A stretch of DNA of 64,000 nt from a virus, in the IMG/VR virus record IMGVR_UViG_3300017963_000014, positions 37,797-101,796 of that record, one strand, 5' to 3'. Below are positions 1 to 64,000 of this stretch, one piece after another. The position numbers were made by a program, and so were the translations under genes. A model generated the notes under the pieces. That model saw nothing but the letters and a program-made list of their open reading frames with translations. It did no database searches and had not been told where the DNA came from. Within the stretch, counting starts at the first letter, position 1. Every line of letters begins with the position of its first letter.

Positions 1-1838
1 GCGAGCGACTCCTCGTCCGCGCCCTCGGCGATCTTCCAGCCCGAGGCGGGGCGGGGGTTCGTTACGGAGGCGATCAGGGAGCCTCCGTCGGAGTTGACGA
101 CGACCGTGTTCGCCCCAACGTTCCCGTCGTTCGCGGCCTCGACCCGGTACTCGAACCGGATGTTATCCGTCCCGAGCGGCGGGACTCTCCCGCGCTCCCC
201 GTCCCCGAAGGCGACCGTTAGGACCCCGCGCGAGTCCTGATCGACGACGAAGTGCCGGTCCGTCGAGCCGGAGGTCAGGAGTCGCTCGTCGAGCGCCGTT
301 AGGTTCTCCCACTCGACCTCGCCCCCGCCCTCGTCGACCCAGACCCGGACGGTGTTCCGGAGCCCGGGCGAGACCCCGAGCTCGAACCGCTGACTCGGCC
401 TCCCGTTCGAGCTCCGGAGGTCCTCCGTGTCGACCGTCCGCCCCTGTACCCCCGTCTCCAGTACGTACTGTGACCCCCCGTCGATTATCGCACGATCTAA
501 GATCGGCGCGGTCGGGGTAGAGACCGAGACGAGGCGGTAGCGGATGAAGAACCCGCTCGAACCGTTTACCTCGAGCGGTTGCCAGTTCTCGCGAAGCCCC
601 TGCGGTAGCTCGTACTCGACCGATCCGTCGGCGGAGAGGTCGGAGGTCCCGTCGACGAGCTCGGGGAGGGGGTTCCAGTCGGTACCGACGACGTAGTCCG
701 CTACGTCGAACGAGGGTGTCCCGGTCTGCCCGAGGAACGCCGTAACGTCGAGGACGTTCTTCCCCCCGACGAAGCTCGAGGGGAGGAGCTCGGAGATCCC
801 GGTCGGGAGGTACCGCGCGCGGACGAGCGCGCCGCTCCGGTCGGGGGTCCCGAGAAGGGACGAGAGGTCGAAGCGGAGGAACCCGCCCTCGTCCGTGACC
901 GCGTCCGGGTTCTCGTCCTCCTCGTCCGGGTCGTAGTACTCCCAGACCCCGGAGATCCCGGCCCCGACGGTGTCGAACGTCAGGTCGAGCGGGGTCCAGA
1001 GGACCCAGAAGCTACCGACGTAGAGCTTATCCCCCGCCTCCGGGTCCGCCCAGGGCGTGAAGTCCGGCGCGCCCGCGGTGTTTAACGCGGTCGAGCCGTC
1101 GGCGGTGTACGCTCGGATCCGCCAGGTCAGGTTCGTCTCCGGCGCGAAGAGCGGGTCCGGGTTCCCGAGCGTCCCCGCGAGCTTTACCCGCGATACCGCG
1201 CCGCTCGCGAGGATCGCCGCGAGTCGGAAGACCCCACCGTTCCCGTAGATCGAGTCCTCTACCTCGACCTCCTTCCCGATATCCCCGACGGTTACCGCCA
1301 TCGACGTCGACTGGAGCGCCGTCGGGTCCTCGAGAACGGTCTCCCCGTCCGTCCCCGAGCGGTCGAGCTCGAGCCCGAAGGCGGCGTCGACTACGTTCGA
1401 GGGACCGACGTAGGACTCCTCGAGTACCTCGAACGGGACCGGCTCCGCGTCCTCGGTCCGTCGGGTCTCGAAGAGCGCCGCCGCCTCGTGCAGTTGCTCC
1501 GACGCCCCCGGAACCCGCGAGAGCTCGAGGAGGAGTTCGACGGTCGCGGGCGAGTAGTCCTTGATGTAGTAGTCGATCAGCCGGAGGAGGAGCCGGACCG
1601 AGTCCTGGAGGTGCGCCGTCGGTACGTACCCCTCCTGCGCGACGAGGTCGAGTAGGACGTTGTTGTAGTGCCCGACGAGCGCGTAGCTTCGCTCCCCCTG
1701 GATGAAGGGCTCCTCCTCGACCTCGGACGTGATCTCGGGCGCGTTAACCCGGTTGAAGAGCCGGAGCCTCCGGAGGAGGTCGGCGTAATACGTACCCGAA
1801 AACTCGTAATCCGGTACCACTATTCTGGTGCTAGCCAT
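1..1838 (-). CDS. Baseplate J-like wedge protein (3' end beyond window)
   Basis: At least 612 codons read without a stop from ATG at 1838 to the left edge, so the C-terminus is missing. The visible end carries the hallmark of the baseplate J / T4 gp6-like family: FGDGERGRVPP, a YRVEAANDGNVGANTV segment, then VTNPRPASGWKIAEGADEES. These proteins form the baseplate wedge that closes around the hub in contractile tails. The start lies 16 bases after the stop of the gp25-like gene, the usual gene order. Confidence in the family is high because the GDG...G..P...GN.....NP..A.G....G.DEES pattern is complete. Confidence 0.88.
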   Translation of the reverse strand, partial: MASTRIVVPDYEFSGTYYADLLRRLRLFNRVNAPEITSEVEEEPFIQGERSYALVGHYNNVLLDLVAQEGYVPTAHLQDSVRLLLRLIDYYIKDYSPATVELLLELSRVPGASEQLHEAAALFETRRTEDAEPVPFEVLEESYVGPSNVVDAAFGLELDRSGTDGETVLEDPTALQSTSMAVTVGDIGKEVEVEDSIYGNGGVFRLAAILASGAVSRVKLAGTLGNPDPLFAPETNLTWRIRAYTADGSTALNTAGAPDFTPWADPEAGDKLYVGSFWVLWTPLDLTFDTVGAGISGVWEYYDPDEEDENPDAVTDEGGFLRFDLSSLLGTPDRSGALVRARYLPTGISELLPSSFVGGKNVLDVTAFLGQTGTPSFDVADYVVGTDWNPLPELVDGTSDLSADGSVEYELPQGLRENWQPLEVNGSSGFFIRYRLVSVSTPTAPILDRAIIDGGSQYVLETGVQGRTVDTEDLRSSNGRPSQRFELGVSPGLRNTVRVWVDEGGGEVEWENLTALDERLLTSGSTDRHFVVDQDSRGVLTVAFGDGERGRVPPLGTDNIRFEYRVEAANDGNVGANTVVVNSDGGSLIASVTNPRPASGWKIAEGADEESL

Positions 1839-1854
1839 CTCTCGGTCCGTCCTC

Positions 1855-2265
1855 TCAGCCGCTACGCGGGCTAGTCCGGTTCGAGTCGACGAGGTTCCCC
1901 TCGAACTCCCGCTCCTCGTCCGCCTCGAGGTCGACGTAGCGGACGTTCGCGATCAGCTCCTCGCCCTCCGCCCGCGTTTCGATCCCCCGCTCCGGGTCGA
2001 GTCGCGCGATCCCGGCCGCGCGGATCCGACGAAAGAAGCGCGTAACGTCCCTCCGGGCGGTCGAGGCGGCGGCGGAGGAGTTCACCTTGAAGATCGTCCG
2101 CTCCGAGACCCCGACGTCGACGCCGTCGCCGCGGAGGAACGGGTTCTGCGATAGGTTCGGGGTCAACCCCGTTCGGATCGTCTGGTCCGTGTACGGCGTC
2201 CCCTGGATAAGGACCGCGCCGCCGCGGCGGTTGACTCTTACGGGTACGGCGAAGCCTCGGGCCAT
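1855..2265 (-). CDS. gp25-like baseplate wedge protein
   Basis: 136 aa. The size, the position between spike and J-like genes, and an N-terminal segment resembling the T4 gp25/lysozyme-like wedge family (GVDVGVSERTIFKVN, then a helical stretch and DPERGIET...) support the call. In contractile tails this protein joins the wedge and helps anchor the first sheath ring. Sequence support is modest; synteny carries much of the weight. Confidence 0.6.
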   Translation of the reverse strand: MARGFAVPVRVNRRGGAVLIQGTPYTDQTIRTGLTPNLSQNPFLRGDGVDVGVSERTIFKVNSSAAASTARRDVTRFFRRIRAAGIARLDPERGIETRAEGEELIANVRYVDLEADEEREFEGNLVDSNRTSPRSG

Positions 2266-2272
2266 CGTCTCT

Positions 2273-2941
2273 CTACTCCGTCTTGACCCGCGTCGAGAGC
2301 CAGCTCGACGCGGCGTTCCGAAGGGCGGTTACCGCCGGTTTGTAGGCGGTCCAGGCGTTCACGAGGTCCGTGAACCCGACGTTAAGCGGGAGGAGGGGGG
2401 GAGCGCCGCTCGCGGTCACCAGCTTCCCGAGTCCTATGAGGATGTCCGTCGCGAGCGTCTCCTCCGCCGCGAGGTAGGCGTCGAGCGCGGAGTTCAGCGT
2501 GTCGCCCCGGACGACCGGGTGCGTCGCCTCCTCTAAACCGAGCCGGAGGGCGGCGGAGACGAGCGCGGTGAGCGCCTTCGCCCGGTCCTGGAGGAAGACC
2601 TCCGCCCCGAACTTCACCCCGCCGCGGCTCGTCGGGTCGCTCCGGAACTCCGCCGGGATCGGGTCCCGGTCCGTGTAGCGGAAGCCCGTTACCCGGGCGT
2701 CGATCTCCTCCGTCCCCCGCTCGGGGTCGGCCTCGACCTCGAGGACCGCGAGCGCGTCCTCGTTCGGGGGGTAGTAGAAGCCCTCGCCGCCGCCGGCGAA
2801 GGGGAAGTCGACGGGGAACCAGGCGTCGTCGCCCTCTAGCGGGACTCCCTCTACGAGGGTCCCGGCCTCGACCCGCGCCCGACCCTGCCGCTCCGGGTCC
2901 GCGGCGGAGACGACCCGCGCGAAGTGCTTCTCCGGCCTCAT
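2273..2941 (-). CDS. Baseplate spike protein (gpV/gp5-like OB domain)
   Basis: 222 aa. The N-terminal half fits an OB-fold spike domain: FARVVSAADPERQGRARVEA, a W-F-P-V motif, GGGEGFYYPPNEDALAVLEVE. Such proteins form the trimeric spike under the hub that pierces the outer cell layer. The C-terminal half is helical, without obvious beta-helix repeats. The start ATG overlaps the hub stop by one base. Order hub-spike-gp25-J is typical of simple myovirus baseplates. Confidence 0.7.
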   Translation of the reverse strand: MRPEKHFARVVSAADPERQGRARVEAGTLVEGVPLEGDDAWFPVDFPFAGGGEGFYYPPNEDALAVLEVEADPERGTEEIDARVTGFRYTDRDPIPAEFRSDPTSRGGVKFGAEVFLQDRAKALTALVSAALRLGLEEATHPVVRGDTLNSALDAYLAAEETLATDILIGLGKLVTASGAPPLLPLNVGFTDLVNAWTAYKPAVTALRNAASSWLSTRVKTE

Positions 2942-4146
2942 TACTGCTCGGCCTCCTCCCCCCGGACCGCCGAGGTGTTCTCGGGCGAGCCGAGGACGCT
3001 CCGAAGGACCCGCTTCCGCGCGTCGAACCGGACCTCGTAGAGGCTCCGGGCTTGCTGCTTGTGAACGACCCGCCGCAGTACCCAGTCCCCGGAGTACCGG
3101 GGTCCGAGCCCCTCGAAGTCGTGGATCTGCCCCCGCCGGAGGTCGGGCGAGCCGACGATAACGCCGGAGCCCGAGACGAACTCGCGCTCGCGCGCGGAGT
3201 ACCAGGCGGCGGCCCAGCGCTTCGCCTCCGCGGTAGAGCGGAAGGCGAGCCCGGCGACCGCCTCCTCCCGCTGCCCGTGCGTCGTGACCGTGACCGCCGG
3301 CCCGTTCGGGATCTTCTCCTGGAGCCTCTCGAGCCCGATCGCCGCGTTGAACCCCGTCCGCTCCGCCTCCTTGCTCCGGACCTTAACCGTGACGCGGTGC
3401 AGCTTCCTCGTCTTCGGGTCGGTCCAGGAGACCTCGAGCTCCGTCGTCTGCGACGATATCGAGGTCCGCGGCGAGAACTCGAGGAGCGTCGCGTCCGCCT
3501 CGCCGGTCCCGTAGACGAAGCGGCGCCGCTCCTCCTGCCCCTGCGCATCCGGCGGTCCGAAGTAGCCGATCCAGGCCCGCTGCTCCGTGTCCCAGTAGAC
3601 CTGGACGACGAAGTCGTGCAGCTTCGCGAGCCGACGGAGAAACTCCCAGCGGTTCGTCCCCTTCTTCCGCGTCCGCGTCTGGAGCCGCTTCGTCCGGTAG
3701 ACGAACGGGACGACCCCGGCGGAGCGGAAGACGGCGGAGGCGATATCCGAGTCCGTCTGCCTCGAGTAGCTCTTCCCGCGGTCGCGGCCGGGGACGGTCA
3801 TCAGGTCGAAGGAGGCGTCGACCGCGACGACGCGGAGGTTCGGGATACCGCCCCGGGGGAAGCTCGGCTCGGGGGCGACGATGAAGCCACGGTTCATAAA
3901 GCGGAGCGGCTTCCCGGCGTAGCCCATCCAGAGGTCGAGTTCGTTACCCTCCGCGAATACCCTCTCGTCGAGGAAGCGGAAGTCGACGTTGTTTACGTCG
4001 ATCGAGATCTTACTCGCCACGTTCTCCCCCTCCTCGTACTCGACGCGCGAGACGAAGGAGGTTACGTCCTCGCCGAGACCCTTCCCCTCGACCGAGAGGA
4101 GGAAGCGGGGGGCGAGTAGGTCGGTGTTCGGGGCGAAGGACGGCAT
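2941..4146 (-). CDS. Baseplate hub protein (late control gpD/XkdQ-like)
   Basis: 401 aa with features of the late control D / gp27-like hub family: N-terminal beta-rich domain (FVSRVEYEEGENVASKISID, LWMGYAGKPLRFMNRGFI), a central GTNRWEFLRRLAKLHDFVVQVYWD segment typical of hub proteins, and a C-terminal GxxxRRGQIHDFEGLGPRYSGDW region. It should form the trimeric tube-like hub linking tail tube and spike. It lies between the LysM protein and the spike. Confidence 0.8.
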   Translation of the reverse strand: MPSFAPNTDLLAPRFLLSVEGKGLGEDVTSFVSRVEYEEGENVASKISIDVNNVDFRFLDERVFAEGNELDLWMGYAGKPLRFMNRGFIVAPEPSFPRGGIPNLRVVAVDASFDLMTVPGRDRGKSYSRQTDSDIASAVFRSAGVVPFVYRTKRLQTRTRKKGTNRWEFLRRLAKLHDFVVQVYWDTEQRAWIGYFGPPDAQGQEERRRFVYGTGEADATLLEFSPRTSISSQTTELEVSWTDPKTRKLHRVTVKVRSKEAERTGFNAAIGLERLQEKIPNGPAVTVTTHGQREEAVAGLAFRSTAEAKRWAAAWYSAREREFVSGSGVIVGSPDLRRGQIHDFEGLGPRYSGDWVLRRVVHKQQARSLYEVRFDARKRVLRSVLGSPENTSAVRGEEAEQ

Positions 4147-4152
4147 CTCGCG

Positions 4153-4980
4153 CTAGAACTCCTCCGGCGAGCCGTCGGCGTAGATAGCGAGGTACCGGTC
4201 GCGGTTCCGGAGCTCGAGGAGCCGCCGGAGGTTCTCCTCCGCCGCCTCGTAACCCGGTCCCGTCCGGAAGCCGTGAAACGCCGGCCGTAGCCGGAGCGTC
4301 CGGAGGTAGTCCTCCGGGAAGACGTGGACCCCGTCGTTCGGCCGGAGGTCCGCGAGCGGCATGCCCGGGACGCGCGGGTTTAGCTGCCGGAGTAGGACCC
4401 CGAGGAGCGCGTCCCCGTACTCGTCGCGCGCGATCGTCTCGTAGGTGTCCCCGGCCCGCGCCCGTCTGACCCGCGTGAACTGCTGCGGTACCGAGGGATC
4501 GGTCACGACCCAGTCGACCTCCTCGTACCGGAGGAGAGTGATCGTTAGCGAGACCCCCCGGAGCGTCCCGTCCTCGCGGACCTCGTCGTAGGTTACGCCG
4601 CCGATCGATCGGACGAGGCAGTCGAAGCGGAGCGTCGCGAGCGAGCCGAGCCCGAAGTTACAGACCGGCGGTCGCCCGAGGTCGGAGTTCCGACGAACGA
4701 GCGTCTCGAGTCGGACGAGCCGGTCCTCGACCGTGAAGTCCTCGCTGTCCGCGGCCCAGAGCTTCGCGCGGAAGGAGACCTCCTCGACCTCGCCCGATAT
4801 CCACTGGAGGATCGGCCGATCGAGACCGACGCTCTCGCCGACCGCGATCGAGCCCGCGACCGTCTTCGATAGGTCCTGCGGCGTGAACTGCCCGACTATA
4901 TCGTCCCCGCGGTCGAGGTCGGTCAGGACCCAGAGCTTCGGATCCAGGCCTAGTCCTCCGATACCGGCGTTCGAGGCCAT
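4153..4980 (-). CDS. LysM-containing baseplate protein (XkdP/gp53-like)
   Basis: 275 aa. A LysM-like motif lies near residues 170-200 (RRARAGDTYETIARDEYGDA, followed by LRQLNPRVPG). A single LysM between tape measure and hub is characteristic of the XkdP/gp53-type baseplate protein, which joins hub and wedges or contacts peptidoglycan. The N-terminal ~150 residues are beta-rich and unassigned. Confidence 0.72.
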   Translation of the reverse strand: MASNAGIGGLGLDPKLWVLTDLDRGDDIVGQFTPQDLSKTVAGSIAVGESVGLDRPILQWISGEVEEVSFRAKLWAADSEDFTVEDRLVRLETLVRRNSDLGRPPVCNFGLGSLATLRFDCLVRSIGGVTYDEVREDGTLRGVSLTITLLRYEEVDWVVTDPSVPQQFTRVRRARAGDTYETIARDEYGDALLGVLLRQLNPRVPGMPLADLRPNDGVHVFPEDYLRTLRLRPAFHGFRTGPGYEAAEENLRRLLELRNRDRYLAIYADGSPEEF

Positions 4981-4985
4981 TTACC

Positions 4986-7487
4986 CTAACCTCCCGCCCC
5001 GACCGGGGAGAGGTTCCCCGAGAGTAGGAGCGAGCGGTCGCCCGGTCGGAGTCGACCGCCGCGCTCGAGCTCGTCGAGCTGCACCTCCGCTACCGCCCGC
5101 GCGAGCTCGCGCCCGTCGACGGTTAGCGGGACCTCGATCCGGTAGGTTCCCCCGCCCCCGCCCGCGGACGCCGGGGAAGGCGATACCCGCCCGGGGTCCC
5201 CGGTACCGAGCGCTCCCGCGGTAGCCGCCCCGAGGAGTCCCCCGGGGGTTCGCGAGGTTACCGCCGCCGCGAGCTCCGCGCGGTCGAGTAGGACGTCGCC
5301 GGGGGAGGCGTTAACGTACCCGCCGGAGCGGACGAGCGCATCGCCCGCCGGAGCCGGGGTCGGGGTCGTCTTAGCCGGGCGCGTCGCGGGGAACCGCGCG
5401 AGCTGCGTCGAGATCGACGCTAGCGCCCCCGCGATCTGCTCCTGCGTGAAGTTGTTCCTCCGGAGCGTCTCCGCGATCTTCGCCTCCGCGAAACCGCGCG
5501 TAACCGCCCGGCGCTCTCCCCCGGCCTCCGTAACGAACCCGCTCTTGATCCCCGCGAGGTTCGCCGAGATCTGCCGCGCGGTCGTCTTCGCGACGTCCTC
5601 CGGACTCGCCGCCGCCTGCCGGAACCCCTTCCCCCCGAGCGCCTGCGAGAAGAACCGCCCGAGGTCCCCGGAGCGTATCTCGTTGTAGAGATCGATTATC
5701 GCGCGCCAGCCCGCGACGACGCGCTCGATCACCTTCAGGATCGCGGCGAAGGCGGCCCCGACGACGGTTCCGAAGGTCTTCCAGCCCTCGGTCGAGCCCT
5801 GCACCCCCAGGATCGAGGCGAGGAGTCGACCGAACGCGCGCCCGAGCCCCTTGATCTGATTCCAGAGTTCGCCGAGGACGCCCGATCCGGAGATCGCGTT
5901 CGTGAATCCTTGCCAGAGCGCGCGAGCGTTGTCCAACCCCATCGATAGCGCCAGGAGAGCGCCGACGATCCCGACCGGACCGAGGATACCGAGGAGCGGC
6001 CCCAGGATCTTCACGACCCCGAGGGCGATACTCCCGAAGCCCCCGAGAAGCTTAGTTACCCCGAAGAGCGCGATCGAGACCGGTCCGATCGCCGCGAGTA
6101 GTAGGGCGAACTTCGTAACTACCGCCGCGATTCCCCGAGCTCCGGAGTCGCCGGTGAAGCCGAACCACTTCGCTACGCTCTTCAGCGAAGCGATCACGCT
6201 CGAGATCGCGGACTTCGCCGCCTCGAAACCCTCCTTGATCCCCTTCGCGATCTCGAGGTAGACGGGCGGCATCTTCTCGAGGATCGCGAGCGTCTTCGGG
6301 TCCGTTATCTGCTCGCCCTGCACGACCCGGAGCGCTACCGAGAGGTTCGAGAGCATCAGCGTGATCCTCGCGATCCCGCTGGAAAACCCGCTCCCTACGA
6401 ACGTGAAGAGCGCGTTATTCGTCGCCTCGAGCGCGGAGCGGAAGAGGACGATCTTCTGCGAGAGGGGGAGCATCATAATCTCGACCATCGTCTTCGCGGT
6501 CGCGCCCGTCTCCTTCCGGAGCTCCGCTAGCGTCTTGTTGAACTTAGCTAGGTTCGCCTTATCGAGCGCGCTCCCGATCGCGAGCCCGCGTACCCCGAAG
6601 ATCTTCGCCGCGATCGCGGCCCGCTTCGACCGCTTCTCGAACTTCCCGAGCTTGTTGGTAATCGCCGTAAAGAGCCCGACGACGTCCCCTTGGTCGATAA
6701 GCTCCGAGACGACGTCCATCGAGATCCCGAGCTGCGCGATCCCGCTCTTCGCCTCCTTCGTCGGCTTGATCAGCCTCGTTATCGCCGTCCGGAAGGCGGT
6801 CCCGGAGAGGGTAGCCTTCAGGCCGATATCTGCGAGCGAACCTAGGATCGCCGCCGTGTCCGCTAGCGGCGCCCCGACCTGCCGCGCCGAGACGCTCGCG
6901 AACTTTAGCCCCTGCTGGAGCTCGGACATATTCGTGTTCGTCCGCGCCGAGGTCAGCGCGAGGACGCCCGCGACGCTCGCCGCCTCCTTCGCGTCGATCG
7001 AGAAGCCGCGTAGGTTCGAGGCGACCATATCCGCGGCCTCCGCGAGTCCGATCCCCTCGGCCGCCGCCGCGGCTAAGGTACCCTCGACCGCGCCGGCGAC
7101 CTCGTCGACCTCGAGGCCGGCGCGCTTAAGGGCGGTCATCGCGTCGACTGCCTCGGAGGCGGAGAACTTCGTCGTCGCGCCCATCGTCTTCGCGAGGGAC
7201 TCGAGGCCCTTCGTCATATCCCCGGTCGTGTCGAGCGAGACCGCGCGGAGCTTGCTCATCGCGGTCTCGAACTTCATCCCGTCGCGGAGCATCAGACCGA
7301 AGGCGGCGGTAACGGGGGCGGAGGCGAGCGCGATCGAGCCGAGCCCGCGCCCGACGAACGCGGCGCCCCTCCCGATCCCCGCGAACTGCGTCTTTAGCGC
7401 GGAGGCGGCTCGACCGAGGCGCCCCATCGCGGCGGTCGCCCCCTTGTCGACGAACTCGAGGATCGCGGCGAGACCGAACTTCCTCAT
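4986..7487 (-). CDS. Tail tape measure protein
   Basis: 833 aa, the longest structural gene fully in the window. The N-terminal ~350 residues match the TP901-type tape measure core (FGLMLRDGMKFETAMSKLRA, LAKTMGATTKFSASEAVDAM, MSELQQGLKFASVSARQVGA). Hydrophobic Gly/Ala/Leu-rich segments follow (about 350-530). It sets tail length and is ejected during infection. It starts immediately after the stop of the frameshifted chaperone, the standard position. Confidence 0.93.
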   Translation of the reverse strand: MRKFGLAAILEFVDKGATAAMGRLGRAASALKTQFAGIGRGAAFVGRGLGSIALASAPVTAAFGLMLRDGMKFETAMSKLRAVSLDTTGDMTKGLESLAKTMGATTKFSASEAVDAMTALKRAGLEVDEVAGAVEGTLAAAAAEGIGLAEAADMVASNLRGFSIDAKEAASVAGVLALTSARTNTNMSELQQGLKFASVSARQVGAPLADTAAILGSLADIGLKATLSGTAFRTAITRLIKPTKEAKSGIAQLGISMDVVSELIDQGDVVGLFTAITNKLGKFEKRSKRAAIAAKIFGVRGLAIGSALDKANLAKFNKTLAELRKETGATAKTMVEIMMLPLSQKIVLFRSALEATNNALFTFVGSGFSSGIARITLMLSNLSVALRVVQGEQITDPKTLAILEKMPPVYLEIAKGIKEGFEAAKSAISSVIASLKSVAKWFGFTGDSGARGIAAVVTKFALLLAAIGPVSIALFGVTKLLGGFGSIALGVVKILGPLLGILGPVGIVGALLALSMGLDNARALWQGFTNAISGSGVLGELWNQIKGLGRAFGRLLASILGVQGSTEGWKTFGTVVGAAFAAILKVIERVVAGWRAIIDLYNEIRSGDLGRFFSQALGGKGFRQAAASPEDVAKTTARQISANLAGIKSGFVTEAGGERRAVTRGFAEAKIAETLRRNNFTQEQIAGALASISTQLARFPATRPAKTTPTPAPAGDALVRSGGYVNASPGDVLLDRAELAAAVTSRTPGGLLGAATAGALGTGDPGRVSPSPASAGGGGGTYRIEVPLTVDGRELARAVAEVQLDELERGGRLRPGDRSLLLSGNLSPVGAGG

Positions 7488-8581
7488 CTACCGACTCCTC
7501 GCGCGCCCCCCGCGGGGCGGTCTCCTCCGCCGCCTCTCCGCCGCTTCCCGCGAGCGCTTCAGACGCGCGAGCGTCCAGCGGCGTTTCTCCGGGCTCATCG
7601 CCCGGACGTCCTCGCTCCGGATAGCACCCCCGGAGCCTACGAGAATCGCGAACTCCTCCTCCCAGAGCTGCTCCCGCGGCGTTACCGGGAGGAACTCGCG
7701 AAAAAAACGTCGTACGTCCAGGGGATCGCCGCGGTGAAGGTATCCCCGCACTTCGGGCAGCGGTCGGAGACCTGCATCACCGGCCCGCCGCCGAGCGCGT
7801 CGATCTCGGAGACGACGCGGTTGATCTCCCGGGTCCTCATCGTCCGGAGGTGCTCCGCCGTGAGGAACGTCGGCCCCGCGGGCGCGCCCTCGATCCCGAC
7901 GACCCCGCTCGAGATCATCGCGAGCTTCAGCTTCGCGGCGTTCGAGAACATCCCGGGGTTGTCCTCGATCATCGCCCAGCGGACGGGCGCGATCTTCAGT
8001 ACCTTCAGTCGCTTGCCCGCGAACTCTACCCCGTGCTCGAGCTCTACCCGCCCCTCCGGAACCTCGTCGAAGGTCTTGACCTCGATCGTCCGGAGGTCGG
8101 CCGAGAACTTCGGGATCTCGTACCCGCAGCGGTCGCACTCGACGTCCTTGAGCTTTAACTCCACGCCCTCGGCCGCGATCCGGACCCAGACGTAGGCGTA
8201 GAGGGCGTCGGCGAAGAAGAGGCGGCGAACGAGGAGCCGCCGCTGACTCCGCTTCAGCTCCCGGACGTCGATCGTCCCGACGCGGGTTAGGCCGGCGGCG
8301 ATCACCTCGGACATATAGGTCGCGAGGTTTATCTTCCGATCCTTCTCCGAGATCTCGCCGAGCGACTCCTCGACCGCGTAGTTCCAGTCGACGACCTCGA
8401 AGTCCGCGTGCTTCGTCCCGTCCGCGTCTACGAACCCCGTCGGGAACCGCTTCCCGAGCTCGTCGAGCGTCGGGAGCTTCGCCCCCGAGCTAGACGGGTC
8501 GCCGTCGAGCCGCGCGAGCTCCGGCGGAACCGGTCCCAGCGGTCCCGGGTCCGTCCTCTCCTCCGTCGATTCGTTCTGCAT
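7488..8581 (-). CDS. Tail assembly chaperone, -1 frameshift fusion
   Basis: Predicted 364 aa protein: residues 1-294 of the zero-frame product, then 70 residues from the -1 frame (REFLPVTPREQLWEEEFAIL, ending in an Arg-rich tail). The -1 frame stays open from the shift site to a TAG touching the tape measure ATG and has no start of its own near the junction. This mirrors lambda G/GT, where the longer protein recruits tail tube subunits. The shift itself is inferred from sequence. Confidence 0.75.
7682..8581 (-). CDS. Tail assembly chaperone, zero-frame product
   Basis: 299 aa between tube and tape measure. It contains two cysteine pairs, CDRCGYEIPKFSA in the middle and CPKCGDTF near the C-terminus, suggesting a zinc site as in T4-type baseplate/hub chaperone proteins. 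The last codons run through a T-tract and stop six codons later, exactly where a -1 shift would continue. Tail chaperones coat the tape measure during assembly. The start has an upstream GGAGGGAACGAG site. Confidence 0.78.
   Translation of the reverse strand: MQNESTEERTDPGPLGPVPPELARLDGDPSSSGAKLPTLDELGKRFPTGFVDADGTKHADFEVVDWNYAVEESLGEISEKDRKINLATYMSEVIAAGLTRVGTIDVRELKRSQRRLLVRRLFFADALYAYVWVRIAAEGVELKLKDVECDRCGYEIPKFSADLRTIEVKTFDEVPEGRVELEHGVEFAGKRLKVLKIAPVRWAMIEDNPGMFSNAAKLKLAMISSGVVGIEGAPAGPTFLTAEHLRTMRTREINRVVSEIDALGGGPVMQVSDRCPKCGDTFTAAIPWTYDVFFASSSR
7700..7706 (-). promoter_or_regulatory. Programmed -1 ribosomal frameshift site T_TTT_TTC
   Basis: The minus strand reads GTT TTT TTC in the zero frame, giving the canonical slippery heptamer T TTT TTC. 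Slipping back one base re-pairs both tRNAs on TTT TTT and continues CGC GAG TTC in the open -1 frame. The site lies six codons before the zero-frame stop. Confidence 0.82.
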
Positions 8582-8598
8582 CTCGTTCCCTCCAGTCG

Positions 8599-8615
8599 GG
8601 ACCCTCCGCGGGTCC
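8599..8615. promoter_or_regulatory. Hairpin in tube-chaperone spacer
   Basis: GGACCC-TCCGC-GGGTCC, a 6-bp stem just upstream of the chaperone Shine-Dalgarno site. The 146-base spacer (8582-8727) shows no other gene. It could terminate, attenuate or protect the abundant tube mRNA. Confidence 0.45.
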
Positions 8616-8727
8616 GTTGCGAGGTCTAAAGGTCCGCTCCCCCCGCGGTCGCCCCGGTCGCCGGCGCCGTCCCCCGGGAGGGAGACGACTTACCCGGTCC
8701 GTGGGCGCCCCGCGCGCCAACGAGCGA

Positions 8728-9165
8728 CTAGATCGGGAGGATCCGGTCGCCCTTGAACGTCCAGGTCGTCACGTCGAGATCGCCCTCGTTCTCCATCTCG
8801 AGGTCCGCGGTTTCTCTCATCGACGGGAACGTCCCGAGGAGGTTGTAGCTCTTGACCTGGAGGTTCGAGACGGAGCGCTTCAGGAGCGTCGCCGCCCGCT
8901 TGTACCCCGGCGTCCCGAGCTGCGCCGCGAGGAACCAGGCCTCGAGGTACGCGTTCTCGACCGCGTGGTGTGTCGGGTGCGTCGCCGTCGTCTCGAAGCT
9001 CTTCGTGTTACCGCCGCTCGCGACCGTCCGGTCCGGGAGGTCGACGGTCTCGAGCTCCTCGGGGATCCCGTCGAAGGTCACGAACGTCAGGATCGGCGGA
9101 CCGCCGACGACGATCAGCTCGTAGTTGTTGACCGGAATATGGTCTGGAAGGATCATACCTTTCAT
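8728..9165 (-). CDS. Tail tube protein
   Basis: 145 aa, the expected size for a gp19-like tube protein. It starts MKGMILPDHIPVNNYELIVV and continues through GGPPILTFVTFDGIPEELETV. It lies two genes after the sheath and directly before the chaperone. Subunits stack as hexamers to form the inner tube through which DNA passes. Confidence 0.82.
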   Translation of the reverse strand: MKGMILPDHIPVNNYELIVVGGPPILTFVTFDGIPEELETVDLPDRTVASGGNTKSFETTATHPTHHAVENAYLEAWFLAAQLGTPGYKRAATLLKRSVSNLQVKSYNLLGTFPSMRETADLEMENEGDLDVTTWTFKGDRILPI

Positions 9166-9188
9166 TTCGCGACCCTCTCTCCTTCTCG

Positions 9189-9204
9189 CCCCCTATCCCG
9201 GGGG
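9189..9204. promoter_or_regulatory. Hairpin upstream of tail tube gene
   Basis: CCCCC-TATCCC-GGGGG in the 78-base spacer before the tube gene; a likely mRNA-stabilising or partial termination structure. Confidence 0.4.
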
Positions 9205-9243
9205 ACGGTTTCTCCGCGCGCGGGTCTCCCTCCGGATCGCCGC

Positions 9244-9555
9244 CTACTGCTCGGCGAAGAACCGGAAGACGCCGTCGGCGGCGTTAACGTCGTCGGCGCC
9301 GCCGAGCGAGAAGCCGGTCGGGAGCAGCGTCGGTCCGCCGGTCGTCTCGAGCGTCCGGGTACCGTCGGCGGCGGTCTTGAAGTAGCTCCCGTCCGCCATA
9401 CCCTCGAGGTGCTCGACCTTCACGAGCGCGGTCTCGGTCCGCTCGATCGTCAGTCGCCGGGGCTTGAACCCGACCTTGTCCTCGGCGATCACCAGGGGCG
9501 CGACGCCCGTTCCGACGTAGCTCCCGCTCACGTTCCGTGCGATTCCGCTAGCCAT
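9244..9555 (-). CDS. Small structural protein between sheath and tube
   Basis: 103 aa, not recognised by family. It is beta-rich with Gly/Thr turns (GSYVGTGVAPLVIAEDK, RRLTIERTETALVKVE). Lying alone between sheath and tube with hairpins on both sides suggests a highly expressed virion component, perhaps a second tube-like or decoration protein. The function is inferred only from position. Confidence 0.55.
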   Translation of the reverse strand: MASGIARNVSGSYVGTGVAPLVIAEDKVGFKPRRLTIERTETALVKVEHLEGMADGSYFKTAADGTRTLETTGGPTLLPTGFSLGGADDVNAADGVFRFFAEQ

Positions 9556-9575
9556 CGTAACTCTCTCTCCTTTCG

Positions 9576-9593
9576 CTCCCCCGCGCGGGGGAG
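9576..9593. terminator. Perfect GC hairpin after sheath gene
   Basis: CTCCCCC-GCGC-GGGGGAG, a 7-bp perfect stem just after the sheath stop. No U-tract follows on either strand, so it may be a processing or attenuating structure rather than a full terminator. Confidence 0.5.
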
Positions 9594-9627
9594 GGGTTCC
9601 GATTCGAAGTATACCCGCCAGGGGGCT

Positions 9628-11982
9628 CTAGACGACCGCGTCGAAGATCCCGGCGCGTCCGATCACGACGCGGAACCGCTCGACGGTGTCGGCGAGCTTC
9701 AGCGTCAGCTCCGCGTTAAGGTCCCCGTCCGCGAGCGTCGCGTCCGTGTTGTTCTCGGAGTCGATCTTCAGCTCGAACGCCTCGCCGTCGAACTTCCGAC
9801 CGCGGAGCGCGCCCTTAACCCACTCCGGGAGGAAGTAGTCGCGGAAGGAGGTCGCGACGCGCTGCCAGGCGGTCTCGTTGTTGATCGCGAAGACGATCCA
9901 GTCGAAGTTCTCCCGAATCACGTTCTCGTAGTGCGACATCTGGCACCGCTGGTGGTACCACCTCCACTCGCTCGTCGGCGAGAGCGTCCGGTCGCCCCAG
10001 ATAATAACGACGCCCTGCCGGAACTTCACGACGTTCAGCCCCTGCGGGTTCAGCCGCTCCTCGTCGAGCTCCGGCTGCGTCTCCGCGTCCCCGGTCGGGA
10101 GCTCGAGGACCTCCGGAAGCGTTACCTCGATCCCCGCCGGCGCCTTGTGGTACCCCTCGTACTGCCGCGCGACGAGCGCCTCGCGGCCGAGGATCATCCC
10201 GACGAGGGTCTGCTCCTTCAGCGGCGTGACCTCCGCCCCCGGCGTCGCGTCCGGGTCCGGGACCGAGCCGAATGAAGGCCAGTCCGTCGAGGCGTACTCG
10301 GAGCGGCCGAGGGTACCGTTGACCCAGTCGATCGCCTCGGCCTCGGTCGTGTACTGCTTCGGAACCTGGACCTTGAAGCTGTAGTTCCGCGCCGCCGCGT
10401 ACTCGACCCCCGAGCGCTGGAGTGTCGCGGAGGTCAGGCCCGGGGTAGCGAGCTTCACGAGCCCCTTGTTCTTCCCGAAGATCTTGTTCAGCGTCGAGAC
10501 GTTCGGGTCGAACGCGTCGAGGAAGTCCGCGTCCGTTACCGGCGACCCGTTGTGCCCGCCCTCGAACTCCTGCGCGTACTCGAGCAGGAAGAGGTCGCCC
10601 GCGGCGATCGAGCCGCCGTCGGTGAGGTCGAGGCCGGCGCGAACCGAGACGCTGTCCCGGTCGTTGGCGTCGATCCGGAACGCGAGGTTCGGCGTCCCGA
10701 CGAAGTCGGGGTAGACGAGCCCGCCGACGAGCTCGTCCGGGATCAGCGCGAGGACCTCGATCACGACCTCGTCGCCGTCGACGAGGGCGGTCCCGCCGTT
10801 CGTCACGGTCACGGTCCCGATCTCGGGACCGAGGTTAGTAGCTACGCCGGTGAACGCGGCCTGGAGGACGTCGAGCGGACCGATCGAGGTAGTCCAGCGG
10901 ATATCCGCGCCCGCGTTCTCGACCGTCCCCGTGAGGATCTGCGACCGAACCGCCGCGCCCTTGACGAAGACCGTCGTCGGGTCCGCCCCCGCGACCGGGG
11001 AGTCTACCGTGACGTCCGGGTCCGGAAGCGTGAGCGTGAGCGCCGTCAGCGTCTTGCTCTGCCCGTAGAAGTTCGCCGGCCGGACCGCCGCGACGGTCTT
11101 GTCCCCGACGTAGAGGTCCTCGGCGAAGATCTCCCGGTTCGACGGGTCCTGGTTGATCACGTTAACCCAGTAGTTCGCCTTCGTCGGGTCGGTCGAGAGG
11201 TTCCGGTACCGACTCGAGACCTCGGCGCCGTCGACGAATACGCGGAGCGAGAACTCGGTCGAGGGGTTCTCGTCGCCGTCGCCGACGATAACCGCGAGGT
11301 GATCGTCGTTACCGAGGTAGTCGACGTTATCGCGCGTCAGGACGTAGCGGTTCGCCGGGCTTCCACCGCCGGCGGCCCAGTCCGCGGCGAGGTCCTGGTC
11401 CGCCTCGACCGAGATTACGCCCGCGGCGGTATTCCCTACGATCCGGTAGGTCTTCGTCGTGACCTTCTTGAGGTCGAGCGTTCCGCCGGCCCACTCGTTC
11501 TCGATCATCGCGTCGCCGGTGTCGAGCGTCGTCGCCGTTAGGTCGCCGCCGCCGGTGATCTCGTCGATATACGTCTCGCGCCGACCGCCCCAGACCCCGC
11601 CGTTCTTCGCGTAGAGCTTCCCGAGGACCTTTCGACCGGAGGCGGGCGGCGCCGCCGTCCCCTGCCGGGTGTAGAGCGTGAGCTCCGCCCGCTTCTCGTC
11701 GCCGGCCGTGACGCGGTACGGGATCAGCTCGCCCGCGCCGCGCCCCATCTTGTAGAAGTCCTGCGCCGCCTTCGGCGCGTCCCCCTGCGGGATCCTCCCT
11801 CCGTACCGACGGTCGAAGTCGATCCGACCCGAGGGGAACCCGGGCTCGCCCACCTCGCCCCGCTCGTACTCGCCGAGTAGGACGGTAACGCCGAGGGGGG
11901 CCTCCTGGATCTCCTTCTGCGCCTCCCGCTCCTCGACCGAGACGCCGGCTCCTTTCACGGGCCCGAATCTTCTAACGGTCAT
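9628..11982 (-). CDS. Contractile tail sheath protein
   Basis: 784 aa, longer than most sheaths. The N-terminus has the sheath handshake region (VEEREAQKEIQEAPLGVTVL). A long beta-rich insertion spans about 100-470. The C-terminal third is the conserved sheath core: GLNVVKFRQGVVIIWGDRTL, SEWRWYHQRCQMSHYENVIR, and VERFRVVIGRAG. It polymerises around the tube and contracts during infection. Its extra length probably reflects surface-exposed insertions. Confidence 0.9.
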   Translation of the reverse strand: MTVRRFGPVKGAGVSVEEREAQKEIQEAPLGVTVLLGEYERGEVGEPGFPSGRIDFDRRYGGRIPQGDAPKAAQDFYKMGRGAGELIPYRVTAGDEKRAELTLYTRQGTAAPPASGRKVLGKLYAKNGGVWGGRRETYIDEITGGGDLTATTLDTGDAMIENEWAGGTLDLKKVTTKTYRIVGNTAAGVISVEADQDLAADWAAGGGSPANRYVLTRDNVDYLGNDDHLAVIVGDGDENPSTEFSLRVFVDGAEVSSRYRNLSTDPTKANYWVNVINQDPSNREIFAEDLYVGDKTVAAVRPANFYGQSKTLTALTLTLPDPDVTVDSPVAGADPTTVFVKGAAVRSQILTGTVENAGADIRWTTSIGPLDVLQAAFTGVATNLGPEIGTVTVTNGGTALVDGDEVVIEVLALIPDELVGGLVYPDFVGTPNLAFRIDANDRDSVSVRAGLDLTDGGSIAAGDLFLLEYAQEFEGGHNGSPVTDADFLDAFDPNVSTLNKIFGKNKGLVKLATPGLTSATLQRSGVEYAAARNYSFKVQVPKQYTTEAEAIDWVNGTLGRSEYASTDWPSFGSVPDPDATPGAEVTPLKEQTLVGMILGREALVARQYEGYHKAPAGIEVTLPEVLELPTGDAETQPELDEERLNPQGLNVVKFRQGVVIIWGDRTLSPTSEWRWYHQRCQMSHYENVIRENFDWIVFAINNETAWQRVATSFRDYFLPEWVKGALRGRKFDGEAFELKIDSENNTDATLADGDLNAELTLKLADTVERFRVVIGRAGIFDAVV

Positions 11983-12017
11983 CTCCGATTCCTCCTGTCT
12001 GGAGAGACGCGCTCATC

Positions 12018-13352
12018 CTAGTGCGTCTCGGGGGTCGAGGCGGGGACCGGGGCCCCGCTCGCGAGCGCGTCCGACTCCCGCCGGGAGTCGACGTTCGCCC
12101 AGGTGGTCTTGACGGCGAGCACGCCGAAGGTGTCTCGCTCCGGCCGGAGCTGCGCGGCGACGTCTACGAGGTCGAACCGGGTCTTGAACGCCCGGACGTC
12201 CCCGACGTCGCCCTCGATCGGAACGGCCGAGAATTGCTCACGAAGTATCGTTCTAAACCGCCGGTCCGTCGCCCTCGAGCGAACGAAGGGTCCGACCTCT
12301 CCGGGCGGCCCGGCGACGATCGCGCGGGTCGCGGCCTCGAGTAGACCCGCCTGCTCCCGGCTCCTGTCGGTTCGGAGCTCCATCTCTATCCGGTAGGTCG
12401 TTCGGTGCGGGGGCAGGATCTCAACGGCTTCTCCGGTGTCACTCCGTACGGTACCCCTCGCCGCGAACGCCGGGTAATCGGATGAGGAGACCGAGTCCGC
12501 GTCCCGTAGCGCGACCTGCGGGACCTTCCCGATCTCGAGGAAGTCCTCCGAGGTGTCCCAGGCGACGACCGGGCGGACCCGTAGGACGGGGTAGGGGACG
12601 CCGCCGACCGGGATCGGGGCGGAGAGCGAAATTACCCGCGTCCCCGGGTCGTACGAGGCGAGGAGGTCGACGAGGAGGTTCGGGTCGTTCGAGAGGTCGT
12701 ACACCTCCTCGACGTCGACTATCTGTAAACCCGCGTCGTCGCGGTAGTCGTCGAGATCGATCGAGGCGACCGGAGCGGTAACCACCGGCGGTAGCGCGAG
12801 CCGGAGCCGGAAGTCGAGCGCCTCCTGGTAGGTCGCGGTCAGGGAGTCGACGAGGGCGTCGGCGTACCAGTCGACGGTACCCTCCCAGAGGAGGGAGAGG
12901 CAGGCGACGGAGGGGGTAACGCGGTCGTCGGTCGTCCGGAGGTTTAGGACCGGCGCGAACTCCCGCGTCGACTTTACGTCGTACGTCGGGAGCGCCGCGT
13001 TAAGCTCCTCGATCGTGTTCCACTCCCCCGGGTTCGGGGCGCGCCAGGAGCCGCCGTCGAAGTAGAACTCCCCCGCGCCGTCGAAGAGCCGGAACCCGAC
13101 GGAGGTCCCCTCCGGGAGCTCGGCCTCGAGCTGCGCGATCAGGAGCTTTCGAACCGCCTCCGGCCGGGCTATCGGCGGGCGGACGTAGAGGTCGGCGTCG
13201 GTCGGGTAGCGGAAGGCGGCGTTTAGCTTCAGCTCCGCGCGGAAGGTCCGGGGGTCGACCCGGACCTTCGCCGGGTCGGAGAGGGTACTCCCCGCGATCG
13301 CGTCGAAGCCGCGGCCGGGTTCCCAGTAGAAGTCGGTGATTACTCGACTCAT
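12018..13352 (-). CDS. Tail terminator/connector-region protein
   Basis: 444 aa, no family recognised. It is beta-rich and lies between the HK97 gp10-like neck protein and the sheath, where a tail terminator or tail-completion protein normally sits. It is much longer than the usual ~150-200 aa terminator, so it may be a fusion of a terminator domain with an extra domain. It overlaps the neck gene by ATGA. Confidence 0.55.
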   Translation of the reverse strand: MSRVITDFYWEPGRGFDAIAGSTLSDPAKVRVDPRTFRAELKLNAAFRYPTDADLYVRPPIARPEAVRKLLIAQLEAELPEGTSVGFRLFDGAGEFYFDGGSWRAPNPGEWNTIEELNAALPTYDVKSTREFAPVLNLRTTDDRVTPSVACLSLLWEGTVDWYADALVDSLTATYQEALDFRLRLALPPVVTAPVASIDLDDYRDDAGLQIVDVEEVYDLSNDPNLLVDLLASYDPGTRVISLSAPIPVGGVPYPVLRVRPVVAWDTSEDFLEIGKVPQVALRDADSVSSSDYPAFAARGTVRSDTGEAVEILPPHRTTYRIEMELRTDRSREQAGLLEAATRAIVAGPPGEVGPFVRSRATDRRFRTILREQFSAVPIEGDVGDVRAFKTRFDLVDVAAQLRPERDTFGVLAVKTTWANVDSRRESDALASGAPVPASTPETH

Positions 13353-13945
13353 AACCCGTTAAGGGTAGCTTTGACGGACTCGCCGAAGGCTAACTCAATG
13401 CGGGGGACCGCGGCCTCGAACGGCTCCCGGAGGAAGGGGCGACCGCGGACGCGCCAGGTCCGCGCGCCCTCGCCGCCCTTCCCCTCGAACCGGACCTTCC
13501 CGCCCCGGCGCTTCCGGAGCTCGGCGAAGACCGCGGCCCGGACCTTCTCCGTGACGCGGATCACGAACCCCTCGTGAAGCGAGACCGCGACGTCGACGAG
13601 TCCCCGACCCCCGGCGTTCCGCGCGGTCCGGAGCACGCCGACGGCGCCGCGGAGCCGGACCGCGACCGCGTTCGAGCCCTTCGCGCTGACCCCCGTCCGG
13701 ATCCCCGCCCGGAGGTCGCCGCGGTCAACGAGCGGGCGAGAGCTACCCTTGATTAGGACCGTGAGCGGGGAGTTCGGAACCCCGTGCCGCTCCCCGTCGA
13801 TGTACCCGACGACGTCCCGGCGGAGGAGCTCGACCTGCCGCCTCATCTCCCGCCGGACCTTCTTCCGGAACTCCCTCCGAGCCCGCTTAGGTTCGAGGAA
13901 GCGGAGGAACTTAGCCCAGTCTCCGCCGAGACGGAACTTAAGCAC
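13349..13945 (-). CDS. Neck/tail-completion protein (HK97 gp10-like)
   Basis: 198 aa, strongly basic N-terminal helix (PKRARREFRKKVRREMRRQV), then VDRGDLRAGIRTGVSAKGSN and a C-terminal GRPFLREPFEAAVPRIE. The 'RPFL..A' ending and size are typical of HK97 gp10-like tail-component proteins acting at the head-tail joint. Its start overlaps the preceding gene by eight bases. Confidence 0.68.
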   Translation of the reverse strand: MLKFRLGGDWAKFLRFLEPKRARREFRKKVRREMRRQVELLRRDVVGYIDGERHGVPNSPLTVLIKGSSRPLVDRGDLRAGIRTGVSAKGSNAVAVRLRGAVGVLRTARNAGGRGLVDVAVSLHEGFVIRVTEKVRAAVFAELRKRRGGKVRFEGKGGEGARTWRVRGRPFLREPFEAAVPRIELAFGESVKATLNGL

Positions 13946-14399
13946 CCCCGCCCCCGAGCCGGTCCGTGAACTGGACCTCGAGCAGCGTCAGCCCGTCCTG
14001 GTCCGGGTACCCCGCGACGTCCCGGAACCAGGCGATGTACAGCGAGGTCGAGCGGCGTCCGACCCGGGAGATCCGATCCCCGCGGGAGAGGAAGATCGTC
14101 AGGGTCCCGTCCGGGTTCTCCTCCGCGAGGTTCCAGGCGAGGAGGTCGACGACGCGGAAGAGGAGGTAGCCGGCCCACTTCTCCTCGACGCCGGCGGGGT
14201 GGTAGTCCGGCTTCCGGATACTCCCCCGGTTGTAGTCGACCTGCGCCTCGACCTCGACCGGTTCCCCGAGCCCGGGCCCGCCGCCGAGCCGCCAGACCTG
14301 CCGGACCGGCTCCCGCGCGACGGGGTCGAAGACGGTAGAGCCCTCGACCTTGCGCTCGAGGACGACCGGGAGCGGGTGAATTAGATTAGGGACGGGCAA
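13938..14399 (-). CDS. Head closure/stopper-like protein
   Basis: 153 aa. A TTG start at 14399 is favoured by AGGAGA seven bases upstream. The sequence is beta-barrel-like (EVEAQVDYNRGSIRKPDYHP, LTIFLSRGDRISRVG). Position between adaptor and gp10-like gene suggests the stopper ring that seals the packaged head. No diagnostic motif. Confidence 0.5.
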   Translation of the reverse strand: MPVPNLIHPLPVVLERKVEGSTVFDPVAREPVRQVWRLGGGPGLGEPVEVEAQVDYNRGSIRKPDYHPAGVEEKWAGYLLFRVVDLLAWNLAEENPDGTLTIFLSRGDRISRVGRRSTSLYIAWFRDVAGYPDQDGLTLLEVQFTDRLGGGGA

Positions 14400-14410
14400 T
14401 TCCGATTCTC

Positions 14411-15406
14411 CTAAATCCGGGGCCCGAAGCGCCGGTTCACCGTCCGCGGGGCCCCGACCTTTATCGGCGCGCGGTACGCCGCGAGGATCTGGTCGACCTC
14501 TGGGTCGCCGGTCGTCGAGTGCAGCTTCGACCCGACGAACGGGTCGCCGTACCTCCGACGATGCCGGTCCGTCTCCTCCTCGACGATCGGACCGAACGCG
14601 GTCGAGCCCCCGCCGCCGACGACGGAGTAGAGTCCGCGGGAGGAGCGGGCGACGAGCTTCTTGATCGCGTACTTAATCGGCTCCGGCGTACTCCCGTCGG
14701 TCTCTACGTACCCGAAGGTCCCGTCGAGGACCTGGTTCTGCTCCCCGACCTCGAAGACCGCCGAGGTCGTCCCGAGGTAGCCCGTCCCCTCGAAGATCGA
14801 GCGCGAGCCGGAGAGGAGCTTCACCCGGGGGTTCCGCCGGTCGTCCTGCCCCGATCCCCCCCGTCCGGCGTAGACCTTGTACGTCCCGGGGTCCGCGGCG
14901 GAGGCGCTCCCGTTGAGGTAGAGCGCCGCGATCGAGATAATCGGTACCGGGAGCTGTAGGAGCGCCGTCCCCGTCCCGTCCCGGACCCAGTCGAACGCCC
15001 GGGGCGTGAACCAGAGCCGGGTGCAGCGCTCGACGAAGGCCTGCCAGGTCAGGATCCGGGAGAGGAGCTGCGCGTCCGAGACGGAGGCGGGGACGCCCTC
15101 GGCCCTCATCTCGTCGAGCGTTACGTAGAGCGCGTCGGTCTCCCCGAGGATCGGGTCCGAGAGCGAACTCTCCTGGAGCGTCGTCGTGTTGAAGTAGCTC
15201 GTCTTGTACCAGTCCGTCGGACTCCCGCCGAGGTCGTCGTAGTAGTAGACCGAGACGCCCGCGACGAACGGGATCCGGGTCGCGGGGGTCGTGATCTCGA
15301 CGTACGGACCGCCCTCGACCGCGGCTCGGAAAACGCGAATGACGTCGAAGATCGTTACGACGTTCTCGATCTTGTTGACGTTTATCGTTACCTTGATAAC
15401 GGGCAT
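14411..15406 (-). CDS. Head-tail connector (adaptor-like) protein
   Basis: 331 aa. Residues about 100-240 resemble head-tail adaptor (gp6/gp15-like) proteins: ILTWQAFVERCTRLWFTPRA followed by LPVPIISIAALYLNG and a KYAIKKLVARSSRG helix. The N-terminal ~90 residues are an added beta domain. It probably forms the ring docking on the portal. The call rests on that helix-beta pattern plus position. Confidence 0.62.
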   Translation of the reverse strand: MPVIKVTINVNKIENVVTIFDVIRVFRAAVEGGPYVEITTPATRIPFVAGVSVYYYDDLGGSPTDWYKTSYFNTTTLQESSLSDPILGETDALYVTLDEMRAEGVPASVSDAQLLSRILTWQAFVERCTRLWFTPRAFDWVRDGTGTALLQLPVPIISIAALYLNGSASAADPGTYKVYAGRGGSGQDDRRNPRVKLLSGSRSIFEGTGYLGTTSAVFEVGEQNQVLDGTFGYVETDGSTPEPIKYAIKKLVARSSRGLYSVVGGGGSTAFGPIVEEETDRHRRRYGDPFVGSKLHSTTGDPEVDQILAAYRAPIKVGAPRTVNRRFGPRI

Positions 15407-15408
15407 CG

Positions 15409-15786
15409 CTAGCTAACCTCCTTCGCCCCGATTATGCGCGGCCGGAGATTCGTCGCCGCGAGGAGCTTCGGGACGAGCTCGACCGCGGCCGAGAGGCTCG
15501 GGACGCCCCCGTCGGCCCCGCCGGTCGAGAGGACTTCAGTATCGTAGTACGCGTAGAGGACGTCCCCCGGATCGTCCGCCGCGCCCTGACTCGGGAGCGG
15601 GGGGAGCTTCATTCGGAAGGTCCCGGCGTCGGGGTCGAGCTCGACCCAGCCGTTCTCGAGCTCGCGCTTCAGCTGCTGCCCGTTTAGGAAGACGACTAGC
15701 GAGTCCGCGCGGTAGTGCGTCGGGACGGAGAAGTCGCGGTTCACGCCGTCTACGACGCCGGCGACGGGTTCGAGGCGGGAGGGCAT
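15409..15786 (-). CDS. Small beta-domain virion protein (copy 1)
   Basis: 125 aa. It shares a domain with the next gene upstream: G..DGVN.DF..P..Y....L....NG......E.GW.ELDP..GTFR......GDV.Y..Y. Such 'DGVN..F' domains occur in phage tail or fibre-associated proteins. It ends with an extra ~35 residue helical tail absent from its partner. The exact role is unknown. Confidence 0.6.
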   Translation of the reverse strand: MPSRLEPVAGVVDGVNRDFSVPTHYRADSLVVFLNGQQLKRELENGWVELDPDAGTFRMKLPPLPSQGAADDPGDVLYAYYDTEVLSTGGADGGVPSLSAAVELVPKLLAATNLRPRIIGAKEVS

Positions 15787-16025
15787 TACGGGGTCTCCTC
15801 CGCGAAGAAGACGTAGACGACGTCCCCCGGGACCGGCGCTCGACGGAGGCGGAAGGTCCCGAGCGGGGGGTCGAGCTCGTCGTACCCGTCTTCGAAGTCG
15901 CGCGCGAGTAGTCTCCCGTTCCGGAGCGCGCGGAGCGTCCCGGGCTCGTACGGGAGGGGCGCGGCGAAGTCCTTGTTGACCCCGTCGATCGTCCCGAGCG
16001 CCTCGAGTAGTCGGGTCTGAGCCAC
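15786..16025 (-). CDS. Small beta-domain virion protein (copy 2)
   Basis: 79 aa, GTG start. It consists almost only of the DGVNKDFAAPLPYEP...ELDPPLGTFRL...GDVVYVFF domain shared with its downstream neighbour, indicating tandem duplication. The stop TAA shares its last base with the next ATG. Confidence 0.6.
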   Translation of the reverse strand: MAQTRLLEALGTIDGVNKDFAAPLPYEPGTLRALRNGRLLARDFEDGYDELDPPLGTFRLRRAPVPGDVVYVFFAEETP

Positions 16026-16043
16026 GCTTCGCCGCTCTCCTTC

Positions 16044-16454
16044 CTACGCGTACTGTACCTCTAGGAATAAGACCCCGTCGATCGTCCCGTCGGGGGTAAG
16101 ACCGGGGGAGGAGCCCCAGAGGATCCCGACCTCGTCGCCCTTATCCGCGACGATCTCCCCGGGGGTTATCTCCCAGATCTTCTTAGACCCGGAGTCGACG
16201 TCTACGTACTTCCCCGTCGGTACCCCGTTCTTAGTAAGCTCGAAGCGGAGAAAGCCTCCCGTTACCGACTCGCTAAGGACGATCCCGACGGTTACGAGTG
16301 AGGCGATACGGGGTAGCGGGAACTCGACGATACTCGCGGGGAATCCCGCGATCGGGAGCGACGCGCCCGTCGTCTCCCCCGCCGCGAAGTCGCTCCCGCT
16401 CCAGAAGACGGGGAGGAAGGCCCGGGGGCTCTTTACGGTGGTCTCGTTCGACAT
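16044..16454 (-). CDS. Beta-rich virion protein, fibre block
   Basis: 136 aa, not recognised. Hydroxyl- and glycine-rich beta pattern (SDFAAGETTGASLPIAGFPA, ...GVLFLEVQYA) resembling jelly-roll decoration or fibre-tip proteins. It sits in a run of similar genes between capsid and connector genes. Confidence 0.5.
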   Translation of the reverse strand: MSNETTVKSPRAFLPVFWSGSDFAAGETTGASLPIAGFPASIVEFPLPRIASLVTVGIVLSESVTGGFLRFELTKNGVPTGKYVDVDSGSKKIWEITPGEIVADKGDEVGILWGSSPGLTPDGTIDGVLFLEVQYA

Positions 16455-16455
16455 A

Positions 16456-17064
16456 TCAGAAGGCCTCCGCCTTCACCCCGATGATCTGGATCGCGACGTC
16501 CGAGGTGTCGCTCGCGTGCGACCCGTCCCGCCCGACCTGAAGCGCGAGCGCGTCGTCCTCCTCGAAGGAGGAAGCGTCGAGGTAGAGGACCGCCCCGAAG
16601 ACCTCGCCGATCGTATCGTAGGAGACGGTAACGTCGACGTACTGCGCGTCGGCCCAGCCCTCGGAGGAGTCGTCCCCGACCCCCTGCGCCTTCGCCCGCG
16701 CCCCGATCCGAACGACGGTCCCGGTTCCGCTCTCCTTGAGGATGAACTTAGCGGAGACCTTCAGCGAGGCCTTCGAGTTACTCTCGTGCGGCCAGCGCCC
16801 CTGGATCGCCCCCCAGCCCGTCGCGCCCGCGGCGACCTCGATCGCCGGTCGATCGTTAGCGACCACCGAGGTAGCGCCCGGGAGGACCGCCTCTACGTAG
16901 GGGTCGGTTACGACGTCCCTCGGGCAGCGGCACTCGAGGACGCCGAGTCCGTTGGGGTCCAGCGAGTGCGCGGGGTTCGTGGGGCACTCCGTCGGGGTGT
17001 CCTGGGACCAGACGTACTTGTACGCACCCTCGGTCGCGCAGCGGATCCGGTAGTACTTCAGCAT
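16456..17064 (-). CDS. Virion protein with cysteine-rich N-terminus
   Basis: 202 aa. Residues 1-50 contain RCATEGAYKYVWSQ, CPTNPAHSLDPNGLGVLECR and a further Cys, a likely small zinc or disulfide module; the rest is a beta-sandwich-like region ending AIQIIGVKAEAF. In phages such a short Cys-rich cap in front of a jelly roll is seen in fibre or head-decoration proteins. No firm family. Confidence 0.5.
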   Translation of the reverse strand: MLKYYRIRCATEGAYKYVWSQDTPTECPTNPAHSLDPNGLGVLECRCPRDVVTDPYVEAVLPGATSVVANDRPAIEVAAGATGWGAIQGRWPHESNSKASLKVSAKFILKESGTGTVVRIGARAKAQGVGDDSSEGWADAQYVDVTVSYDTIGEVFGAVLYLDASSFEEDDALALQVGRDGSHASDTSDVAIQIIGVKAEAF

Positions 17065-17072
17065 CCGACCCC

Positions 17073-17585
17073 CTAGAAGAGGATGAGGATCGCGTGGATC
17101 CTCACCCGGTTATTCCCCCCACCCCCCGTCCGCTTAACCTCGATCGAGAGCGACGTCGGCGCCGTCGGTACGTTCGAGATCGCCCCGAGGTCCGTTACCG
17201 TCGGGTACGCGTTCGCGGTCGAGACCGAGGCGATCGTCTGCGCGTTCGGTACGTCGTAGAGTCTGCACTCCACGGAGGTCGCGCCGTTCGGGTCGAGGAT
17301 AGCCTTGATCGAAGTCGGCGCTCCGACGAGGTTCGAACCGGGGAAGAGGTAGTCGCAGACCCTCGTGTAGTCGGTGTTCGCCGTCTCGAAGTACGGGGTA
17401 CCGTTAAGTCCGCTGGCCCCGAACGAGATCGCGACGTGCGCGCCCGGGCGGAGGGACTCCCAGACCCCGCTTCGGTACACGCGGAGCCTACCGAGCGCGG
17501 AGTCGAAGTAGATCAGCCCCTCCGAGGGACTCGCGGGCGGGGTCGCGACCGGTTCGAGGAGCGCGGACTGTAGGCTTAGCGGCAT
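17073..17585 (-). CDS. Fibre-like protein with phage-fibre N-terminal motif
   Basis: 170 aa. It begins with the motif common in phage fibre proteins: PASPSEGLIYFDSALGRLRV followed by YRSGVWESL. The rest is a jelly-roll-like beta domain (FSFGASGLNG..., LSIEVKRTGGGGNNRVRIHA). The same N-terminal motif appears in the next gene, so both may attach to the same site. Confidence 0.58.
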   Translation of the reverse strand: MPLSLQSALLEPVATPPASPSEGLIYFDSALGRLRVYRSGVWESLRPGAHVAISFGASGLNGTPYFETANTDYTRVCDYLFPGSNLVGAPTSIKAILDPNGATSVECRLYDVPNAQTIASVSTANAYPTVTDLGAISNVPTAPTSLSIEVKRTGGGGNNRVRIHAILILF

Positions 17586-18980
17586 CTACGCGCTCTCGCC
17601 GTCCTTCATCGCGATCCAGTTCATCTGGAGGAGGTTCGCGACGTTGTTCGCCCCGACGTTGATCGTAAACCCCCCGGCGACCTGCGACTCGACGACCGGC
17701 GAGAACTGCTGGTTATTCTGTGTAACCGGCGTCAGGACGACCGCGTAGTTCGCGTCCCCGAACGCGGTCGCGAACGTTACCGTCGCCCTCTTCGGGTTCC
17801 CGGCGAAGGAGCCGACGGGGACCCTCCCCGCCTTCTGGTCGAGCGCCTGCTGATCGAGCGCGTCGTCGATCCCCTTGAGGTGCGCCGTCAGGTGGTCGAC
17901 GTCCGTAACCTCCGGCGGCGAGGTGTCCGGCGTATAGTTCGTCGGCGTGAAGTCGATGTCGAGCCGGTCCCCGTCGACCTCGTCCCCCCCGTCCTTGATG
18001 TGCCGCGCCGCGTGCGCCGAGACGTCGACCCCGTCGACGAGGTTCACGTTCGTTACGTTGTTTCCCCCCATATCGAGGTCGCCGGCCATCGCGCGGGCGC
18101 CGGAGACGAGGAGGTACTGCGTGTGGTCGTCGTTCCCGAGTCCGATCAGCGCCGAGTGCTGGACCGCGTTCCCGAACGACCCCCAGACCGAGCCGTTGAA
18201 GAAGTAGTATATGTTCTCGTCCTCGACCTTCAGCGCGAAGCCCTCGTTCGGGGTCGTGAAGATCCAGGCGCTCGCGCCGTCCCACTCCGCGATATCGTCC
18301 TTCTTCCCGTTCCAGGCGTCCTCGGAGAACTCGACGCTCCCGTCCGCGGTCGCGTCCGTCAGGTCCTCGTTTACCGTAATCTCCGTGTTCGGCGCGTTGT
18401 AGACGATCGACGCTACCGTATACGTCCCGTCGTTTCCGGTCGAGCCGACGATATCGAACTCCTCGGTCGCCGATAGCTCCGCCGTCTTGTCCCCGGCGAT
18501 CGAGACGACCTCCGTCGCGGGGTTCACCGCGACGATCGCGTAGGAGTGAACCCCGACTATGTACCGGTCCCCTCCGACCGGGACCGCCGGGGGCTTCGCG
18601 AGGTCCTTGTCGAGGACGGAGTTCTGCCAGTCGAGCCCCTTTAGCTTCGAGTTAATCTGCTCGGTCGTCCAGCTCTCGCTCGCCGCGTTGAACCCCGCGC
18701 CGCTCCCGCCTACGTTCGTGATATCGTTACCGCCCATATCGACGTCGCCGGCGAGCGTCGGACTAGCCGTCCGCGCCTGCTCGAGCGTCGTCGTGTGCGG
18801 GTTCGCGGTCGAGGTCGAGTGCGCCGTGAACGTTACGTTGTCGACAAGCGTATCCGTCGAGCCGTTCCGGTAGAGCTTCAGCTTCTTCTCGGTAACGTTG
18901 TACCAGATCTGCCCCTCTACCGGACTCCCGGGGTCGGAGGTAAGCTCGTCGAACTCGATCGCGAGTATCTTTAAGCCCAT
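17586..18980 (-). CDS. Fibre protein with C-terminal receptor-type domain
   Basis: 464 aa. N-terminal SDPGSPVEGQIWYNVTEKKL is a typical fibre motif; two DMGGN(D/N)(I/V)TNV repeats (about 80 and 300) are the trimeric-fibre repeats found in many phage fibres. The C-terminal ~75 residues (GNPKRATVTFATAFGDANYA...) match the end of the next gene. Usually such proteins bind host receptors. Its place in the head block makes a head fibre possible. Confidence 0.72.
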   Translation of the reverse strand: MGLKILAIEFDELTSDPGSPVEGQIWYNVTEKKLKLYRNGSTDTLVDNVTFTAHSTSTANPHTTTLEQARTASPTLAGDVDMGGNDITNVGGSGAGFNAASESWTTEQINSKLKGLDWQNSVLDKDLAKPPAVPVGGDRYIVGVHSYAIVAVNPATEVVSIAGDKTAELSATEEFDIVGSTGNDGTYTVASIVYNAPNTEITVNEDLTDATADGSVEFSEDAWNGKKDDIAEWDGASAWIFTTPNEGFALKVEDENIYYFFNGSVWGSFGNAVQHSALIGLGNDDHTQYLLVSGARAMAGDLDMGGNNVTNVNLVDGVDVSAHAARHIKDGGDEVDGDRLDIDFTPTNYTPDTSPPEVTDVDHLTAHLKGIDDALDQQALDQKAGRVPVGSFAGNPKRATVTFATAFGDANYAVVLTPVTQNNQQFSPVVESQVAGGFTINVGANNVANLLQMNWIAMKDGESA

Positions 18981-18981
18981 A

Positions 18982-19443
18982 TCACGTCTCTCCGTTAGCG
19001 ATCGCGTGCCACCCGACGCGATCGAGGTTGGCTAGGTTCCCCGAGCCGAGGTCGACGTCGAACCCCGCGGCGGTCTTCGACGTGACGCCGGGGGCGTAGA
19101 TCTTCCCGTTGATCGTCTCGACCGCGAGGGTAACGGCGTAGTCCGCGGAGGGGTAGGCGGTCGCGAACGCGACCGTCGCCCGCTTCGGGGTCCCGGAGAA
19201 GTCGCCGGGGATCAGGACCCCGGACTTGATCTCCCGCTCCGCGAGCGCGGAGAGCGTAACGACCGGGACGTCGAACCACTTCGAGGAGGAGGACCCGAGG
19301 ATTCGGAGCACCTGACTACAGAGATACGATAGCGTATTCGCTAGGTTTACCGCGTTCGCGTCGTGCTGCGTCGGGTCGAGCGAGTCGTCGATCGCCCCGC
19401 GCTCGCTGTGTATCGAGTCCTGTCTAAGCCTAGGTCTGGCCAC
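18982..19443 (-). CDS. Fibre-tip-like protein sharing C-terminal domain
   Basis: 153 aa, GTG start. Its last ~75 residues (GTPKRATVAFATAYPSADYA, ...AAGFDVDLGSGNLANLDRVG) are clearly paralogous to the C-terminus of the adjacent 464 aa fibre. It lacks the shaft repeats, so it may be a short fibre or a separately encoded tip. Confidence 0.62.
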   Translation of the reverse strand: MARPRLRQDSIHSERGAIDDSLDPTQHDANAVNLANTLSYLCSQVLRILGSSSSKWFDVPVVTLSALAEREIKSGVLIPGDFSGTPKRATVAFATAYPSADYAVTLAVETINGKIYAPGVTSKTAAGFDVDLGSGNLANLDRVGWHAIANGET

Positions 19444-19496
19444 GGGGGCGCGCTCCAGACGTTAGGGTAGAGACGGAAGTATCCGAGACCCTATCG

Positions 19497-19862
19497 CTAT
19501 GAACCCGCCGAAGGTATCCACCTCGGACGCCCCCGGCGGTCGAGGTCGACTCGAACCCGTCCCGCGCGCTCGCCCGCGCGGAGGAGGATCGAGAGCGCGA
19601 CGCCCCCGACCTCGACCCGGAGCCGCTCTCCCGCGAGCGTCCCCGAACGGTCGTGGAGGACCTCCGCGCGGTACCGAACCTCCCCCCGGAAGCGCCGGGG
19701 GAGTGGGAGGTCGACCCGCCCGGCGTCGCTCCGGAGGGCGAGCGAGGTTACGGAGGAGAGGAAGGCGGGGTCGCGGGAGGAGGCCTCCCAGGCGCGGAGC
19801 TCGGGGGGGTTCGAGAGGTCCCAGAGCAGGGTCTGCCCGTCCCGGAGGGTCGCTAGAAGCAT
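19497..19862 (-). CDS. Unknown protein in head block
   Basis: 121 aa, not recognised. Beta-rich, charged (LPLPRRFRGEVRYRAEVLHD, ...RVRVDLDRRGRPRWIPSAGS). It lies between the fibre genes and two small head-region genes and is probably a virion component or an assembly factor. Confidence 0.45.
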   Translation of the reverse strand: MLLATLRDGQTLLWDLSNPPELRAWEASSRDPAFLSSVTSLALRSDAGRVDLPLPRRFRGEVRYRAEVLHDRSGTLAGERLRVEVGGVALSILLRAGERAGRVRVDLDRRGRPRWIPSAGS

Positions 19863-19871
19863 TCGGCGGGG

Positions 19872-20300
19872 CTAGCGCTCGCTCGGCTTCGTCGCCGGGG
19901 GCTTCGCCGCCGGCTTCGACTTCGCGGGCTTCTCCAGGCGAACCGGATTCGGCTCGGGGGGCTTGACCTTCCCGCGCTTCCGGAGGACCTCGAGTCGCCT
20001 CCCCGGCGGGAGGTGCCCGATCCCCTCCCGCTCCGCGAGTCGCTCGACCTCGGCCTCGGACGCTCCGCGTCGGTCGACTCGCTTGCTCTCGACGTACTTC
20101 GCGACTCGAAGCCTAGCGAATAGCTTCGGCTCCTTCTTCTCGATCCACTCGAGCTCCTCCCGAGTGATCGCCCGCGGGATCCCCGCGAAGAGTCGGAGCG
20201 CGCCGAAGCAACTTCGATTCTTCGGCGCCTCCTTCCCCTCGGGGAACTCGATCTCGACCGAGCCCTGCGAACGGAGCACGACCGTTACCTTTTCGCTCAT
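19872..20300 (-). CDS. Unknown head-region protein with Lys/Pro tail
   Basis: 142 aa. A globular N-terminus is followed by a helix rich in charge and a KPAKSKPAAKPPATKPSER-like flexible tail. Start overlaps the previous gene by ATGA. Located directly downstream of the capsid gene's first partner; perhaps a head completion protein. Confidence 0.45.
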   Translation of the reverse strand: MSEKVTVVLRSQGSVEIEFPEGKEAPKNRSCFGALRLFAGIPRAITREELEWIEKKEPKLFARLRVAKYVESKRVDRRGASEAEVERLAEREGIGHLPPGRRLEVLRKRGKVKPPEPNPVRLEKPAKSKPAAKPPATKPSER

Positions 20301-20653
20301 TTCGACTCGCCTCCTTCCCGGGGCGCGAGGTCCCGGACCTCGAACCGACCGTTCCGGCGAACCCGTCGGAGGACGCGAGGGTCGAGGATCGGGACCGGTC
20401 GGTTCCGTCGGAACCTAACGCCCCTAACCTCGAACGTATCGCCCTCGACGAGCTCGACGATCCCCGGTCGCTCCTCCGGAGGGACCTCCGGGGTCGCGAC
20501 CCTCGGGGGTTCCGGCGCCTTCGGTGACTCCGGCTCCGGTTCCCTCGTCGGCGTCGTCTCCGGCTCCGGCTTCCGCTCGACCTCGTCCGCGACTACCTTC
20601 GTCCGCGGACTCCGTCGGGCGGGAGCGGGGGGTTTACCGCTAGGTTTCTTCAT
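20297..20653 (-). CDS. Pro/Glu-rich protein downstream of capsid gene
   Basis: 118 aa. The first ~65 residues are low-complexity Pro/Glu/Lys (PEPETTPTREPEPESPKAPE). The C-terminal ~50 residues look folded (VEGDTFEVRGVRFRRNRPVP, VLRRVRRNGRFEVRDL) and resemble small C-terminal caps of head-region proteins. Role unknown. Confidence 0.45.
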   Translation of the reverse strand: MKKPSGKPPAPARRSPRTKVVADEVERKPEPETTPTREPEPESPKAPEPPRVATPEVPPEERPGIVELVEGDTFEVRGVRFRRNRPVPILDPRVLRRVRRNGRFEVRDLAPREGGESK

Positions 20654-20707
20654 AAGGCACCTCCTCCGCGTCGCGGGGGGCTCGAGTCCCTACCTAGAGA
20701 AGAGACC

Positions 20708-20724
20708 CGGACCCCCGGCGTCCG
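20708..20724. terminator. Hairpin after major capsid gene
   Basis: CGGAC-CCCCGGC-GTCCG directly follows the capsid stop. It is a weak stem without a U-tract; it could moderate read-through from the capsid gene. Confidence 0.35.
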
Positions 20725-20729
20725 TGGCT

Positions 20730-21923
20730 CTACTCGATCCCGATGTTGATGCCCTTAACGACCGCGGTGACCTCCTCGATCTGGACCGTGTACTTCGTCG
20801 TGATCGCGAACTGGTTAACGCCCGCGTAGATCTCGCGCGCGGTCTCGATCCGGATGTCCCGGCCGATCCCCATGATAAGATTCTGGAAATTGGCCAGCGC
20901 GATCTGCGCGAGCGTCCGGTACGTAACCTTGTACGGACCCGCGACGGCCATCCCCTGCGCGGCGACGGTCGTGATCTCGCCCGTCGTCCGGTCGACCGTG
21001 TAGTCCGTCCCCTCGACGTACGGGGTAACCGGGGTCGAGCCGAGGGTAACGGGGGTGATGATCACCTCGTCCGAGATCGGACCGTACCGGAGCGACTGCG
21101 TGTCGGGCGCGGCGCCGAAGGTCACGTGCTCGACGACCTTCGGATCGGGGTCGAGGAGCGGGACCGGGACCAGCGGCACGCCGTAGACCGGGATCGAGTT
21201 CGAGGAGGTCATCGCGTTGTCGCCCGCGGTCGTCGCGCGCGAGGCGACCTTCTCCCTCCAGTTCTGCTCGATATCGAGGGCGAGCAGGAACCGGAGGTCC
21301 CGGCGCGTGCGGCGGAACTTGACCGGCATCGCCTTGATCATCCCGGAGAAGACCTTCAGCGACGCGTTCTCCCCCTCCGCGTCGTAGATATTCCCGGCGT
21401 CCATCAGCCGCCACCAGCCGTCGAAGAGCGCGAGGAAGGTATCCTTGATCACCTTGTCCGTCGCGCCGCCGTCGAACAGGTCGTTCTCGATCTGGGCGAC
21501 CCCGAGGGTGTCGCCGTTGACCATCCCCTCCTCCATATCGTTCGCGGTCTGCGTCGCCATCAGCCGGACGACGGTGTCCTCGACCGCCTCGCCCTCGATA
21601 TTCAGCTCGGCGAAGTTGTCCGAGATCTCGAACGGGGTCATGATCTCGCGCGGCGTGAGGACGACCTTCGAGGTCGTTACCCCCCGGCGGATACCGGGGT
21701 CACGGGCCTCCTCCTTCGGGACGCTCACGCGGCGACCGACGCCGATCTTGTCGATCTGGAGGTTCTCCGGACGGAACCGGACGACGCGGACGGCGCCGCG
21801 TAGCTCCGTGACGTCGATCACGAAGTCGATGAACTGATCCGACTGCTCGTCGTTCAGCTTCCCGCCGGCGGCAAGGTCGTTGCTGGTGATAATCGCTCTC
21901 TGGACGAGTTCCTCGTTCGTCAT
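20730..21923 (-). CDS. Major capsid protein
   Basis: 397 aa. Directly after protease/scaffold, with a capsid-like profile: N-terminal helix MTNEELVQRAIITSNDLAAG, ARDPGIRRGVTTSKVVLTPR, then FEISDNFAELNIEGEAVEDT (E-loop/P-domain type) and a long beta-rich C-terminus. Likely an HK97-fold capsid protein of the type paired with PBSX-like portals. Hairpins flank the gene on both sides. Confidence 0.82.
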   Translation of the reverse strand: MTNEELVQRAIITSNDLAAGGKLNDEQSDQFIDFVIDVTELRGAVRVVRFRPENLQIDKIGVGRRVSVPKEEARDPGIRRGVTTSKVVLTPREIMTPFEISDNFAELNIEGEAVEDTVVRLMATQTANDMEEGMVNGDTLGVAQIENDLFDGGATDKVIKDTFLALFDGWWRLMDAGNIYDAEGENASLKVFSGMIKAMPVKFRRTRRDLRFLLALDIEQNWREKVASRATTAGDNAMTSSNSIPVYGVPLVPVPLLDPDPKVVEHVTFGAAPDTQSLRYGPISDEVIITPVTLGSTPVTPYVEGTDYTVDRTTGEITTVAAQGMAVAGPYKVTYRTLAQIALANFQNLIMGIGRDIRIETAREIYAGVNQFAITTKYTVQIEEVTAVVKGINIGIE

Positions 21924-21951
21924 TTTCTCTACCCTTTCTCCTTAGTTCCCT

Positions 21952-21970
21952 CGTCGGTTACCTACCGACG
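21952..21970. promoter_or_regulatory. Hairpin upstream of major capsid gene
   Basis: CGTCGGT-TACCT-ACCGACG, a perfect 7-bp stem in the 77-base spacer between scaffold stop and capsid start. Possible mRNA processing or stabilising element for the capsid transcript. Confidence 0.45.
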
Positions 21971-22000
21971 TTCACTTCTCTCTCGGTTTCGCTCGCGGTC

Positions 22001-22483
22001 TCAGCCGTTTCGGTTTCGACCGGAGAAGCGCTCGGTGACCACGCCGATCGCGCTCCCGGCCCACTTGCTCACGGGCTTCTCCGGCTCCGGCGCCGGCGGG
22101 GTCGTAGTCGCCCCCGGCGCGCTCTCGCCCCTCGCCTCGGCCCGGATCTTCTCCGTCCGCTCGCCCTGCTCCTTGACCTCCTTCTCGAGGCCCGCGAGCC
22201 GATCGTCGATCGGGGCGAGGGCAGACTTCACGGCGTCGGCGACGATCTTACCGACGTCGACTTCGGGGGAAGCCGGGGGCGGCGGCGCCTCGGTCTCCGG
22301 ATGATTCGAGGGCTCGGTCGGGGCCGGGGTCTCCCCGCCCTCCCGCTTCTCCGTCGAGGCTTCCGGGGGCTTCGGGGGTTCCTCGCTCGGGGGCTTCGGG
22401 GGCTTCTGGGGCTCGGGACTGGGCTGATTCTCGGCGCCCTCCCGCTTCTCCGTCGTCTCCTGCTTCTGTTCTGGGCTCGTCAT
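22001..22483 (-). CDS. Nested scaffold protein from internal start
   Basis: In-frame ATG at 22483 within the protease gene, preceded by GAGGAGGAAGGATAAG, one of the strongest Shine-Dalgarno sites in the window. Product 160 aa (MTSPEQKQETTEKREG...), exactly the Pro/Glu-rich and coiled-coil part (VGKIVADAVKSALAPIDDRL). This is the lambda C/Nu3 arrangement, where excess scaffold is made from the same message. Confidence 0.72.
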   Translation of the reverse strand: MTSPEQKQETTEKREGAENQPSPEPQKPPKPPSEEPPKPPEASTEKREGGETPAPTEPSNHPETEAPPPPASPEVDVGKIVADAVKSALAPIDDRLAGLEKEVKEQGERTEKIRAEARGESAPGATTTPPAPEPEKPVSKWAGSAIGVVTERFSGRNRNG

Positions 22484-23764
22484 CTTATCCTTCCTCCTCT
22501 TGATGAAAAACAACTCCTCCTCGTTCGCGCCGGCGTCGACGACGGAGAACTCCTCGACGACTAGTCCGACGAACCAGTTCTCGATCGGGTCTTCCTCGCC
22601 CTTCTCGACCCGCTCGAAGTTCCTACGCTTCGCGAGCGCGAGCTCCTCCGGTCCGTCCGGCCCGACCTCGTCAGCCGAGACCCGGCGGGCGCGCCCGCCG
22701 AAGGAGAGCCCGTTTAGCTGCCCGTTCCGGACCTTCTCGACGATCGGGGGGTCGTCGGAGAAGAGCTGGACGTACCACGTCCCGTCCGCGATCTTCTTCG
22801 TCCCGCCGTCCGGGAGCGGGAAGTCGAGGTCGGTCGGCGCGATCACGTTCTGGATCAGCGTGACCTTGTCCGAGACGTCCTTCTTGTGCATCAGCCCGAT
22901 CGTCCCGAAGTCCCGCATAAACCCTTCGTTCGCCCGCGCGATCTCGGCCTTCGTCTGCGCGTCCCCCTCCGAGTCCGCGACGTTCGGCTTCGCGACGATA
23001 CCGAAGAACCGGACCTCCTTCGAAGGGTCCTCCCCCTCGTCCTCGGACTTCGCGACGAAAATCTCGCCCCGCTTCGCGAACCGGACGAACTTCGAGAGCT
23101 CGTCCTTGAGGTCCGCGGGAAGGAGCGCGTCGAGCGGGTCCTCGGGGTCGAAAGAGGGCTCGATCCCGAAGCGTAGCTCCGCCCGAACGATCCGCTCGTG
23201 CACGATCGCCTTCGACCGCTCGAGCTCGTAAGTCCCGGCGTTCTGCTTGAACCGTACCCGCGCGTTAGCCGCCCGCTCCTCGGTCTCGACCGGGAACTTA
23301 AGGTTCACGGGGTCGGCGTAGAGGTTCTCCTCCGTCGGACCGTCCGCGGGGAAGGAGAGGTTCTCGCCCTTCCCCTCGAGCGCCTCGATCCCCCAGCGCT
23401 CGGCGCGCGCGGCCTGCGCCTCCCGCTTCTCCTCGTTCGAGGCGTCCGCGTCCGGTACCGCCCGGCGGACGGGCTCGTCCCGCCGCTCGCGGGGGGTCCC
23501 GACGAGGGCGACGACGTCGCGCGAGAGCTTCTCCCGCCGGAGCGAGCCGTCCTCGAAGTCCCCCTCCGCGCGGACGCGGGCGAGGATAACGTCCCGGCGC
23601 TGCCGGACCTCGCTCGGCTTCAGCCCGTGGTTGACGGCGAACGCCTTCGCCGCGGCGACCCCCCGGAACTTGTCGAGCGCGAGCTCGAGCGCCGCGACGC
23701 TCTCGACCGTCAGGTTGAAGGGGAGCAGGAGCGCGTTACCGCGCGCGATCTTCTCCTCGTCCAT
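22001..23764 (-). CDS. Prohead protease-scaffold fusion (XkdF-like)
   Basis: 587 aa. The middle (about residues 230-430) matches the XkdF-type head protease region: FFGIVAKPNVADSEGDAQTK, DFGTIGLMHKKDVSDKVTLI, DGTWYVQLFSDDPPIVEKVR, NGQLNGLSFGG. The C-terminal 160 residues are Pro/Glu-rich with a short coiled coil, typical of a scaffold. It should guide procapsid assembly and then degrade the scaffold. ATG follows a GGAGGTAG site. An internal start yields the scaffold alone. Confidence 0.8.
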   Translation of the reverse strand: MDEEKIARGNALLLPFNLTVESVAALELALDKFRGVAAAKAFAVNHGLKPSEVRQRRDVILARVRAEGDFEDGSLRREKLSRDVVALVGTPRERRDEPVRRAVPDADASNEEKREAQAARAERWGIEALEGKGENLSFPADGPTEENLYADPVNLKFPVETEERAANARVRFKQNAGTYELERSKAIVHERIVRAELRFGIEPSFDPEDPLDALLPADLKDELSKFVRFAKRGEIFVAKSEDEGEDPSKEVRFFGIVAKPNVADSEGDAQTKAEIARANEGFMRDFGTIGLMHKKDVSDKVTLIQNVIAPTDLDFPLPDGGTKKIADGTWYVQLFSDDPPIVEKVRNGQLNGLSFGGRARRVSADEVGPDGPEELALAKRRNFERVEKGEEDPIENWFVGLVVEEFSVVDAGANEEELFFIKRRKDKMTSPEQKQETTEKREGAENQPSPEPQKPPKPPSEEPPKPPEASTEKREGGETPAPTEPSNHPETEAPPPPASPEVDVGKIVADAVKSALAPIDDRLAGLEKEVKEQGERTEKIRAEARGESAPGATTTPPAPEPEKPVSKWAGSAIGVVTERFSGRNRNG

Positions 23765-23777
23765 CGTTACTACCTCC

Positions 23778-24782
23778 TTAACTCTCCGGAACTACTACAG
23801 TTCGACATCTTCCGTGATACGGCGGTAACGCCAACCCGGCGTTCGCTAGGTCGCCGCGCTCCGCGAGCTCGCGGGCCTCGGCCGCGGTACGCCAGCCGGC
23901 GATCGACTTCACGTCCTCCGGGTCCTCGGCCGAGACGAGCCGGTCGACGAGCGAGCGGCCCTCGGAGACGGCGAAGGTCCGGTTATGCATAAAGCGACAA
24001 ATTTCCGAGGTCCTTTCGTCTAAAACCGCCTCTATTCTGTACCTTACGAAGCCCCCGGCCTCGAACGCGGAGACCGAGCCGAAGGCGAGCCCCCGCGTCC
24101 GGACGTCGCCCGCTAGCTGCGCGAAGTACGCCTCGGGCGAGCCGCGGTAGGTCCCGGGGACGGCGGCCATCGGGAAGGTCCCGTTAACCGCGCCGCGGAG
24201 GATCTGCCCTACCTCGAGCCGCCCGAGTCCGCGGAGGGCGGCCTCGCGCTCGACCGTCGCGAGGATCGTCCGCGAGAGGTGCCGCCCCCAGTACTCGCCG
24301 ATCCAGTAGACGCCCTGGTTCGAGAGCGACCCGATCTCCCGGATGTTACCCCGGGTCAGCGTCAGCTCGATCCTTCGACCGGACTCGCCCGCGAGGTCCC
24401 GGACCCGGCGCTTCGCCCCGAGGTAGAACGCCCCGAGGGCGATCCCGAGCGAGGTCAGGGCGGAGGAGGTGTCGCGCTCGCGCATCCGCGCGTCGGTCCT
24501 CCCGAGGAGCCGCTCGACCTCCGGGATCGAGACCGCCTCCGCCGGGAGGTCGAGGAGCTCGTCGACGAGGATCGGGTCGAGGTCGCCGCGCCAGTCGTCG
24601 AGGAGCTCGCGCGAGAGCCTCCGCTCGGCCGCGGTCGCGCGGTCCTCGACCTTCGCGACCTCCCGCCCGACCCGCTCCTCGACTGCGTCGACGAGGGCGA
24701 AGAGCTCCTCGTCCCCGAGTCCCCGGAGGAAATCCGGAGTAACGGACGCGGCGAAGCGGGGGTCGAGGTCGGGGAGGAGCAT
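23778..24782 (-). CDS. Head morphogenesis protein (SPP1 gp7/MuF-like)
   Basis: 334 aa. The C-terminal region has the MuF-type signature: RIEAVLDERTSEICRFMHNR ... LPPYHGRCRTVVVPES, with conserved D, C, H and C residues. These minor head proteins associate with the portal and influence assembly or ejection. A short AT-rich, rare-codon patch coincides with the signature. Its ATG immediately follows the portal stop. Confidence 0.83.
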   Translation of the reverse strand: MLLPDLDPRFAASVTPDFLRGLGDEELFALVDAVEERVGREVAKVEDRATAAERRLSRELLDDWRGDLDPILVDELLDLPAEAVSIPEVERLLGRTDARMRERDTSSALTSLGIALGAFYLGAKRRVRDLAGESGRRIELTLTRGNIREIGSLSNQGVYWIGEYWGRHLSRTILATVEREAALRGLGRLEVGQILRGAVNGTFPMAAVPGTYRGSPEAYFAQLAGDVRTRGLAFGSVSAFEAGGFVRYRIEAVLDERTSEICRFMHNRTFAVSEGRSLVDRLVSAEDPEDVKSIAGWRTAAEARELAERGDLANAGLALPPYHGRCRTVVVPES

Positions 24783-26822
24783 CTAGGCGTCCCCCTCCCC
24801 CTCGCGGAGGTCGAGCGCCGGCGGGACGAAGCCACCGAAGCGCCGGGCGGCCTCCGCCCGGAGGAGCTCGGCGAGCCGCTCGAGCGGCTCGTCCGCGCGA
24901 TCGACCGTTCCGGCGGGCTCGAGGTCGCGGTCGCGCTCGCCCTCGGTCGCGACCTGAAGCCCCGCCCGCCCCTGCGACGTCGGTTCCCCCCCGCCGGGGG
25001 CGGCGGAGGCGGAGTTCGTCTTCATGATCTCCGCGAGCGTAAGCGAGAAGGGCTTGTCCGGGTCGAGCAGCTTCGGGTCGACCTCGCCGAGGTCCTCGTT
25101 CACGATCCGGGAGAGAATCTTCCGCGCGATCCGCGGGGTCGCCCCACCGGTCTTCTCCCCGCCCGCGAGGATCCGAACGAGATCCGCGTTCTCCGCGACG
25201 TTCGGCCCGTTCGAGCGGAAGACGGAGTTAACGATATTCAGCCGGAGGAGGACGTCCCGCGTGAAGAACCGGTCGACCTTGTCCCGCTCCGGCTCGAATA
25301 CCTGCTCGTCCCCGAGCCTCCTCGAGGCGTCGACGACGTCCCCGGAGTAGTCCTCGGCCTTCCCTACGAATAGCGAGGGGAAGCGCCAGACCCGGCGGAC
25401 GGACTCGTCGTTCGCCGCCTTGTAGTTGACGAAGAGCGCGTCCGTGTGCTGCTCCTTCGTCAGCGGCGTTATATCGATCTTCATCGAGCCGGGGTCGCGC
25501 ATTCCCTCCATCACCGGCTCGGCCTCGATAAGGAGGAACTTCGAGTAGTTGTCGTCCCCCTGGATCGCCGCCTCGACGAACTCGTCGATACGCTCGATCG
25601 ACTCGTCGTCGAGCTTCCCGTTCGATACCGAGATCGCGAGCGACGGGACGTTGTTGTTCTTGAACGTCGTGTAGTTGATCTCCTCCGACGCGCGGGAGCC
25701 CATGATCGCGAAGAGGTTCCCGATATAGCGCGGGAGCCCGTAGGGGGAGCGCGGGCAGTAGATCCGCTGGTGTCTAACCGGGTTCGCCGCGTCCGCGACG
25801 GGGAAGCCGACGAAGGAGTTCGTCCGGACGACGACGCTCCCGTTCGAGAGCGTAAAGCGCGTCGCCCGCTCCTTGTTCCCCTCCGTGAGCTGCTCCCTCG
25901 TTACGACCTCGCCCGTCCGGGAGGAGATCAGGCGGGGGTCGCCGAGCTCCTTGAACCAGACCGCGCGCCCGCCCTCGAGGACCTGTACGTACCTCCGGAA
26001 CCGCTTCCTCCGGAGGTGCTCCTCCCTCCGGTACCGGACCTCGACCGGGAGCTGCTTCCGGACCGCCGCCTCGCCCTCCCCCGGCTCGGGGGGAGCGAGC
26101 TCGCCCGGCTCCCCCGCCGGGGGCGGGGGCGGGAAGGAGACCTCCTTTACGACGCGGTAGTCGACGTACTCCGTCGGCTCGTCGTCCGGCTTCGTGATCC
26201 GCATCGTCCAGGCCGGGAGCTGCTCGAGCCCGTCTAACTCGCCCGTACCCGGTACCTCGACGAACTCCGTGAAGTTGTTCCCCGTCGACTCGAGGTCCCG
26301 CCGGAGCTTGTCCCGGAGGTCCTCGATCGCGCCCTCGGCGCAGGCGGACTCGAAGAAGTTCTCCGCCGCCGTCGCTTCCTCCGCGAGGATCCGGAGGAGC
26401 TCGGGGTCGGTCCGCTCTGTGACCGGGAACCGCGGCCGGAGGCGCCAGCCGAAGCTCTCGACGTTTACGCTCATCGCGTCGATCGCCGGACCGATCTCCG
26501 TGTTGTTCTCCGGCATTACCGCGAGGAAGAGCGGGTCGAACGGGGGCTCGACGACCTTCCCCGCCCGCTGGAGCCGCTCGAACTCCGCGTTCACCCGCTC
26601 GCCCGAGGAGGTCCCGGGCGCGGAGACGCCCTCGTCGCGCTGCTTCGCCACCCCCGCGACTCGCTTCGCGACCCGGTCCCGGGCCCCGCGGGCGCCGGCG
26701 AGCCCGAAGATCGTCGCCTTAACCGCCCGGACGTTACGCCGGACGGCGTCCCCGACGGTCTCCGCTCCCGGGCTCCGCTCGATCGGGACCTCCGCCCCGA
26801 GGCGTACGGTCTCGGCGCCCAC
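24783..26822 (-). CDS. Portal protein (PBSX family)
   Basis: 679 aa, GTG start. Features of the PBSX/P2-type portal: GPAIDAMSVNVESFGWRLRP, a long Pro-rich insertion (about 230-260), CPRSPYGLPRYIGNLFAIMG, TFKNNNVPSLAISVSNGKLD and FPSLFVGKAEDYSG. It forms the dodecameric DNA gate at the unique vertex. The last ~90 residues are low-complexity and probably disordered. Confidence 0.9.
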   Translation of the reverse strand: MGAETVRLGAEVPIERSPGAETVGDAVRRNVRAVKATIFGLAGARGARDRVAKRVAGVAKQRDEGVSAPGTSSGERVNAEFERLQRAGKVVEPPFDPLFLAVMPENNTEIGPAIDAMSVNVESFGWRLRPRFPVTERTDPELLRILAEEATAAENFFESACAEGAIEDLRDKLRRDLESTGNNFTEFVEVPGTGELDGLEQLPAWTMRITKPDDEPTEYVDYRVVKEVSFPPPPPAGEPGELAPPEPGEGEAAVRKQLPVEVRYRREEHLRRKRFRRYVQVLEGGRAVWFKELGDPRLISSRTGEVVTREQLTEGNKERATRFTLSNGSVVVRTNSFVGFPVADAANPVRHQRIYCPRSPYGLPRYIGNLFAIMGSRASEEINYTTFKNNNVPSLAISVSNGKLDDESIERIDEFVEAAIQGDDNYSKFLLIEAEPVMEGMRDPGSMKIDITPLTKEQHTDALFVNYKAANDESVRRVWRFPSLFVGKAEDYSGDVVDASRRLGDEQVFEPERDKVDRFFTRDVLLRLNIVNSVFRSNGPNVAENADLVRILAGGEKTGGATPRIARKILSRIVNEDLGEVDPKLLDPDKPFSLTLAEIMKTNSASAAPGGGEPTSQGRAGLQVATEGERDRDLEPAGTVDRADEPLERLAELLRAEAARRFGGFVPPALDLREGEGDA

Positions 26823-26826
26823 GCCG

Positions 26827-27240
26827 CTAGCCGCCCTTCCGCCCGTAGACCGGGATACCGGCGACCTCGATTCGGACCCGCTTCCCCGCGCCGCCCGCGA
26901 GTCCGGAGACCTCGAAGAAGACCGACCCGGAGTGCCCGACCCGGAAGATCTTCCTCACCCCCGTATTCGCGCCGGAGAGCGCTATCGTCTGAGGCGTCGC
27001 CTCCGGGACGAACCCGCCGTTCGGGGCCCCGTTCTTCGAGGGACTCCAGAAGTGGGGCTCTATCGTCGCGGCGGTCGCGCCCCCGAGGAGCGAAGCCTGG
27101 ATAACGACCTCGTCGAAGTCCGCGCAGTTTATACCCGACTTCCGCTCGCTCGGAAGTAACGCGTCGTTCGCGTCGACCTCTCGAAATGTATTGAAGTCCG
27201 GGGCGTACGGAACGCTCGCGGTCGGGGTGACTTCGGCCAT
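26827..27240 (-). CDS. Beta-rich protein between terminase and portal
   Basis: 137 aa, not recognised. Predicted beta-sandwich (DFDEVVIQASLLGGATAATI, ...SGSVFFEVSGLAGGAGKRVR). It resembles small head-decoration or fibre-tip jelly rolls in composition. Position before the portal is unusual for a decoration protein. Confidence 0.45.
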   Translation of the reverse strand: MAEVTPTASVPYAPDFNTFREVDANDALLPSERKSGINCADFDEVVIQASLLGGATAATIEPHFWSPSKNGAPNGGFVPEATPQTIALSGANTGVRKIFRVGHSGSVFFEVSGLAGGAGKRVRIEVAGIPVYGRKGG

Positions 27241-27257
27241 TTTCTACCGTCCTCCCT

Positions 27258-27280
27258 CGCTAGTCCTCTCGGGGCTAGCG
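27258..27280. promoter_or_regulatory. Hairpin in spacer before 137 aa gene
   Basis: CGCTAGTCC-TCTCG-GGGCTAGCG, nine pairs including one G-T wobble, overlapping the upstream stop codon. Possible attenuator. Confidence 0.4.
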
Positions 27281-27778
27281 GATCGCGCGGAGCGCGTTCT
27301 CGGAACCGAGGATAGCGCCCCAGCGGGACTTCCGGAGCTCGAGCTCGACGACCTCGGTCGGCGCCGCCTTCTCGACGTCGCCGCCCCCGACCGGGACGAA
27401 CTCGACCCGGACCTCGACCGGCTCCTCGAACTCGATCTCCCCGCTCGCCGCCCGCCGGAAGTTCGCCCGGAAGAGCTTCCCGGTGTTCCCGTCCCTCACG
27501 ATCACGTGGTCGTTGAAGATCCCCTCGAGCCAGGCGTCGAGCGAGCCGTCGGCGAGAAGGACGCGGTTCGTCTCGACGGCGGAGATCATCGCCCAGATGA
27601 AGTCGTGCAGCTCCTCCCCCGCCCGGAGCTCGACCTTCCGGACCGGGAGGAACCTCCGCCCGGCGTTCTCCGCCCGGCGGAGCTCCGCGAGCTTCGCGAC
27701 CTGCTCGTCCGAGAGCCTCTCGCCCGCCTCGAGCGCCTTCCGAATAGCTACCAGCTTCTTCCCGTCTTCTCGCTTCAC
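27275..27778 (-). CDS. Unknown protein downstream of terminase
   Basis: 167 aa, GTG start overlapping the terminase stop (GTGA). N-terminal ~55 residues are helical and charged (KALEAGERLSDEQVAKLAEL); the rest is mixed alpha/beta (ELHDFIWAMISAVETNRVLL, LDAWLEGIFNDHVIVRDGNT). Translational coupling to the terminase hints at packaging or head assembly, but no family was recognised. Confidence 0.48.
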   Translation of the reverse strand: MKREDGKKLVAIRKALEAGERLSDEQVAKLAELRRAENAGRRFLPVRKVELRAGEELHDFIWAMISAVETNRVLLADGSLDAWLEGIFNDHVIVRDGNTGKLFRANFRRAASGEIEFEEPVEVRVEFVPVGGGDVEKAAPTEVVELELRKSRWGAILGSENALRAIR

Positions 27779-29334
27779 TTTACGCCTCCTGTAGTTACCA
27801 CCACCGAACGTTGCTTGCTCCGAAGCGCGCGGCCGCCCCCGAAGAGACCGACCTTACGCTTCCGCTTCCGCTTCGCCCGGACGACGCAACCGAGGGTTAC
27901 GGCGAGGTCGAGCGAGTCGAAGCGGTCGTCCCGCTTCCCGTGCGGGAACGAAATCAGCTGCGTCTCGAGCGCCTCGCGCCAGCTCGCCTCCTTCGGGTGC
28001 TTGACCCGCCCCGCCTCGTAGCGGGCGGAGAGCTTCCAGGCCCGGGTGACCTTGTCGGTCAGGGTGATCACGGGGACGCAGCGGTCGCCGACCTCCGCCC
28101 CGAGCTCGCGGTAGACCGCGTGGAGCCGCGCCCGCTGGAACGCGTTCGCCTCGATCCCGAAGCGGATCAGCCACTCGCCCCAGCGCTCGAAGAGGTAGCT
28201 CGCCCGCGCGATCTGGAGGTTGTACGGGATTAACCCCGCGTAGTTCTCGAGGACGTAGACGTCGAGTACGTCGGGGTCCCGGTCGTCGACGCCGATAACG
28301 GAGTCCGAGTACTCGTCCTGCTGCTCCTTCTCCGCGATCGCGAGGTCGCAGGCGGCCCAGACCTTGAGCTCGAGCGAGCGGATCAGCTTCTCCGGCTCCT
28401 CCTCGTACTCGGCTCGAAACATCTCGTCCGCGAAGATATCGCCCTTCATCCGGGTCGTCGACTGCTGGAACTGAGAGTCAAAGTGCGCGGATCCCATCGA
28501 GACGCGGAGCGCGCGGAGGTCGGCGGCGGGGAGCATCTCCTCGACGATCGAGACCCCCCGCTCGGGGTCGGCCTCGCCGGTCTCGGGGTCGATCAGAGCG
28601 GGGACCTCGCAGACGCTACGCTCGAACTTCGGGTCGTTCTCCTCGAGCCGCGCGTAGAGGTCGTCGGGGTTGTAGCGCGTCCCGATCACGTCGATCTCGC
28701 CGGGGGTACCGTCGGAGCGCTTCATCAGCAGGGTCGGAACGAGGGTCTTGTAGAAGAAGATCGCGATCCGGTCACGCTCCCCCTGCGTCCGCGCGTTCCG
28801 CTCGTCGACGAGGTCGTCGGCCTTAATTAAGTCGAAGTGCTTAGAGGTTACGGGTCCGTCGGCGCCAGCTGCGAGCCAGGTCGGCTCCTTCAGCTTCCGG
28901 GTCCGCGTCCGGATCGTCGCCTCGCCCGTCCCCCACTTCTCGCCCCGGAGGTCGCCGAAGAGCTCGCAGAAGCGCTCGACCTCGAAGCAGCCCTGGATCT
29001 CCGAGAGGATATCCTTCGACTGATCCTTGACCCGGGACCCGATAAGTATCCGTACGTTCGGGTCTATCAACGGCCGGTGAACGCAGTCCGCGACCGTTAG
29101 GATCGTCGACTTCCCGCAGCCGCGGGGGAGGAGGAAGAGGCGCCAGGGGCCGGGAAGGAGCCGCTTCGCCTCGATCATCAGCCAGTGAACGGGGAGGACC
29201 TCGAAGCCGAGGACGCGGGCGAGGACGTCCAGGCGACGCTCCTCGACGATGAGCTTCCGCTGGACGATCGCCTTGCTCTCGTAGATCCGGTCGAGCTCTC
29301 GCTTGAGTTCGCTCGAGGTCGGAACGGTCGGCAT
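27775..29334 (-). CDS. terL: Terminase large subunit
   Basis: 519 aa. Packaging ATPase: Walker A-like RGCGKST at residues 71-77, Walker B-like HFDLIKADDLVDER, and a C-terminal RNase H-like nuclease with acidic residues in WAACDLAIAEKEQQDEYSDS and VLDVYVLENYAG. It binds portal and small subunit and translocates DNA. There is no clear Shine-Dalgarno before the ATG, unlike most genes here, so initiation may use a short or leaderless message. Confidence 0.9.
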   Translation of the reverse strand: MPTVPTSSELKRELDRIYESKAIVQRKLIVEERRLDVLARVLGFEVLPVHWLMIEAKRLLPGPWRLFLLPRGCGKSTILTVADCVHRPLIDPNVRILIGSRVKDQSKDILSEIQGCFEVERFCELFGDLRGEKWGTGEATIRTRTRKLKEPTWLAAGADGPVTSKHFDLIKADDLVDERNARTQGERDRIAIFFYKTLVPTLLMKRSDGTPGEIDVIGTRYNPDDLYARLEENDPKFERSVCEVPALIDPETGEADPERGVSIVEEMLPAADLRALRVSMGSAHFDSQFQQSTTRMKGDIFADEMFRAEYEEEPEKLIRSLELKVWAACDLAIAEKEQQDEYSDSVIGVDDRDPDVLDVYVLENYAGLIPYNLQIARASYLFERWGEWLIRFGIEANAFQRARLHAVYRELGAEVGDRCVPVITLTDKVTRAWKLSARYEAGRVKHPKEASWREALETQLISFPHGKRDDRFDSLDLAVTLGCVVRAKRKRKRKVGLFGGGRALRSKQRSVVVTTGGVK

Positions 29335-29423
29335 GAGGGAGAATTTACTACGCTTACAGAAAGTCCCTATTCCGATGAGCCCCCGCTCTAGTAAGATGGA
29401 CGAACGGAACGGAGGAGGTCCCG
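29335..29423. promoter_or_regulatory. Divergent intergenic region, terminase / plus-strand gene
   Basis: 89 bases between divergent starts. It is AT-richer than surrounding DNA. On the minus strand GACTTTCTGTAAGCG and TAGTAAAT lie just before the terminase ATG, sharing ACTTTCT with the four repeated promoters. On the plus strand a GGAGGAGG site serves the 242 aa gene. Promoters in both directions are inferred. Confidence 0.45.
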
Positions 29424-30152
29424 ATGCGAAGCGAGATCGCCGCGGAGCGCGACGAGGTCCCCGAGCGGACGGAGGATGCGCTCGAGGAGGGTCGCCCGGT
29501 CCCGGCCCGGTCCCGGGCTCTAGAGGTCGCCCGGCGGGGGTTCCGGAGGTTCGCCCCGAACCAGGAGCCGAACGAGCGGAAGCTCGCGATCGCGCAGTAC
29601 CGGGCCTGCCGCGCCCTCCTCTGGACGCGCGAGCAGATCCTCGAGGAGACCGGTTGGTCGCGGCAGTGGCTAGCGTCCGTCGAGCGCCTCGCCCGGGAGG
29701 AGGACTCGGTCCTCCTCGAGAAGGGGGCGGACCCGGTCGAGATCTTCACCGAGTACCGGGAGGCGCAGCTCCTCGCCGCGCGCGAGCTCGAGGACCTCGC
29801 GCAGATCTTCCGGAGCTCGAAGCAGTTCTCGGCGCTCGTCGGCGCGGTCAAGGCGCGGTCGGAGATACTCGACAAGATCATCAAGACCGGGCAGGAGCTC
29901 GGGCTGATACGGCGGGCGGCGAAGGAGATCCGGGTCCGGGGGAAGGTGAACTACGAGACGAAGACGATCAAGGAGCTCCGGCTCCTCCTCCGCGGGGAGT
30001 TCGAGGAGATGCAGCGCCTGATCCGCGCCCCCGGCGAGGTCGTCTCCGGCCCCGCCGCCGCCGTCCTCCGGCGGGTCCTCCCCCCGGCGAACGCGGAGTC
30101 CGCGGTAAATCCGTCCCGGAAGAAACCACGGGTAAAGAAACTCGCCGGTTAA
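29424..30152 (+). CDS. Helical DNA-binding-like protein, candidate small terminase
   Basis: 242 aa on the opposite strand to the rest of the packaging operon. Helical throughout; LWTREQILEETGWSRQWLAS reads as a helix-turn-helix, followed by a coiled region (YREAQLLAARELEDLAQIFR, SALVGAVKARSEILDKIIKT) as in small terminase subunits, and a basic C-terminal tail. A transcription regulator of the structural operon is the main alternative. Confidence 0.5.
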   Translation: MRSEIAAERDEVPERTEDALEEGRPVPARSRALEVARRGFRRFAPNQEPNERKLAIAQYRACRALLWTREQILEETGWSRQWLASVERLAREEDSVLLEKGADPVEIFTEYREAQLLAARELEDLAQIFRSSKQFSALVGAVKARSEILDKIIKTGQELGLIRRAAKEIRVRGKVNYETKTIKELRLLLRGEFEEMQRLIRAPGEVVSGPAAAVLRRVLPPANAESAVNPSRKKPRVKKLAG

Positions 30153-30170
30153 CTCCGCGTCCCACCCGAA

Positions 30171-30386
30171 CTAACTTAGACCGTAGGAGGTCTCGCAGCG
30201 GAGCCAGCGGGGGCGGGGGGCCGGGTCCGTCGCGCGAAACGGTAGCGCCGGGTCGAGCTCGCGCGCGAGCGCGCGCTCCGCGCGGAGGAGGGCGTCGTCG
30301 AGCCGCCGGCGGGGTCCCGGGCGCCGGAGGAGAGCGCCGCGGGCGAGGCGGACCGCGCGGAGGGCGCGGCGGAGGTCGGCGCTCAC
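30171..30386 (-). CDS. Small Arg/Leu-rich protein
   Basis: 71 aa from GTG at 30386, whose GTGA overlaps the J-domain gene stop. Highly Arg/Leu/Ala-rich helical protein, ending RPRWLRCETSYGLS. No family. The coupled start and continuing operon support expression. Convergent with the plus-strand gene, 18 bases away. Confidence 0.5.
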   Translation of the reverse strand: MSADLRRALRAVRLARGALLRRPGPRRRLDDALLRAERALARELDPALPFRATDPAPRPRWLRCETSYGLS

Positions 30387-30625
30387 GAGAGCCCCCGGAC
30401 GAGCCCGTCGAGGAGGGCGTTCAGCTCGCCGAGGAGCTCGGCGTCCCCGCCGCGGTCGGGGTGGAGCGCGCGGTTCACCCGCCGCTGGAGCGCCCGGAGC
30501 CCCGGGACGTCGAGGACCCCCCGGAGCCGCGCGCGGGCCCCGACGAGCCCGCGGAGGAACTCGAGCTCGCGCCGGGTCGCGCGGATCGACTCGACCGCGC
30601 GGGCGACCTCGTCCCCGGGGGTCAC
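30383..30625 (-). CDS. J-domain-like protein
   Basis: 80 aa, GTG start overlapping the upstream stop. The C-terminal half reads as a J-domain core: helix LRALQRRVNRAL, HPD at residues 55-57 in HPDRGGD, then helix LLGELNALLDGL. In DnaJ proteins HPD triggers Hsp70 ATPase. No helix I is obvious, so the domain is short or divergent. A protein with DnaJ-type cysteine motifs lies two genes upstream. Confidence 0.62.
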   Translation of the reverse strand: MTPGDEVARAVESIRATRRELEFLRGLVGARARLRGVLDVPGLRALQRRVNRALHPDRGGDAELLGELNALLDGLVRGLS

Positions 30626-30921
30626 GACGCGACCCCGAGCCGGGCGGGGAGCTCCTCGAGCGCGAACGCGAGGAGCGCCTCCCGGACGCGCTCGAGCGCG
30701 CCCCCGGCGGTCGGGGGCGGAGGAGCGGGGCGGCGACGCTCCGCCGCGTCGAGCCGGCGGACGAGCTCCGCGACCTCGCGGTCGACCCGACGGAGCCCCG
30801 CGAGCCCGTGCTCGACCTCCCAGCGGAGGTTCCCGACGTTCTCCGCCGCGGACTTCCCCGCCCCGAGGCTCTCGCGGAGGACCGCGGCGAGCTCGAGGAC
30901 CTCGGTACGAAGATCGGACAT
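30622..30921 (-). CDS. Helical coiled-coil protein
   Basis: 99 aa, mostly helix with heptad-like spacing (LELAAVLRESLGAGKSAAEN, LRRVDREVAELVRRLDAAER), a Pro-rich hinge and a C-terminal helix. It sits between the two DnaJ-like genes and overlaps the J-domain start. Possibly an oligomerising partner; unassigned. Confidence 0.5.
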   Translation of the reverse strand: MSDLRTEVLELAAVLRESLGAGKSAAENVGNLRWEVEHGLAGLRRVDREVAELVRRLDAAERRRPAPPPPTAGGALERVREALLAFALEELPARLGVAS

Positions 30922-31006
30922 CCTAGACCTCCTTCCGGGTCCCGGCGACCCGCCGGGGCCCCCTCGGGGGAGGGGAGCCCGGCCGACCGCCGGTCGACCC
31001 CGCGAG

Positions 31007-31417
31007 CTACCGCTCCGCCGAGCCGGTCAGCTCGACCCAGGCCGGCTCGGAGTCGTTCCGGTAGGTACCGGCGGAGACCGCGGCGAGTCCGGCCCGGTAG
31101 CCCGCGGCGTACCAGAAGTTCGCCTCCGCGGAGACCGTCCGCGTCGTCTGCGGGCCGCGCTCGACCACCTCCCGGGCGCCGGACTTCAGCGTCCCGTCGA
31201 GGTGCGCGTCGTGGTACCCCCAGTTGAAGCGGATCCGCGGGTGGGTCAGGTCCGCCGCGCCGCTCCCGCGACAGGAGGAGCAGGTCCCGCGGCCGCGGCG
31301 ACCGGTCCCGCGGCAGGCGGGGCAGCGGGAGTCGCGGGCGAGGCGGGCGGAGAGGGTCGGGGAAGAGGTAGTCATCGCGGCCTCCTTCGGGGTTTCGGTC
31401 TTTTTCGTCGTCGTCAT
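31007..31417 (-). CDS. DnaJ-type zinc-finger protein
   Basis: 136 aa if started at the leader ATG. Two CxxCxGxG repeats, CPACRGTG (Cys32/35) and CSSCRGSG (Cys46/49), reproduce one zinc site of the DnaJ cysteine-rich domain. The rest (IRFNWGYHDAHLDGTLKSGA, FWYAAGYRAGLAAVSAGTYR) is unassigned. The predicted transcript begins at this ATG. A second in-frame ATG at 31375 has a perfect AAGGAGG site and would give 122 aa lacking the MTTTKKT leader. Confidence 0.66.
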   Translation of the reverse strand: MTTTKKTETPKEAAMTTSSPTLSARLARDSRCPACRGTGRRGRGTCSSCRGSGAADLTHPRIRFNWGYHDAHLDGTLKSGAREVVERGPQTTRTVSAEANFWYAAGYRAGLAAVSAGTYRNDSEPAWVELTGSAER

Positions 31418-31483
31418 AATTATATCTTATCATCTAGAAAGTATTTGTCCAGAGGAAAAGTGCCTCCCCCGCGATTTTTTTTT
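31391..31483 (-). repeat. Promoter-leader repeat, copy a
   Basis: One of four copies. On the minus strand: A-rich tract and GGGGGAGGC, then TGGACA (31446-31451), 16 bases, TAAGAT (31424-31429), AATTATG and the MTTTKKT-encoding leader. With that -10, transcription would start on the A of ATG. Copies a and d are nearly identical over about 85 bases. Confidence 0.75.
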
Positions 31484-31486
31484 CGC

Positions 31487-31687
31487 CTACTCCCCGCGGG
31501 CCCGCTCGATCGAGCGGTTGCAGAACTCGCGCCGGACGAGGCGCGCGAGCCGGCGGGCGTCCGCCTCCGGCCAGTCGAGGCGGAAGTGCCCCTCGAGCGC
31601 CCCCCGGGGGAGCATCCCAAGCCCGACGGCGTCGGCGACGTCCCGGACGAGCTCGGCGACGGCGGGGTTCCACGGTCGGTCTTCCAT
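31487..31687 (-). CDS. Small unknown protein
   Basis: 66 aa (MEDRPWNPAVAELVRDVADA, ...WPEADARRLARLVRREFCNR). Helical, no family. The start is preceded by GGAGGGAGGTTCGAG. It ends just upstream of promoter copy a on the same strand. Confidence 0.45.
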   Translation of the reverse strand: MEDRPWNPAVAELVRDVADAVGLGMLPRGALEGHFRLDWPEADARRLARLVRREFCNRSIERARGE

Positions 31688-31726
31688 CTCGAACCTCCCT
31701 CCGGCGGGGCGTTCCCCCGCCCGCGG

Positions 31727-32035
31727 TCAGAGCAGCGAGGCGCGGGCGTCGACCCCCGCCTCGAGCTCCGCGTCCGTCGACTCGAGGAAGCACTCGTCGA
31801 CCCCCTCGTCGAGGTACCCCTCCGCCAGCGCGCGGAGCTCCCGGGCGGAGGCGACCGCGACGAACCGCTCGCCGCCCCGGAGCGGGTAGGCGAAGGCGAC
31901 CTCCCCGAGGGGGGTCCGGGCGACGTGCGTGCAGGGACCGCCGGTCGCGTACTCCGCGCGGATCGTAACCTCCGCGTCGCGGTAGCGTTCGTGGCGACCG
32001 GAGGCGTCGAACTTCTCGAAGCGCAGCTTACCCAT
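31727..32035 (-). CDS. Unknown accessory protein
   Basis: 102 aa from ATG at 32035, overlapping the upstream gene by eight bases. Alpha/beta pattern with VTIRAEYATGGPCTHVARTP and RFVAVASARELRALAEGYLD; acidic C-terminus. No family recognised. Confidence 0.48.
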   Translation of the reverse strand: MGKLRFEKFDASGRHERYRDAEVTIRAEYATGGPCTHVARTPLGEVAFAYPLRGGERFVAVASARELRALAEGYLDEGVDECFLESTDAELEAGVDARASLL

Positions 32036-32336
32036 CGGAGACCTCCTCCGAGGGAACCCGACGGACGCCGGCGCAGAAGTCGCAGGTCCCCCCGGGGAGG
32101 GAGCGACAGTAGCAGGCGCGGTCGAGCGCCTCGGCGTCGAAGGGAAGGAACTCCTCGAGGGTAGGTTCCCAGCGCTCGGGGTCGAGGAGCGGGGTCGTCC
32201 CGAGCCAGGCCCCGCCGCGGACGGGGGCGGAGTACCAGAGCGGAGCACCTGGAGGGAAGAGGTAGACCCGGGAGTCGCGGAAGACGACCCGGAAACCGGC
32301 GGCGCGGTAGCGCGCGGCGTTCGTAAGCTCCGTCAT
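32028..32336 (-). CDS. Unknown protein with Cys-rich C-terminus
   Basis: 102 aa from ATG at 32336 (ATGA overlap). The N-terminal ~40 residues (ARYRAAGFRVVFRDSRVYLF) look folded; the C-terminus carries CYCRSLPGGTCDFCAGV, a likely zinc or metal site. Function unknown. Confidence 0.5.
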   Translation of the reverse strand: MTELTNAARYRAAGFRVVFRDSRVYLFPPGAPLWYSAPVRGGAWLGTTPLLDPERWEPTLEEFLPFDAEALDRACYCRSLPGGTCDFCAGVRRVPSEEVSDG

Positions 32337-32554
32337 AGCGGACCTCCTTCGCTTCGTAACGACTCCAGAGCATCGGGGCTCACCCAACCGAGGCGCGGGA
32401 GGTAGTCCCAGCGGGCGCCCCGGAGGAGCCGCCCCGCGTACCTCGGCGCCGCGTACCCGCGCTCGACGCGGTCGGAGAGCGCGCAGCAGACGCGGAAGGA
32501 GCGGACCCCCGCGGGCGAGCGGGAGAACTCGAGGCGACCGGGTTTACTCGGCAT
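32333..32554 (-). CDS. Small basic protein
   Basis: 73 aa, basic, with a central FRVCCALSDRVERGY segment. No family. Starts two bases after the 90 aa gene's stop and overlaps the next by ATGA. Confidence 0.45.
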   Translation of the reverse strand: MPSKPGRLEFSRSPAGVRSFRVCCALSDRVERGYAAPRYAGRLLRGARWDYLPRLGWVSPDALESLRSEGGPL

Positions 32555-32556
32555 CT

Positions 32557-32829
32557 CTACCTACCTTTCCCCGCCGCGCGGCGGCAGGAGTTCGAACCGT
32601 ACCAGAGCCCGGCGCGGTAGAGCGCGGGGGCGCAGAAGCGGGACCCGCGCGAGAGCGCGGGGATCCCGGAGCGCCTCGAGTACTCCTCCCGGCGGGCGAG
32701 GAGGTCGCTCGAACGCTCGCCCCGCGGCGGGAGGGAGCGGGTCTCGCGGTAGGTCTCCCGCTCGTCGCTCGCCATAAAAGGGCCGCCCCAGTTCTGCTTC
32801 GTCGCGGCGTCGAACTCGCGCTTCGTCAT
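32557..32829 (-). CDS. Small charged protein behind promoter copy b
   Basis: 90 aa (MTKREFDAATKQNWGGPFMA, ...FCAPALYRAGLWYGSNSCRR). Charged, probably partly disordered. Translation starts at an ATG 45 bases downstream of the degenerate leader, with a GGGGGAAG ribosome site, because the leader ATG is ATA in this copy. Confidence 0.5.
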   Translation of the reverse strand: MTKREFDAATKQNWGGPFMASDERETYRETRSLPPRGERSSDLLARREEYSRRSGIPALSRGSRFCAPALYRAGLWYGSNSCRRAAGKGR

Positions 32830-32848
32830 CGGCTTCCCCCGGCTCTCG

Positions 32849-32916
32849 GTTTCGGTCTTTTTCGTCGTCGTTATAATTATATCTTATCAGATAGAAAGTA
32901 TTTGTCCAGAGGAAAA
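32849..32916 (-). repeat. Promoter-leader repeat, copy b (leader start lost)
   Basis: Same element as at 31.4 kb: TGGACA (32903-32908), 16 bases, TAAGAT (32881-32886). The position of the leader ATG (32874) reads ATA, yet the next ~20 bases (ACGACGACGAAAAAGACC) are unchanged. The leader is thus kept as nucleic acid although it cannot be translated from this codon. Confidence 0.75.
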
Positions 32917-32923
32917 CGCACCT

Positions 32924-32947
32924 CCGTACAAATTATTTTCTGTACGG
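32924..32947. promoter_or_regulatory. Inverted repeat, candidate operator
   Basis: CCGTACA-N10-TGTACGG with an AT-rich centre (AATTATTTTC), immediately upstream of the -35 of promoter copy b. Size and symmetry fit a dimeric repressor site. No binding protein is assigned; the HTH protein at 33.6 kb is a candidate. Confidence 0.5.
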
Positions 32948-32971
32948 GGAAAGGCTAGCTAGCGAAGGGAG

Positions 32972-33451
32972 TTAGCGGTCGTAGCGGATCGTCTTCGCGG
33001 GGCCCGGGCGGGCGAGGACGACGACGGACTCGTTCCGGTCGGTCGCGCTCTTAATCCGGTAGTTCCCGCGGCGGGTCAGCTTCGAGACGCGGCGGACGAC
33101 GAAGCGCCCGGCGCCGGGGCGGCGCTCGCGGCGGAGGCGCCAGGCGAGCCCCTCGGCGCTCGAGACGGTCCGCGCGGAGGTCGGGACGCGGACGCGGGCG
33201 GCGCGGTTCGACTTCCGGACGACCGCGGGGTAGACGAGGTCGGTCCGCGCCCGGTTCTGGACGAGGAACTCGACGCTCGCGCCCGAGCGGCTCTCGCCGC
33301 TCCGGACGACGCGGACGTTCGTCGAGAGCCCCGCCCTCCGGAGCGCGGAGAGGATCGGGGCGCGACCCCAGCGGCCGTCGAGGCACCTCGCCTCCGCCGC
33401 GGGCGAGGGTAAGAGGGCGAGGAGGAGGATAGGTGAGACGAATCTACGCAT
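32972..33451 (-). CDS. Secreted basic protein, unknown
   Basis: 159 aa from ATG at 33451. A clear signal peptide (MRRFVSPILLLALLPSPAAEA) precedes a very basic, beta-rich mature region (VRVVRSGESRSGASVEFLVQ, RRVSKLTRRGNYRIKS). Export to the periplasm or outside suggests a role in lysis, envelope modification or exclusion of other phages; no family supports one over another. Confidence 0.55.
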   Translation of the reverse strand: MRRFVSPILLLALLPSPAAEARCLDGRWGRAPILSALRRAGLSTNVRVVRSGESRSGASVEFLVQNRARTDLVYPAVVRKSNRAARVRVPTSARTVSSAEGLAWRLRRERRPGAGRFVVRRVSKLTRRGNYRIKSATDRNESVVVLARPGPAKTIRYDR

Positions 33452-33532
33452 GGCCGGACTCTCCTTTCGGGTTAGGCGCCGGGGGTTAGCTAGAACCGGG
33501 CCACCCCGGAGGGGCGCGGAATCGCGGGACCC

Positions 33533-33548
33533 GGGGGCTCTAGCCCCC
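33533..33548. terminator. GGGGGC-TCTA-GCCCCC hairpin
   Basis: Perfect 6-bp stem in the spacer between the HTH gene and the secreted protein, with flanking GGGACC/GGTTCCC extending the pairing. Nearly identical stems occur twice at 39.3 kb. Likely a terminator or RNA processing structure; no U-tract. Confidence 0.55.
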
Positions 33549-33569
33549 TCCGGTTCCCGGAGAGTCGGC

Positions 33570-33812
33570 TTACGGAGCGGCGGCTCGGCGGACGCGGCGG
33601 GGGCGGCGGTCGCGGTAGGCGCGGGGGAGCCAGGCGTCGGCGTCCGAGCGGCGGACGACCCAGAACTCGCCGACGCGGGTCGCGCGGAGCCGCCCCTCCT
33701 TAATCGCCCCGAGTACCGCGGGGCGGGAGACGCCGCGGAGCGCGGCGACCTCGGAGACGGAGAGGAGCTCCGGCTCGCGTTTCCTAGGCTTCCTCGGGCT
33801 CTTCCTCGGCAC
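33570..33812 (-). CDS. Excisionase/MerR-type HTH DNA-binding protein
   Basis: 80 aa, GTG start. Classic HTH_17 pattern: LLSVSEVAALRGVSRPAVLG, AIKEGRLRATRVGEFWVVRR, SDADAWL. Basic termini. It lies divergently next to promoter copy c, so it probably regulates that region. Excisionase is less likely since no integrase is seen. Confidence 0.75.
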   Translation of the reverse strand: MPRKSPRKPRKREPELLSVSEVAALRGVSRPAVLGAIKEGRLRATRVGEFWVVRRSDADAWLPRAYRDRRPRRVRRAAAP

Positions 33813-33893
33813 GATTCCCTCACTTTCTCCTCCTATCTTAGCGAACGGAAAGCGGGGAGTAAAGGGGTCTGCGAAAAAAATCCCGCTCCCGGG

Positions 33894-33960
33894 TCGCTTT
33901 CCCCTTTACAAATACTTTCTATCTGATAAGATATAATTATGACGACGACGAAAAAGACCG
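33894..33960 (+). repeat. Promoter-leader repeat, copy c
   Basis: TTTACA (33905-33910), 16 bases, TAAGAT (33927-33932), predicted start of transcription at 33939, the A of ATG. A TATAAT also occurs at 33932-33937 but would start transcription inside the coding sequence. Leader ACGACGACGAAAAAGACC is identical to the other copies. Confidence 0.75.
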
Positions 33961-34139
33961 CGAACGATAAGGCGAACGAGGCGTTAGGTTACTTCGTCCG
34001 GAACAGCGAGCTCCCGACCGGTACCCCGACCTCCCCCGACGTCGCGGAGGCGGTCGAGAACTTCGACGGGTCGACCGCCGCCGAGAACTACCTCTGGAGT
34101 TCCCTCGAGACCGCGTTCTCGAACGCGGAAGGAGAGTAG
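33939..34139 (+). CDS. Small protein with MTTTKKT leader
   Basis: 66 aa, starting directly at promoter copy c with no room for a ribosome site, so translation would be leaderless. After MTTTKKTANDKANEALGYFV it reads as a small acidic helical protein (AENYLWSSLETAFSNAEGE). No family. First gene of a short plus-strand operon. Confidence 0.55.
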   Translation: MTTTKKTANDKANEALGYFVRNSELPTGTPTSPDVAEAVENFDGSTAAENYLWSSLETAFSNAEGE

Positions 34140-34142
34140 AAG

Positions 34143-34538
34143 ATGAGCGAGATCGCCTACGGCGCGAAGTACGACCGCTCCCTCTCGACGACCGAGATCG
34201 CCCGCCGCTTCCGCGCGGACGTCGCGGCGGAGAAGAAGGCCGGACGCCTCCCGCGGGAGCTGAAGCTCTCCGTTAAGACCCGCTACTACTCCGGCGGGAG
34301 CTCGATCGACGTCCGGATAAAGGGCCTCCCCGCGGGCTTCCCGGTCCGGAACCGCGAGGTCGCGCCGACGGCGGGGACGCTCCGGTTCGCGCCCGAGCTC
34401 CGGGAGCTGAAGGAGCGGCTCCAGGGCCTGCTCGACGCCTATAACTTCGACGGGTCCGACTCGATGACCGATTACTTCCACGTTAACTTCTACGGCTGGG
34501 TCGAGGTCGACTCGAGACTGGAGGCCGACGATGCCTAG
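34143..34538 (+). CDS. LPD29-like protein
   Basis: 131 aa. The pattern LSTTEIARRFRADVAAEKK, LKLSVKTRYYSGGSSIDVRI and GWVEVD resembles LPD29, a domain known from large polyvalent proteins that mobile elements inject with DNA, and also found as stand-alone small proteins. Its function is unknown. Good GGAGAG ribosome site. Confidence 0.5.
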   Translation: MSEIAYGAKYDRSLSTTEIARRFRADVAAEKKAGRLPRELKLSVKTRYYSGGSSIDVRIKGLPAGFPVRNREVAPTAGTLRFAPELRELKERLQGLLDAYNFDGSDSMTDYFHVNFYGWVEVDSRLEADDA

Positions 34539-34767
34539 ACCCCCTCGCCTCTCCTTCCGGCCCGACGCCCGCGTCGAGGTCCTCGCCGACGACGGCTCGG
34601 TCTACCTCGACGGGAATCTAATCGGCGCCGTCTCCCGGACCCGCCGGGGCTTCCGCCCGCTCCTCCTCTCGACGCGGACGCCGGCGGGGTCGACGCACTT
34701 CCCGACGTTCCGCGCGGCGCTCGAGGTCGTGCTCCGGAACTCGGGGGTAGAGCTGGACGATCTCTAA
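34531..34767 (+). CDS. Small beta protein
   Basis: 78 aa, overlapping the previous gene by eight bases. Beta-hairpin rich (ARVEVLADDGSVYLDGNLIG), then STRTPAGSTHFPTFRAALEV. No family. It ends at the A-tract that opens promoter copy d. Confidence 0.48.
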   Translation: MPRPPRLSFRPDARVEVLADDGSVYLDGNLIGAVSRTRRGFRPLLLSTRTPAGSTHFPTFRAALEVVLRNSGVELDDL

Positions 34768-34856
34768 AAAAATCGCGGGGGAGGCGCTTTTCCTCTGGAC
34801 AAATACTTTCTAGGTGATAAGATATAATTATGACGACGACGAAAAAGACCGAGACC
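34766..34856 (+). repeat. Promoter-leader repeat, copy d
   Basis: A7 tract, GGGGGAGGC, TGGACA (34796-34801), 16 bases, TAAGAT (34818-34823), predicted transcript start at the ATG of 34830. Near-identical to copy a, which points the opposite way. Confidence 0.75.
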
Positions 34857-34973
34857 GAGACGAAAAAGCCCTCGAATTGCAAAATGACCCCGAAAAGCGC
34901 CCTACCCTGCGCACCCGGCGCTTGCTGGAGCTACGCGTTCTGCCCGCTGAGAAAGGAGACGAACGATGCCTAG
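34830..34973 (+). CDS. 47 aa cysteine-rich protein with MTTTKKT leader
   Basis: Begins at the predicted transcript start of copy d. After MTTTKKTETETKKPS come four cysteines (17, 27, 32, 38) in NCKM...PCAPGACWSYAFCPL, a plausible single zinc site. Overlaps the next gene by eight bases. No family. Confidence 0.52.
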   Translation: MTTTKKTETETKKPSNCKMTPKSALPCAPGACWSYAFCPLRKETNDA

Positions 34974-35352
34974 CCCGAAGAAGATCCGGATCGAGGCCGA
35001 CTCCCTCCCCGCGCTCGCGGCCGCCCTAATCGCCGAGATCGAATCGGCGGCGGAGACGAACGCGGAGCGCGCGGAGGACGACTACGAAGCGACTCGGAGA
35101 AACTACGCCGCCGTCGCCGAGTTCGTCGGTACCCTTAGCGAGTACCGACCCTTCCTCGAGAGCTGCCTCGAGACCGCGCTCGAGAACGTCTCGGACTCGC
35201 AGGAGGCGATACGCGCGATCGAGGAGGAAGATCCGGACGAGGGCTGGGAACCCGCGCCGCAGTACGGCGTCCTTACTACCTGCCCGCGCTGCGGCGGCGT
35301 CCGCGACCGCGACCCGGGCGGAGGGATCTACTGCACGGAGTGCGGGCGGTGA
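34966..35352 (+). CDS. Protein with C-terminal zinc ribbon
   Basis: 128 aa. Long acidic helices (about 10-95), then a two-pair zinc ribbon, CPRCGG...CTECGR, at the very C-terminus. Such tips often bind nucleic acid or a partner protein. First of a chain of overlapping small zinc proteins. Confidence 0.58.
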   Translation: MPSPKKIRIEADSLPALAAALIAEIESAAETNAERAEDDYEATRRNYAAVAEFVGTLSEYRPFLESCLETALENVSDSQEAIRAIEEEDPDEGWEPAPQYGVLTTCPRCGGVRDRDPGGGIYCTECGR

Positions 35353-35600
35353 GCGCCCCGACCCTCCGGGAACTCCGTCGGGTAGCGGCGCCGGCCACGG
35401 TCGAGGACGACCGCCCGGCCGGTTGCTACCGCGCGACGGCTCCCAACGGCTACCGTTGGGAGCCGGGACTCCACGAGCTCGTCGCCTGGTACGAGGTCCC
35501 GTTCTTCGCGGCGGAGGCGCGCGAGGCGCTCGCCGAAGACCTCCGCGGTAGGACGCCGGAGATCTGCGACGACCCAGACTGCGACTGGTGCGAACGATGA
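35349..35600 (+). CDS. Small Cys-ending protein
   Basis: 83 aa from GTG at 35349, chosen because its GTGA overlaps the upstream stop. C-terminal CDDPDCDWCER is a candidate metal site; the rest (GCYRATAPNGYRWEPGLHEL, VAWYEVPFF) is unassigned. Confidence 0.5.
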   Translation: MSAPTLRELRRVAAPATVEDDRPAGCYRATAPNGYRWEPGLHELVAWYEVPFFAAEAREALAEDLRGRTPEICDDPDCDWCER

Positions 35601-35851
35601 AAGTAAATCACCGGAACGCCGAGGGGATCTGGTACGAGGGCGCGAACGGTTGGTTCGCCGCCCTGAAGCCGGGTCTCTGCACGGAGCCCGGGCTCCACTC
35701 CGCGCACTCCGACGAGAGCCTCCCGAGGAGAGAGGGCCTCCGGGACCTCCTCCGGAAGCTCGACGGGGCGCGCCTCTGCCGCTGCGCGGACTGCCTCGCC
35801 TTCGACCCGAACCCCGGGGACGACGACCCCGGAGGAGACCTCCTACCGTGA
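35597..35851 (+). CDS. Small zinc-type protein
   Basis: 84 aa from ATG at 35597, overlapping the previous stop (ATGA). LCRCADCLAFDPNPG near the C-terminus is a compact Cys motif; upstream GIWYEGANGWFAALKPGLCT has no family match. Confidence 0.5.
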   Translation: MKVNHRNAEGIWYEGANGWFAALKPGLCTEPGLHSAHSDESLPRREGLRDLLRKLDGARLCRCADCLAFDPNPGDDDPGGDLLP

Positions 35852-36054
35852 AGACCCCGAGCGAGGAGACCGCCTGGAGGCGGAAGAACGCCCACCGCCG
35901 CTGCCCCGGTTGCGGCGCCTACTCCCTCGAGCGGGTCCCGGGCGAACGCCTGAACCCCGAGACCCACTTCCCGGGGGTCGTCTACCGCGTCTGCGGCGGC
36001 TGCGGGTGGGAGTCGCCCGTCCGCCCGCGGAGGCGACGCGGGGGGCTACCGTGA
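35848..36054 (+). CDS. Zinc-ribbon protein
   Basis: 68 aa from GTG at 35848 (GTGA overlap). Nearly the whole protein is one zinc ribbon, CPGCGAYSLERV ... YRVCGGCGWE. Stand-alone ribbons of this size in phages may act on transcription or translation machinery; target unknown. Confidence 0.58.
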   Translation: MKTPSEETAWRRKNAHRRCPGCGAYSLERVPGERLNPETHFPGVVYRVCGGCGWESPVRPRRRRGGLP

Positions 36055-36347
36055 GCCGCTCCGCCCCCTCCGCGCCCCGCTTCTGCCGCGGCGCCTTCGA
36101 GCTCGTCCCGAACCTCCGCGTCCGCTGCGCCTGCGGCGAGCCGACCCGGCTCCTCCGCCGGGGGCGGGTCTACCTCCTCCCGACCGGGCACGACTGCCCG
36201 GCGCGCCGGACGCAGGAGGATCTGCTCCGGACGCTCGCGCTCGAGGAGTCCGCGGGGGTCCGGGTAACGGAGGCGGAGGTCGACCGCCGCCTCCGCCGCT
36301 GGGGGCTCGGCGGCGACCTAATCTGGCGGTACCGCGACGAAGATTAA
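36051..36347 (+). CDS. Cys-containing last gene of zinc chain
   Basis: 98 aa from GTG at 36051 (GTGA overlap). VRCACGEPTRL and a later HDCPA give a possible zinc site; the C-terminal part (EAEVDRRLRRWGLGGDLIWR) is helical. Ends convergently, sharing four bases with the minus-strand gene's TAA. Confidence 0.5.
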   Translation: MSRSAPSAPRFCRGAFELVPNLRVRCACGEPTRLLRRGRVYLLPTGHDCPARRTQEDLLRTLALEESAGVRVTEAEVDRRLRRWGLGGDLIWRYRDED

Positions 36348-36565
36348 AGCAGCCCGCTCGAGCGCGGAGGGTTCCGGGTCGCGAAGACCGCCTCCGCTCT
36401 CGCCTCGCGGGGGTCCCGGTCCGCGATCCGCGGCGGGGCGCCCGCGAGTAGCTCCTCGTCCGGGTAATCCCCGACCGGGGGCGGAACCCCGAGGAGCTTC
36501 ACGAAGCCGAACTCGACCGCGCGACGGTAGGCGTCCGCGAGGAGGGCGGCGTCGGAGGGGTTCAC
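36344..36565 (-). CDS. Small unknown protein
   Basis: 73 aa, GTG start overlapping the upstream stop. Starts MNPSDAALLADAYRRAVEFG; Pro-rich middle. No family. Confidence 0.42.
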   Translation of the reverse strand: MNPSDAALLADAYRRAVEFGFVKLLGVPPPVGDYPDEELLAGAPPRIADRDPREARAEAVFATRNPPRSSGLL

Positions 36566-36909
36566 CGCGGGGACCGCGGGGCGAGCGCGAGGAGCGCCCG
36601 GACCCGCTCGCCGTCGCCGGACTTTAGGTACTTTCCGCTCTCGGTCTCGCGCCAGGAGAGGTCGTAGCCGACGAGCTCGAGCTCGTCGAGCCCCCGGCGG
36701 ATTAGGATTACCTTCTCGCCGCCGGTGACGACGCCCCGGAACTCGAGCAGCTCGAGCCCGCCGTAGCTCGAGAGCGGCGGATCGGGTACGGGGAGCGGCG
36801 TCCGGAGGACCGAGGTAGCTATCCGTAACGCGTAGATAACGCCGGCGGAGACGGAGACCGCCGCGAGGAGCGCGACGAAGGCGAGGAGGGCGGAGGAGAG
36901 CGGGGTCAC
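36562..36909 (-). CDS. Membrane-anchored small protein
   Basis: 115 aa, GTG start (GTGA overlap). One N-terminal transmembrane helix (LLAFVALLAAVSVSAGVIYA) and a ~75 residue beta-rich cytoplasmic or periplasmic domain. Could belong to lysis or superinfection control; nothing specific. Confidence 0.5.
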   Translation of the reverse strand: MTPLSSALLAFVALLAAVSVSAGVIYALRIATSVLRTPLPVPDPPLSSYGGLELLEFRGVVTGGEKVILIRRGLDELELVGYDLSWRETESGKYLKSGDGERVRALLALAPRSPR

Positions 36910-37076
36910 GGGAGGCGGTCCGGGGGGTTTAGGACGAGGTCGAAGGCGCGGCGGAGAATCGTTACCGAGAGCCCGGCGACCGGGCGGCCGCCGATAACGT
37001 CGACGAAGACCTGGAGCCCGAGTAAACCCGCGTCGCGGCGGCGGGCGAGGCGGAGGAGGGGGCGGAGGGAGAGCAT
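36906..37076 (-). CDS. 56 aa unknown protein
   Basis: Starts at ATG 37076, which directly follows the stop of the 54 aa membrane protein, and its TGA overlaps the next GTG. Basic N-terminus, hydrophobic centre (GLLGLQVFVDVIGGRPVAGL). No family; kept because of tight coupling on both sides. Confidence 0.45.
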   Translation of the reverse strand: MLSLRPLLRLARRRDAGLLGLQVFVDVIGGRPVAGLSVTILRRAFDLVLNPPDRLP

Positions 37077-37241
37077 TTACCTAGTCCCGAGGTGCGGCGC
37101 GAGCGCGATCCCGATCGCGACCCCCGTCGAGAGCGCGGCGCCGAGTACGAGCCAGACGGCGAGGTAGAAGCGACCGCGGGAGCTCGCGAGCGAGGAGAGT
37201 AGGGAGAGGAGGCAGCTCGAGGCGAGGAGCGCGGTAAGCAT
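37077..37241 (-). CDS. 54 aa membrane protein, two helices
   Basis: Two hydrophobic segments (MLTALLASSCLLSLLSSLAS and FYLAVWLVLGAALSTGVAIG) separated by a short basic loop, so a two-helix membrane hairpin like many phage holins and exclusion proteins. Holin is possible, but the endolysin is 20 kb away. Starts five bases after the upstream gene's stop. Confidence 0.48.
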   Translation of the reverse strand: MLTALLASSCLLSLLSSLASSRGRFYLAVWLVLGAALSTGVAIGIALAPHLGTR

Positions 37242-37245
37242 CCGG

Positions 37246-38061
37246 CTAGCTCCCGCCCTCGTCGAGCTCGACCCGGACGCGGAAGGGGACGACGCGGAGG
37301 AGGATCAGCTCGGGGTCGCGCTCGAGCCGAGCGAGCGCCTCCGCCCGGTCGACCGTTCGTAGGTTATCCTCGAGGTCCCTTCGGGGGAGGAGGACGTACT
37401 CCGCCGGGGGCGGATCGGCGGCGGCGTTCAACTCCGCTCGAACCGCGGCGAGCGCGACTTGCCTCCGCTCCTCCTTCCCGACGAGCTCGCGCGCCTCCGC
37501 TACCCCGCGGTCCCGCTCGGCGAGCGCGGAGGCGGAGACCGCGACCTCCGCCCCCTCGATATATTCCGGGAGCGCCTCCTCGGGCTCCGGCGGAACGAGC
37601 GCGGAGTCCCCGGGCCCGTCCGCCGGCGGAAGCTCGACCCCGCGGAGCGCGTCCGCGAGCGCCGGGTTGAACGGCGGTCCCCCGCGCTCCCGAGCGGGAG
37701 TCCCCGGACTCGGGGGCTCCGTCGGCCTCCGCGCGAGGAGCGTCACGACCGCCTCGCCCGGGCGGTCGGAGCCGGGGAGGGAGTTCGGCTTCAGGAGCGC
37801 CCAGACCGAGCCGCGCCGGACCGTGAGCCCGTCGAACGCGAGCTCGACCGCCCGCGCCCGGTCCCCGTCCGCGTCCTCGAACTCGACCGCCTCCCCCCGC
37901 TCGAGCGCCGCCGCGACCGCGTCGTCGATAACCCGCGCGAGCTCCGCGTCCGAGAGCGTCGGCGGAACCTCCGCCCGCGCGCGGAGCCGCTCGACCGCGT
38001 GCCTGCTAACGTACCGCCTCGGTCCGCCGCTCGGCGCGGGCGCCCGGTGAGCCATCGCCAT
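37246..38061 (-). CDS. Unknown protein, paralogous C-terminus to next gene
   Basis: 271 aa. N-terminus (YVSRHAVERLRARAEVPPTL ... VWALLKPNSL ... GEAVVTLL) has the RHA..R...R start and 'VVTLL' end of small phage proteins related to DUF4258-type folds, a weak match. A Pro-rich linker follows. The last ~55 residues (PAEYVLLPRRDLEDNLRTVD, LLRVVPFRVRVEL) are shared with the neighbouring 233 aa protein. Confidence 0.5.
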   Translation of the reverse strand: MAMAHRAPAPSGGPRRYVSRHAVERLRARAEVPPTLSDAELARVIDDAVAAALERGEAVEFEDADGDRARAVELAFDGLTVRRGSVWALLKPNSLPGSDRPGEAVVTLLARRPTEPPSPGTPARERGGPPFNPALADALRGVELPPADGPGDSALVPPEPEEALPEYIEGAEVAVSASALAERDRGVAEARELVGKEERRQVALAAVRAELNAAADPPPAEYVLLPRRDLEDNLRTVDRAEALARLERDPELILLRVVPFRVRVELDEGGS

Positions 38062-38110
38062 CTTCTTCGCCTCCTACCGGGTTCTATCCCGGGATGAGAG
38101 TGTACAGATA
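38062..38110 (-). promoter_or_regulatory. Shared 5' element upstream of 271 aa gene
   Basis: On the minus strand CTGTACA, then TCATCCCGGGATAGA (38083-38097), CCCGG, GGAGG and the start. The same order occurs upstream of the paralogous 233 aa gene, where the motif lies at the same distance from the ATG. Confidence 0.55.
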
Positions 38111-38812
38111 CTACTCCCGCTCGAGCTCGACCCGAACCGAGAGCGCGTACGGGACCCGGCGGAGCAGCGCCGGGAGCGGGGGTTCGCCGCCCCGGATCCG
38201 GAGCGCCTCGAGCGCCTCCGCCCTCGAGAGCGGGCGGTAATCCGCGAAGACCTCGCCGGGGACTAAGAAGTAGTCCCCGAGGTCCCCCGCCTCCCCGCCC
38301 CCGGTCGGCTCGCTCTCGACCTCGGACGCGCCGCGGTCGAGCTCCTCGCGGAGCGCCTCGAGACCGACGCGGAGGTCCTCGACGAGTCCCTCGACCCCCG
38401 GGGAACCCCCGGCATCCCGGAAGAGATCGAGCAGCCCGTCGACCCGCTCCCGAACGAAACCGAGGCGGAGAGGGGGAACCGTCCGAGCGGGGACCCCGCC
38501 CCCGGGGGACTCCCCGAGCAGCCGCGCCTCGGTCTCCGCCGAGAGCGGGAGGTCGGAGGGGGCGAGCCCGAGCAGCTCGGCGACCTCCGCCCGGCGAACG
38601 CGCGCCGCGAGCGACGAGCCGGGGAGCCGGAGCGCGCGGAAGGTCGCCCCGAGCGACCTCGTCGACCGGCGGCGGAAGCCCTCGGCGTCGAGTAAGTCCG
38701 CTAGCACGGAGTAGGCGACCCCCGGCGGTTCGTCGAGGCGCTCGAAGCGCGTCAGGCGAGTGAGGGCGAGCAGCTCGGCCCGGGTCCAGTACACGTCGGA
38801 GTACCTCGGCAT
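38111..38812 (-). CDS. Unknown protein, paralog of 271 aa gene at C-terminus
   Basis: 233 aa from ATG at 38812, preferred over GTG nine bases earlier because GGGAGG then lies eight bases upstream. N-terminal region is helical (YWTRAELLALTRLTRFERLD, VADLLDAEGF-like), reminiscent of a winged-helix. The C-terminus (GDYFLVPGEVFADYRPLSRA, LLRRVPYALSVRVEL) matches the 271 aa protein. Confidence 0.5.
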   Translation of the reverse strand: MPRYSDVYWTRAELLALTRLTRFERLDEPPGVAYSVLADLLDAEGFRRRSTRSLGATFRALRLPGSSLAARVRRAEVAELLGLAPSDLPLSAETEARLLGESPGGGVPARTVPPLRLGFVRERVDGLLDLFRDAGGSPGVEGLVEDLRVGLEALREELDRGASEVESEPTGGGEAGDLGDYFLVPGEVFADYRPLSRAEALEALRIRGGEPPLPALLRRVPYALSVRVELERE

Positions 38813-38875
38813 AGGTTCCACCTCCCGTCCGGGTCTATCCCGGGATGAACCTTACACTTACTTTCTGTACAGCTT
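38813..38875 (-). promoter_or_regulatory. Shared 5' element upstream of 233 aa gene
   Basis: Contains CTGTACAG (38865-38872), TCATCCCGGGATAGA (38834-38848), CCCGG and GGGAGG on the minus strand. Parallels the element before the 271 aa gene. Confidence 0.55.
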
Positions 38876-39316
38876 CCCCGCCGCGGGGGGCGCGTATCGA
38901 GCGGGGGTTAGCCCGCCTCCGACATCTCCGCCCCGGGGTCCCGCGGGCGCCCTCACCCGGGGGAGTCCGCGCGCCCGCCTTCTACCGAGTGGGTACGGGG
39001 GAGCGCGCTCGGGCCCGCTCCGGCGCCCTCCCCGCGGCCCCCGGGGGCTCGAGACTTGTACAGACCCTCTAGGAAGTGTATAGGGGATGCCGGTTTTGCG
39101 GGTTTTACGGGGTTCGCCGGGATCGGGGGGAGGCGCAAGAGGACTCATCCGCCCCGCCGCCCGTCCCCCCGGCCCGTCCCCGCTCGCCTCCCCTCCCGCG
39201 CTCCGGCTCCCGAACCCCGCCCCCGCGGGCTTTCCGGCGCCTCCCCGGGCCCCGGGGGACGCGTCCCGGGGCGGGCGCGGGGGGACGTCGGGTTCGCCGC
39301 CGGGACCGCGGGGGAC

Positions 39317-39387
39317 CCGGAACCCCGTTGGGGGCTCTGGCCCCCTATTCCGGATAACCTACCCCGAATCTGGGGGCTCTGGCCCCC
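39317..39387. terminator. Tandem GGGGGC-TCTG-GCCCCC hairpins
   Basis: Two identical 16-base hairpins at 39330-39345 and 39372-39387. The first is enclosed by CCGGAA (39317-39322) and TTCCGG (39348-39353). A third near-identical hairpin sits at 33.5 kb. Position beyond the 3' end of no gene on the plus strand and upstream of the 233 aa gene on the minus strand suggests termination of transcripts from the 39.5-43 kb operon. Confidence 0.58.
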
Positions 39388-39502
39388 TACCCCGTCCGGA
39401 ACCGCCTCGTCCGGGGGAACCGCCCGGTCGCGCGGCGGAGAGGCGCATAAGGGCGCGGTTCGGGAGCTTCCCGTCGAACTGGAGCAGCGCGACCCTCATC
39501 GT

Positions 39503-39910
39503 CTATACAGATACTTTACTACGTCTAAGCAGCCAGTCGCGGGAGCGGAGGAGTTCGACCCGGTACGCGGAATCCTTCGTATACCGGAGGTAGGCTAGCT
39601 CGAGGCGGCGTTCCCCGGTCCCGATAGACTCCGCGGAGGAGACCTCGTACTCCGCGTCGTCGAGCAGAAGAACGTCGCCCGGTCGGATCGACTCCGCCGG
39701 GACCGGCTCGAAGTTCACGGGGACCGGTTCGGGCGGCTTCTCGGGCTCCGGGACGCGCTCGAGCGCCTCTACCGGGAGCTCGGCGCCGCGGATAGCGCCG
39801 GAGACGTCGACGTAGTCGACGAAGGCGACGAGCCGCTCGACGGTTAGCCGCGGGCCGCCGGAGCGGAGGCGGACGACGTCGCCGGGCTCGAGTTCTGGCT
39901 TCTTAATCAT
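39503..39910 (-). CDS. RPGD-barrel protein, DUF2158-like start
   Basis: 135 aa. N-terminal LEPGDVVRLRSGGPRLTVER strongly resembles the DUF2158/YodC small barrel. The C-terminal ~62 residues form the shared module SIRPGDVLLLDDAEYEV ... RSRDWLLRRSKVSV, also found at the ends of the 205 and 640 aa proteins. Last gene of the module-sharing operon. Function unknown. Confidence 0.55.
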   Translation of the reverse strand: MIKKPELEPGDVVRLRSGGPRLTVERLVAFVDYVDVSGAIRGAELPVEALERVPEPEKPPEPVPVNFEPVPAESIRPGDVLLLDDAEYEVSSAESIGTGERRLELAYLRYTKDSAYRVELLRSRDWLLRRSKVSV

Positions 39911-39923
39911 CGGTAGCTCTCCT

Positions 39924-40541
39924 CTATACAGATACTCTCCGAACGCGGACGCGGTCGCGGAGTCCGAGTCGGATACGGGAGTTCCCGAGGTCGAGCTCGA
40001 GAGACCAGGTATCGGTCCGGGAGACCCGCTCGACGGTCTCCTCGCGGCCGGGGGCCCAGGCGATAGAGCCCGGGGGCTCGAGTAGGACGTCGCCCGGTCG
40101 GACCTCGGCCGCGGGGAGTTCGAGTTCCCGCGGTTCCCGCGTCTCCGCGAACGGGACTCGGAGCTCGCCGTTTCGGGCGAAGCCGAGCAGCAGCCGCCCG
40201 AGCTCGCCGGCTAGGGCGCGGTCGAGCGCGAGCTCGGGCGAGAGGTAGAGCCGGGGTTCGCCGGAGCTCTCCCGCTCGAGGTAGCAGGTATCGGCGGAGG
40301 CGTCCTCGAACTCGTAGCCCGAGCCGCCGTCCGAGCGCTCGCGGAGGGTCGGCTCGACCCGCCGGAGGTTCGCGACGTTCGCGGAGGTCAGGACCCGCTC
40401 GCTCCCGTCCCTCTCCTCGAGGACGGCGAGCTCGCGCCCGAGCGCCACCAGGCGGTAGCGGGTCCGCTCGGCGGCGGGGTCGCTCGACGGCGACTCGAGG
40501 AGGTCGCCCGGCTTCAGTTCGGTTCCGTCCCGGTCCCTCAT
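39924..40541 (-). CDS. RPGD/FED-module protein
   Basis: 205 aa from ATG at 40541, which overlaps the upstream stop. Three parts: ELKPGDLLESPSSDPAAERT barrel (8-60), the FED module YEFEDASADTCYLERESSGE ... LALDRALAGELGRLLLGFAR (about 75-135), and the C-terminal barrel EVRPGDVLLEPPGSIAW ... VRVRRVSV. Same order as in the 640 aa neighbour, so likely a duplicated relative. Confidence 0.52.
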   Translation of the reverse strand: MRDRDGTELKPGDLLESPSSDPAAERTRYRLVALGRELAVLEERDGSERVLTSANVANLRRVEPTLRERSDGGSGYEFEDASADTCYLERESSGEPRLYLSPELALDRALAGELGRLLLGFARNGELRVPFAETREPRELELPAAEVRPGDVLLEPPGSIAWAPGREETVERVSRTDTWSLELDLGNSRIRLGLRDRVRVRRVSV

Positions 40542-40816
40542 CGGTCTCCCTCCTTGGCGTCTAGGAGAACGCTTTCGCGGTCGAGCGCGGCGTCGAGCTC
40601 CGCCACCGTCCGATCGAGCGCATCCGCCATCGGACCGGCGAGTTCCTCGCAGGCGGACGATTGACCCCTCCACCTGTAATCATCGGCCTCGGCGACGCGA
40701 AATATCTCACGGGCGGTTACACCGCTACGCATGAGATCGAGAACGTCGCTAGACGTTCTCAGTTTGCCTAGCTCGATAGGTTTCGGCGCCCTCTCGCGGG
40801 CGTCCCGGTCCCTCAT
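40538..40816 (-). CDS. Small HTH-like helical protein
   Basis: 92 aa. Starts MRDRD like the next gene; TSSDVLDLMRSGVTAREIFR may be a helix-turn-helix. The gene is AT-richer than its neighbours and contains a perfect inverted repeat (40739-40760). Its two ends are copies of the same 30-base junction sequence, which suggests insertion or duplication. Confidence 0.48.
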   Translation of the reverse strand: MRDRDARERAPKPIELGKLRTSSDVLDLMRSGVTAREIFRVAEADDYRWRGQSSACEELAGPMADALDRTVAELDAALDRESVLLDAKEGDR

Positions 40817-42735
40817 CGGTCTCCCTCCTTCCGTACGGATACCCTCCTAACGGGGAGCGAGCCCGGGAGTCGCCAGCGCCCGGGGCGGTCCCGGAGCCGG
40901 AGGATAGACTCTCTCCCGTCGTCCGAGCGGCTCACCGAGTCGACCGCGACCGGTCCGTCCTCGCCGAGGTCGAGGCGGTCGTCCGGCCGGATCTCGCGCG
41001 CGGGGACCTCCTCCCCGTCCCCGGTAGAGGGGAAGCGGACCTCGACGCCGGCGGGGGCGGAGACGCCGAACTCCCCGTCCCCGGTCGGGGGGAAGCGGAG
41101 GCGACGGGCGCCCGAACTTCCGACCCGGGGACCGAAGGATAGACCCTCGCGGGTTAGGGTAAGCTCCGCGACCCCGATCTCCGGCCAGCCGGGGCGGACC
41201 TCCTCGGCAGTGACCCAGCGCCAGCCGTTCGCCTCGAGCCGCGCCTTCAGGAGCGAGAGCTCGCGCTCCCCGGCCCCGCGGAGGTCGAGCGCTAGGCTCT
41301 CCCCCTCCGCGAAGCCCTCGAAGCGCGGGAGGTCCTCGAGCGCGACCGGGGCGTCGTCCGGGGGTAAGTCGCCGGTCCAGGAGGCGTCGAGGAGCGCTCG
41401 GAGCCGGTCGAGTACGCCAGCCCGGGCGAGGGTCGCCCGGTCCGCGAGGATCGAGCGGAGCTCGGCGTAGACCCGCCTCAGCTCCGCGGAGACGGCGTCC
41501 GCGACCTCGACCGTGCTTCGACGCTCCGGGGCCCGTCCGGGGGTGTCGAGCGCGAGCTCGAGGTCGGGGTGTAGCTTAAGGAACACCGTATCTAGATCGC
41601 CTTCGACCTCGCGGATGCGGACCTCCCGGAGGTTCGGAGACGGGTGCCCGTAGAGCTCGTTCGAGACGACCGCGTGCGTCAGACCGTCGAGCCGGAGCAG
41701 GTCGCCCGGGACGAGGTCGCGGACGCGCTTACGCCCGCGGGGGATCCGGCCGCAGTCGCGGGAGGTCCGAAGGACCTCGAGCGCCGCCCCCTCGAGCCGC
41801 TTCCGGTCCTCCGCGCGGAGGAGACCGCCGTTCCCGGTCAGCGGGGAGAGGCGATAGCCGACCTCTCGGGCCAGCGAGAGGAGGTTCCCGAGCGCGTCGA
41901 GCGCGGCCCGCCCCTCGCCCGAGAGGTTCGCCGCGGGGACGAGCGCGCCGCCCTCGAGTACGAGACCGTCGACCTCTACCCGCTCGGACGGATCTACCCG
42001 ACCCTCGACTTCGTCCGGATCCGCGAGCTCTCCGGTCTCGGCCCAGCGGAGGAGAACTCGCGCGAATTTACGCGCGGTCTCCGGCGAGAGGTCGCGGAAG
42101 AAGTACTCGGAACCACCGGCGACGACCTCCGGTAGACCGAGACGAAGGTACGGTCGTTGCCTCCCGCGAAACCCCGCGTTCCCGCTCCGGAGCCGCATCG
42201 GGTCGCCCTCGATGTCCTCGAAGCGGAGCCCCCCTCCGTGCTCGTCTACCGTCGACTGGAAGTTCGCCGCGGAACCGGCGGGCTCGCCCTCGGGGGCCGG
42301 CTCCTCGCTCGGGGCGCCCCGAGGCTCCGGGACCGCGAGCGCGCCTCCCTCGCCCCAGGCGAGGACCGCCGCGCCGACCTCGCGCGCGAGGCGGCGGTCG
42401 AGGACGACGACCGGCGTCTCCCCGAGGACGTGGACCTGGAGTAGGTCCCGCTCCTCCCCCGGGAACTCCTTTAGGAACGCCGGGTCGCCCGCGGCGTCGG
42501 CGAAGTCGAGCGAGTCGCGGTGGATGTTCCGCCCCAACGGGTTCGCCCGGGCGAACTCCCCGCGCTCGAGTGCGACGTAGGAGACGGCGATCTCCGCACT
42601 CCCCCCGAACCGCCCGAGGAAGCCGTCCTCGCCGAGCGCGGTGACGCGGAGCGGGACTAGGTCCGAGGCGCGCTCGAGCCAATCGCCGACGGTTAACTCG
42701 CCGAACTTATCGATCTGCTTCGATTTATTTATCAT
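40813..42735 (-). CDS. Large modular protein with RPGD barrels and FED repeats
   Basis: 640 aa, clear AAGGAG site. N-terminal GELTVGDWLERASDLVPLRV; FED module twice (LDFADAAGDPAFLKEFPGEE ... VVVLDRRLAREVGAAVLAWG near 75-135; LRFEDIEGDPMRLRS ... ARKFARVLLRWAETGEL near 170-240); a central DLVPGDLLRLDGLTHAVVSN barrel (~355); helical region; terminal REIRPDDRLDLGEDGPVAV ... PVRRVSV barrel. No catalytic motif is evident; probably a scaffold or binding protein. Confidence 0.5.
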   Translation of the reverse strand: MINKSKQIDKFGELTVGDWLERASDLVPLRVTALGEDGFLGRFGGSAEIAVSYVALERGEFARANPLGRNIHRDSLDFADAAGDPAFLKEFPGEERDLLQVHVLGETPVVVLDRRLAREVGAAVLAWGEGGALAVPEPRGAPSEEPAPEGEPAGSAANFQSTVDEHGGGLRFEDIEGDPMRLRSGNAGFRGRQRPYLRLGLPEVVAGGSEYFFRDLSPETARKFARVLLRWAETGELADPDEVEGRVDPSERVEVDGLVLEGGALVPAANLSGEGRAALDALGNLLSLAREVGYRLSPLTGNGGLLRAEDRKRLEGAALEVLRTSRDCGRIPRGRKRVRDLVPGDLLRLDGLTHAVVSNELYGHPSPNLREVRIREVEGDLDTVFLKLHPDLELALDTPGRAPERRSTVEVADAVSAELRRVYAELRSILADRATLARAGVLDRLRALLDASWTGDLPPDDAPVALEDLPRFEGFAEGESLALDLRGAGERELSLLKARLEANGWRWVTAEEVRPGWPEIGVAELTLTREGLSFGPRVGSSGARRLRFPPTGDGEFGVSAPAGVEVRFPSTGDGEEVPAREIRPDDRLDLGEDGPVAVDSVSRSDDGRESILRLRDRPGRWRLPGSLPVRRVSVRKEGDR

Positions 42736-42747
42736 CTTTTCTTCTCC

Positions 42748-43359
42748 TTAGCAGCCGGCGAAGAAGGCGCCGAAGAATAGTAGCGAGCCGAAGGCGGAGA
42801 GCGCGAAGACCGCATAGAACACCGCCCGCGCGAGATCCCCGCCGTACCTCGGGTCCTCCCGAAGCGGAGGCGGCTCGGGTAACTTCCTCTCGGCCGCCTC
42901 CTTAGCCGCGCGCAGCTTCCCCGCGTGAATCGCCTCCTCCGCCTCCCTTAGCGCCTCCGAGAGCGCGTTACCCGCGTCCGGCCCGCGGTAGACGCCCCCG
43001 CCGCCGGTGAGCGCGGGCTCGAGATCCCGGAGCCTCCGAACGAGCTTAGAGAGCGCCTCGCCCGCTCCCGAAGGATTCGGTAAGGGAGGTCGGATCGGAA
43101 GCCCGGTCGCCTCTAACGAGGGCGTACCGTTCGGGAGTAGCTCCCCCCTCGATTCGAGGTACCGGGCGAGGGCCCAGAGGTCGCAGAGCTCGCGCTCGAC
43201 GCTAGAGCCCGGTCTCCGCCCGTCCTCCGCCCGGCGCCAGACGGTACCGGAGCCGAAGTATCGGTATAGTCTGTCGTCTCGGGTATCGAAGACCTCGAGC
43301 TCGCAGCTCCCGGAGCGCGCGCCCTTCGCGCGGACGAGGCGGAGGGGTCGTTCGCTCAT
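42748..43359 (-). CDS. C-terminally membrane-anchored protein
   Basis: 203 aa. Beta-rich N-terminus (CELEVFDTRDDRLYRYFGSG), helical middle, and a C-terminal transmembrane helix (AVFYAVFALSAFGSLLFFGA) ending AGC. Tail-anchored topology with the bulk in the cytoplasm. Overlaps the upstream gene by ATGA. Unknown function. Confidence 0.5.
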   Translation of the reverse strand: MSERPLRLVRAKGARSGSCELEVFDTRDDRLYRYFGSGTVWRRAEDGRRPGSSVERELCDLWALARYLESRGELLPNGTPSLEATGLPIRPPLPNPSGAGEALSKLVRRLRDLEPALTGGGGVYRGPDAGNALSEALREAEEAIHAGKLRAAKEAAERKLPEPPPLREDPRYGGDLARAVFYAVFALSAFGSLLFFGAFFAGC

Positions 43360-43841
43360 AAGGGAACTCCCTCCCTCGACGCGGCGAGGACCCGCTCGAG
43401 TCGCTCCCTTAGCGTCCGCTCGAGCCGATCGAGTAGCTCGCGATCCCCGAGCGAGGCCTCGAGCGCGAGCGCGTGGATCTCCGCCGCCGTCGCCGGCCCG
43501 AACTCGCTCAGGATAGGGGGGACGAGCTCGCGGGCGACCCAGGCGTCGCCGGAGATATCTAGGATAGCGTCGAAGCGCCTCCCCGCGAGCCGCTCCGCGA
43601 GCCGTCCCGGGGGGTCCGCGCGGAAGTGCTCGACCTCCGACCCGTTCGCGAACCGGAGCTTCGTCCCCGAGCCGCCCTCGATCGTCGCCGGGACCGCGCG
43701 ACCGAGCCGCGCGCAGGTCGACTCGTACTCCTCGAGCAGGTACCGGGGGTTCGGGAAGATCGCCGCGAGCCGGAGCCCGGGGACCCGCGTAGCGAGGCGG
43801 ATCAGCTCCTCGAGGCTGTCGGGGAGGCGGGGGTAGCTCAC
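43356..43841 (-). CDS. Unknown protein, faint ATPase-like core
   Basis: 161 aa from GTG at 43841 (GTGA overlap). GTKLRFANGSEVEHFRADPP followed by GRRFDAILDISGDAWV recalls the 'NGS ... GxxFDxxxxDE' region of terminase and helicase ATPases, but no Walker A is present and the usual DE is DI, so any ATPase activity is unlikely. Could be a remnant or a coincidence. Confidence 0.42.
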   Translation of the reverse strand: MSYPRLPDSLEELIRLATRVPGLRLAAIFPNPRYLLEEYESTCARLGRAVPATIEGGSGTKLRFANGSEVEHFRADPPGRLAERLAGRRFDAILDISGDAWVARELVPPILSEFGPATAAEIHALALEASLGDRELLDRLERTLRERLERVLAASREGVPL

Positions 43842-45304
43842 TTCGACCCCCCGGTGCCCGCGCCCGCGGGGGGCTCGAGGTAGAGGACCGCCTTCGGCGC
43901 GAGCTTCAGGGAGAGGGGGTTCGCGTCGGGGTCGAGGACCCGCCCGGAGGCGTCCCGGATCTCGTACGCGGCGGAGAGCGGCTCGGAGGCCCCGAGCTCC
44001 CGGAGCGCGCACTCGCGGAAGCGCGCGAGCGGCTCGCCAAGGCCCCCGAGGACCTCGACGATCGAGCCCTTGAGTTCGTCTCGCCCGCTCGGGAAGTAGT
44101 TCCGCGGGAGGTCGGCGACGACGCGGAGTAAGATCGGGTCCGTCCGCGGAGGGTCGCCCTCGTCCGCGAGACCCTCTAGTGAGCCTAACTTCCGCTCCTC
44201 CCTCGAGGGTTCCGCGAGCCCGTCGACGGGTTCCCCCGGCTCGACCGCGTTCTCGAGGAGCGCCTTCGCCTCGGGGAGCGTCCAGGGGGTTCCGTCCTCC
44301 TTAACGAGGGGAACGCCGAGGATCTCGAGCTCGCCGTTAGCCGGCTCTAGGGTATCGCCCGCGAGTCGACGGGCGACGCGGAGGAAGCGGAGTACGTTCG
44401 CGGGGGTACACTTTAGCCGCCGCGAAGAGATAACGGGCTTAGGAAGTAACGGAGAGTCGCTCGAGATCGAGATTCCCCCGATCTCTCCGTTCCGAACGCG
44501 CTCGTAGGTCTCGGCGTCGACCTCGACCTCGAGGCGAAGGACGTCCTCGCGACCGGCCTCCGACGGTATCCTCCGGGACTCCGAAACTTTCAGAATCTTC
44601 AGTAAGTCCGGTGCATTCGGGTCGGATGGAACGAGCCGAACCTCGCTCGAGAGGGACGAGGTATCGAGAACTCGATCGTCGCTCGGCTCCGGCGGGACCG
44701 GGAGCTCCGAGCGGAGCTTCTCGAGCGCGGCGAGCCCGTCGGCGGCGCAGTCGAGGGCGACGACCCAGCGGCGGCCGTCCCAGCGGCGGTCGCGCTTCGG
44801 GTCTAGGTACCAGAACTCGTCGCCCGCGCGCCCGAGCTCCGGCGGTCGGTCCGGGTGAGTCGTGTTTATCAGGTAGTTCGCGACCTTCGAGACCCGCCGG
44901 CGGTCGACGTCCGGTAGCGCGGTGTAGAGGTCGGCGTAGGTTACGCCCCGGAGCCGCTCGCCCGCGTCGTTCCCGGTCTCGCGCGCCTCGCGCGCTACGC
45001 GGAGTAGGGCCTCGCGGATCTCGGCGAACTCCCAGACCCCGATTTGAGACCCCTCGGATTCGAGGTCGAGCTCGACCTCCCGCGGGAGCGGCTCGAGGAC
45101 GTCCTCGACGTCCCGTTCGACGTAGGGGGCGAGCTCGTCGACCCCCCGGTTCGCCCGGCGGGTTAGCTCGCCCGCGATCCAGGCGTCGGACTCGAGGTAG
45201 TCGCCGCGGACGGTTACGGCGCGGATCCGGCCCTCGGTCGCGCCGGGGGCGCGGACGGAGGCGGTTAGGGTCAGGGTCAGCTCGTAGCGGCGGTCGCTAC
45301 CCAT
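43838..45304 (-). CDS. Large unknown protein of accessory block
   Basis: 488 aa from ATG at 45304, overlapping the upstream gene by eight bases. A beta-rich N-terminus; RGVTYADLYTALPDVDRRRV SKVANYLINT reads as a winged-helix-like segment (about 115-150) followed by FWYLDPKRDRRWDGRRWV. Later beta/helical parts carry LKLAPKAVLYLEPPAGAGTG at the end. No family. Possibly DNA-binding. Confidence 0.48.
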   Translation of the reverse strand: MGSDRRYELTLTLTASVRAPGATEGRIRAVTVRGDYLESDAWIAGELTRRANRGVDELAPYVERDVEDVLEPLPREVELDLESEGSQIGVWEFAEIREALLRVAREARETGNDAGERLRGVTYADLYTALPDVDRRRVSKVANYLINTTHPDRPPELGRAGDEFWYLDPKRDRRWDGRRWVVALDCAADGLAALEKLRSELPVPPEPSDDRVLDTSSLSSEVRLVPSDPNAPDLLKILKVSESRRIPSEAGREDVLRLEVEVDAETYERVRNGEIGGISISSDSPLLPKPVISSRRLKCTPANVLRFLRVARRLAGDTLEPANGELEILGVPLVKEDGTPWTLPEAKALLENAVEPGEPVDGLAEPSREERKLGSLEGLADEGDPPRTDPILLRVVADLPRNYFPSGRDELKGSIVEVLGGLGEPLARFRECALRELGASEPLSAAYEIRDASGRVLDPDANPLSLKLAPKAVLYLEPPAGAGTGGSK

Positions 45305-45740
45305 CCCGTTCCTCCTCGAGCGGCTCCGCGCGTATCCCCCAGGTGAACGTCCTCCCCCGTCCCCTCGTAGGGTACGGGAGCGATCTCGCCCGTCTCCACC
45401 CCTCGGAGCGGTCCCCGCCCTCCGGCGACTCGAGCCGGAAGACGTCGCCCGGGCGGAGGTCCTCGAAGTCGACCTCGCGCTCCCCCGGGGCGCCTGTCTC
45501 CTTCGAGACGCCCTCGGTCCGAACGAAAACCCGGACCGCCGGGAGGTCCTCGGGGAGGGGGTCCCAGCGGTGCCCGGGGTCCTCGACGAAGACCGCGGAG
45601 GTAGGCAGGGAGACGACCCAGCCCCCGGGGACGCGGAGGCGGGCGAAGTCGTCGAAGCGCTCGAGCGCGGCGGGTAGGATAAAGCTACCCTCGTCGGACT
45701 CCTTCTCCGATATCGGAATCTCGTTATCAATCTCTCTCAT
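45297..45740 (-). CDS. RPGD-motif protein
   Basis: 147 aa. Beta-rich; LPTSAVFVEDPGHRWDPLPE, then VDFEDLRPGDVFRLESPEGG, the same RPGD barrel entry as in the proteins at 39.5-42.7 kb. It has no FED module or RRVSV end. Function unknown. Confidence 0.48.
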   Translation of the reverse strand: MREIDNEIPISEKESDEGSFILPAALERFDDFARLRVPGGWVVSLPTSAVFVEDPGHRWDPLPEDLPAVRVFVRTEGVSKETGAPGEREVDFEDLRPGDVFRLESPEGGDRSEGWRRARSLPYPTRGRGRTFTWGIRAEPLEEERDG

Positions 45741-45936
45741 CCCGTCTCCTTCGTCTTCGCGCCCGGCGCCCGGCGGGGCAGCGGAGGCAGCGGTCGTAGA
45801 GCTCGACCGGCGTCAGGCCCGGGGGCGCGCCGGCGGGGCACGCCTCGGTACTCCGGAAGTCCGCGCCGGCGCCGCCCGAGACCGCGACGCGGCGCCCGCA
45901 GTGTACCCACATCCGGTCGGTCGCGGCTCGGGTCAT
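45727..45936 (-). CDS. Small Cys/His protein
   Basis: 69 aa. His/Cys residues in WVHCGRR, ACPAG and DRCLRCPAGRRARRRRR suggest a zinc-binding knuckle followed by a very basic tail, consistent with nucleic acid binding. Similar 'CGR...C..RC..C' small proteins are common in actinobacterial phages; inference. Confidence 0.48.
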   Translation of the reverse strand: MTRAATDRMWVHCGRRVAVSGGAGADFRSTEACPAGAPPGLTPVELYDRCLRCPAGRRARRRRRRDERD

Positions 45937-45946
45937 CTACCCCGTT

Positions 45947-46612
45947 CTATCCGTCTATGAGCTTCCGAAGCGACCTCCTCGCCCGCTCCCGGGTGAACCG
46001 CTCGACCTCCCGCTCCGCGGCCCGGCGGAGGTCCCGAACGGCCCAGGGGCAGGCGAAGCCGTAGGCGCGGCCGCGGAGGAGCCGCCCGAAGGTCTCCGCG
46101 CGCAGGCGGACGTACGCCGGGGTCAGCGAACCGTCGGCGAGCCCCGCGCGCCAGGCGGTAACCTCGGCGTCCCTCTCCAAATAGTAGCGCCCGAGCGCGA
46201 GCCCGAGCGGGAGCGGGAGCCCGAGGACGTAGACGACCGCGTAGGGGAGGACCCCGACGACGGCGCGGACCCGCCGCCCGAGGAGCCCGAGGGGGAGCCA
46301 GCCGAGGACGGGGACGAGGTAGCCGAAGGCGACGAACTGCGTAACGTGCCGGAGCTCGTGCCGGAGCCAGCGAAACCCGATCGAGGCGGCCCTAGGGGGG
46401 AAGCCGACCCAGATCGCGACGCCCGAGGCGAAGTCCTCGAGGAAGCGCCGGAGCGGGACCAGGGCGGCGAGGACGCCGAGCGAGAGGACGGCGCCGACCC
46501 ACCAGAGGGCGCGCCAACCGGGGGCGTCCTTCGACCCGAGGACCGCCGCGGGCTCGACCGACTCGGCGAGCGCCTCGTACTTGAGCTTATCGTCTAGCCA
46601 GGACCTAGTCAT
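45947..46612 (-). CDS. Membrane protein with HExxH zincin motif
   Basis: 221 aa. HELRH at residues 85-89 within LRHELRHVTQFVAFGYLVPV gives the HExxH zinc metallopeptidase motif with the 'HVTQF' continuation of DUF4157-type proteins. A second acidic site, YYLERDAEVTAW (Glu146/150), could supply the third ligand. Hydrophobic segments near 38-54, 95-112 and 117-140 place it in the membrane. Substrate unknown. Confidence 0.58.
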   Translation of the reverse strand: MTRSWLDDKLKYEALAESVEPAAVLGSKDAPGWRALWWVGAVLSLGVLAALVPLRRFLEDFASGVAIWVGFPPRAASIGFRWLRHELRHVTQFVAFGYLVPVLGWLPLGLLGRRVRAVVGVLPYAVVYVLGLPLPLGLALGRYYLERDAEVTAWRAGLADGSLTPAYVRLRAETFGRLLRGRAYGFACPWAVRDLRRAAEREVERFTRERARRSLRKLIDG

Positions 46613-46893
46613 ACTTGCCTCCGAGGGTTCCGCGAGAACCGGCGGTAACGGCGGGGGAACGCGAGGATCTCCGCGATCCGGACCCGCTCCTCGACGTCTG
46701 CGGTACCTAACTTCTCGTCGACGGTGATCTCGGCGAAGCGAGACTCCGCCCCGCGCTGAAACTCGACCGCGAGGAGGTACGTCCGCTTGTAGAGGTCGTA
46801 CTCGAGCCCGTAGAGTATCGCGCGGGAGAACCCGCAGCGGTCGAGGATCGCCTCGACCTTCGTCCTCCGCGGGTCCACGAAGGTATCTGTCAT
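46609..46893 (-). CDS. Small alpha/beta protein
   Basis: 94 aa (MTDTFVDPRRTKVEAILDRC, YLLAVEFQRGAESRFAEITV). Mixed alpha/beta, no family. ATGA overlaps on both sides tie it to the metallopeptidase-like gene and the 350 aa gene. Confidence 0.48.
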   Translation of the reverse strand: MTDTFVDPRRTKVEAILDRCGFSRAILYGLEYDLYKRTYLLAVEFQRGAESRFAEITVDEKLGTADVEERVRIAEILAFPRRYRRFSRNPRRQV

Positions 46894-47942
46894 CCGAGAC
46901 CTCCCCTTCTGCTCTCGCGGTACGCCCGCCGCTCCGCGTCCTGGGCCGCCCTCCGCCGCGCCTGCCGGCGGAGGAGCTCGAGCGAGAGCGCGGCGGCGGA
47001 GGCGGCGTCCGGGCAGAGGACGGAGCCGTCGGGGCGGACCTCGAACGGGCGCCCGACCCCCTCGAGCCGCACGGAGTTCATCATAGGGAGGAAGACCTCC
47101 TCCTCGAGGACCGCGGGACGTCGGAACCCTCCGGCGCGCGCGGAAGCCTCCTCTACTCCCCTCGCGAGCCGCTCGCGCGACTCCGCGTCGATCTCCCCGC
47201 TCTCGAGCCGTACCGATACCGGGAGTCCGAGTCGCTCCCGGACGCGCGGGACGTCCCCGACGTGCTCCGACTCGGAGCCCCCGGGAACCGTCCCCTCCTC
47301 CTTCTCGAGGAACTTCTCGCGGTTTACCGTCGGCGCGTCTCCCCCCGCCGACTCCGCCCGCTTCCGCCGGAGGTAGCGGGCGACGCCGTTCTCGCTCGGG
47401 AGCTCGCTCGGGAGTAGGACCCGCGCGAGCGCCTTGTACGTTCGGGCGGGCCCCCAGCCCTCCGAGAGCGCGTTCTCGAGTACCCTCACGGCGTCGCCGG
47501 TAAACTCGTCTAGCTTCGCGTACCTCGTTCGCTTCTGACCCTTCCTCGGACTCATCTCGAGCTTCTCCTCGCCCCCCTTCGGGGCGTGCGGGTTTTGCGG
47601 GTTTTGATATCGTAAATAACCGTAATCCTTAAATCCTTTTAACCTCCGGCGGAGGACCCCGACCGCGCGGTCGACCCCCTCGGAGGCCTCGCGGTACGAG
47701 CGTAGCGCGCCGGGGACGTCGAGGTCCGTCGCGCCCGGGGGGACGGGGCAGGAGGAGCAGTCGACGCCGGGCCAGTCCCGGCGGTAGGCGGCCTCGCGGC
47801 AGGCCTCGCGGCGGACGCAGACCTCGCGGGCGAAGTCGTAGCACTTCCCCCGGAGCGGCTCGGGGAAGACGCCGCGGACCGGGGGGAGTAGCGGCGGGAA
47901 GGTTCGTCCGTTTCGCTTCCTTCCCCGCTCGCCGCCTCTCAT
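46890..47942 (-). CDS. Cys-rich N-terminus protein with triplet-repeat linker
   Basis: 350 aa. N-terminal cysteines (CYDFAREVCVRREACREAAY ... VDCSSCPVP) form a likely zinc domain. Then a linker of period three, GFKDYGYLRYQNPQNPHAP, encoded by an AT-rich 9-base repeat, and a helical region with DAVRVLENALSEGWGPARTY KALARVL that resembles a winged-helix. Possibly a replication or DNA-binding protein; no definite family. Confidence 0.5.
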   Translation of the reverse strand: MRGGERGRKRNGRTFPPLLPPVRGVFPEPLRGKCYDFAREVCVRREACREAAYRRDWPGVDCSSCPVPPGATDLDVPGALRSYREASEGVDRAVGVLRRRLKGFKDYGYLRYQNPQNPHAPKGGEEKLEMSPRKGQKRTRYAKLDEFTGDAVRVLENALSEGWGPARTYKALARVLLPSELPSENGVARYLRRKRAESAGGDAPTVNREKFLEKEEGTVPGGSESEHVGDVPRVRERLGLPVSVRLESGEIDAESRERLARGVEEASARAGGFRRPAVLEEEVFLPMMNSVRLEGVGRPFEVRPDGSVLCPDAASAAALSLELLRRQARRRAAQDAERRAYRESRRGGLG

Positions 47943-48205
47943 TAGGCACCCCGGAGCCGCTTCTCTCGCGGCGGGCGCGCGAGCCGGACGTCGCCGCCCG
48001 GGAGGACCGCCGCGCCGACCTCGCGGGCCGGGCCCGGGTAGGCGGAGACGAAGACCGTCCGCTCGACCGCCTCGAGCGGCTCGAGCGGCGAGAGTATCTC
48101 CCGGAAGGCCTTCTCCGCCTCCTCCCGCGAGCGGGCGGCGAGCGCGACCCGGAGCGTAAGGCTCGCTAGGTAGGGCGAGGTCCCGGGCGGGCGCTCCAGC
48201 GGCAT
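47942..48205 (-). CDS. Small unknown protein
   Basis: 87 aa. ASLTLRVALAARSREEAEKA FREILSPLEPL has the beta-alpha-beta start of small ferredoxin-like folds with LxLRVALAAxSxEEAE. Function unknown. Single-base overlaps with both neighbours. Confidence 0.46.
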   Translation of the reverse strand: MPLERPPGTSPYLASLTLRVALAARSREEAEKAFREILSPLEPLEAVERTVFVSAYPGPAREVGAAVLPGGDVRLARPPREKRLRGA

Positions 48206-48450
48206 CAGAGGATCCCCAGACGCCGCTTCTCGACGAGGACGAAGTACCGGGTCTCGACCGCCCCGAGAATATACTCGTAGACCACCTGCGGCGAGAGCGG
48301 GAGCGTCGAGGCTAGGACGCGCGCGACCCCCGCGAGCGGCTCGAGGAGCTCCGGCGGGAGGCCCCGCGCCCGAAGCCGCTCGCGCTCCTCGAGGACCCAG
48401 GCGTCGGGACCGAGGCGAAGCTTCAGGTACTTGATAAGTAATTTAAGCAT
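48205..48450 (-). CDS. Small helical protein
   Basis: 81 aa. Amphipathic N-terminal helix (MLKLLIKYLKLRLGPDAWVL), then helices up to YFVLVEKRRLGIL. No family. Sits directly after the flap exonuclease gene. Confidence 0.46.
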   Translation of the reverse strand: MLKLLIKYLKLRLGPDAWVLEERERLRARGLPPELLEPLAGVARVLASTLPLSPQVVYEYILGAVETRYFVLVEKRRLGIL

Positions 48451-48463
48451 TCTAGCCCCTTCC

Positions 48464-49375
48464 TTAACTCCACTCCCGCAGCCGAGCCCGGAGCGTCCGG
48501 AGCCCGGCCGCCGCGAAGAGCGCCCGCGCGCGGTCGAGGTCGAGGCGCCCGCGGACGAACCGGAGCGGGACGTCGTGCAGCTCGACGAGCCAGCGCATCA
48601 ACTCGAGGCGCTTCAGGCCCTCGGGCGTCCAGACCTTTCGAAACGCGGTCTCTACCCTCTTCTCTAGCTTCCCGTCGACGAGGTCCCCGATCGGCGGAAA
48701 GTTACCGATCAGGAGCGTTTCAACCAAGTGCGGGTACCACTCGAGGAGTGCGGTCGCGGTCTTCGGCCCGACCCCCGGGAGCCCGGGGACGTCGTCGCCG
48801 GGGTCGCCCGAGAGCGCCTTCCAGTCCGTGAGCGCCGCGCCGACCCGTCGACCCTCCTTGCCGGCGCGCGCCGGCGTGTAGAGCGTCTCCCGGCTCCCGA
48901 CCTTCAGGTAGACCGAGACCCGCTCCGAGACGAGCTGGAGGAGGTCCGCGTCGCGCGTGAGGACGAGGACCCGCTCCCCCCGCGCCTCCGCCCCGCGGGC
49001 GAGCGTCGCGAGGACGTCGTCAGCCTCCCAGCCCGGGGCGTACGCCTGCGCGACCCCGAGCGTCGGGAGCAGGCGCCGGAGCTCGGCGAGCTCCCCGACG
49101 TACTCCGGGTCGTACCGGAGTAGGGAGAAGTCCCCGGGGTTCGGGTTCGGCTCCGTCTCCCTCCGCCGCCGGCTCTTCTTGTAGTCGGGGAAGCGCCTCC
49201 GCCGCTCCTCCGCGTTGTCGTCCGGGTCCCAGGCGACGACCTGCCGGACCCCCCGCTCCTCCCCGTTTAGCTTGAAGACCCGGAGCAGGAACCGGTGCGC
49301 GAGCGCCCGCTTCCCCCGCACGAACGCCGCCTTCGCGAAGCCGGAGCCGTCGATCAGGGCGAGGTCGTAGGTCAT
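48464..49375 (-). CDS. 5'-3' exonuclease / flap endonuclease
   Basis: 303 aa, typical T5-type length. Acidic metal-binding blocks in order: ALIDGSGF, VAWDPDDNAEERRRRFPDYK, WEADDVLATLA, LTRDADLLQLV, WKALSGDPGDDVPGLPGVGP KTA (H3TH). It removes 5' flaps and RNA primers in replication and recombination. A separate phage-encoded FEN implies the DNA polymerase lies elsewhere in the genome. Confidence 0.88.
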   Translation of the reverse strand: MTYDLALIDGSGFAKAAFVRGKRALAHRFLLRVFKLNGEERGVRQVVAWDPDDNAEERRRRFPDYKKSRRRRETEPNPNPGDFSLLRYDPEYVGELAELRRLLPTLGVAQAYAPGWEADDVLATLARGAEARGERVLVLTRDADLLQLVSERVSVYLKVGSRETLYTPARAGKEGRRVGAALTDWKALSGDPGDDVPGLPGVGPKTATALLEWYPHLVETLLIGNFPPIGDLVDGKLEKRVETAFRKVWTPEGLKRLELMRWLVELHDVPLRFVRGRLDLDRARALFAAAGLRTLRARLREWS

Positions 49376-49376
49376 C

Positions 49377-49721
49377 CTAGTTCCCTAGCACCGTCGAGAG
49401 GAGTCGGTAGAGGAGGTGCCCACCAGCGAGCCCGCAGAGGACGAGGAGGACCGTCCCCGCGGAGGCGCCCCAGGAGCCCCGCTCGACGGCGGGGCGTCCG
49501 CGCGACGGCATCCTCGTGGGCGGAACCTCTCGTGGGGGTTTCCAGACGCACTCGATCTTCAGCGCGGCCTCCTCCGGGTCCTCGAGGACCCGGATCGGGG
49601 TGCCGTCGACGTAGACGTTCGAGCCGTCCCCGCGACCGCCGTGGGGGGAGACGCGGGAGACCCGCTCGGGGTCGACGAAGAGCGGCGCGTTCGCCGCGTC
49701 GGAGAGCTTCGCGAACCTCAT
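49377..49721 (-). CDS. Membrane-anchored small protein
   Basis: 114 aa. N-terminal cytoplasmic domain (FVDPERVSRVSPHGG, NVYVDGTPIRVLEDPEEAAL) of a type common in small phage and bacterial proteins, and a C-terminal transmembrane helix (TVLLVLCGLAGGHLLYRLLS). Next gene is also a membrane protein ending YRLL, so the two may be a pair. Confidence 0.52.
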   Translation of the reverse strand: MRFAKLSDAANAPLFVDPERVSRVSPHGGRGDGSNVYVDGTPIRVLEDPEEAALKIECVWKPPREVPPTRMPSRGRPAVERGSWGASAGTVLLVLCGLAGGHLLYRLLSTVLGN

Positions 49722-49927
49722 CCGCAGCCCCCGAGGAGTCGGTAGAGGTAGATCGAGAGTACGCTCGAGATCAGCCCGACCACGAACCCGACGAGGAGCG
49801 TCCGGGCGAGGCCCGAACGCGGACCGGTCCAGCGGGGTCCGGTCCGGACCGGGACCTCCGCCCGGCCCCCGAGGAAGTCCGTCCGCTCCCGCTGCTCGAT
49901 CGCGCCGCGTGGGAGTTCGCCGTTCAT
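49718..49927 (-). CDS. Tail-anchored small membrane protein
   Basis: 69 aa. Basic/Pro-rich N-terminus and a C-terminal helix LARTLLVGFVVGLISSVLSI followed by YLYRLLGGCG. The 'LLYRLL' ending resembles its neighbour's. Single-pass topology; lysis or inhibition roles possible. Confidence 0.5.
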   Translation of the reverse strand: MNGELPRGAIEQRERTDFLGGRAEVPVRTGPRWTGPRSGLARTLLVGFVVGLISSVLSIYLYRLLGGCG

Positions 49928-50082
49928 TTCATATCCTCCAAGTTCGGTGGAAGATTCGGACCCCTCGAAATCTTCCGTAGGTGCCGACGGTGATCTTCCG
50001 TCTGACAGTAAGCTCGAACCTTCTTAACTTCTCGGTACCGTTTTCTGCGTTTACGTCTCGATTTTCTCCGACGTGGAGTCAC
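49924..50082 (-). CDS. 52 aa Arg/Lys-rich protein, AT-rich
   Basis: GTG start whose GTGA overlaps the dCMP deaminase stop; stop overlaps the next ATG. Sequence VTPRRRKSRRKRRKRYREVK then VRAYCQTEDHRRHLRK is extremely basic. Codon use (AAA, AGA, CGT, TTA-rich) and lower GC differ sharply from its neighbours, suggesting recent acquisition. Likely nucleic-acid binding. Confidence 0.52.
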   Translation of the reverse strand: MTPRRRKSRRKRRKRYREVKKVRAYCQTEDHRRHLRKISRGPNLPPNLEDMK

Positions 50083-50873
50083 TTTAAGTACTCCCGGACG
50101 TCGAGCCGCTCGACCTTCACCCCGTTCCGGAGCAGGAGCTGCCGCGCCTCGCGCGAGAGCCCGTAGCGGGACTCGTACGCCCCGCCGAAGACGACGCGGG
50201 CGACGCGGACGCGGAGGAGGCGCTTCGCGCAGTCGTAGCAGGGTCCGGCGGTCGTGAAGACCGTCGCCCCCGCGGGCGAGACGCCGTCGAGCGCGCACTG
50301 GAGGAGCGCGTTCTCCTCCGCGTGCAAGGTTCGGACGCAGTGCGAGTCGACGAGGACGTGCCCGCCCGAGAGCCGGCCGCCGCAGTCCGGGCACTCCCCG
50401 GCCTCGAGCTTCGCGCGGGCGAAGCCGTGCGCGTCGCTCGCCTCCGGGATCCCCGCGGACCAGTCCGCCTCGCAGTCGTCGCAGACGAGGTCCGAGCAGT
50501 GCGGCTCGCCCGGCGGCGAGCCGTTGTACCCGCCCGCGATCAGGCGGTTCTCGCGGACGAGCACCGCGCCGACCCCCCGTCGCCCGGGGTCGAGGAGCAG
50601 CTCCGGCCCGCGGTCGCAGGTCGAGCGGGTCGCCGCGAGGTGCGCGTGTAGCATCCAGAACGCGGGCCAGGGGAGGCGGGGGACGCGGAGAGGTAGGGGG
50701 GACTCCTTAGACTCCGAGGCTGCGCGCTCGCCCGACGTATCGATAAGGAGCACGGGTTTACCAAAATCCTCGCCCGCGCGGAGCGAGACGCCGTCCAGCC
50801 TTACGGTTCCGTCGGGGTTCCGAACCCCGGCGAGTTCGAGGCGAACGGGAAGTCTCTCGTTACCGGACGTCAT
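50079..50873 (-). CDS. dCMP deaminase (ComEB-like) with extra Cys insertion
   Basis: 264 aa, longer than the usual ~150-190. Catalytic HAE at 184-186 (RTLHAEENAL) and PCYDC at 211-215. A Cys/His insertion (HCSDLVCDDCE ... CPDCGG, about 126-165) forms the second zinc site of phage dCMP deaminases. The first ~65 residues are an extra N-terminal part. It makes dUMP for dTMP synthesis and pairs with the class II reductase. Confidence 0.85.
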   Translation of the reverse strand: MTSGNERLPVRLELAGVRNPDGTVRLDGVSLRAGEDFGKPVLLIDTSGERAASESKESPLPLRVPRLPWPAFWMLHAHLAATRSTCDRGPELLLDPGRRGVGAVLVRENRLIAGGYNGSPPGEPHCSDLVCDDCEADWSAGIPEASDAHGFARAKLEAGECPDCGGRLSGGHVLVDSHCVRTLHAEENALLQCALDGVSPAGATVFTTAGPCYDCAKRLLRVRVARVVFGGAYESRYGLSREARQLLLRNGVKVERLDVREYLK

Positions 50874-50903
50874 CGCGGAGCCCTCCCCGAGAGTTTGGAA
50901 AGC

Positions 50904-50968
50904 GGGCGGGGCGGGTCGCGCTGGGCACCGCTGAGGGGGGGATCAGAGGTACGCGACCCGCCCCGCCC
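50904..50968. ncRNA. 17-bp perfect stem-loop
   Basis: Arms 50904-50920 and 50952-50968 (GGGCGGGGCGGGTCGCG and its exact complement) with a 31-base loop, filling the spacer between the dCMP deaminase and the 121 aa gene. Much longer than a normal terminator stem and without a U-tract. Strand of any transcript is unknown; structural RNA, attenuator or DNA-level element are all open. Confidence 0.55.
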
Positions 50969-50980
50969 TGGTACGTTACT

Positions 50981-51346
50981 CTATCCGGGATGAGTCTCCG
51001 CGAGCAGCTCGTCGAGCCGGCGGAGGAGCGTCTCGACCCGCGTCTCCGCCGGGACGGCCCCAGAGTCGATAAGCGCCCGTAGCGAGCCCCGGAGGTCGAG
51101 CGCCTCGCGCCGCTCCAGGTTCTCCGCGATCGCCCTCCCGACCTCCGCGTGCGCGGCCTCCCCGATCGTACCCCGCCGGAAGAGGATCAGTGACCGACGC
51201 TGTATCTCCGCGAGCGTGACCCGCGCCGCCGCGACCGTCTCGTACTCCTCGCCCGAGAGGCGGAGTCCTCCCTCCCCGACGAGCTTCTCCGCGTTCGAGA
51301 GGATCGAGCGGGCGGCGACGAGGACGTTCTCCTTCGGGTTCTGCAT
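50981..51346 (-). CDS. Unknown helical protein ending THPG
   Basis: 121 aa, helical throughout (LVAARSILSNAEKLVGEGGL, RALIDSGAVPAETRVETLLR). Ends ...AETHPG, the stop codon being inside the recurrent motif TCATCCCGGATAGA. Flanked by stem-loops on both sides. No family. Confidence 0.5.
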   Translation of the reverse strand: MQNPKENVLVAARSILSNAEKLVGEGGLRLSGEEYETVAAARVTLAEIQRRSLILFRRGTIGEAAHAEVGRAIAENLERREALDLRGSLRALIDSGAVPAETRVETLLRRLDELLAETHPG

Positions 51347-51368
51347 CTTCCGGACTCCTTCTAGGAGC

Positions 51369-51418
51369 GGGGACGAGCAAGGTACGTTGGACGCCTTGAG
51401 TCCCCCTCGCTCGTCCCC
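51369..51418. ncRNA. 10-bp perfect stem-loop
   Basis: Arms GGGGACGAGC (51369-51378) and GCTCGTCCCC (51409-51418) with a 30-base loop that could form an inner AAGG/CCTT stem (51379-51382 with 51394-51397). Just upstream of the 121 aa gene's start. Possible 5' leader structure. Confidence 0.5.
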
Positions 51419-51438
51419 CGTAACTGAAGGGATACCCC

Positions 51439-51522
51439 CGAGAATAGTCAGATCTCTCGATCTCCGACGACCGCGCGGGGTCCCTTTCGGGGACGCGACC
51501 CTCTCGCTTAAAACTATTCTCG
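51439..51522. ncRNA. 10-bp perfect stem with inner hairpin
   Basis: Arms CGAGAATAGT (51439-51448) and ACTATTCTCG (51513-51522) enclose 64 bases including an inner GTCCC/GGGAC hairpin (51480-51494). Together with the neighbouring stem-loop it fills the 191-base spacer. No tRNA features were found, so a structured RNA or regulatory leader is proposed. Confidence 0.5.
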
Positions 51523-51537
51523 CCCCTATTACCCTCT

Positions 51538-51744
51538 CTATCCCGGATGAGTTACCCGCACCTCGATCCGCTCGACCGGAACGACGAGGTCGAGGTCGAC
51601 CTCGTACTCGATCCCGACCTCGTCGGTCGGGACGTTCCGCGCGGGGCAGACCTCGTTCAGGCAGACGAACTTAGGCCCAGAGTCGTAGAGCCTGGAGCCG
51701 CAGGCGACGCAGAGCGGGCCCTTCGAGTAGCGGATCTCGGGCAT
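51538..51744 (-). CDS. Zinc-ribbon protein ending THPG
   Basis: 68 aa from ATG at 51744, which shares a base with the reductase stop. CVACGSRLYDSGPKFVCLNE VCPAR supplies a four-Cys ribbon. Ends VRVTHPG with the stop inside the TCATCCGGGATAGA motif, as the 121 aa gene does. Possibly a partner of the reductase, given coupling. Confidence 0.55.
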   Translation of the reverse strand: MPEIRYSKGPLCVACGSRLYDSGPKFVCLNEVCPARNVPTDEVGIEYEVDLDLVVPVERIEVRVTHPG

Positions 51745-54485
51745 CAGGAGCAGCCCGTCGTCTCGCCGCAGGTCGGGCAGCGGTGGCACGCCCCCGCGGG
51801 CTCGGTTATCGCGCCGCAGGCGGGGCAGGGCGGACCGGAGTCGAGCTCCGCGGCCCTCCGCTCGAGCGCCTCCTCGATACTCGCCGGCGCCGGCGCCTCG
51901 CCCCCGCGGCGACCGCCGGGGAAGCGGGACTCGACCCAGCGAACGACGTAGTCTAGCGGGGAGGTCGCGGACCCTATCTCCGCGTTGTCCGTGAACCCCG
52001 CCGGGTCGAAGCGACTCCGCCGGAACTTCTCGAGGATAGCGGACCAGGGGACGCCGTACTGTAGCGCGATCGAGGCGAGGGTAGCCCAGGCGTCGGTCAG
52101 GCCCCGGACGGTGCTACCCTCCTTCGCCATCAGGACGAAGAGCTCGCCGAGCCTCCCGTCGGGGTAGAGTCCGGCGGTTACGTACCCCTCGTGTCCGGCG
52201 ATCTCGAACTTGTGCGTCCTCGACTCCCGCTCCGACGGGAGCTTCTCCCGCTCGCCGGCGACGCGCGGGGGGCTCTCCGTCAAGAGGCGGTTAACGCCCT
52301 CGATTACCCTCCGGTCCTCCTCCCTCCGTACCTCGGCGTACGGGTCGCTCGCCGCGGGGCGGAGCGGCTGCGTCCCACGGCAGCCGTCGCGGTAGACGAC
52401 GACGCCCTTCAGGTCGAGCCGGTGCGCGGTCCGGAAGACCGCGTCGACGTCCTCGACCGTCGCGGAGTTCGGGAGGTTAACGGTCTTCGAGATCGCGCCC
52501 GAGAGAAGGGGTTGGACGGCGGCGAGCATCTTGACGTGCCCCTCCCACGAGATCGACCGCCCGTCCTCGCCGGCTGGGAGCGCGGCGTCGAATACCGGGA
52601 GGTACTCCTCCCGTACCCCGCCAACCGAGCCGGTCTCCGCGAGGTTTCGAATGATACGAGCCCGGTCCGACGCGCAGTACCCGAGTCGCTCGAGCGCGGG
52701 GTCGACGCTCCGGTTGAACTGAAAGACTACCCCTCCGCCCGCGAGCTCCTTCCGGGTAGCGAGCGCTAGCGCGGGCTCGACCCCGGTGGTGTCGCAGTCC
52801 ATCATCAGCGAAGTCGTCCCAGTCGGCGCGAGGAGCGTCACCTGCGCGTTCCGGAATCCGCTGTAGCTACCTTCGAGGACGTCGTCCCAGATCCGCTCCG
52901 CGGCCGCGCGGAGCTTCTTACCCGCCTCGCCGACGAAGTCGTTCCGGGAGGCGCTCGCGTGGAAACCTAGCACCCTCCGGAGCGAGTCCGCGTTTCGTTC
53001 GTACGCCTCGAACGCCCCCTTGACCCCCGCGACCTCCGCCGAGCGGCGGTAGGCGGAGGCGGTCAGGATAGACGTTACCCCCGCCGCCGTCGCCCGCGCC
53101 TCGTCCGAGTCGTAGGGGAGGCCGGCGGCCATCAGGAAGGCGCCGAGGTTCGTGTACCCGAGCCCGAGCGGGCGGAGCCGTCGAGAGTTCCGCTCGATCT
53201 CCGGCGTCGGGTAGGAGCTCCGGTCGACGAGGATATCCTGCGCGAGGATCGCCGTATCGACCGCCGCGACGAGGTCCCCGACGTCGAGCGACCCGTCCCC
53301 CGCCTGGAACCTCCGGAGGTTGAGCGACGCGAGGTTACAGGCCGAGTCCGGTACGAAGACGAACTCCCCGCAGGGATTGGAGCCGATGATCGGGCCCTCG
53401 GCCGGACAGGTGTGCGCGCGGTTCGTCGCGTCCGCGAACTGGAGCCCGGGGTCCCCGACCTCCCAGGCGGCGCGGAGGAGCTTCGCCCAGATCTCGCGGG
53501 CGTCGACGGTCTCGGCGAGCGAGCCGTCGCGGCGGTTCCGGAGGTCCCAGGAGAGCCCGCTCTCGACCGCCTGCATGAAGGCGTCCGAGACCCGGAGCGA
53601 GTTGTTCGCGTTCTGGAACGCGACCGTCCGGTAGGCGTCGGAGTCCATCCCCGAGCCGAAGCCCGCGGCCTCGAGCGCCCGGATCTTCGCCTCCTCCCGG
53701 ACCTTGCACTCGACGAACTCCTCGACGTCCGGGTGCTCGTCGTCGAGAACGACGATCTTCGCCGCCCTTCTCGTCCTCCCCCCGCTCTTGATCACGCCGG
53801 CGAAGGCGTCGAACCCGCGCATAAAGGAGACCGGGCCCGAGGCGATCCCGCCGCCGTTCAGGCTCTCGGCGGAACCGCGGAGCGGCGAGAGGTTTACGCC
53901 CGAGCCGCCGCCGTACTTGAAGATCCTCCCCTCGGTCTCCGCGAGCCTCATGATCGACTCGAGCGAGTCGTCGACCGAGTTGATGAAGCACGCGCTCGAC
54001 TGCGGCCGCTCCTCGATCCCGACGTTGAAGTAGACCGGCGAGTTGAACGCGAGCCGCTGCGTCCCGAGGAGGAACTGAAGCTCCTTACGGAAGATCGAGC
54101 GCCCCTCCTCGTCGAGGTACCCGTCGCGGAGCCCCCAGTCCGCGATCGAGTCGGAGATCCGGCAGATCATCGTCCAGACCGAGGACTCGCGCTCCGGCGT
54201 CCCGAGCCGGCCGCGGAGGTACTTCGAGGCGACGACGCGGACGGCGGTGTCGCTCCAGGAGACCGGAGCCTCGACCCCCGCCTGCTCGAAGACGACCCGC
54301 CCGTTCGTCGCGTCCTCGATCCGGACGTCGCGCCGGGACCAGGGACCGACGAGTTCGTAGACGTCGGCGGACTCCGGGACGAAGTACCGCTCGACGCGAA
54401 CGCGCCGTGCCTCCGACTCCCGGATCGGATTCGGGGCGACCTCCTCCATCACCTCTATCGGGTTCGGCGTGGATACGGACGACAT
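51744..54485 (-). CDS. nrdJ: Class II (B12-dependent) ribonucleotide reductase
   Basis: 913 aa from ATG at 54485 with AGGAGG upstream. Radical-type reductase core: RLAFNSPVYFNVG, QSSACFINSVDDS, GGGSGVNLSPLRG, IIGSNPCGEFVF, PTGTTSLMMDCDTTGVEP. The C-terminus carries VEDVDAVF..., an AGHEGYVTAGLYPDG TSCPD-like domain, and CPACG...CHRCPTCGETTGC zinc/redox tail. It reduces ribonucleotides using adenosylcobalamin, so the host must supply or import B12. Confidence 0.92.
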   Translation of the reverse strand: MSSVSTPNPIEVMEEVAPNPIRESEARRVRVERYFVPESADVYELVGPWSRRDVRIEDATNGRVVFEQAGVEAPVSWSDTAVRVVASKYLRGRLGTPERESSVWTMICRISDSIADWGLRDGYLDEEGRSIFRKELQFLLGTQRLAFNSPVYFNVGIEERPQSSACFINSVDDSLESIMRLAETEGRIFKYGGGSGVNLSPLRGSAESLNGGGIASGPVSFMRGFDAFAGVIKSGGRTRRAAKIVVLDDEHPDVEEFVECKVREEAKIRALEAAGFGSGMDSDAYRTVAFQNANNSLRVSDAFMQAVESGLSWDLRNRRDGSLAETVDAREIWAKLLRAAWEVGDPGLQFADATNRAHTCPAEGPIIGSNPCGEFVFVPDSACNLASLNLRRFQAGDGSLDVGDLVAAVDTAILAQDILVDRSSYPTPEIERNSRRLRPLGLGYTNLGAFLMAAGLPYDSDEARATAAGVTSILTASAYRRSAEVAGVKGAFEAYERNADSLRRVLGFHASASRNDFVGEAGKKLRAAAERIWDDVLEGSYSGFRNAQVTLLAPTGTTSLMMDCDTTGVEPALALATRKELAGGGVVFQFNRSVDPALERLGYCASDRARIIRNLAETGSVGGVREEYLPVFDAALPAGEDGRSISWEGHVKMLAAVQPLLSGAISKTVNLPNSATVEDVDAVFRTAHRLDLKGVVVYRDGCRGTQPLRPAASDPYAEVRREEDRRVIEGVNRLLTESPPRVAGEREKLPSERESRTHKFEIAGHEGYVTAGLYPDGRLGELFVLMAKEGSTVRGLTDAWATLASIALQYGVPWSAILEKFRRSRFDPAGFTDNAEIGSATSPLDYVVRWVESRFPGGRRGGEAPAPASIEEALERRAAELDSGPPCPACGAITEPAGACHRCPTCGETTGCS

Positions 54486-54505
54486 CAATCCTCCTATTAT
54501 CTTCT

Positions 54506-54865
54506 CTACTTACCGAAACCGAGCGCGTTTAGCCGACGGAGGTAGGAGACGCGGAAGAGCGCGAGCGTCTTGTCCGTCGCCGGCTTCTGCTCGAACTCCT
54601 CGTAGACGAACCGCGCGACCTCCCCCGCGATCCGTCGATCCTCGGGCGCGAGCGAGTTAACGAGCGGCGCGAGGTCAAAGAGGTTCTCGTCGAAGGGGGC
54701 GTAGCGGATTAGGCGACCGAGGCGGTCTAGGTCGTACCTACGGAGGAAGTCCGGGCGGCGCCACCTACCGAAGCGCGCCTCGAACTCGCGGTCCCGGGCG
54801 GTGTACGGCTCGAGCCGCTCGACGAGCTTGTCGACGACCGCGCCCGGCTTGATTATCCTACTCAT
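54506..54865 (-). CDS. Unknown helical protein next to reductase
   Basis: 119 aa, helical (VDKLVERLEPYTARDREFEA, LRRYDLDRLGRLIRYAPFDE). No family; overlaps the zinc-ribbon gene start by eight bases. Position suggests nucleotide metabolism or replication. Confidence 0.48.
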   Translation of the reverse strand: MSRIIKPGAVVDKLVERLEPYTARDREFEARFGRWRRPDFLRRYDLDRLGRLIRYAPFDENLFDLAPLVNSLAPEDRRIAGEVARFVYEEFEQKPATDKTLALFRVSYLRRLNALGFGK

Positions 54866-55064
54866 CCTCGGGTTCCTCCTCTTCCCCGGAGCAGTCGACG
54901 CAGACGAGGATCCGCGCGACCCCCGGCGGGGCGTTCGGCGGGACGGTCCGGAGCTCGCGCTCGGGGAACTCCCGCCCGCAACGAAAGCAGGTCGTGATCC
55001 GCGGTCCGAGGAGCTCGCGCGCCTCGGGGCGGGCCCGGAGACCGGACGGTCGGAATCTTCCCAT
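54858..55064 (-). CDS. Zinc-ribbon protein
   Basis: 68 aa. TTCFRCGREFPERELRTVPP ... VCVDCSG gives a complete four-Cys ribbon with an acidic C-terminal tail. Part of the phage's unusually large set of small zinc proteins. The 77-base spacer upstream shows a weak hairpin only. Confidence 0.55.
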   Translation of the reverse strand: MGRFRPSGLRARPEARELLGPRITTCFRCGREFPERELRTVPPNAPPGVARILVCVDCSGEEEEPEDE

Positions 55065-55141
55065 ATCGAGTCGAGGCTCCTCCCGGTCGGGGGAGAGCTA
55101 GGTTAGCCCTCCGGGGGGACCGGTCCTCAGGGTTATGCCCT

Positions 55142-55720
55142 CTAGTTCGGCGCCTTAACCCCGCGGAGCTCCTCCGCCCGCTTCCGGAGTTCCTCCGCGT
55201 AATTCCGGATATTCTCCGGGATCTCGCCGTGTAGCTTCTCGAACTCCCCGAGGACGTCGAGCGCCGGGATCGGCTTCCCCGCCTTCAGGAGCAGGCCGAC
55301 GGCGACGACGCCGTCCTCGAGCGTCGTCGAGATCCCCTTCGCGTTCGCCCAGATCTCGTGCGCGAGCTTCGAGAGCGCCTCGCGGTCGAGGTTCTTCTCG
55401 CTCGTTAGCCGCGAGGCCTCCGCGAGGAGGCTCTGCCGCGCCTTGAGGCCCTCGGCGCGACGGGTCATCTCCTCGATCTTCCCCGCGTCCCAGCCGGGGA
55501 ACTTCTCGTTCAGGAAGTCCTCGGCCGCCCCGAGGACGACCGCGTTCGAGTTCCCCGCCTCGACGAGCTTCGAGAGCTGCCGCCCGACCGCGATCCGGAA
55601 GTCGAGGACCTCCTTCGAGAGCGTCGAGAGCTTCGCCTCGGCGCGAGTCAGTCGGATCTCGAGCTCGCTCGCTTCCCGGGGCTCGCCCGCGTACTCCTCG
55701 TTCTTCGGTTCTTCGCTCAT
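55142..55720 (-). CDS. Coiled-coil protein, unknown
   Basis: 192 aa, almost all helix with heptads (SELEIRLTRAEAKLSTLSKE, KIEEMTRRAEGLKARQSLLA). Acidic N-terminus. Likely a dimeric coiled coil; no family. GAGATGA overlap region links it to the 116 aa gene. Confidence 0.5.
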   Translation of the reverse strand: MSEEPKNEEYAGEPREASELEIRLTRAEAKLSTLSKEVLDFRIAVGRQLSKLVEAGNSNAVVLGAAEDFLNEKFPGWDAGKIEEMTRRAEGLKARQSLLAEASRLTSEKNLDREALSKLAHEIWANAKGISTTLEDGVVAVGLLLKAGKPIPALDVLGEFEKLHGEIPENIRNYAEELRKRAEELRGVKAPN

Positions 55721-56067
55721 CTCTCGGCTCCTATCAGGCGGAGGACGGCCTCCGCCTCGTTCGTCAGCATCGAGTGAACGACCCGCGCGACGAGTCGCCA
55801 GAACTCGCCCGCCCGGCCGTCCGGTAGCTTCAGGTCCCGGTCCTCCGCGAGCAGCGCGAGGTGCTCGTCGAGCGCGAGGACCGGTCCGACCGCGCGAAGG
55901 CGCTCCCCCTCCGGCTCCGGCGCCCGGAGGTCGCCGGTAACGGTCCCGCGGAGGTCACGGACGACCTCCTCCGGGGGTTCCGGGGCGGACTCCCCCGCTA
56001 CGCGGTAGCACTCGAGGAGGTACGCGAGCGTAGACTTACGGAGGATCGCGTAGCCGTCGGCGCTCAT
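55717..56067 (-). CDS. Unknown helical protein
   Basis: 116 aa, mostly helix (YAILRKSTLAYLLECYRVAG, EFWRLVARVVHSMLTNEAEA). No family. ATGA overlaps at both ends bind it into the operon with the epimerase-like protein. Confidence 0.48.
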   Translation of the reverse strand: MSADGYAILRKSTLAYLLECYRVAGESAPEPPEEVVRDLRGTVTGDLRAPEPEGERLRAVGPVLALDEHLALLAEDRDLKLPDGRAGEFWRLVARVVHSMLTNEAEAVLRLIGAER

Positions 56068-56708
56068 ACCGGGGGCTCCTTCCGAACGACCTCCGCCGGA
56101 AGGCGCTGCAAGAACTCCCGCCGCGGCTTCCCCGTTAGGATCCGCGAGACCGCGTCGACCGCCGCGCCTACCGGGGCGAAATTCGTCGCGCCCTCCGCGT
56201 ACGCGGTCGCCCGCCGCTCCCCGTAGAGCTCCGGGAGCGCGAGGAGGTGTATCGAGAGCGAGCCCGGTCGGTGCCAGTACTCGAGCGCGCTACCGAGCGC
56301 GTACTGTAGGTGCTGCTCCGGTAACTCCCGCCGCTTCCGAATCTCCTCGTCGAACCCCCCGATTACGACCCGCGAGAGCGGGGCCCGGAGGTTAAGGAGA
56401 CCGAAGACGGTCTCGACCCCCTGCCGGACGTACCCGTGCCACGCCGCCTGGTAGAGCGCCCGCTCCCGCTCGAGCGGGTGCCGGAGCGCGAGGTGAACGA
56501 ACCCCTCGATCCCCTCCGTTAGGGGAGGCGCGGAGTCCTCGAGGTAGTAAAACGCCCGCTGGTTAAGGTACCGCGGCGTCCTCCCGTCGTCCTCGAGCTC
56601 GGCGGTCGAGAGGTCGTCCTTAACGATTACGAGGTGCCCCTCCTCGACGAGCCGGTCGACGACGTAGGAGCCGAGGAAGCCGCAACCACCGGTTACGAGT
56701 ACCTTCAT
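56064..56708 (-). CDS. NAD-dependent epimerase-like protein, YxxxK missing
   Basis: 214 aa, shorter than the usual ~300. N-terminal Rossmann motif VLVTGGCGFLGSYVVDRLVE EGHLV and DDLS identify the extended SDR/epimerase family. GFVHLALRHPLERERALYQA replaces the usual HLAA...; the catalytic YxxxK is not evident (LQYALGSALEYWHRPG instead). A nucleotide-sugar enzyme with altered chemistry, or a binding-only protein. Confidence 0.68.
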   Translation of the reverse strand: MKVLVTGGCGFLGSYVVDRLVEEGHLVIVKDDLSTAELEDDGRTPRYLNQRAFYYLEDSAPPLTEGIEGFVHLALRHPLERERALYQAAWHGYVRQGVETVFGLLNLRAPLSRVVIGGFDEEIRKRRELPEQHLQYALGSALEYWHRPGSLSIHLLALPELYGERRATAYAEGATNFAPVGAAVDAVSRILTGKPRREFLQRLPAEVVRKEPPV

Positions 56709-56710
56709 CT

Positions 56711-57082
56711 CTACCCTCCGGGCTTACTTCGTCGACCCCGCCGGGCGGGCGAGACCTTCGGACTCAGCTTTAGCGGGACGCGGGGCTCCGGTTCCCGCGC
56801 CGGGGCGCGCGGGGGCTCGAAGTCCCCGCCGGGGGAACCGCCCGTCCCGGTTCGGAGGACGTTCCCGTCGTCCCAGGAGAGGGCGACGAACTCCTCGTCC
56901 GGGGGGTCCCAGTCGAGCTCGCCCGCCCGCGCGCGGCGGAGCGCCTCCCGGAGAAGCGCCCGCGGACCCTCCTCCTCGCCGTCCGGCGGGAGCTCGGTCG
57001 AGTTCGCGGCGCCGACCGCGAGGTCGTCGTCTTCGAGCTCGAGTTCCGCGACCGCCGCCGTCCGGTAAACCTTCACGTACAT
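56711..57082 (-). CDS. Acidic unknown protein
   Basis: 123 aa. Folded start (MYVKVYRTAAVAELELEDDD), acidic middle, basic C-terminal tail. Directly upstream of the epimerase-like gene. No family. Confidence 0.46.
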   Translation of the reverse strand: MYVKVYRTAAVAELELEDDDLAVGAANSTELPPDGEEEGPRALLREALRRARAGELDWDPPDEEFVALSWDDGNVLRTGTGGSPGGDFEPPRAPAREPEPRVPLKLSPKVSPARRGRRSKPGG

Positions 57083-57102
57083 TCCGACGCTCCTATAAAA
57101 CT

Positions 57103-57184
57103 ACCCGCCGGGTCGCCCCGGTTCGTAGACCTGGGTGACCTGCCTAGTCCTTCGGTCGCTCCCCGGGGCGGGTCCCCGGCGGGT
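57103..57184. ncRNA. Long bulged stem-loop after endolysin gene
   Basis: Arms 57103-57121 and 57163-57184: ACCCGCCGGG pairs with CCCGGCGGGT and GCCCCGG with CCGGGGC, separated by an asymmetric bulge (2 versus 5 bases), 17 pairs in all with a 41-base loop. It fills the spacer between endolysin stop and the 123 aa gene. Terminator, attenuator or small RNA. Confidence 0.52.
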
Positions 57185-57192
57185 CCTCTCCG

Positions 57193-58365
57193 CTATATAT
57201 CCGCGATGCGCTCGGGAGCCTCGAGGAGGCGCCAGCCCCGAAGCTCGCGCTCGAGCGCGCCCCGGGTCCGCGGCCCGGCGATCCCGTCGACCGCTAGCCC
57301 CCGACTTCGCTGGTAAATTCGAACCGACGCGAGTAGTCCCTCGGGACTCCCGACGAAGTAGCCGAAGCGGCGGAACCCCTCGCGGACCTCCTCCGCCGAG
57401 TCGATCTCGCCCTCGATCTTACCCGGGTCGAACCCCTCGAGGTCCTCCTCCGCCCGGTCCCCCTGCCGCTCCGCGAGCTCGCCCGTAAGCTGCCAGGGCT
57501 CCTCCGCGTACTCGAACCCGTCCTCGAAGTCGTCGAGCTCGGCGAGCCAGTCGATCTCGTCGACGTGCCTCCGGTCGTAGAGCGCGGCCTCCCGGATCCC
57601 CTCGAGGTTCGGGAGGAGGACGCAGTCGTTCTTGACGCGCGAGACGTTGTGGTGCGCGAGGAGCCACTCCGGGCGGAGCGAGCCCTCGAAGAGCGAGTTC
57701 AGGTAGCGGAGGAGGACGATCACGGTCGCGACGCTCCCGCGGGACCAAGTCTCCCACCAGGAGCCGCGGAGGCGGGTTACCTCGCCGCGGAACTCGGTCG
57801 ACCAGCCCTCGGGCCACCAGTAGAAACGGAGGTCGTGCGCGTCCGCGTTCGGGTACCGGAAGAAGTCCCGGCGGTCGATCCCGGAGACGAGCGCGGAGGC
57901 GCGCCCGAGTCGCCGGGCGTGCGGGCGTAGTACCCCCGCGTTCCGGACCTCGATCCCGGCGAGGAAGCGGTTGACCCAGCCGCCGTGCCACGCCGGGAAC
58001 TCCGGCGGGACGACCTGCGAGACCTCCGCCCGGAGGTCCCGGTCGAGGTCGAGCGAGCGGCGGAGCTCGTCGAAGTTCCGGTCGAGCGCCTTCGCGACGA
58101 CCCAGTTCGAGGAGGCCCGCCGCTCCTTGACGAAGTGCCGGACCGTCCCCGCGAACCGCGTCCCCGCCGTGTAGTGGAGGAGCGCCCCGATCGGGGCGCC
58201 GTCGTAGTCGTCCTCCCACTCGGGGTATCGGTTCCGGGAGGGCCAGGCGGAGTGTACGTCCCGGAGCTCGACCCGGACGTACTCCGCGGAGTACGCGGCG
58301 AGCCGGGCGAAGAAGTCCCTGGCCTCCGCCGGGGTGTAGTGCAGGACCGCTTTCTTGCTAGGCAT
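57193..58365 (-). CDS. Endolysin: zinc amidase plus peptidoglycan-binding domain
   Basis: 390 aa. Amidase_2/T7 lysozyme-type domain: His64 in ALLHYTAGT, AWHGGWVNRFLAGIEVRNAG, and AHHNVSRVKNDC (His238/239, Lys245, Cys248), giving the His-His-Cys zinc site of T7 lysozyme. Residues about 335-385 form a PG_binding_1 domain (LLASVRIYQRSRGLAVDGIA GPRTR). It cleaves the MurNAc-L-Ala bond for lysis. No signal peptide, so a holin is expected. Confidence 0.88.
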   Translation of the reverse strand: MPSKKAVLHYTPAEARDFFARLAAYSAEYVRVELRDVHSAWPSRNRYPEWEDDYDGAPIGALLHYTAGTRFAGTVRHFVKERRASSNWVVAKALDRNFDELRRSLDLDRDLRAEVSQVVPPEFPAWHGGWVNRFLAGIEVRNAGVLRPHARRLGRASALVSGIDRRDFFRYPNADAHDLRFYWWPEGWSTEFRGEVTRLRGSWWETWSRGSVATVIVLLRYLNSLFEGSLRPEWLLAHHNVSRVKNDCVLLPNLEGIREAALYDRRHVDEIDWLAELDDFEDGFEYAEEPWQLTGELAERQGDRAEEDLEGFDPGKIEGEIDSAEEVREGFRRFGYFVGSPEGLLASVRIYQRSRGLAVDGIAGPRTRGALERELRGWRLLEAPERIADI

Positions 58366-58383
58366 CTCTCGATTCTCCTTTTC

Positions 58384-58809
58384 TCAGTAACCGGACCGAC
58401 GTCGAACCCGGCGACGATCCTCGACGACGAGGACGCCGTAGACCCGCGGCGGCGGCCCGGGGTCGACCCACTCCCGGATCCGGTGCCCCTCCTCCTCGCC
58501 CTCGATCTTGTCGAGCAGTACCCGGATCTCCGCCGGGACGAGCCGGACGAACTCCGGCGGCGCGCCCCGCGCCCGGACCTGCCTCCTTACGAACGTACCG
58601 ACCGAGGATAGGATCTGGTGCGCGCGCCGGACCGGCGGGACCGAGAAGCCGAAGCCGAGGCAGGCGCGGCAGGCGGAGGCGCAGTCGGGGCAGACGCAGC
58701 CGGAGCCGATCCGCGGGGGCGTCGGTTCGGAGGCGCACCCGCAGCCCCGGAGGCGGTACTCCGCGGGGTCGCGGACGAAGGGGTCGTCGAAGTCCATCTT
58801 GCAGTACAT
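58384..58809 (-). CDS. Cys-rich protein, unknown
   Basis: 141 aa. Cluster of cysteines in the first 55 residues (LRGCGCASE, GCVCPDCASACRACLGFGF), a probable two-zinc or DnaJ-like knuckle, followed by helices (VRLVPAEIRVLLDKIEGEEE). No family. Next to lysis genes. Confidence 0.5.
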   Translation of the reverse strand: MYCKMDFDDPFVRDPAEYRLRGCGCASEPTPPRIGSGCVCPDCASACRACLGFGFSVPPVRRAHQILSSVGTFVRRQVRARGAPPEFVRLVPAEIRVLLDKIEGEEEGHRIREWVDPGPPPRVYGVLVVEDRRRVRRRSGY

Positions 58810-59124
58810 TTAGAGCCGGGTCCTCCGCCCCCGGTGGTAGAAGCGCCGGGCGGTCTCGACGCCGAGGTAGCGCCAGAGGTTCCGGCGGTGGACGAGGATC
58901 GCCCCGCCCCAGAAGAGGACCTCCCGAGTTACGTCGGGCTCTACCTCGTACTCGCCGAAGAACGTCGAGACGCGGAACCCCTCGAGGACGGCGTAGTCCC
59001 GGGGGTCCTTATCCAAATACTTTCCCTGCTTCCCACACGGGGGGTTACTCTCCTCTCTCATCCGGAAGCAGAGGACCTGCGCGTACCCCGGGAGCGCCTC
59101 GGTCTTCAGGTCCCGGAGCCTCAC
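58810..59124 (-). CDS. Unknown protein
   Basis: 104 aa, GTG start overlapping the RlpA-like stop (GTGA). Aromatic-rich (STFFGEYEVEPDVTREVLFW, NLWRYLGVETARRFY). No family. Confidence 0.46.
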   Translation of the reverse strand: MRLRDLKTEALPGYAQVLCFRMREESNPPCGKQGKYLDKDPRDYAVLEGFRVSTFFGEYEVEPDVTREVLFWGGAILVHRRNLWRYLGVETARRFYHRGRRTRL

Positions 59125-59576
59125 GAGTTCGCCCCCCTCCAGCGGGGGAGGGCGTAGACGAGGACCGGCGAGAGCGCGGGGGGCGAGCCTAGGCGACGCC
59201 AGAGCGCGCGCGAGAGGTCGACCGAGGCGCGGAAGCGCCAGCCGCGGGGGGGACGGAGGGAGCGGGTCCAGACGCGCCAGCGACCCTCGCGGACCGCGTT
59301 CCGGAGCGGCCCGCGGTATATCCCGAAGGGACCGGCGTCGCGGACCTCGGTCAGGGCGCAGCGGCGGGTGGCTGCGGCGCAGACGAGGAGGCGGCGGCCG
59401 CAGCCTAGTCGGCGCCAGTTCCGGCGGGCGACGTGATCGTCCCCCGCCTCGAACCGCCCGCCGCAGGCGAGCTCCCCCGAGTTGAACCCGTCCCCCGGCC
59501 AGTAGACCGAGAGCCGCCCGAACTCGACCTCGCCCGCGGCGAGGAGGAGCCCGAGGAGGACTAGCGCCGCAGCCAC
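59121..59576 (-). CDS. Secreted RlpA-like double-psi barrel protein
   Basis: 151 aa, GTG start. N-terminal signal peptide (MAAALVLLGLLLAAGEVE), then a double-psi beta-barrel: VYWPGDGFNSGELACGGRF, CGRRLLVCAAATRRCALTEV, RDAGPFGIYRG, SVDLSRALWRRLGSP. RlpA-type domains bind or cleave peptidoglycan; the paired Cys suggest disulfides outside the cytoplasm. It likely helps envelope breakdown together with the endolysin two genes on. Overlaps the previous gene by 16 bases. Confidence 0.75.
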   Translation of the reverse strand: MAAALVLLGLLLAAGEVEFGRLSVYWPGDGFNSGELACGGRFEAGDDHVARRNWRRLGCGRRLLVCAAATRRCALTEVRDAGPFGIYRGPLRNAVREGRWRVWTRSLRPPRGWRFRASVDLSRALWRRLGSPPALSPVLVYALPRWRGANS

Positions 59577-59770
59577 TTGTCGACCCCCGCGCGGATGTTC
59601 TCGAGCGCCTCGACCTGCCGCGCCGTAACTAGCTCCGCGTCCTCCACGAACTCCTGGATCGACTCAACCTTCTCCCGAACGGACTCGGCGAAGTCCTCCG
59701 CCCGCTCCGGTAGGTCGTCGATATCGTTAAGTAAGTCTTTGCAGAAGGTAAGTGCTTCCTCCCAGTCCAT
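59561..59770 (-). CDS. Small coiled-coil protein
   Basis: 69 aa acidic helix (LTFCKDLLNDIDDLPERAED, VREKVESIQEFVEDAELVTA). Likely a coiled coil. Its end overlaps the RlpA-like start. Confidence 0.5.
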   Translation of the reverse strand: MDWEEALTFCKDLLNDIDDLPERAEDFAESVREKVESIQEFVEDAELVTARQVEALENIRAGVDKWLRR

Positions 59771-59771
59771 C

Positions 59772-60107
59772 TTAGGCTCCTCTCCGGAGGCGCTTTACGC
59801 GAGGCTCGCGGCGGCGCCTCATCTTAACGCGGGTGAACGGCGGGTGGAAGCGCCAACCGCGGGCTTCGAGGTAGTCGACTAGCTTCTCCGCGAAGTCCAA
59901 GGGAAGTTCCAGCTCCTCGAACGCGAGTTCGACCTCGGCGAACGTCTCCTTGAACGCCTCCTCCGGCGTATCGACTGCGACTATCTCTTCCTCCATTTCG
60001 CGGAGTCGCTGTAAAAAGGATCTACGGTATCGCTCCTCCGCTTCTTTGAAAGCGTCGATCATCTCGAGCCGCGCAACCGGGTGGAGCGCGTAGAAATTAT
60101 TAGGCAT
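59772..60107 (-). CDS. Helical protein with basic tail
   Basis: 111 aa from ATG at 60107, overlapping the RuvC-like stop by eight bases. Acidic helices (IDAFKEAEERYRRSFLQRLR, FAEVELAFEELELPLDFAEK) and a basic C-terminus (MRRRREPRVKRLRR). No family; AT-richer first part. Confidence 0.5.
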   Translation of the reverse strand: MPNNFYALHPVARLEMIDAFKEAEERYRRSFLQRLREMEEEIVAVDTPEEAFKETFAEVELAFEELELPLDFAEKLVDYLEARGWRFHPPFTRVKMRRRREPRVKRLRRGA

Positions 60108-60795
60108 CTCTCCGCTCTTCGAAGGGTAGGTCCAGGATATTCGTCGGGTAGGTCTTCGTCGTCCGGAGTAGAACTCGGCGCGCCCCATCCGGGAGCGACT
60201 CGAGGCTCCGGACCCCGTCCCGGACCTCGGACTCGACCCGGAGCAGGCGCCCGATCGAGAGCGCGTCCGCGAGGTTCCCGGCGGCGGCGTTCGTCCGCCC
60301 GAAGGGGAGGAAGTCGACGCCCCAACGGTCGCGGGCGGCGAGGACCATGTCAGCCTTCTCCGCGTCCGCCTTCCCCGTAGCGTAGATCTTAACCGCGAGC
60401 GGGTCGTAGACGCGGAAGGGGATCCGGCGGGACCAGAGTAGGAGCCGGACGACCGCTCCGACCTCCCCGAGGTAGCGCGCGGTTATCGGCGCCTTCGTCT
60501 GCGCGTACCCCTCGAGCGCCGCTCGAGGGGGGGCCCAGGAATCTAGGAACGCCCCGAGTCGGATCCGAATATTCTCGAGCCGCGCGGTCCGGTCCCCCTC
60601 GGAGTTCGGGGCGACCTTCGGGGAGAAGACCGCGCCCTCCGCCTCGAGCGCGGACGCCGCCTTCTTCGTCTCGACCCAGAAGACCTTCCCGAGGATCTCC
60701 CCCGCCGAGTCGAGCGCGACCGCGGCGGTCCCGACCGCGGACTGGTCGATCCCAACGTAGAGACAGTCCGTTCCTTCGCTCCGGAGTCGCTTCAT
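60100..60795 (-). CDS. RuvC-like Holliday junction resolvase
   Basis: 231 aa. RNase H-fold resolvase pattern: YVGIDQSAVGTAAVAL (Asp17), ALEGYAQ (Glu), VKIYATGKADAEKADMV and LADALSIGRLL (C-terminal acidic site). It should cut four-way junctions in recombination intermediates and branched replicating DNA before packaging. Neighbours are a methyltransferase and a Rad50-like ATPase. Confidence 0.84.
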   Translation of the reverse strand: MKRLRSEGTDCLYVGIDQSAVGTAAVALDSAGEILGKVFWVETKKAASALEAEGAVFSPKVAPNSEGDRTARLENIRIRLGAFLDSWAPPRAALEGYAQTKAPITARYLGEVGAVVRLLLWSRRIPFRVYDPLAVKIYATGKADAEKADMVLAARDRWGVDFLPFGRTNAAAGNLADALSIGRLLRVESEVRDGVRSLESLPDGARRVLLRTTKTYPTNILDLPFEERRDA

Positions 60796-61634
60796 CTCTC
60801 CCTCCGATCGCGCGCGAGCCGCCGGGCGATCGCCCGGACCTGCGCGGGGTCGCGCTCGACGCAGACGCAGCGACGGCGGTTCCGGTCCGCCGCGACGAGC
60901 GTGGTCCCGGTCCCACCGAAGGGGTCGAGGACGAGCCCGCCCTCCGGGCAGCCCGCGCGGACGAAGGCCTCGACGAGGTCGAGCGGCTTCTGCGCGCGGT
61001 TCAGCGGCTTCCCGTCCGGCTTCTTTACCCTCTCCTTACTCGAGAGGACCGCGCGCTCGACCCAGCTCGGGGAGACCGCCGGAGCCGTCTCCCCGTCGGG
61101 GTAGAGGACGCAGTAGTTCCGCTGCCTCGGGAACTCCCCGAGCTCGAAGTACGCCCCGGGGGTCGAGGCGAAGGCGAGGAACTCGCAGGCGGAGACGAAG
61201 CAGCGCCTCCGGACCGACTGCGGGGGGTTCGGCTTCGCCCAGACGTAGGACGGGTAAACGCGGAACCCCGCGCGGTAGAACTTCCACTTCAGGGTCGAGA
61301 GCCACCAGTCGGAGGTCCAGACCCAGGCGTTCCCGGTCGGTACTAACTTGGCAGCCGCGAGGACGGTCGCGCGGAGGAGGCGAATCATCTCGACGGGGGA
61401 GACCCGGTCCCAGACCTCGTCGAACTCGAGCGCCGTCCGCCCGGCGAGCGGGATCGTGTTCGCGTTCGCGACCGCGTACGGGGGGTCGGTTAGGATTAGG
61501 TCGACCGGTCCGCCCGCCTGCTTCACGAGTTCCCGGAGGAACGCGAGGTCGCGAGCGTCGCCGCATGCTAGGACGTGCCCCTCCGGGTAAACCCGGGCGT
61601 AACCGGGTTCGAACTGCTCGGCGAGTCGCTTCAT
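60792..61634 (-). CDS. DNA methyltransferase (beta-class, N4/N6)
   Basis: 280 aa from ATG at 61634 (ATGA overlap). DPPY motif at 50-53 (ILTDPPYAVANA) precedes the SAM-binding DPFGGTGTTL at 237-246, the beta-class order of amino-methyltransferases. WAKPNPPQS is also typical. It probably modifies phage DNA against host restriction; no cognate nuclease is seen, so an orphan enzyme. Target unknown. Confidence 0.85.
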   Translation of the reverse strand: MKRLAEQFEPGYARVYPEGHVLACGDARDLAFLRELVKQAGGPVDLILTDPPYAVANANTIPLAGRTALEFDEVWDRVSPVEMIRLLRATVLAAAKLVPTGNAWVWTSDWWLSTLKWKFYRAGFRVYPSYVWAKPNPPQSVRRRCFVSACEFLAFASTPGAYFELGEFPRQRNYCVLYPDGETAPAVSPSWVERAVLSSKERVKKPDGKPLNRAQKPLDLVEAFVRAGCPEGGLVLDPFGGTGTTLVAADRNRRRCVCVERDPAQVRAIARRLARDRRER

Positions 61635-63847
61635 TCGTTCCACGCTCCGCTCCGGTCCTCGGCCTCCCAGCGGTGGACGACGACCGCGTTCCCGAACTCC
61701 CGCCGCGCGTCCGCGTGCGTGACGAGGAGGACCTGCCGAACCCCCGCCGCCTCGACCCCGCGCCGGAGGAGCGCGTGGAGCGCCTCCCGGTTCGGTCCGT
61801 CGAGCGCGCCGTCGGGCTCGTCGACGAGGAGGTGCTCGCACCGGACCGCCCGCGTCGCCCCCGGGAGCGAGAGGAGCCCGAGCCGGACCCCGAGCGAGAG
61901 GAGGACCTTCCCCCCGCCGGAGTCGAGCTCGAACGAGCTAGCGTTCCCCCCGTCCTCGACCTCGAGCCGGAGTTCATCGCGGCGGCGTCGACGGCGGGGG
62001 GCGCCGCAGAGCCGGCAGAGGTGAGTCCGCTCCCCCTTCTCGAACGTCGTCCCGCAGCCGAGGCAGGCGGGCTCCCAGTCCTTCAGCTCGCGGGTCGGGG
62101 CGAAGCGGAGCCGGAGCGGGGTCCGGAGGTCCTCGAGGGCGCGGTTCATCGCGTCCTCGGCGAGGCCGAAGGCGTTCTCTAGCTCTCGCGACGGGATCCC
62201 GGCGGCGCCGAAGGCGTAGGCGGCCCAGGCGAGGTTCTCGATCTTTCCCTTAAGCAACTCCCGGTCGGAGCGGATCCTAACGAGCTCCCGCTCCCCCTTC
62301 TCGAACCCCGCGACCTCCGCCTTCGCCGCCGCGAGCCGCCCCTCCGCCTCCGTCTTCCCCTCCTCCGCGAGCGCGAGCGCCTCCGCCGCCTCCGCGAGCG
62401 CCTCCTCCGGGTCCGCGCCCACGTCCGCGGGGAGTTCCTCTAACTTCTTCCGGGCGCGGGCGAGCGCCTTCCCCGCCTCCGTCCGCCCGAGCTTCGATCG
62501 CTCGAGCGCGCGCTCGGCCCTAGCCTTCCCCGCCTTCGCGCGCTCCAGCTCCCGAAGCGCCTCCTCGACCCCGACCGCGTCCCGGAGTTCCTGGATCCCC
62601 TCGATCTCCTCCCTAGCGAGGTCGACGTCCGAGCGCGCGTTGTTCAGCGCGAACTCCGCCTCCTCGACCTCGCGCTCGAGCCGGAGCGCCGCCCGACGGT
62701 GCCCGAGCCCCCGGGTCTTCATCTCCTCGAGGACGCCCTCGTCCGGGACGACCCGGTCGCAGGGTTCCCCGAGGACGGGGCAGGCGCCGGTCCGGGAGGC
62801 CTTCAGCTCCCGGAACTTCTCGAGCAGCTCCGCGCGCGCCCGCGTCTCCCTCCGGAGCTCGCCGCGGAGCTCCGCGACCTTCCCCGCGAACTCCCCGACC
62901 GCGCCGAAGAGCTCCGCGAGCGCGGCCTCCTTCGCCTCGAGGTCCCGGAGTCGGTCTCGACGCGCGACCGCTACCTCTACCTCCCGGTTCGCGTCCTCGA
63001 GTGCGAGCGCGGCTTCGTCGAGCGCTCCGCTACTTTCGATCCTCTCCCGCGTAACCTCCGCCTCGAGTCGCTCGACCTCCCGCTCTAGCTCCCGCCGCTC
63101 CCGCCGCCGCTCGACCTCGCGCTCGAGGCGGGCCTTCGTCTCCTCACGCGCCCGGAACGCCTCCGAGACGCGGTCTCCCCAGATCTTCGCGTCCCGCTCG
63201 GCGAACCCGAGGCGGAGCTCCGCGTCCCCCCGCCCCTCGCGCACCCCGGCGAGCTCGAGCGCGCGGTCCTCGAGATTCGAGAGCTCGAGGCGGGCGCGGG
63301 CGAGTCGGGCGCGGGCGAGGTCGGAGCGGGGTACCCAGCGGTCCGTCTTGAACCAGGGCGAGACGAGCCGCCGCTTCTCCGCGGGCGAGAGCCGGAGGAA
63401 GCCGTGCATCTCGCCCTGCTCCGCGGCGGCCGTCAGGCGGTACTCCTCCTCCGAGAGTCCGAGGACCTCCTCGCGGACGACCCGCTTAAGGTCCTCGTCC
63501 GAGACGCGGGAGCCGTTCAGGAGCCGGATCGGGTCCCCGCCGGCGGTTCGCCCGCGGCGGATAAGCCAGTCCCGACCGTCGGAGGATACGTACTCCCCCT
63601 CGACGTAGGCCGACTCCCTACCCCGGGCCAGTCGGTGTGGGAGGTCGTCGACCCCCCGCCCCCGGAACGAGCCGAAGAGCGCGTAGAACTGCGCGTCCGC
63701 CGCGAGCCAGCTCTTCCCCGCGCGGTTACTCCGCTCCCCCGCCCCCTCGTACTCCGCGACGAAGACGTTCACGCCCTCGCGGAGCTCGACCTCCCAGTCC
63801 CCGAGGAACGGCCCGACGTTCGAGACCTCGATCCGCTTAACTATCAT
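61631..63847 (-). CDS. Rad50/SbcC-like recombination ATPase
   Basis: 738 aa. Walker A GERSNRAGKS (37-46), AAAEQGEMHGFLRLSPAEKR, long coiled coils around a hook CPVLGEPC (356-363, spacing longer than the usual CxxC), signature-like LDSGGGKVLLSLGV and Walker B LLVDEPDGALD. An additional four-Cys zinc finger (about 595-614) sits before the signature, not usual for SbcC. With a Mre11/SbcD-type nuclease it processes DNA ends. Confidence 0.85.
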   Translation of the reverse strand: MIVKRIEVSNVGPFLGDWEVELREGVNVFVAEYEGAGERSNRAGKSWLAADAQFYALFGSFRGRGVDDLPHRLARGRESAYVEGEYVSSDGRDWLIRRGRTAGGDPIRLLNGSRVSDEDLKRVVREEVLGLSEEEYRLTAAAEQGEMHGFLRLSPAEKRRLVSPWFKTDRWVPRSDLARARLARARLELSNLEDRALELAGVREGRGDAELRLGFAERDAKIWGDRVSEAFRAREETKARLEREVERRRERRELEREVERLEAEVTRERIESSGALDEAALALEDANREVEVAVARRDRLRDLEAKEAALAELFGAVGEFAGKVAELRGELRRETRARAELLEKFRELKASRTGACPVLGEPCDRVVPDEGVLEEMKTRGLGHRRAALRLEREVEEAEFALNNARSDVDLAREEIEGIQELRDAVGVEEALRELERAKAGKARAERALERSKLGRTEAGKALARARKKLEELPADVGADPEEALAEAAEALALAEEGKTEAEGRLAAAKAEVAGFEKGERELVRIRSDRELLKGKIENLAWAAYAFGAAGIPSRELENAFGLAEDAMNRALEDLRTPLRLRFAPTRELKDWEPACLGCGTTFEKGERTHLCRLCGAPRRRRRRDELRLEVEDGGNASSFELDSGGGKVLLSLGVRLGLLSLPGATRAVRCEHLLVDEPDGALDGPNREALHALLRRGVEAAGVRQVLLVTHADARREFGNAVVVHRWEAEDRSGAWNE

Positions 63848-64000
63848 ACGACCGCCCCCGCGTCCGCCTCGCGCGCAAGCTCGGCCGCGAACGAGACCTT
63901 CTCGCCCGCGTCCCGCGCCCGGGTCTCCGCGGCGAAGATCCGGAGGCTCTCCTCGAGCGGGACGTCCGCCGCGTGCCTCTCGTCCCGCTTGACCCGCTTC
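63844..64000 (-). CDS. 3' end of upstream gene, possible nuclease partner
   Basis: Only the last 51 residues are inside the window (VKRDERHAADVPLEESLRIF AAETRARDAG, ending AVV). The stop overlaps the ATPase ATG. In T4-type and bacterial operons the Mre11/SbcD nuclease precedes this ATPase, and the helical end fits such a C-terminus, but the visible part is not diagnostic. Confidence 0.45.
   Translation of the reverse strand, partial: KRVKRDERHAADVPLEESLRIFAAETRARDAGEKVSFAAELAREADAGAVV

Follow-up and report, generated by a model that had tools for sequence, protein, structure and literature searches.

Among bacteriophages, reports of leaderless mRNAs usually concern single genes. Transcripts starting at the AUG itself are described for lambda cI and for cI and cro of PY54, the latter mapped by RACE (PMC4488713); these are single regulatory genes, whereas at the locus described here one class of promoter recurs ahead of many small genes. 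In Cluster O mycobacteriophages, the available text of one report (PMC4351075) predicts leaderless SigA promoters (PL1, PR2 and PL2) that, like those described here, are of sigma-70 type, place the predicted +1 at the first base of the gene and occupy AT-rich gaps within an otherwise GC-rich genome, but that text presents few promoters and describes neither a repeated leader cassette nor an in-frame second start. In mycobacteria, an RTG (ATG or GTG) at +1 is both necessary and sufficient for leaderless initiation, while in Escherichia coli GTG is reported to be weak as a leaderless start (PMC4633059). In Deinococcus-Thermus host genes, a -10 region (TANNNT) only a few bases before the open reading frame yields leaderless mRNA (PMC12340547); the phage class adds a -35 element, a TG extension, a spacer motif and a second start led by a Shine-Dalgarno (SD) sequence.

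Two further systems resemble parts of this arrangement. The E. coli 5'-uAUG mRNAs (Beck et al. 2016, PMC4965119) also combine a 5'-terminal AUG with a downstream SD-led start and are reported to function as both leaderless and leadered messages. In the cases tested there, however, the upstream reading frame is out of frame or closes before the gene, whereas in the phage class it is in frame and open in 25 of 25 instances, belongs to one repeated promoter family and may begin with GTG. Start Associated Sequences, found in Cluster K mycobacteriophages and Cluster EF Microbacterium phages (PMC3203893, PMC7302621), are likewise gene-start repeats with a lineage-specific consensus, but they sit at the SD before the start codon, while the repeat described here is a promoter ending at the start plus a translated leader. 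For this reason, and because the consensus is unlike GGGATAGGAGCCC, membership in that family was rejected.

Here we describe a class of sigma-70-like promoters in an uncultured phage and its relatives. We consider it likely that these are promoters for host RNA polymerase that yield leaderless mRNAs, most of them with a second, in-frame SD-led start. The window, meaning the whole stretch of 64,000 nucleotides analysed, corresponds to positions 37797-101796 in a virus record of 101,796 bases with a G+C content of about 70%. Judged by its matches to sheath, tape measure, portal and terminase, the record is a myophage; further genes matched are class II ribonucleotide reductase (RNR), DNA polymerase B, DnaB, ThyX and a DNA methyltransferase. 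The closest relative of the RNR (51744-54488, -) in the phage set belongs to an uncultured 485 kb phage, at 41% identity. Named phages hold no DNA similar to the region or to copy c, and homology did not lead to the host, as TerL has no relative in genome_contigs and the RNR matches are too distant to assign one. The genes that copies a-d would drive are small, mostly of unknown function, and placed upstream of the large terminase gene. A stretch at 34143-34538 (+) weakly matches phrog_10415 and phrog_1926, the latter described as 'released from the phage upon host infection'. A small HTH_17 protein encoded between copies b and c (33570-33812, -) is a candidate regulator, with a counterpart by the terminase region of a relative (L008:4324-4557); upstream of its gene, at 33820-33880 (-), TAAGAT abuts AGGAGG and is preceded by CTTTCC, perhaps the remnant of another copy of this promoter.

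The original prediction had placed four copies of a promoter and leader element in this region, and all four were recovered, their -35 hexamers beginning at 31451 (-), 32908 (-), 33905 (+) and 34796 (+) (Table 1). A promoter scan of positions 30000-36000 returned exactly four sigma-70-like matches, which are copies a-d, where 0.2 were expected. The shared parts also agree: a 16-base spacer, TAAGAT, ATAATT, the triplets ATG, ATA, ATG and ATG in copies a to d, and then the 18-base tag ACGACGACGAAAAAGACC; a TG one base before the -10 is present in 4 of 4. Taking the -10 hexamer as -12 to -7, the predicted +1 is the A of ATG or ATA in all four. Two gene starts could be refined. The ATA of copy b stands as described, and its gene start downstream is most likely ATG 32829 behind GGGGG; the leaderless ATG proposed for copy a also stands, but a second in-frame ATG at 31375, behind AAGGAGG, had been missed. 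Intrinsic terminators around the four copies are fewer than in shuffled sequence.

Table 1. Predicted features of the four promoter copies (window positions)
Feature	Position	Strand	Remark
Promoter a: TGGACA, 16-base spacer, TG-extended TAAGAT	31424..31451	-	
Copy a ATG at predicted +1, putative leaderless start of ORF 31007-31417	31415..31417	-	sequence
Copy a tag ACGACGACGAAAAAGACC, encoding TTTKKT	31397..31414	-	
Copy a Shine-Dalgarno AAGGAGG serving the second in-frame start	31381..31387	-	
Copy a second in-frame ATG, +1 plus 42 nt	31373..31375	-	
Promoter b: TGGACA, 16-base spacer, TG-extended TAAGAT	32881..32908	-	
Copy b +1 triplet ATA, no longer a start codon, and unchanged tag; frame open	32854..32874	-	
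Copy b GGGGG, SD-like via one G-U pair with CCUCC, 6 nt before ATG	32836..32840	-	sequence reading
Copy b gene from ATG 32829, 90 aa, no family match	32557..32829	-	
Promoter c: TTTACA, 16-base spacer, TG-extended TAAGAT	33905..33932	+	
Copy c putative leaderless ORF, 66 aa, ATG at +1, tag 33942-33959	33939..34139	+	
Promoter d: TGGACA, 16-base spacer, TG-extended TAAGAT	34796..34823	+	
Copy d putative leaderless ORF, 47 aa, ATG at +1, tag 34833-34850; overlaps the following ATG 34966	34830..34973	+	
Repeat unit of copy a, 91 nt, matching copy d at 97%	31391..31481	-	apparently a recently copied cassette
Copy d repeat unit, inverted partner of 31391-31481	34766..34856	+	

The class extends well beyond these copies. 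TerL alignment led to viral contigs at 64-71% identity, to which L042 and L043 were added by DNA-pattern scans, and a motif scan of the fetched stretches found 33 promoters in 8 viruses, with TerL identities of 66-72% where TerL is known and with records that are in part fragments: 6 in this phage, 10 in G006, 5 in G007, 3 each in L007/L008 and G003, and 2 each in G005, L042 and L043. Shuffled window sequence never exceeded 2.6 bits, whereas this phage's own copies reach 47-51; the motif was trained on 19 of the 33 sites, whose own scores are not independent. The virus-weighted consensus is tTTtcc.cTggACA.aTTCTTtcta..TG.TAAGAT.a.A.TRTGA, and it fits the pattern of sigma-70 extended -10 promoters (a -35-like hexamer, a 15-18 bp spacer and TGn before TANNNT). 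An alternative -10, the TATAAT inside TAAGATATAATTATG, was rejected because in relatives that position reads GAGAGT or GATAAT, with TAAGAT unchanged. The two promoters of this phage that lie outside the window precede a UvrD-like helicase (ATG at +1) and a serine recombinase (L005:14603-15352, -; TAG at +1). Eight promoters in G006 form an array of single-gene units, all pointing the same way across 6 kb (G006:C1:55726-61440) and each preceding a small gene. L043 (JALGZR010000161.1), a contig in a bacterial MAG bin with two class promoters and in-frame SD starts, may be a mis-binned phage contig or may provide a host link.

The -35, TG and -10 elements are enough for sigma-70 type recognition, but parts of the spacer are more conserved than sigma-70 requires: TT at -23/-22 is invariant, so an extra factor may be involved. 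The TTC at -26 to -24 is also well conserved, there is a T-tract at -42 to -40, and base -13 is identical across all copies of each virus, G007 excepted. These features would suit a phage-encoded activator or sigma-like factor that reads the TTCTTTC spacer and the T-tract and defines a temporal class like the T4 middle promoters, as would the HTH_17 gene adjoining copies b and c and the similar gene near TerL in L008. We regard this as possible, though rather unlikely. Sigma factor domains PF04542 and PF04545 are absent from the four genomes searched (G000, G003, G006 and G007, whose records are possibly incomplete), and promoters of a phage-encoded sigma factor were rejected on this ground; the single-subunit RNA polymerase profile PF00940 had no match, but no control gave signal either. 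Copying within genomes would, moreover, equally fix the -13 base in each virus. Promoter cores resemble one another more closely inside one virus (0.857) than across viruses (0.687; 0 of 2000 permutations), a likeness that within-genome copying or homogenisation would produce, and the copies may also co-evolve with a regulator.

Along with the promoter, the class keeps a start codon. In 29 of the 33 copies an RTG (21 ATG, 8 GTG) stands exactly 6 bases after TAAGAT, at the predicted +1, which was assigned by -10 spacing alone; counted by offset from the -10 (0-14), RTG occurs at 6 in 21 sites and at every other offset in 0-3. At +1, A and G alternate while the following T and G are constant, a pattern expected of a start codon and not of an initiator motif. 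No SD could precede this codon, because the -10 region lies directly upstream, and the 29 copies thus have the start codon at the predicted +1 with no SD before it. In every copy with a +1 RTG, the coding frame is that of the RTG. The four exceptions are one ATG placed one base earlier and three triplets other than RTG (TAG, ATA and ATC). The first stretch of the predicted mRNA is AT-richer (0.49 versus 0.31) and its folding is weak (mean -5.4 versus -17.4 kcal/mol over 50-base stretches). The leaderless transcripts and the phage regulon that had been proposed from the four copies thus both gain support, at the level of sequence, from the position and frame of an ATG or GTG at the predicted +1 in 8 related viruses. 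Given the reported weakness of GTG in E. coli (PMC4633059), its presence at +1 also suggests a host capable of robust leaderless initiation.

A second start accompanies the first in most copies. Searching within 63 bases, and leaving the GGGGG of copy b uncounted as an SD, we found an SD-led ATG or GTG downstream of the upstream start in 25 of 30 copies, as in the 5'-uAUG-plus-SD arrangement, and each of the 25 shares the frame of that upstream start, 18-51 bases further on. Among non-redundant leaders 19 of 19 are in frame, for which (1/3)^19 = 9e-10, although shared descent leaves fewer independent events than 19; as a control, among 154 ATG or GTG triplets standing 18-51 bases before the ordinary SD-led genes that these viruses also carry, 23 are in frame and open. 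Leader lengths differ only by multiples of three. Natural variants follow the same rule. In G006 17718, with its ATG one base earlier, the SD start keeps the frame of that shifted codon, while in G005 27982, with ATC at +1, the SD start is out of frame, and its sister at 26933 (ATG) is in frame. The open frame of copy b despite its ATA is what would be expected of a recent loss.

This arrangement suggests that viral genes of the class have two ways of beginning protein synthesis. A more ambitious version, in which long forms made by leaderless 70S initiation and short SD-led forms would vary in ratio with the state of the ribosomes during infection, so that the genes would still be translated if either pathway were impaired, with a phage co-factor coevolving with the copies, strikes us as unlikely. 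It is distinctly unlikely, we think, that only the SD-led start matters, the +1 RTG being a promoter by-product whose frame is kept to make leaderless initiation harmless. The frequency of SD starts would fit that explanation, as would their retention in copies that have lost the +1 start codon (in copy b, by our reading of GGGGG), the recombinase copy included. The orthologous helicase also fits: 71-92% identical and bearing the promoter in four viruses, it has a conserved core behind N-terminal leaders that differ (though G003 and L042 resemble each other there), and in distant pairs similarity starts near or after the second Met. Yet no SD-led second start was found in five copies (two in G006 and, in this phage, c, d and the one before the helicase), which would then have no start at all and which appear to depend on the one at +1, and R-T-G is held in 29 of 33 although ATA, ATC and TAG are evidently possible there.

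The tag itself fared differently from the start codon. The original prediction saw in it a common 5' element conserved as DNA or RNA, independently of translation, that controls stability, initiation or antitermination, and its identity over 18 bases in four copies, ATG-less copy b included, together with the AT-rich, weakly folded leaders, gives that idea some appeal. In the window it has 4 exact occurrences and no others at up to 3 mismatches (0.12 expected), and an exact search of viral_contigs found none. Sought in the rest of the genome and in relatives, as the prediction had proposed, the tag proved to be missing from 2 of this phage's own 6 promoters, both outside the window, and to differ between viruses, while promoter and start are kept: within any one virus the promoters of small genes carry a near-uniform tag, and other viruses have another. 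Leader peptides read MTTTKKTE here, MSKTTESK and MRTTKETQ in G006, VSGKKD in G007, and MSNGGKK and MNNGENG in L008. The prediction had itself counted a leader varying in relatives as evidence against it, and such variation is what we find for the tag; the feature that persists is the open reading frame from +1. The changes of leader length by whole codons likewise speak against an untranslated function, and a regulatory RNA was rejected because Rfam has no match in the window and the tag is not common to different viruses. Copy a resembles copy d over 91 nt and copy b over 69 nt, stretches that take in sequence upstream of the -35, which indicates that part of the similarity reflects recent copying. 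Recent copying or homogenisation within the genome fits the shared tag better than a conserved RNA element, which we hold to be very improbable.

The units of copies a and d, as inverted repeats, flank 3.28 kb, and recombination between them could invert the segment. That the copies are operators, origin repeats or recombination sites with only incidental promoter likeness is scarcely credible: this inverted repeat and the phage's own serine recombinase would accommodate it, but each copy is directed into a gene with an RTG at constant distance, and the clustered copies of G006 and G007 keep a single orientation.

In the explanation that we favour, promoters for host RNA polymerase yielding leaderless mRNAs, the polymerase with its housekeeping sigma factor would read each copy, built of the upstream T-tract, TGGACA or TTTACA, a 16-base spacer with TTCTTTC and a TG-extended TAAGAT, as a strong and presumably early promoter. 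With the start codon fused to the promoter, transcription would begin at the first base of ATG or GTG, and ribosomes would be able to initiate at the 5' terminus of the mRNA, whose opening stretch is rich in A and folds weakly. A second, SD-led ATG or GTG 6-17 codons downstream in the same frame would offer most of these mRNAs another start and possibly two N-terminal forms of the protein; copies lacking the SD would use the leaderless start, and copies lacking the +1 start the second. The cassette would serve the small genes upstream of terminase, the helicase and the serine recombinase, and its copying or homogenisation inside each genome would account for the common tag.

In this uncultured phage group a whole promoter class thus holds a start codon at the predicted +1 together with an in-frame SD start. 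From the class one can predict small-gene starts, and with them N-terminal variants, that will be misassigned by gene callers, and its natural mutants separate the +1 start from the SD start, so that pairs with ATG versus ATC at +1, or in frame versus out of frame, are at hand for testing how one mRNA accommodates leaderless and leadered initiation together.
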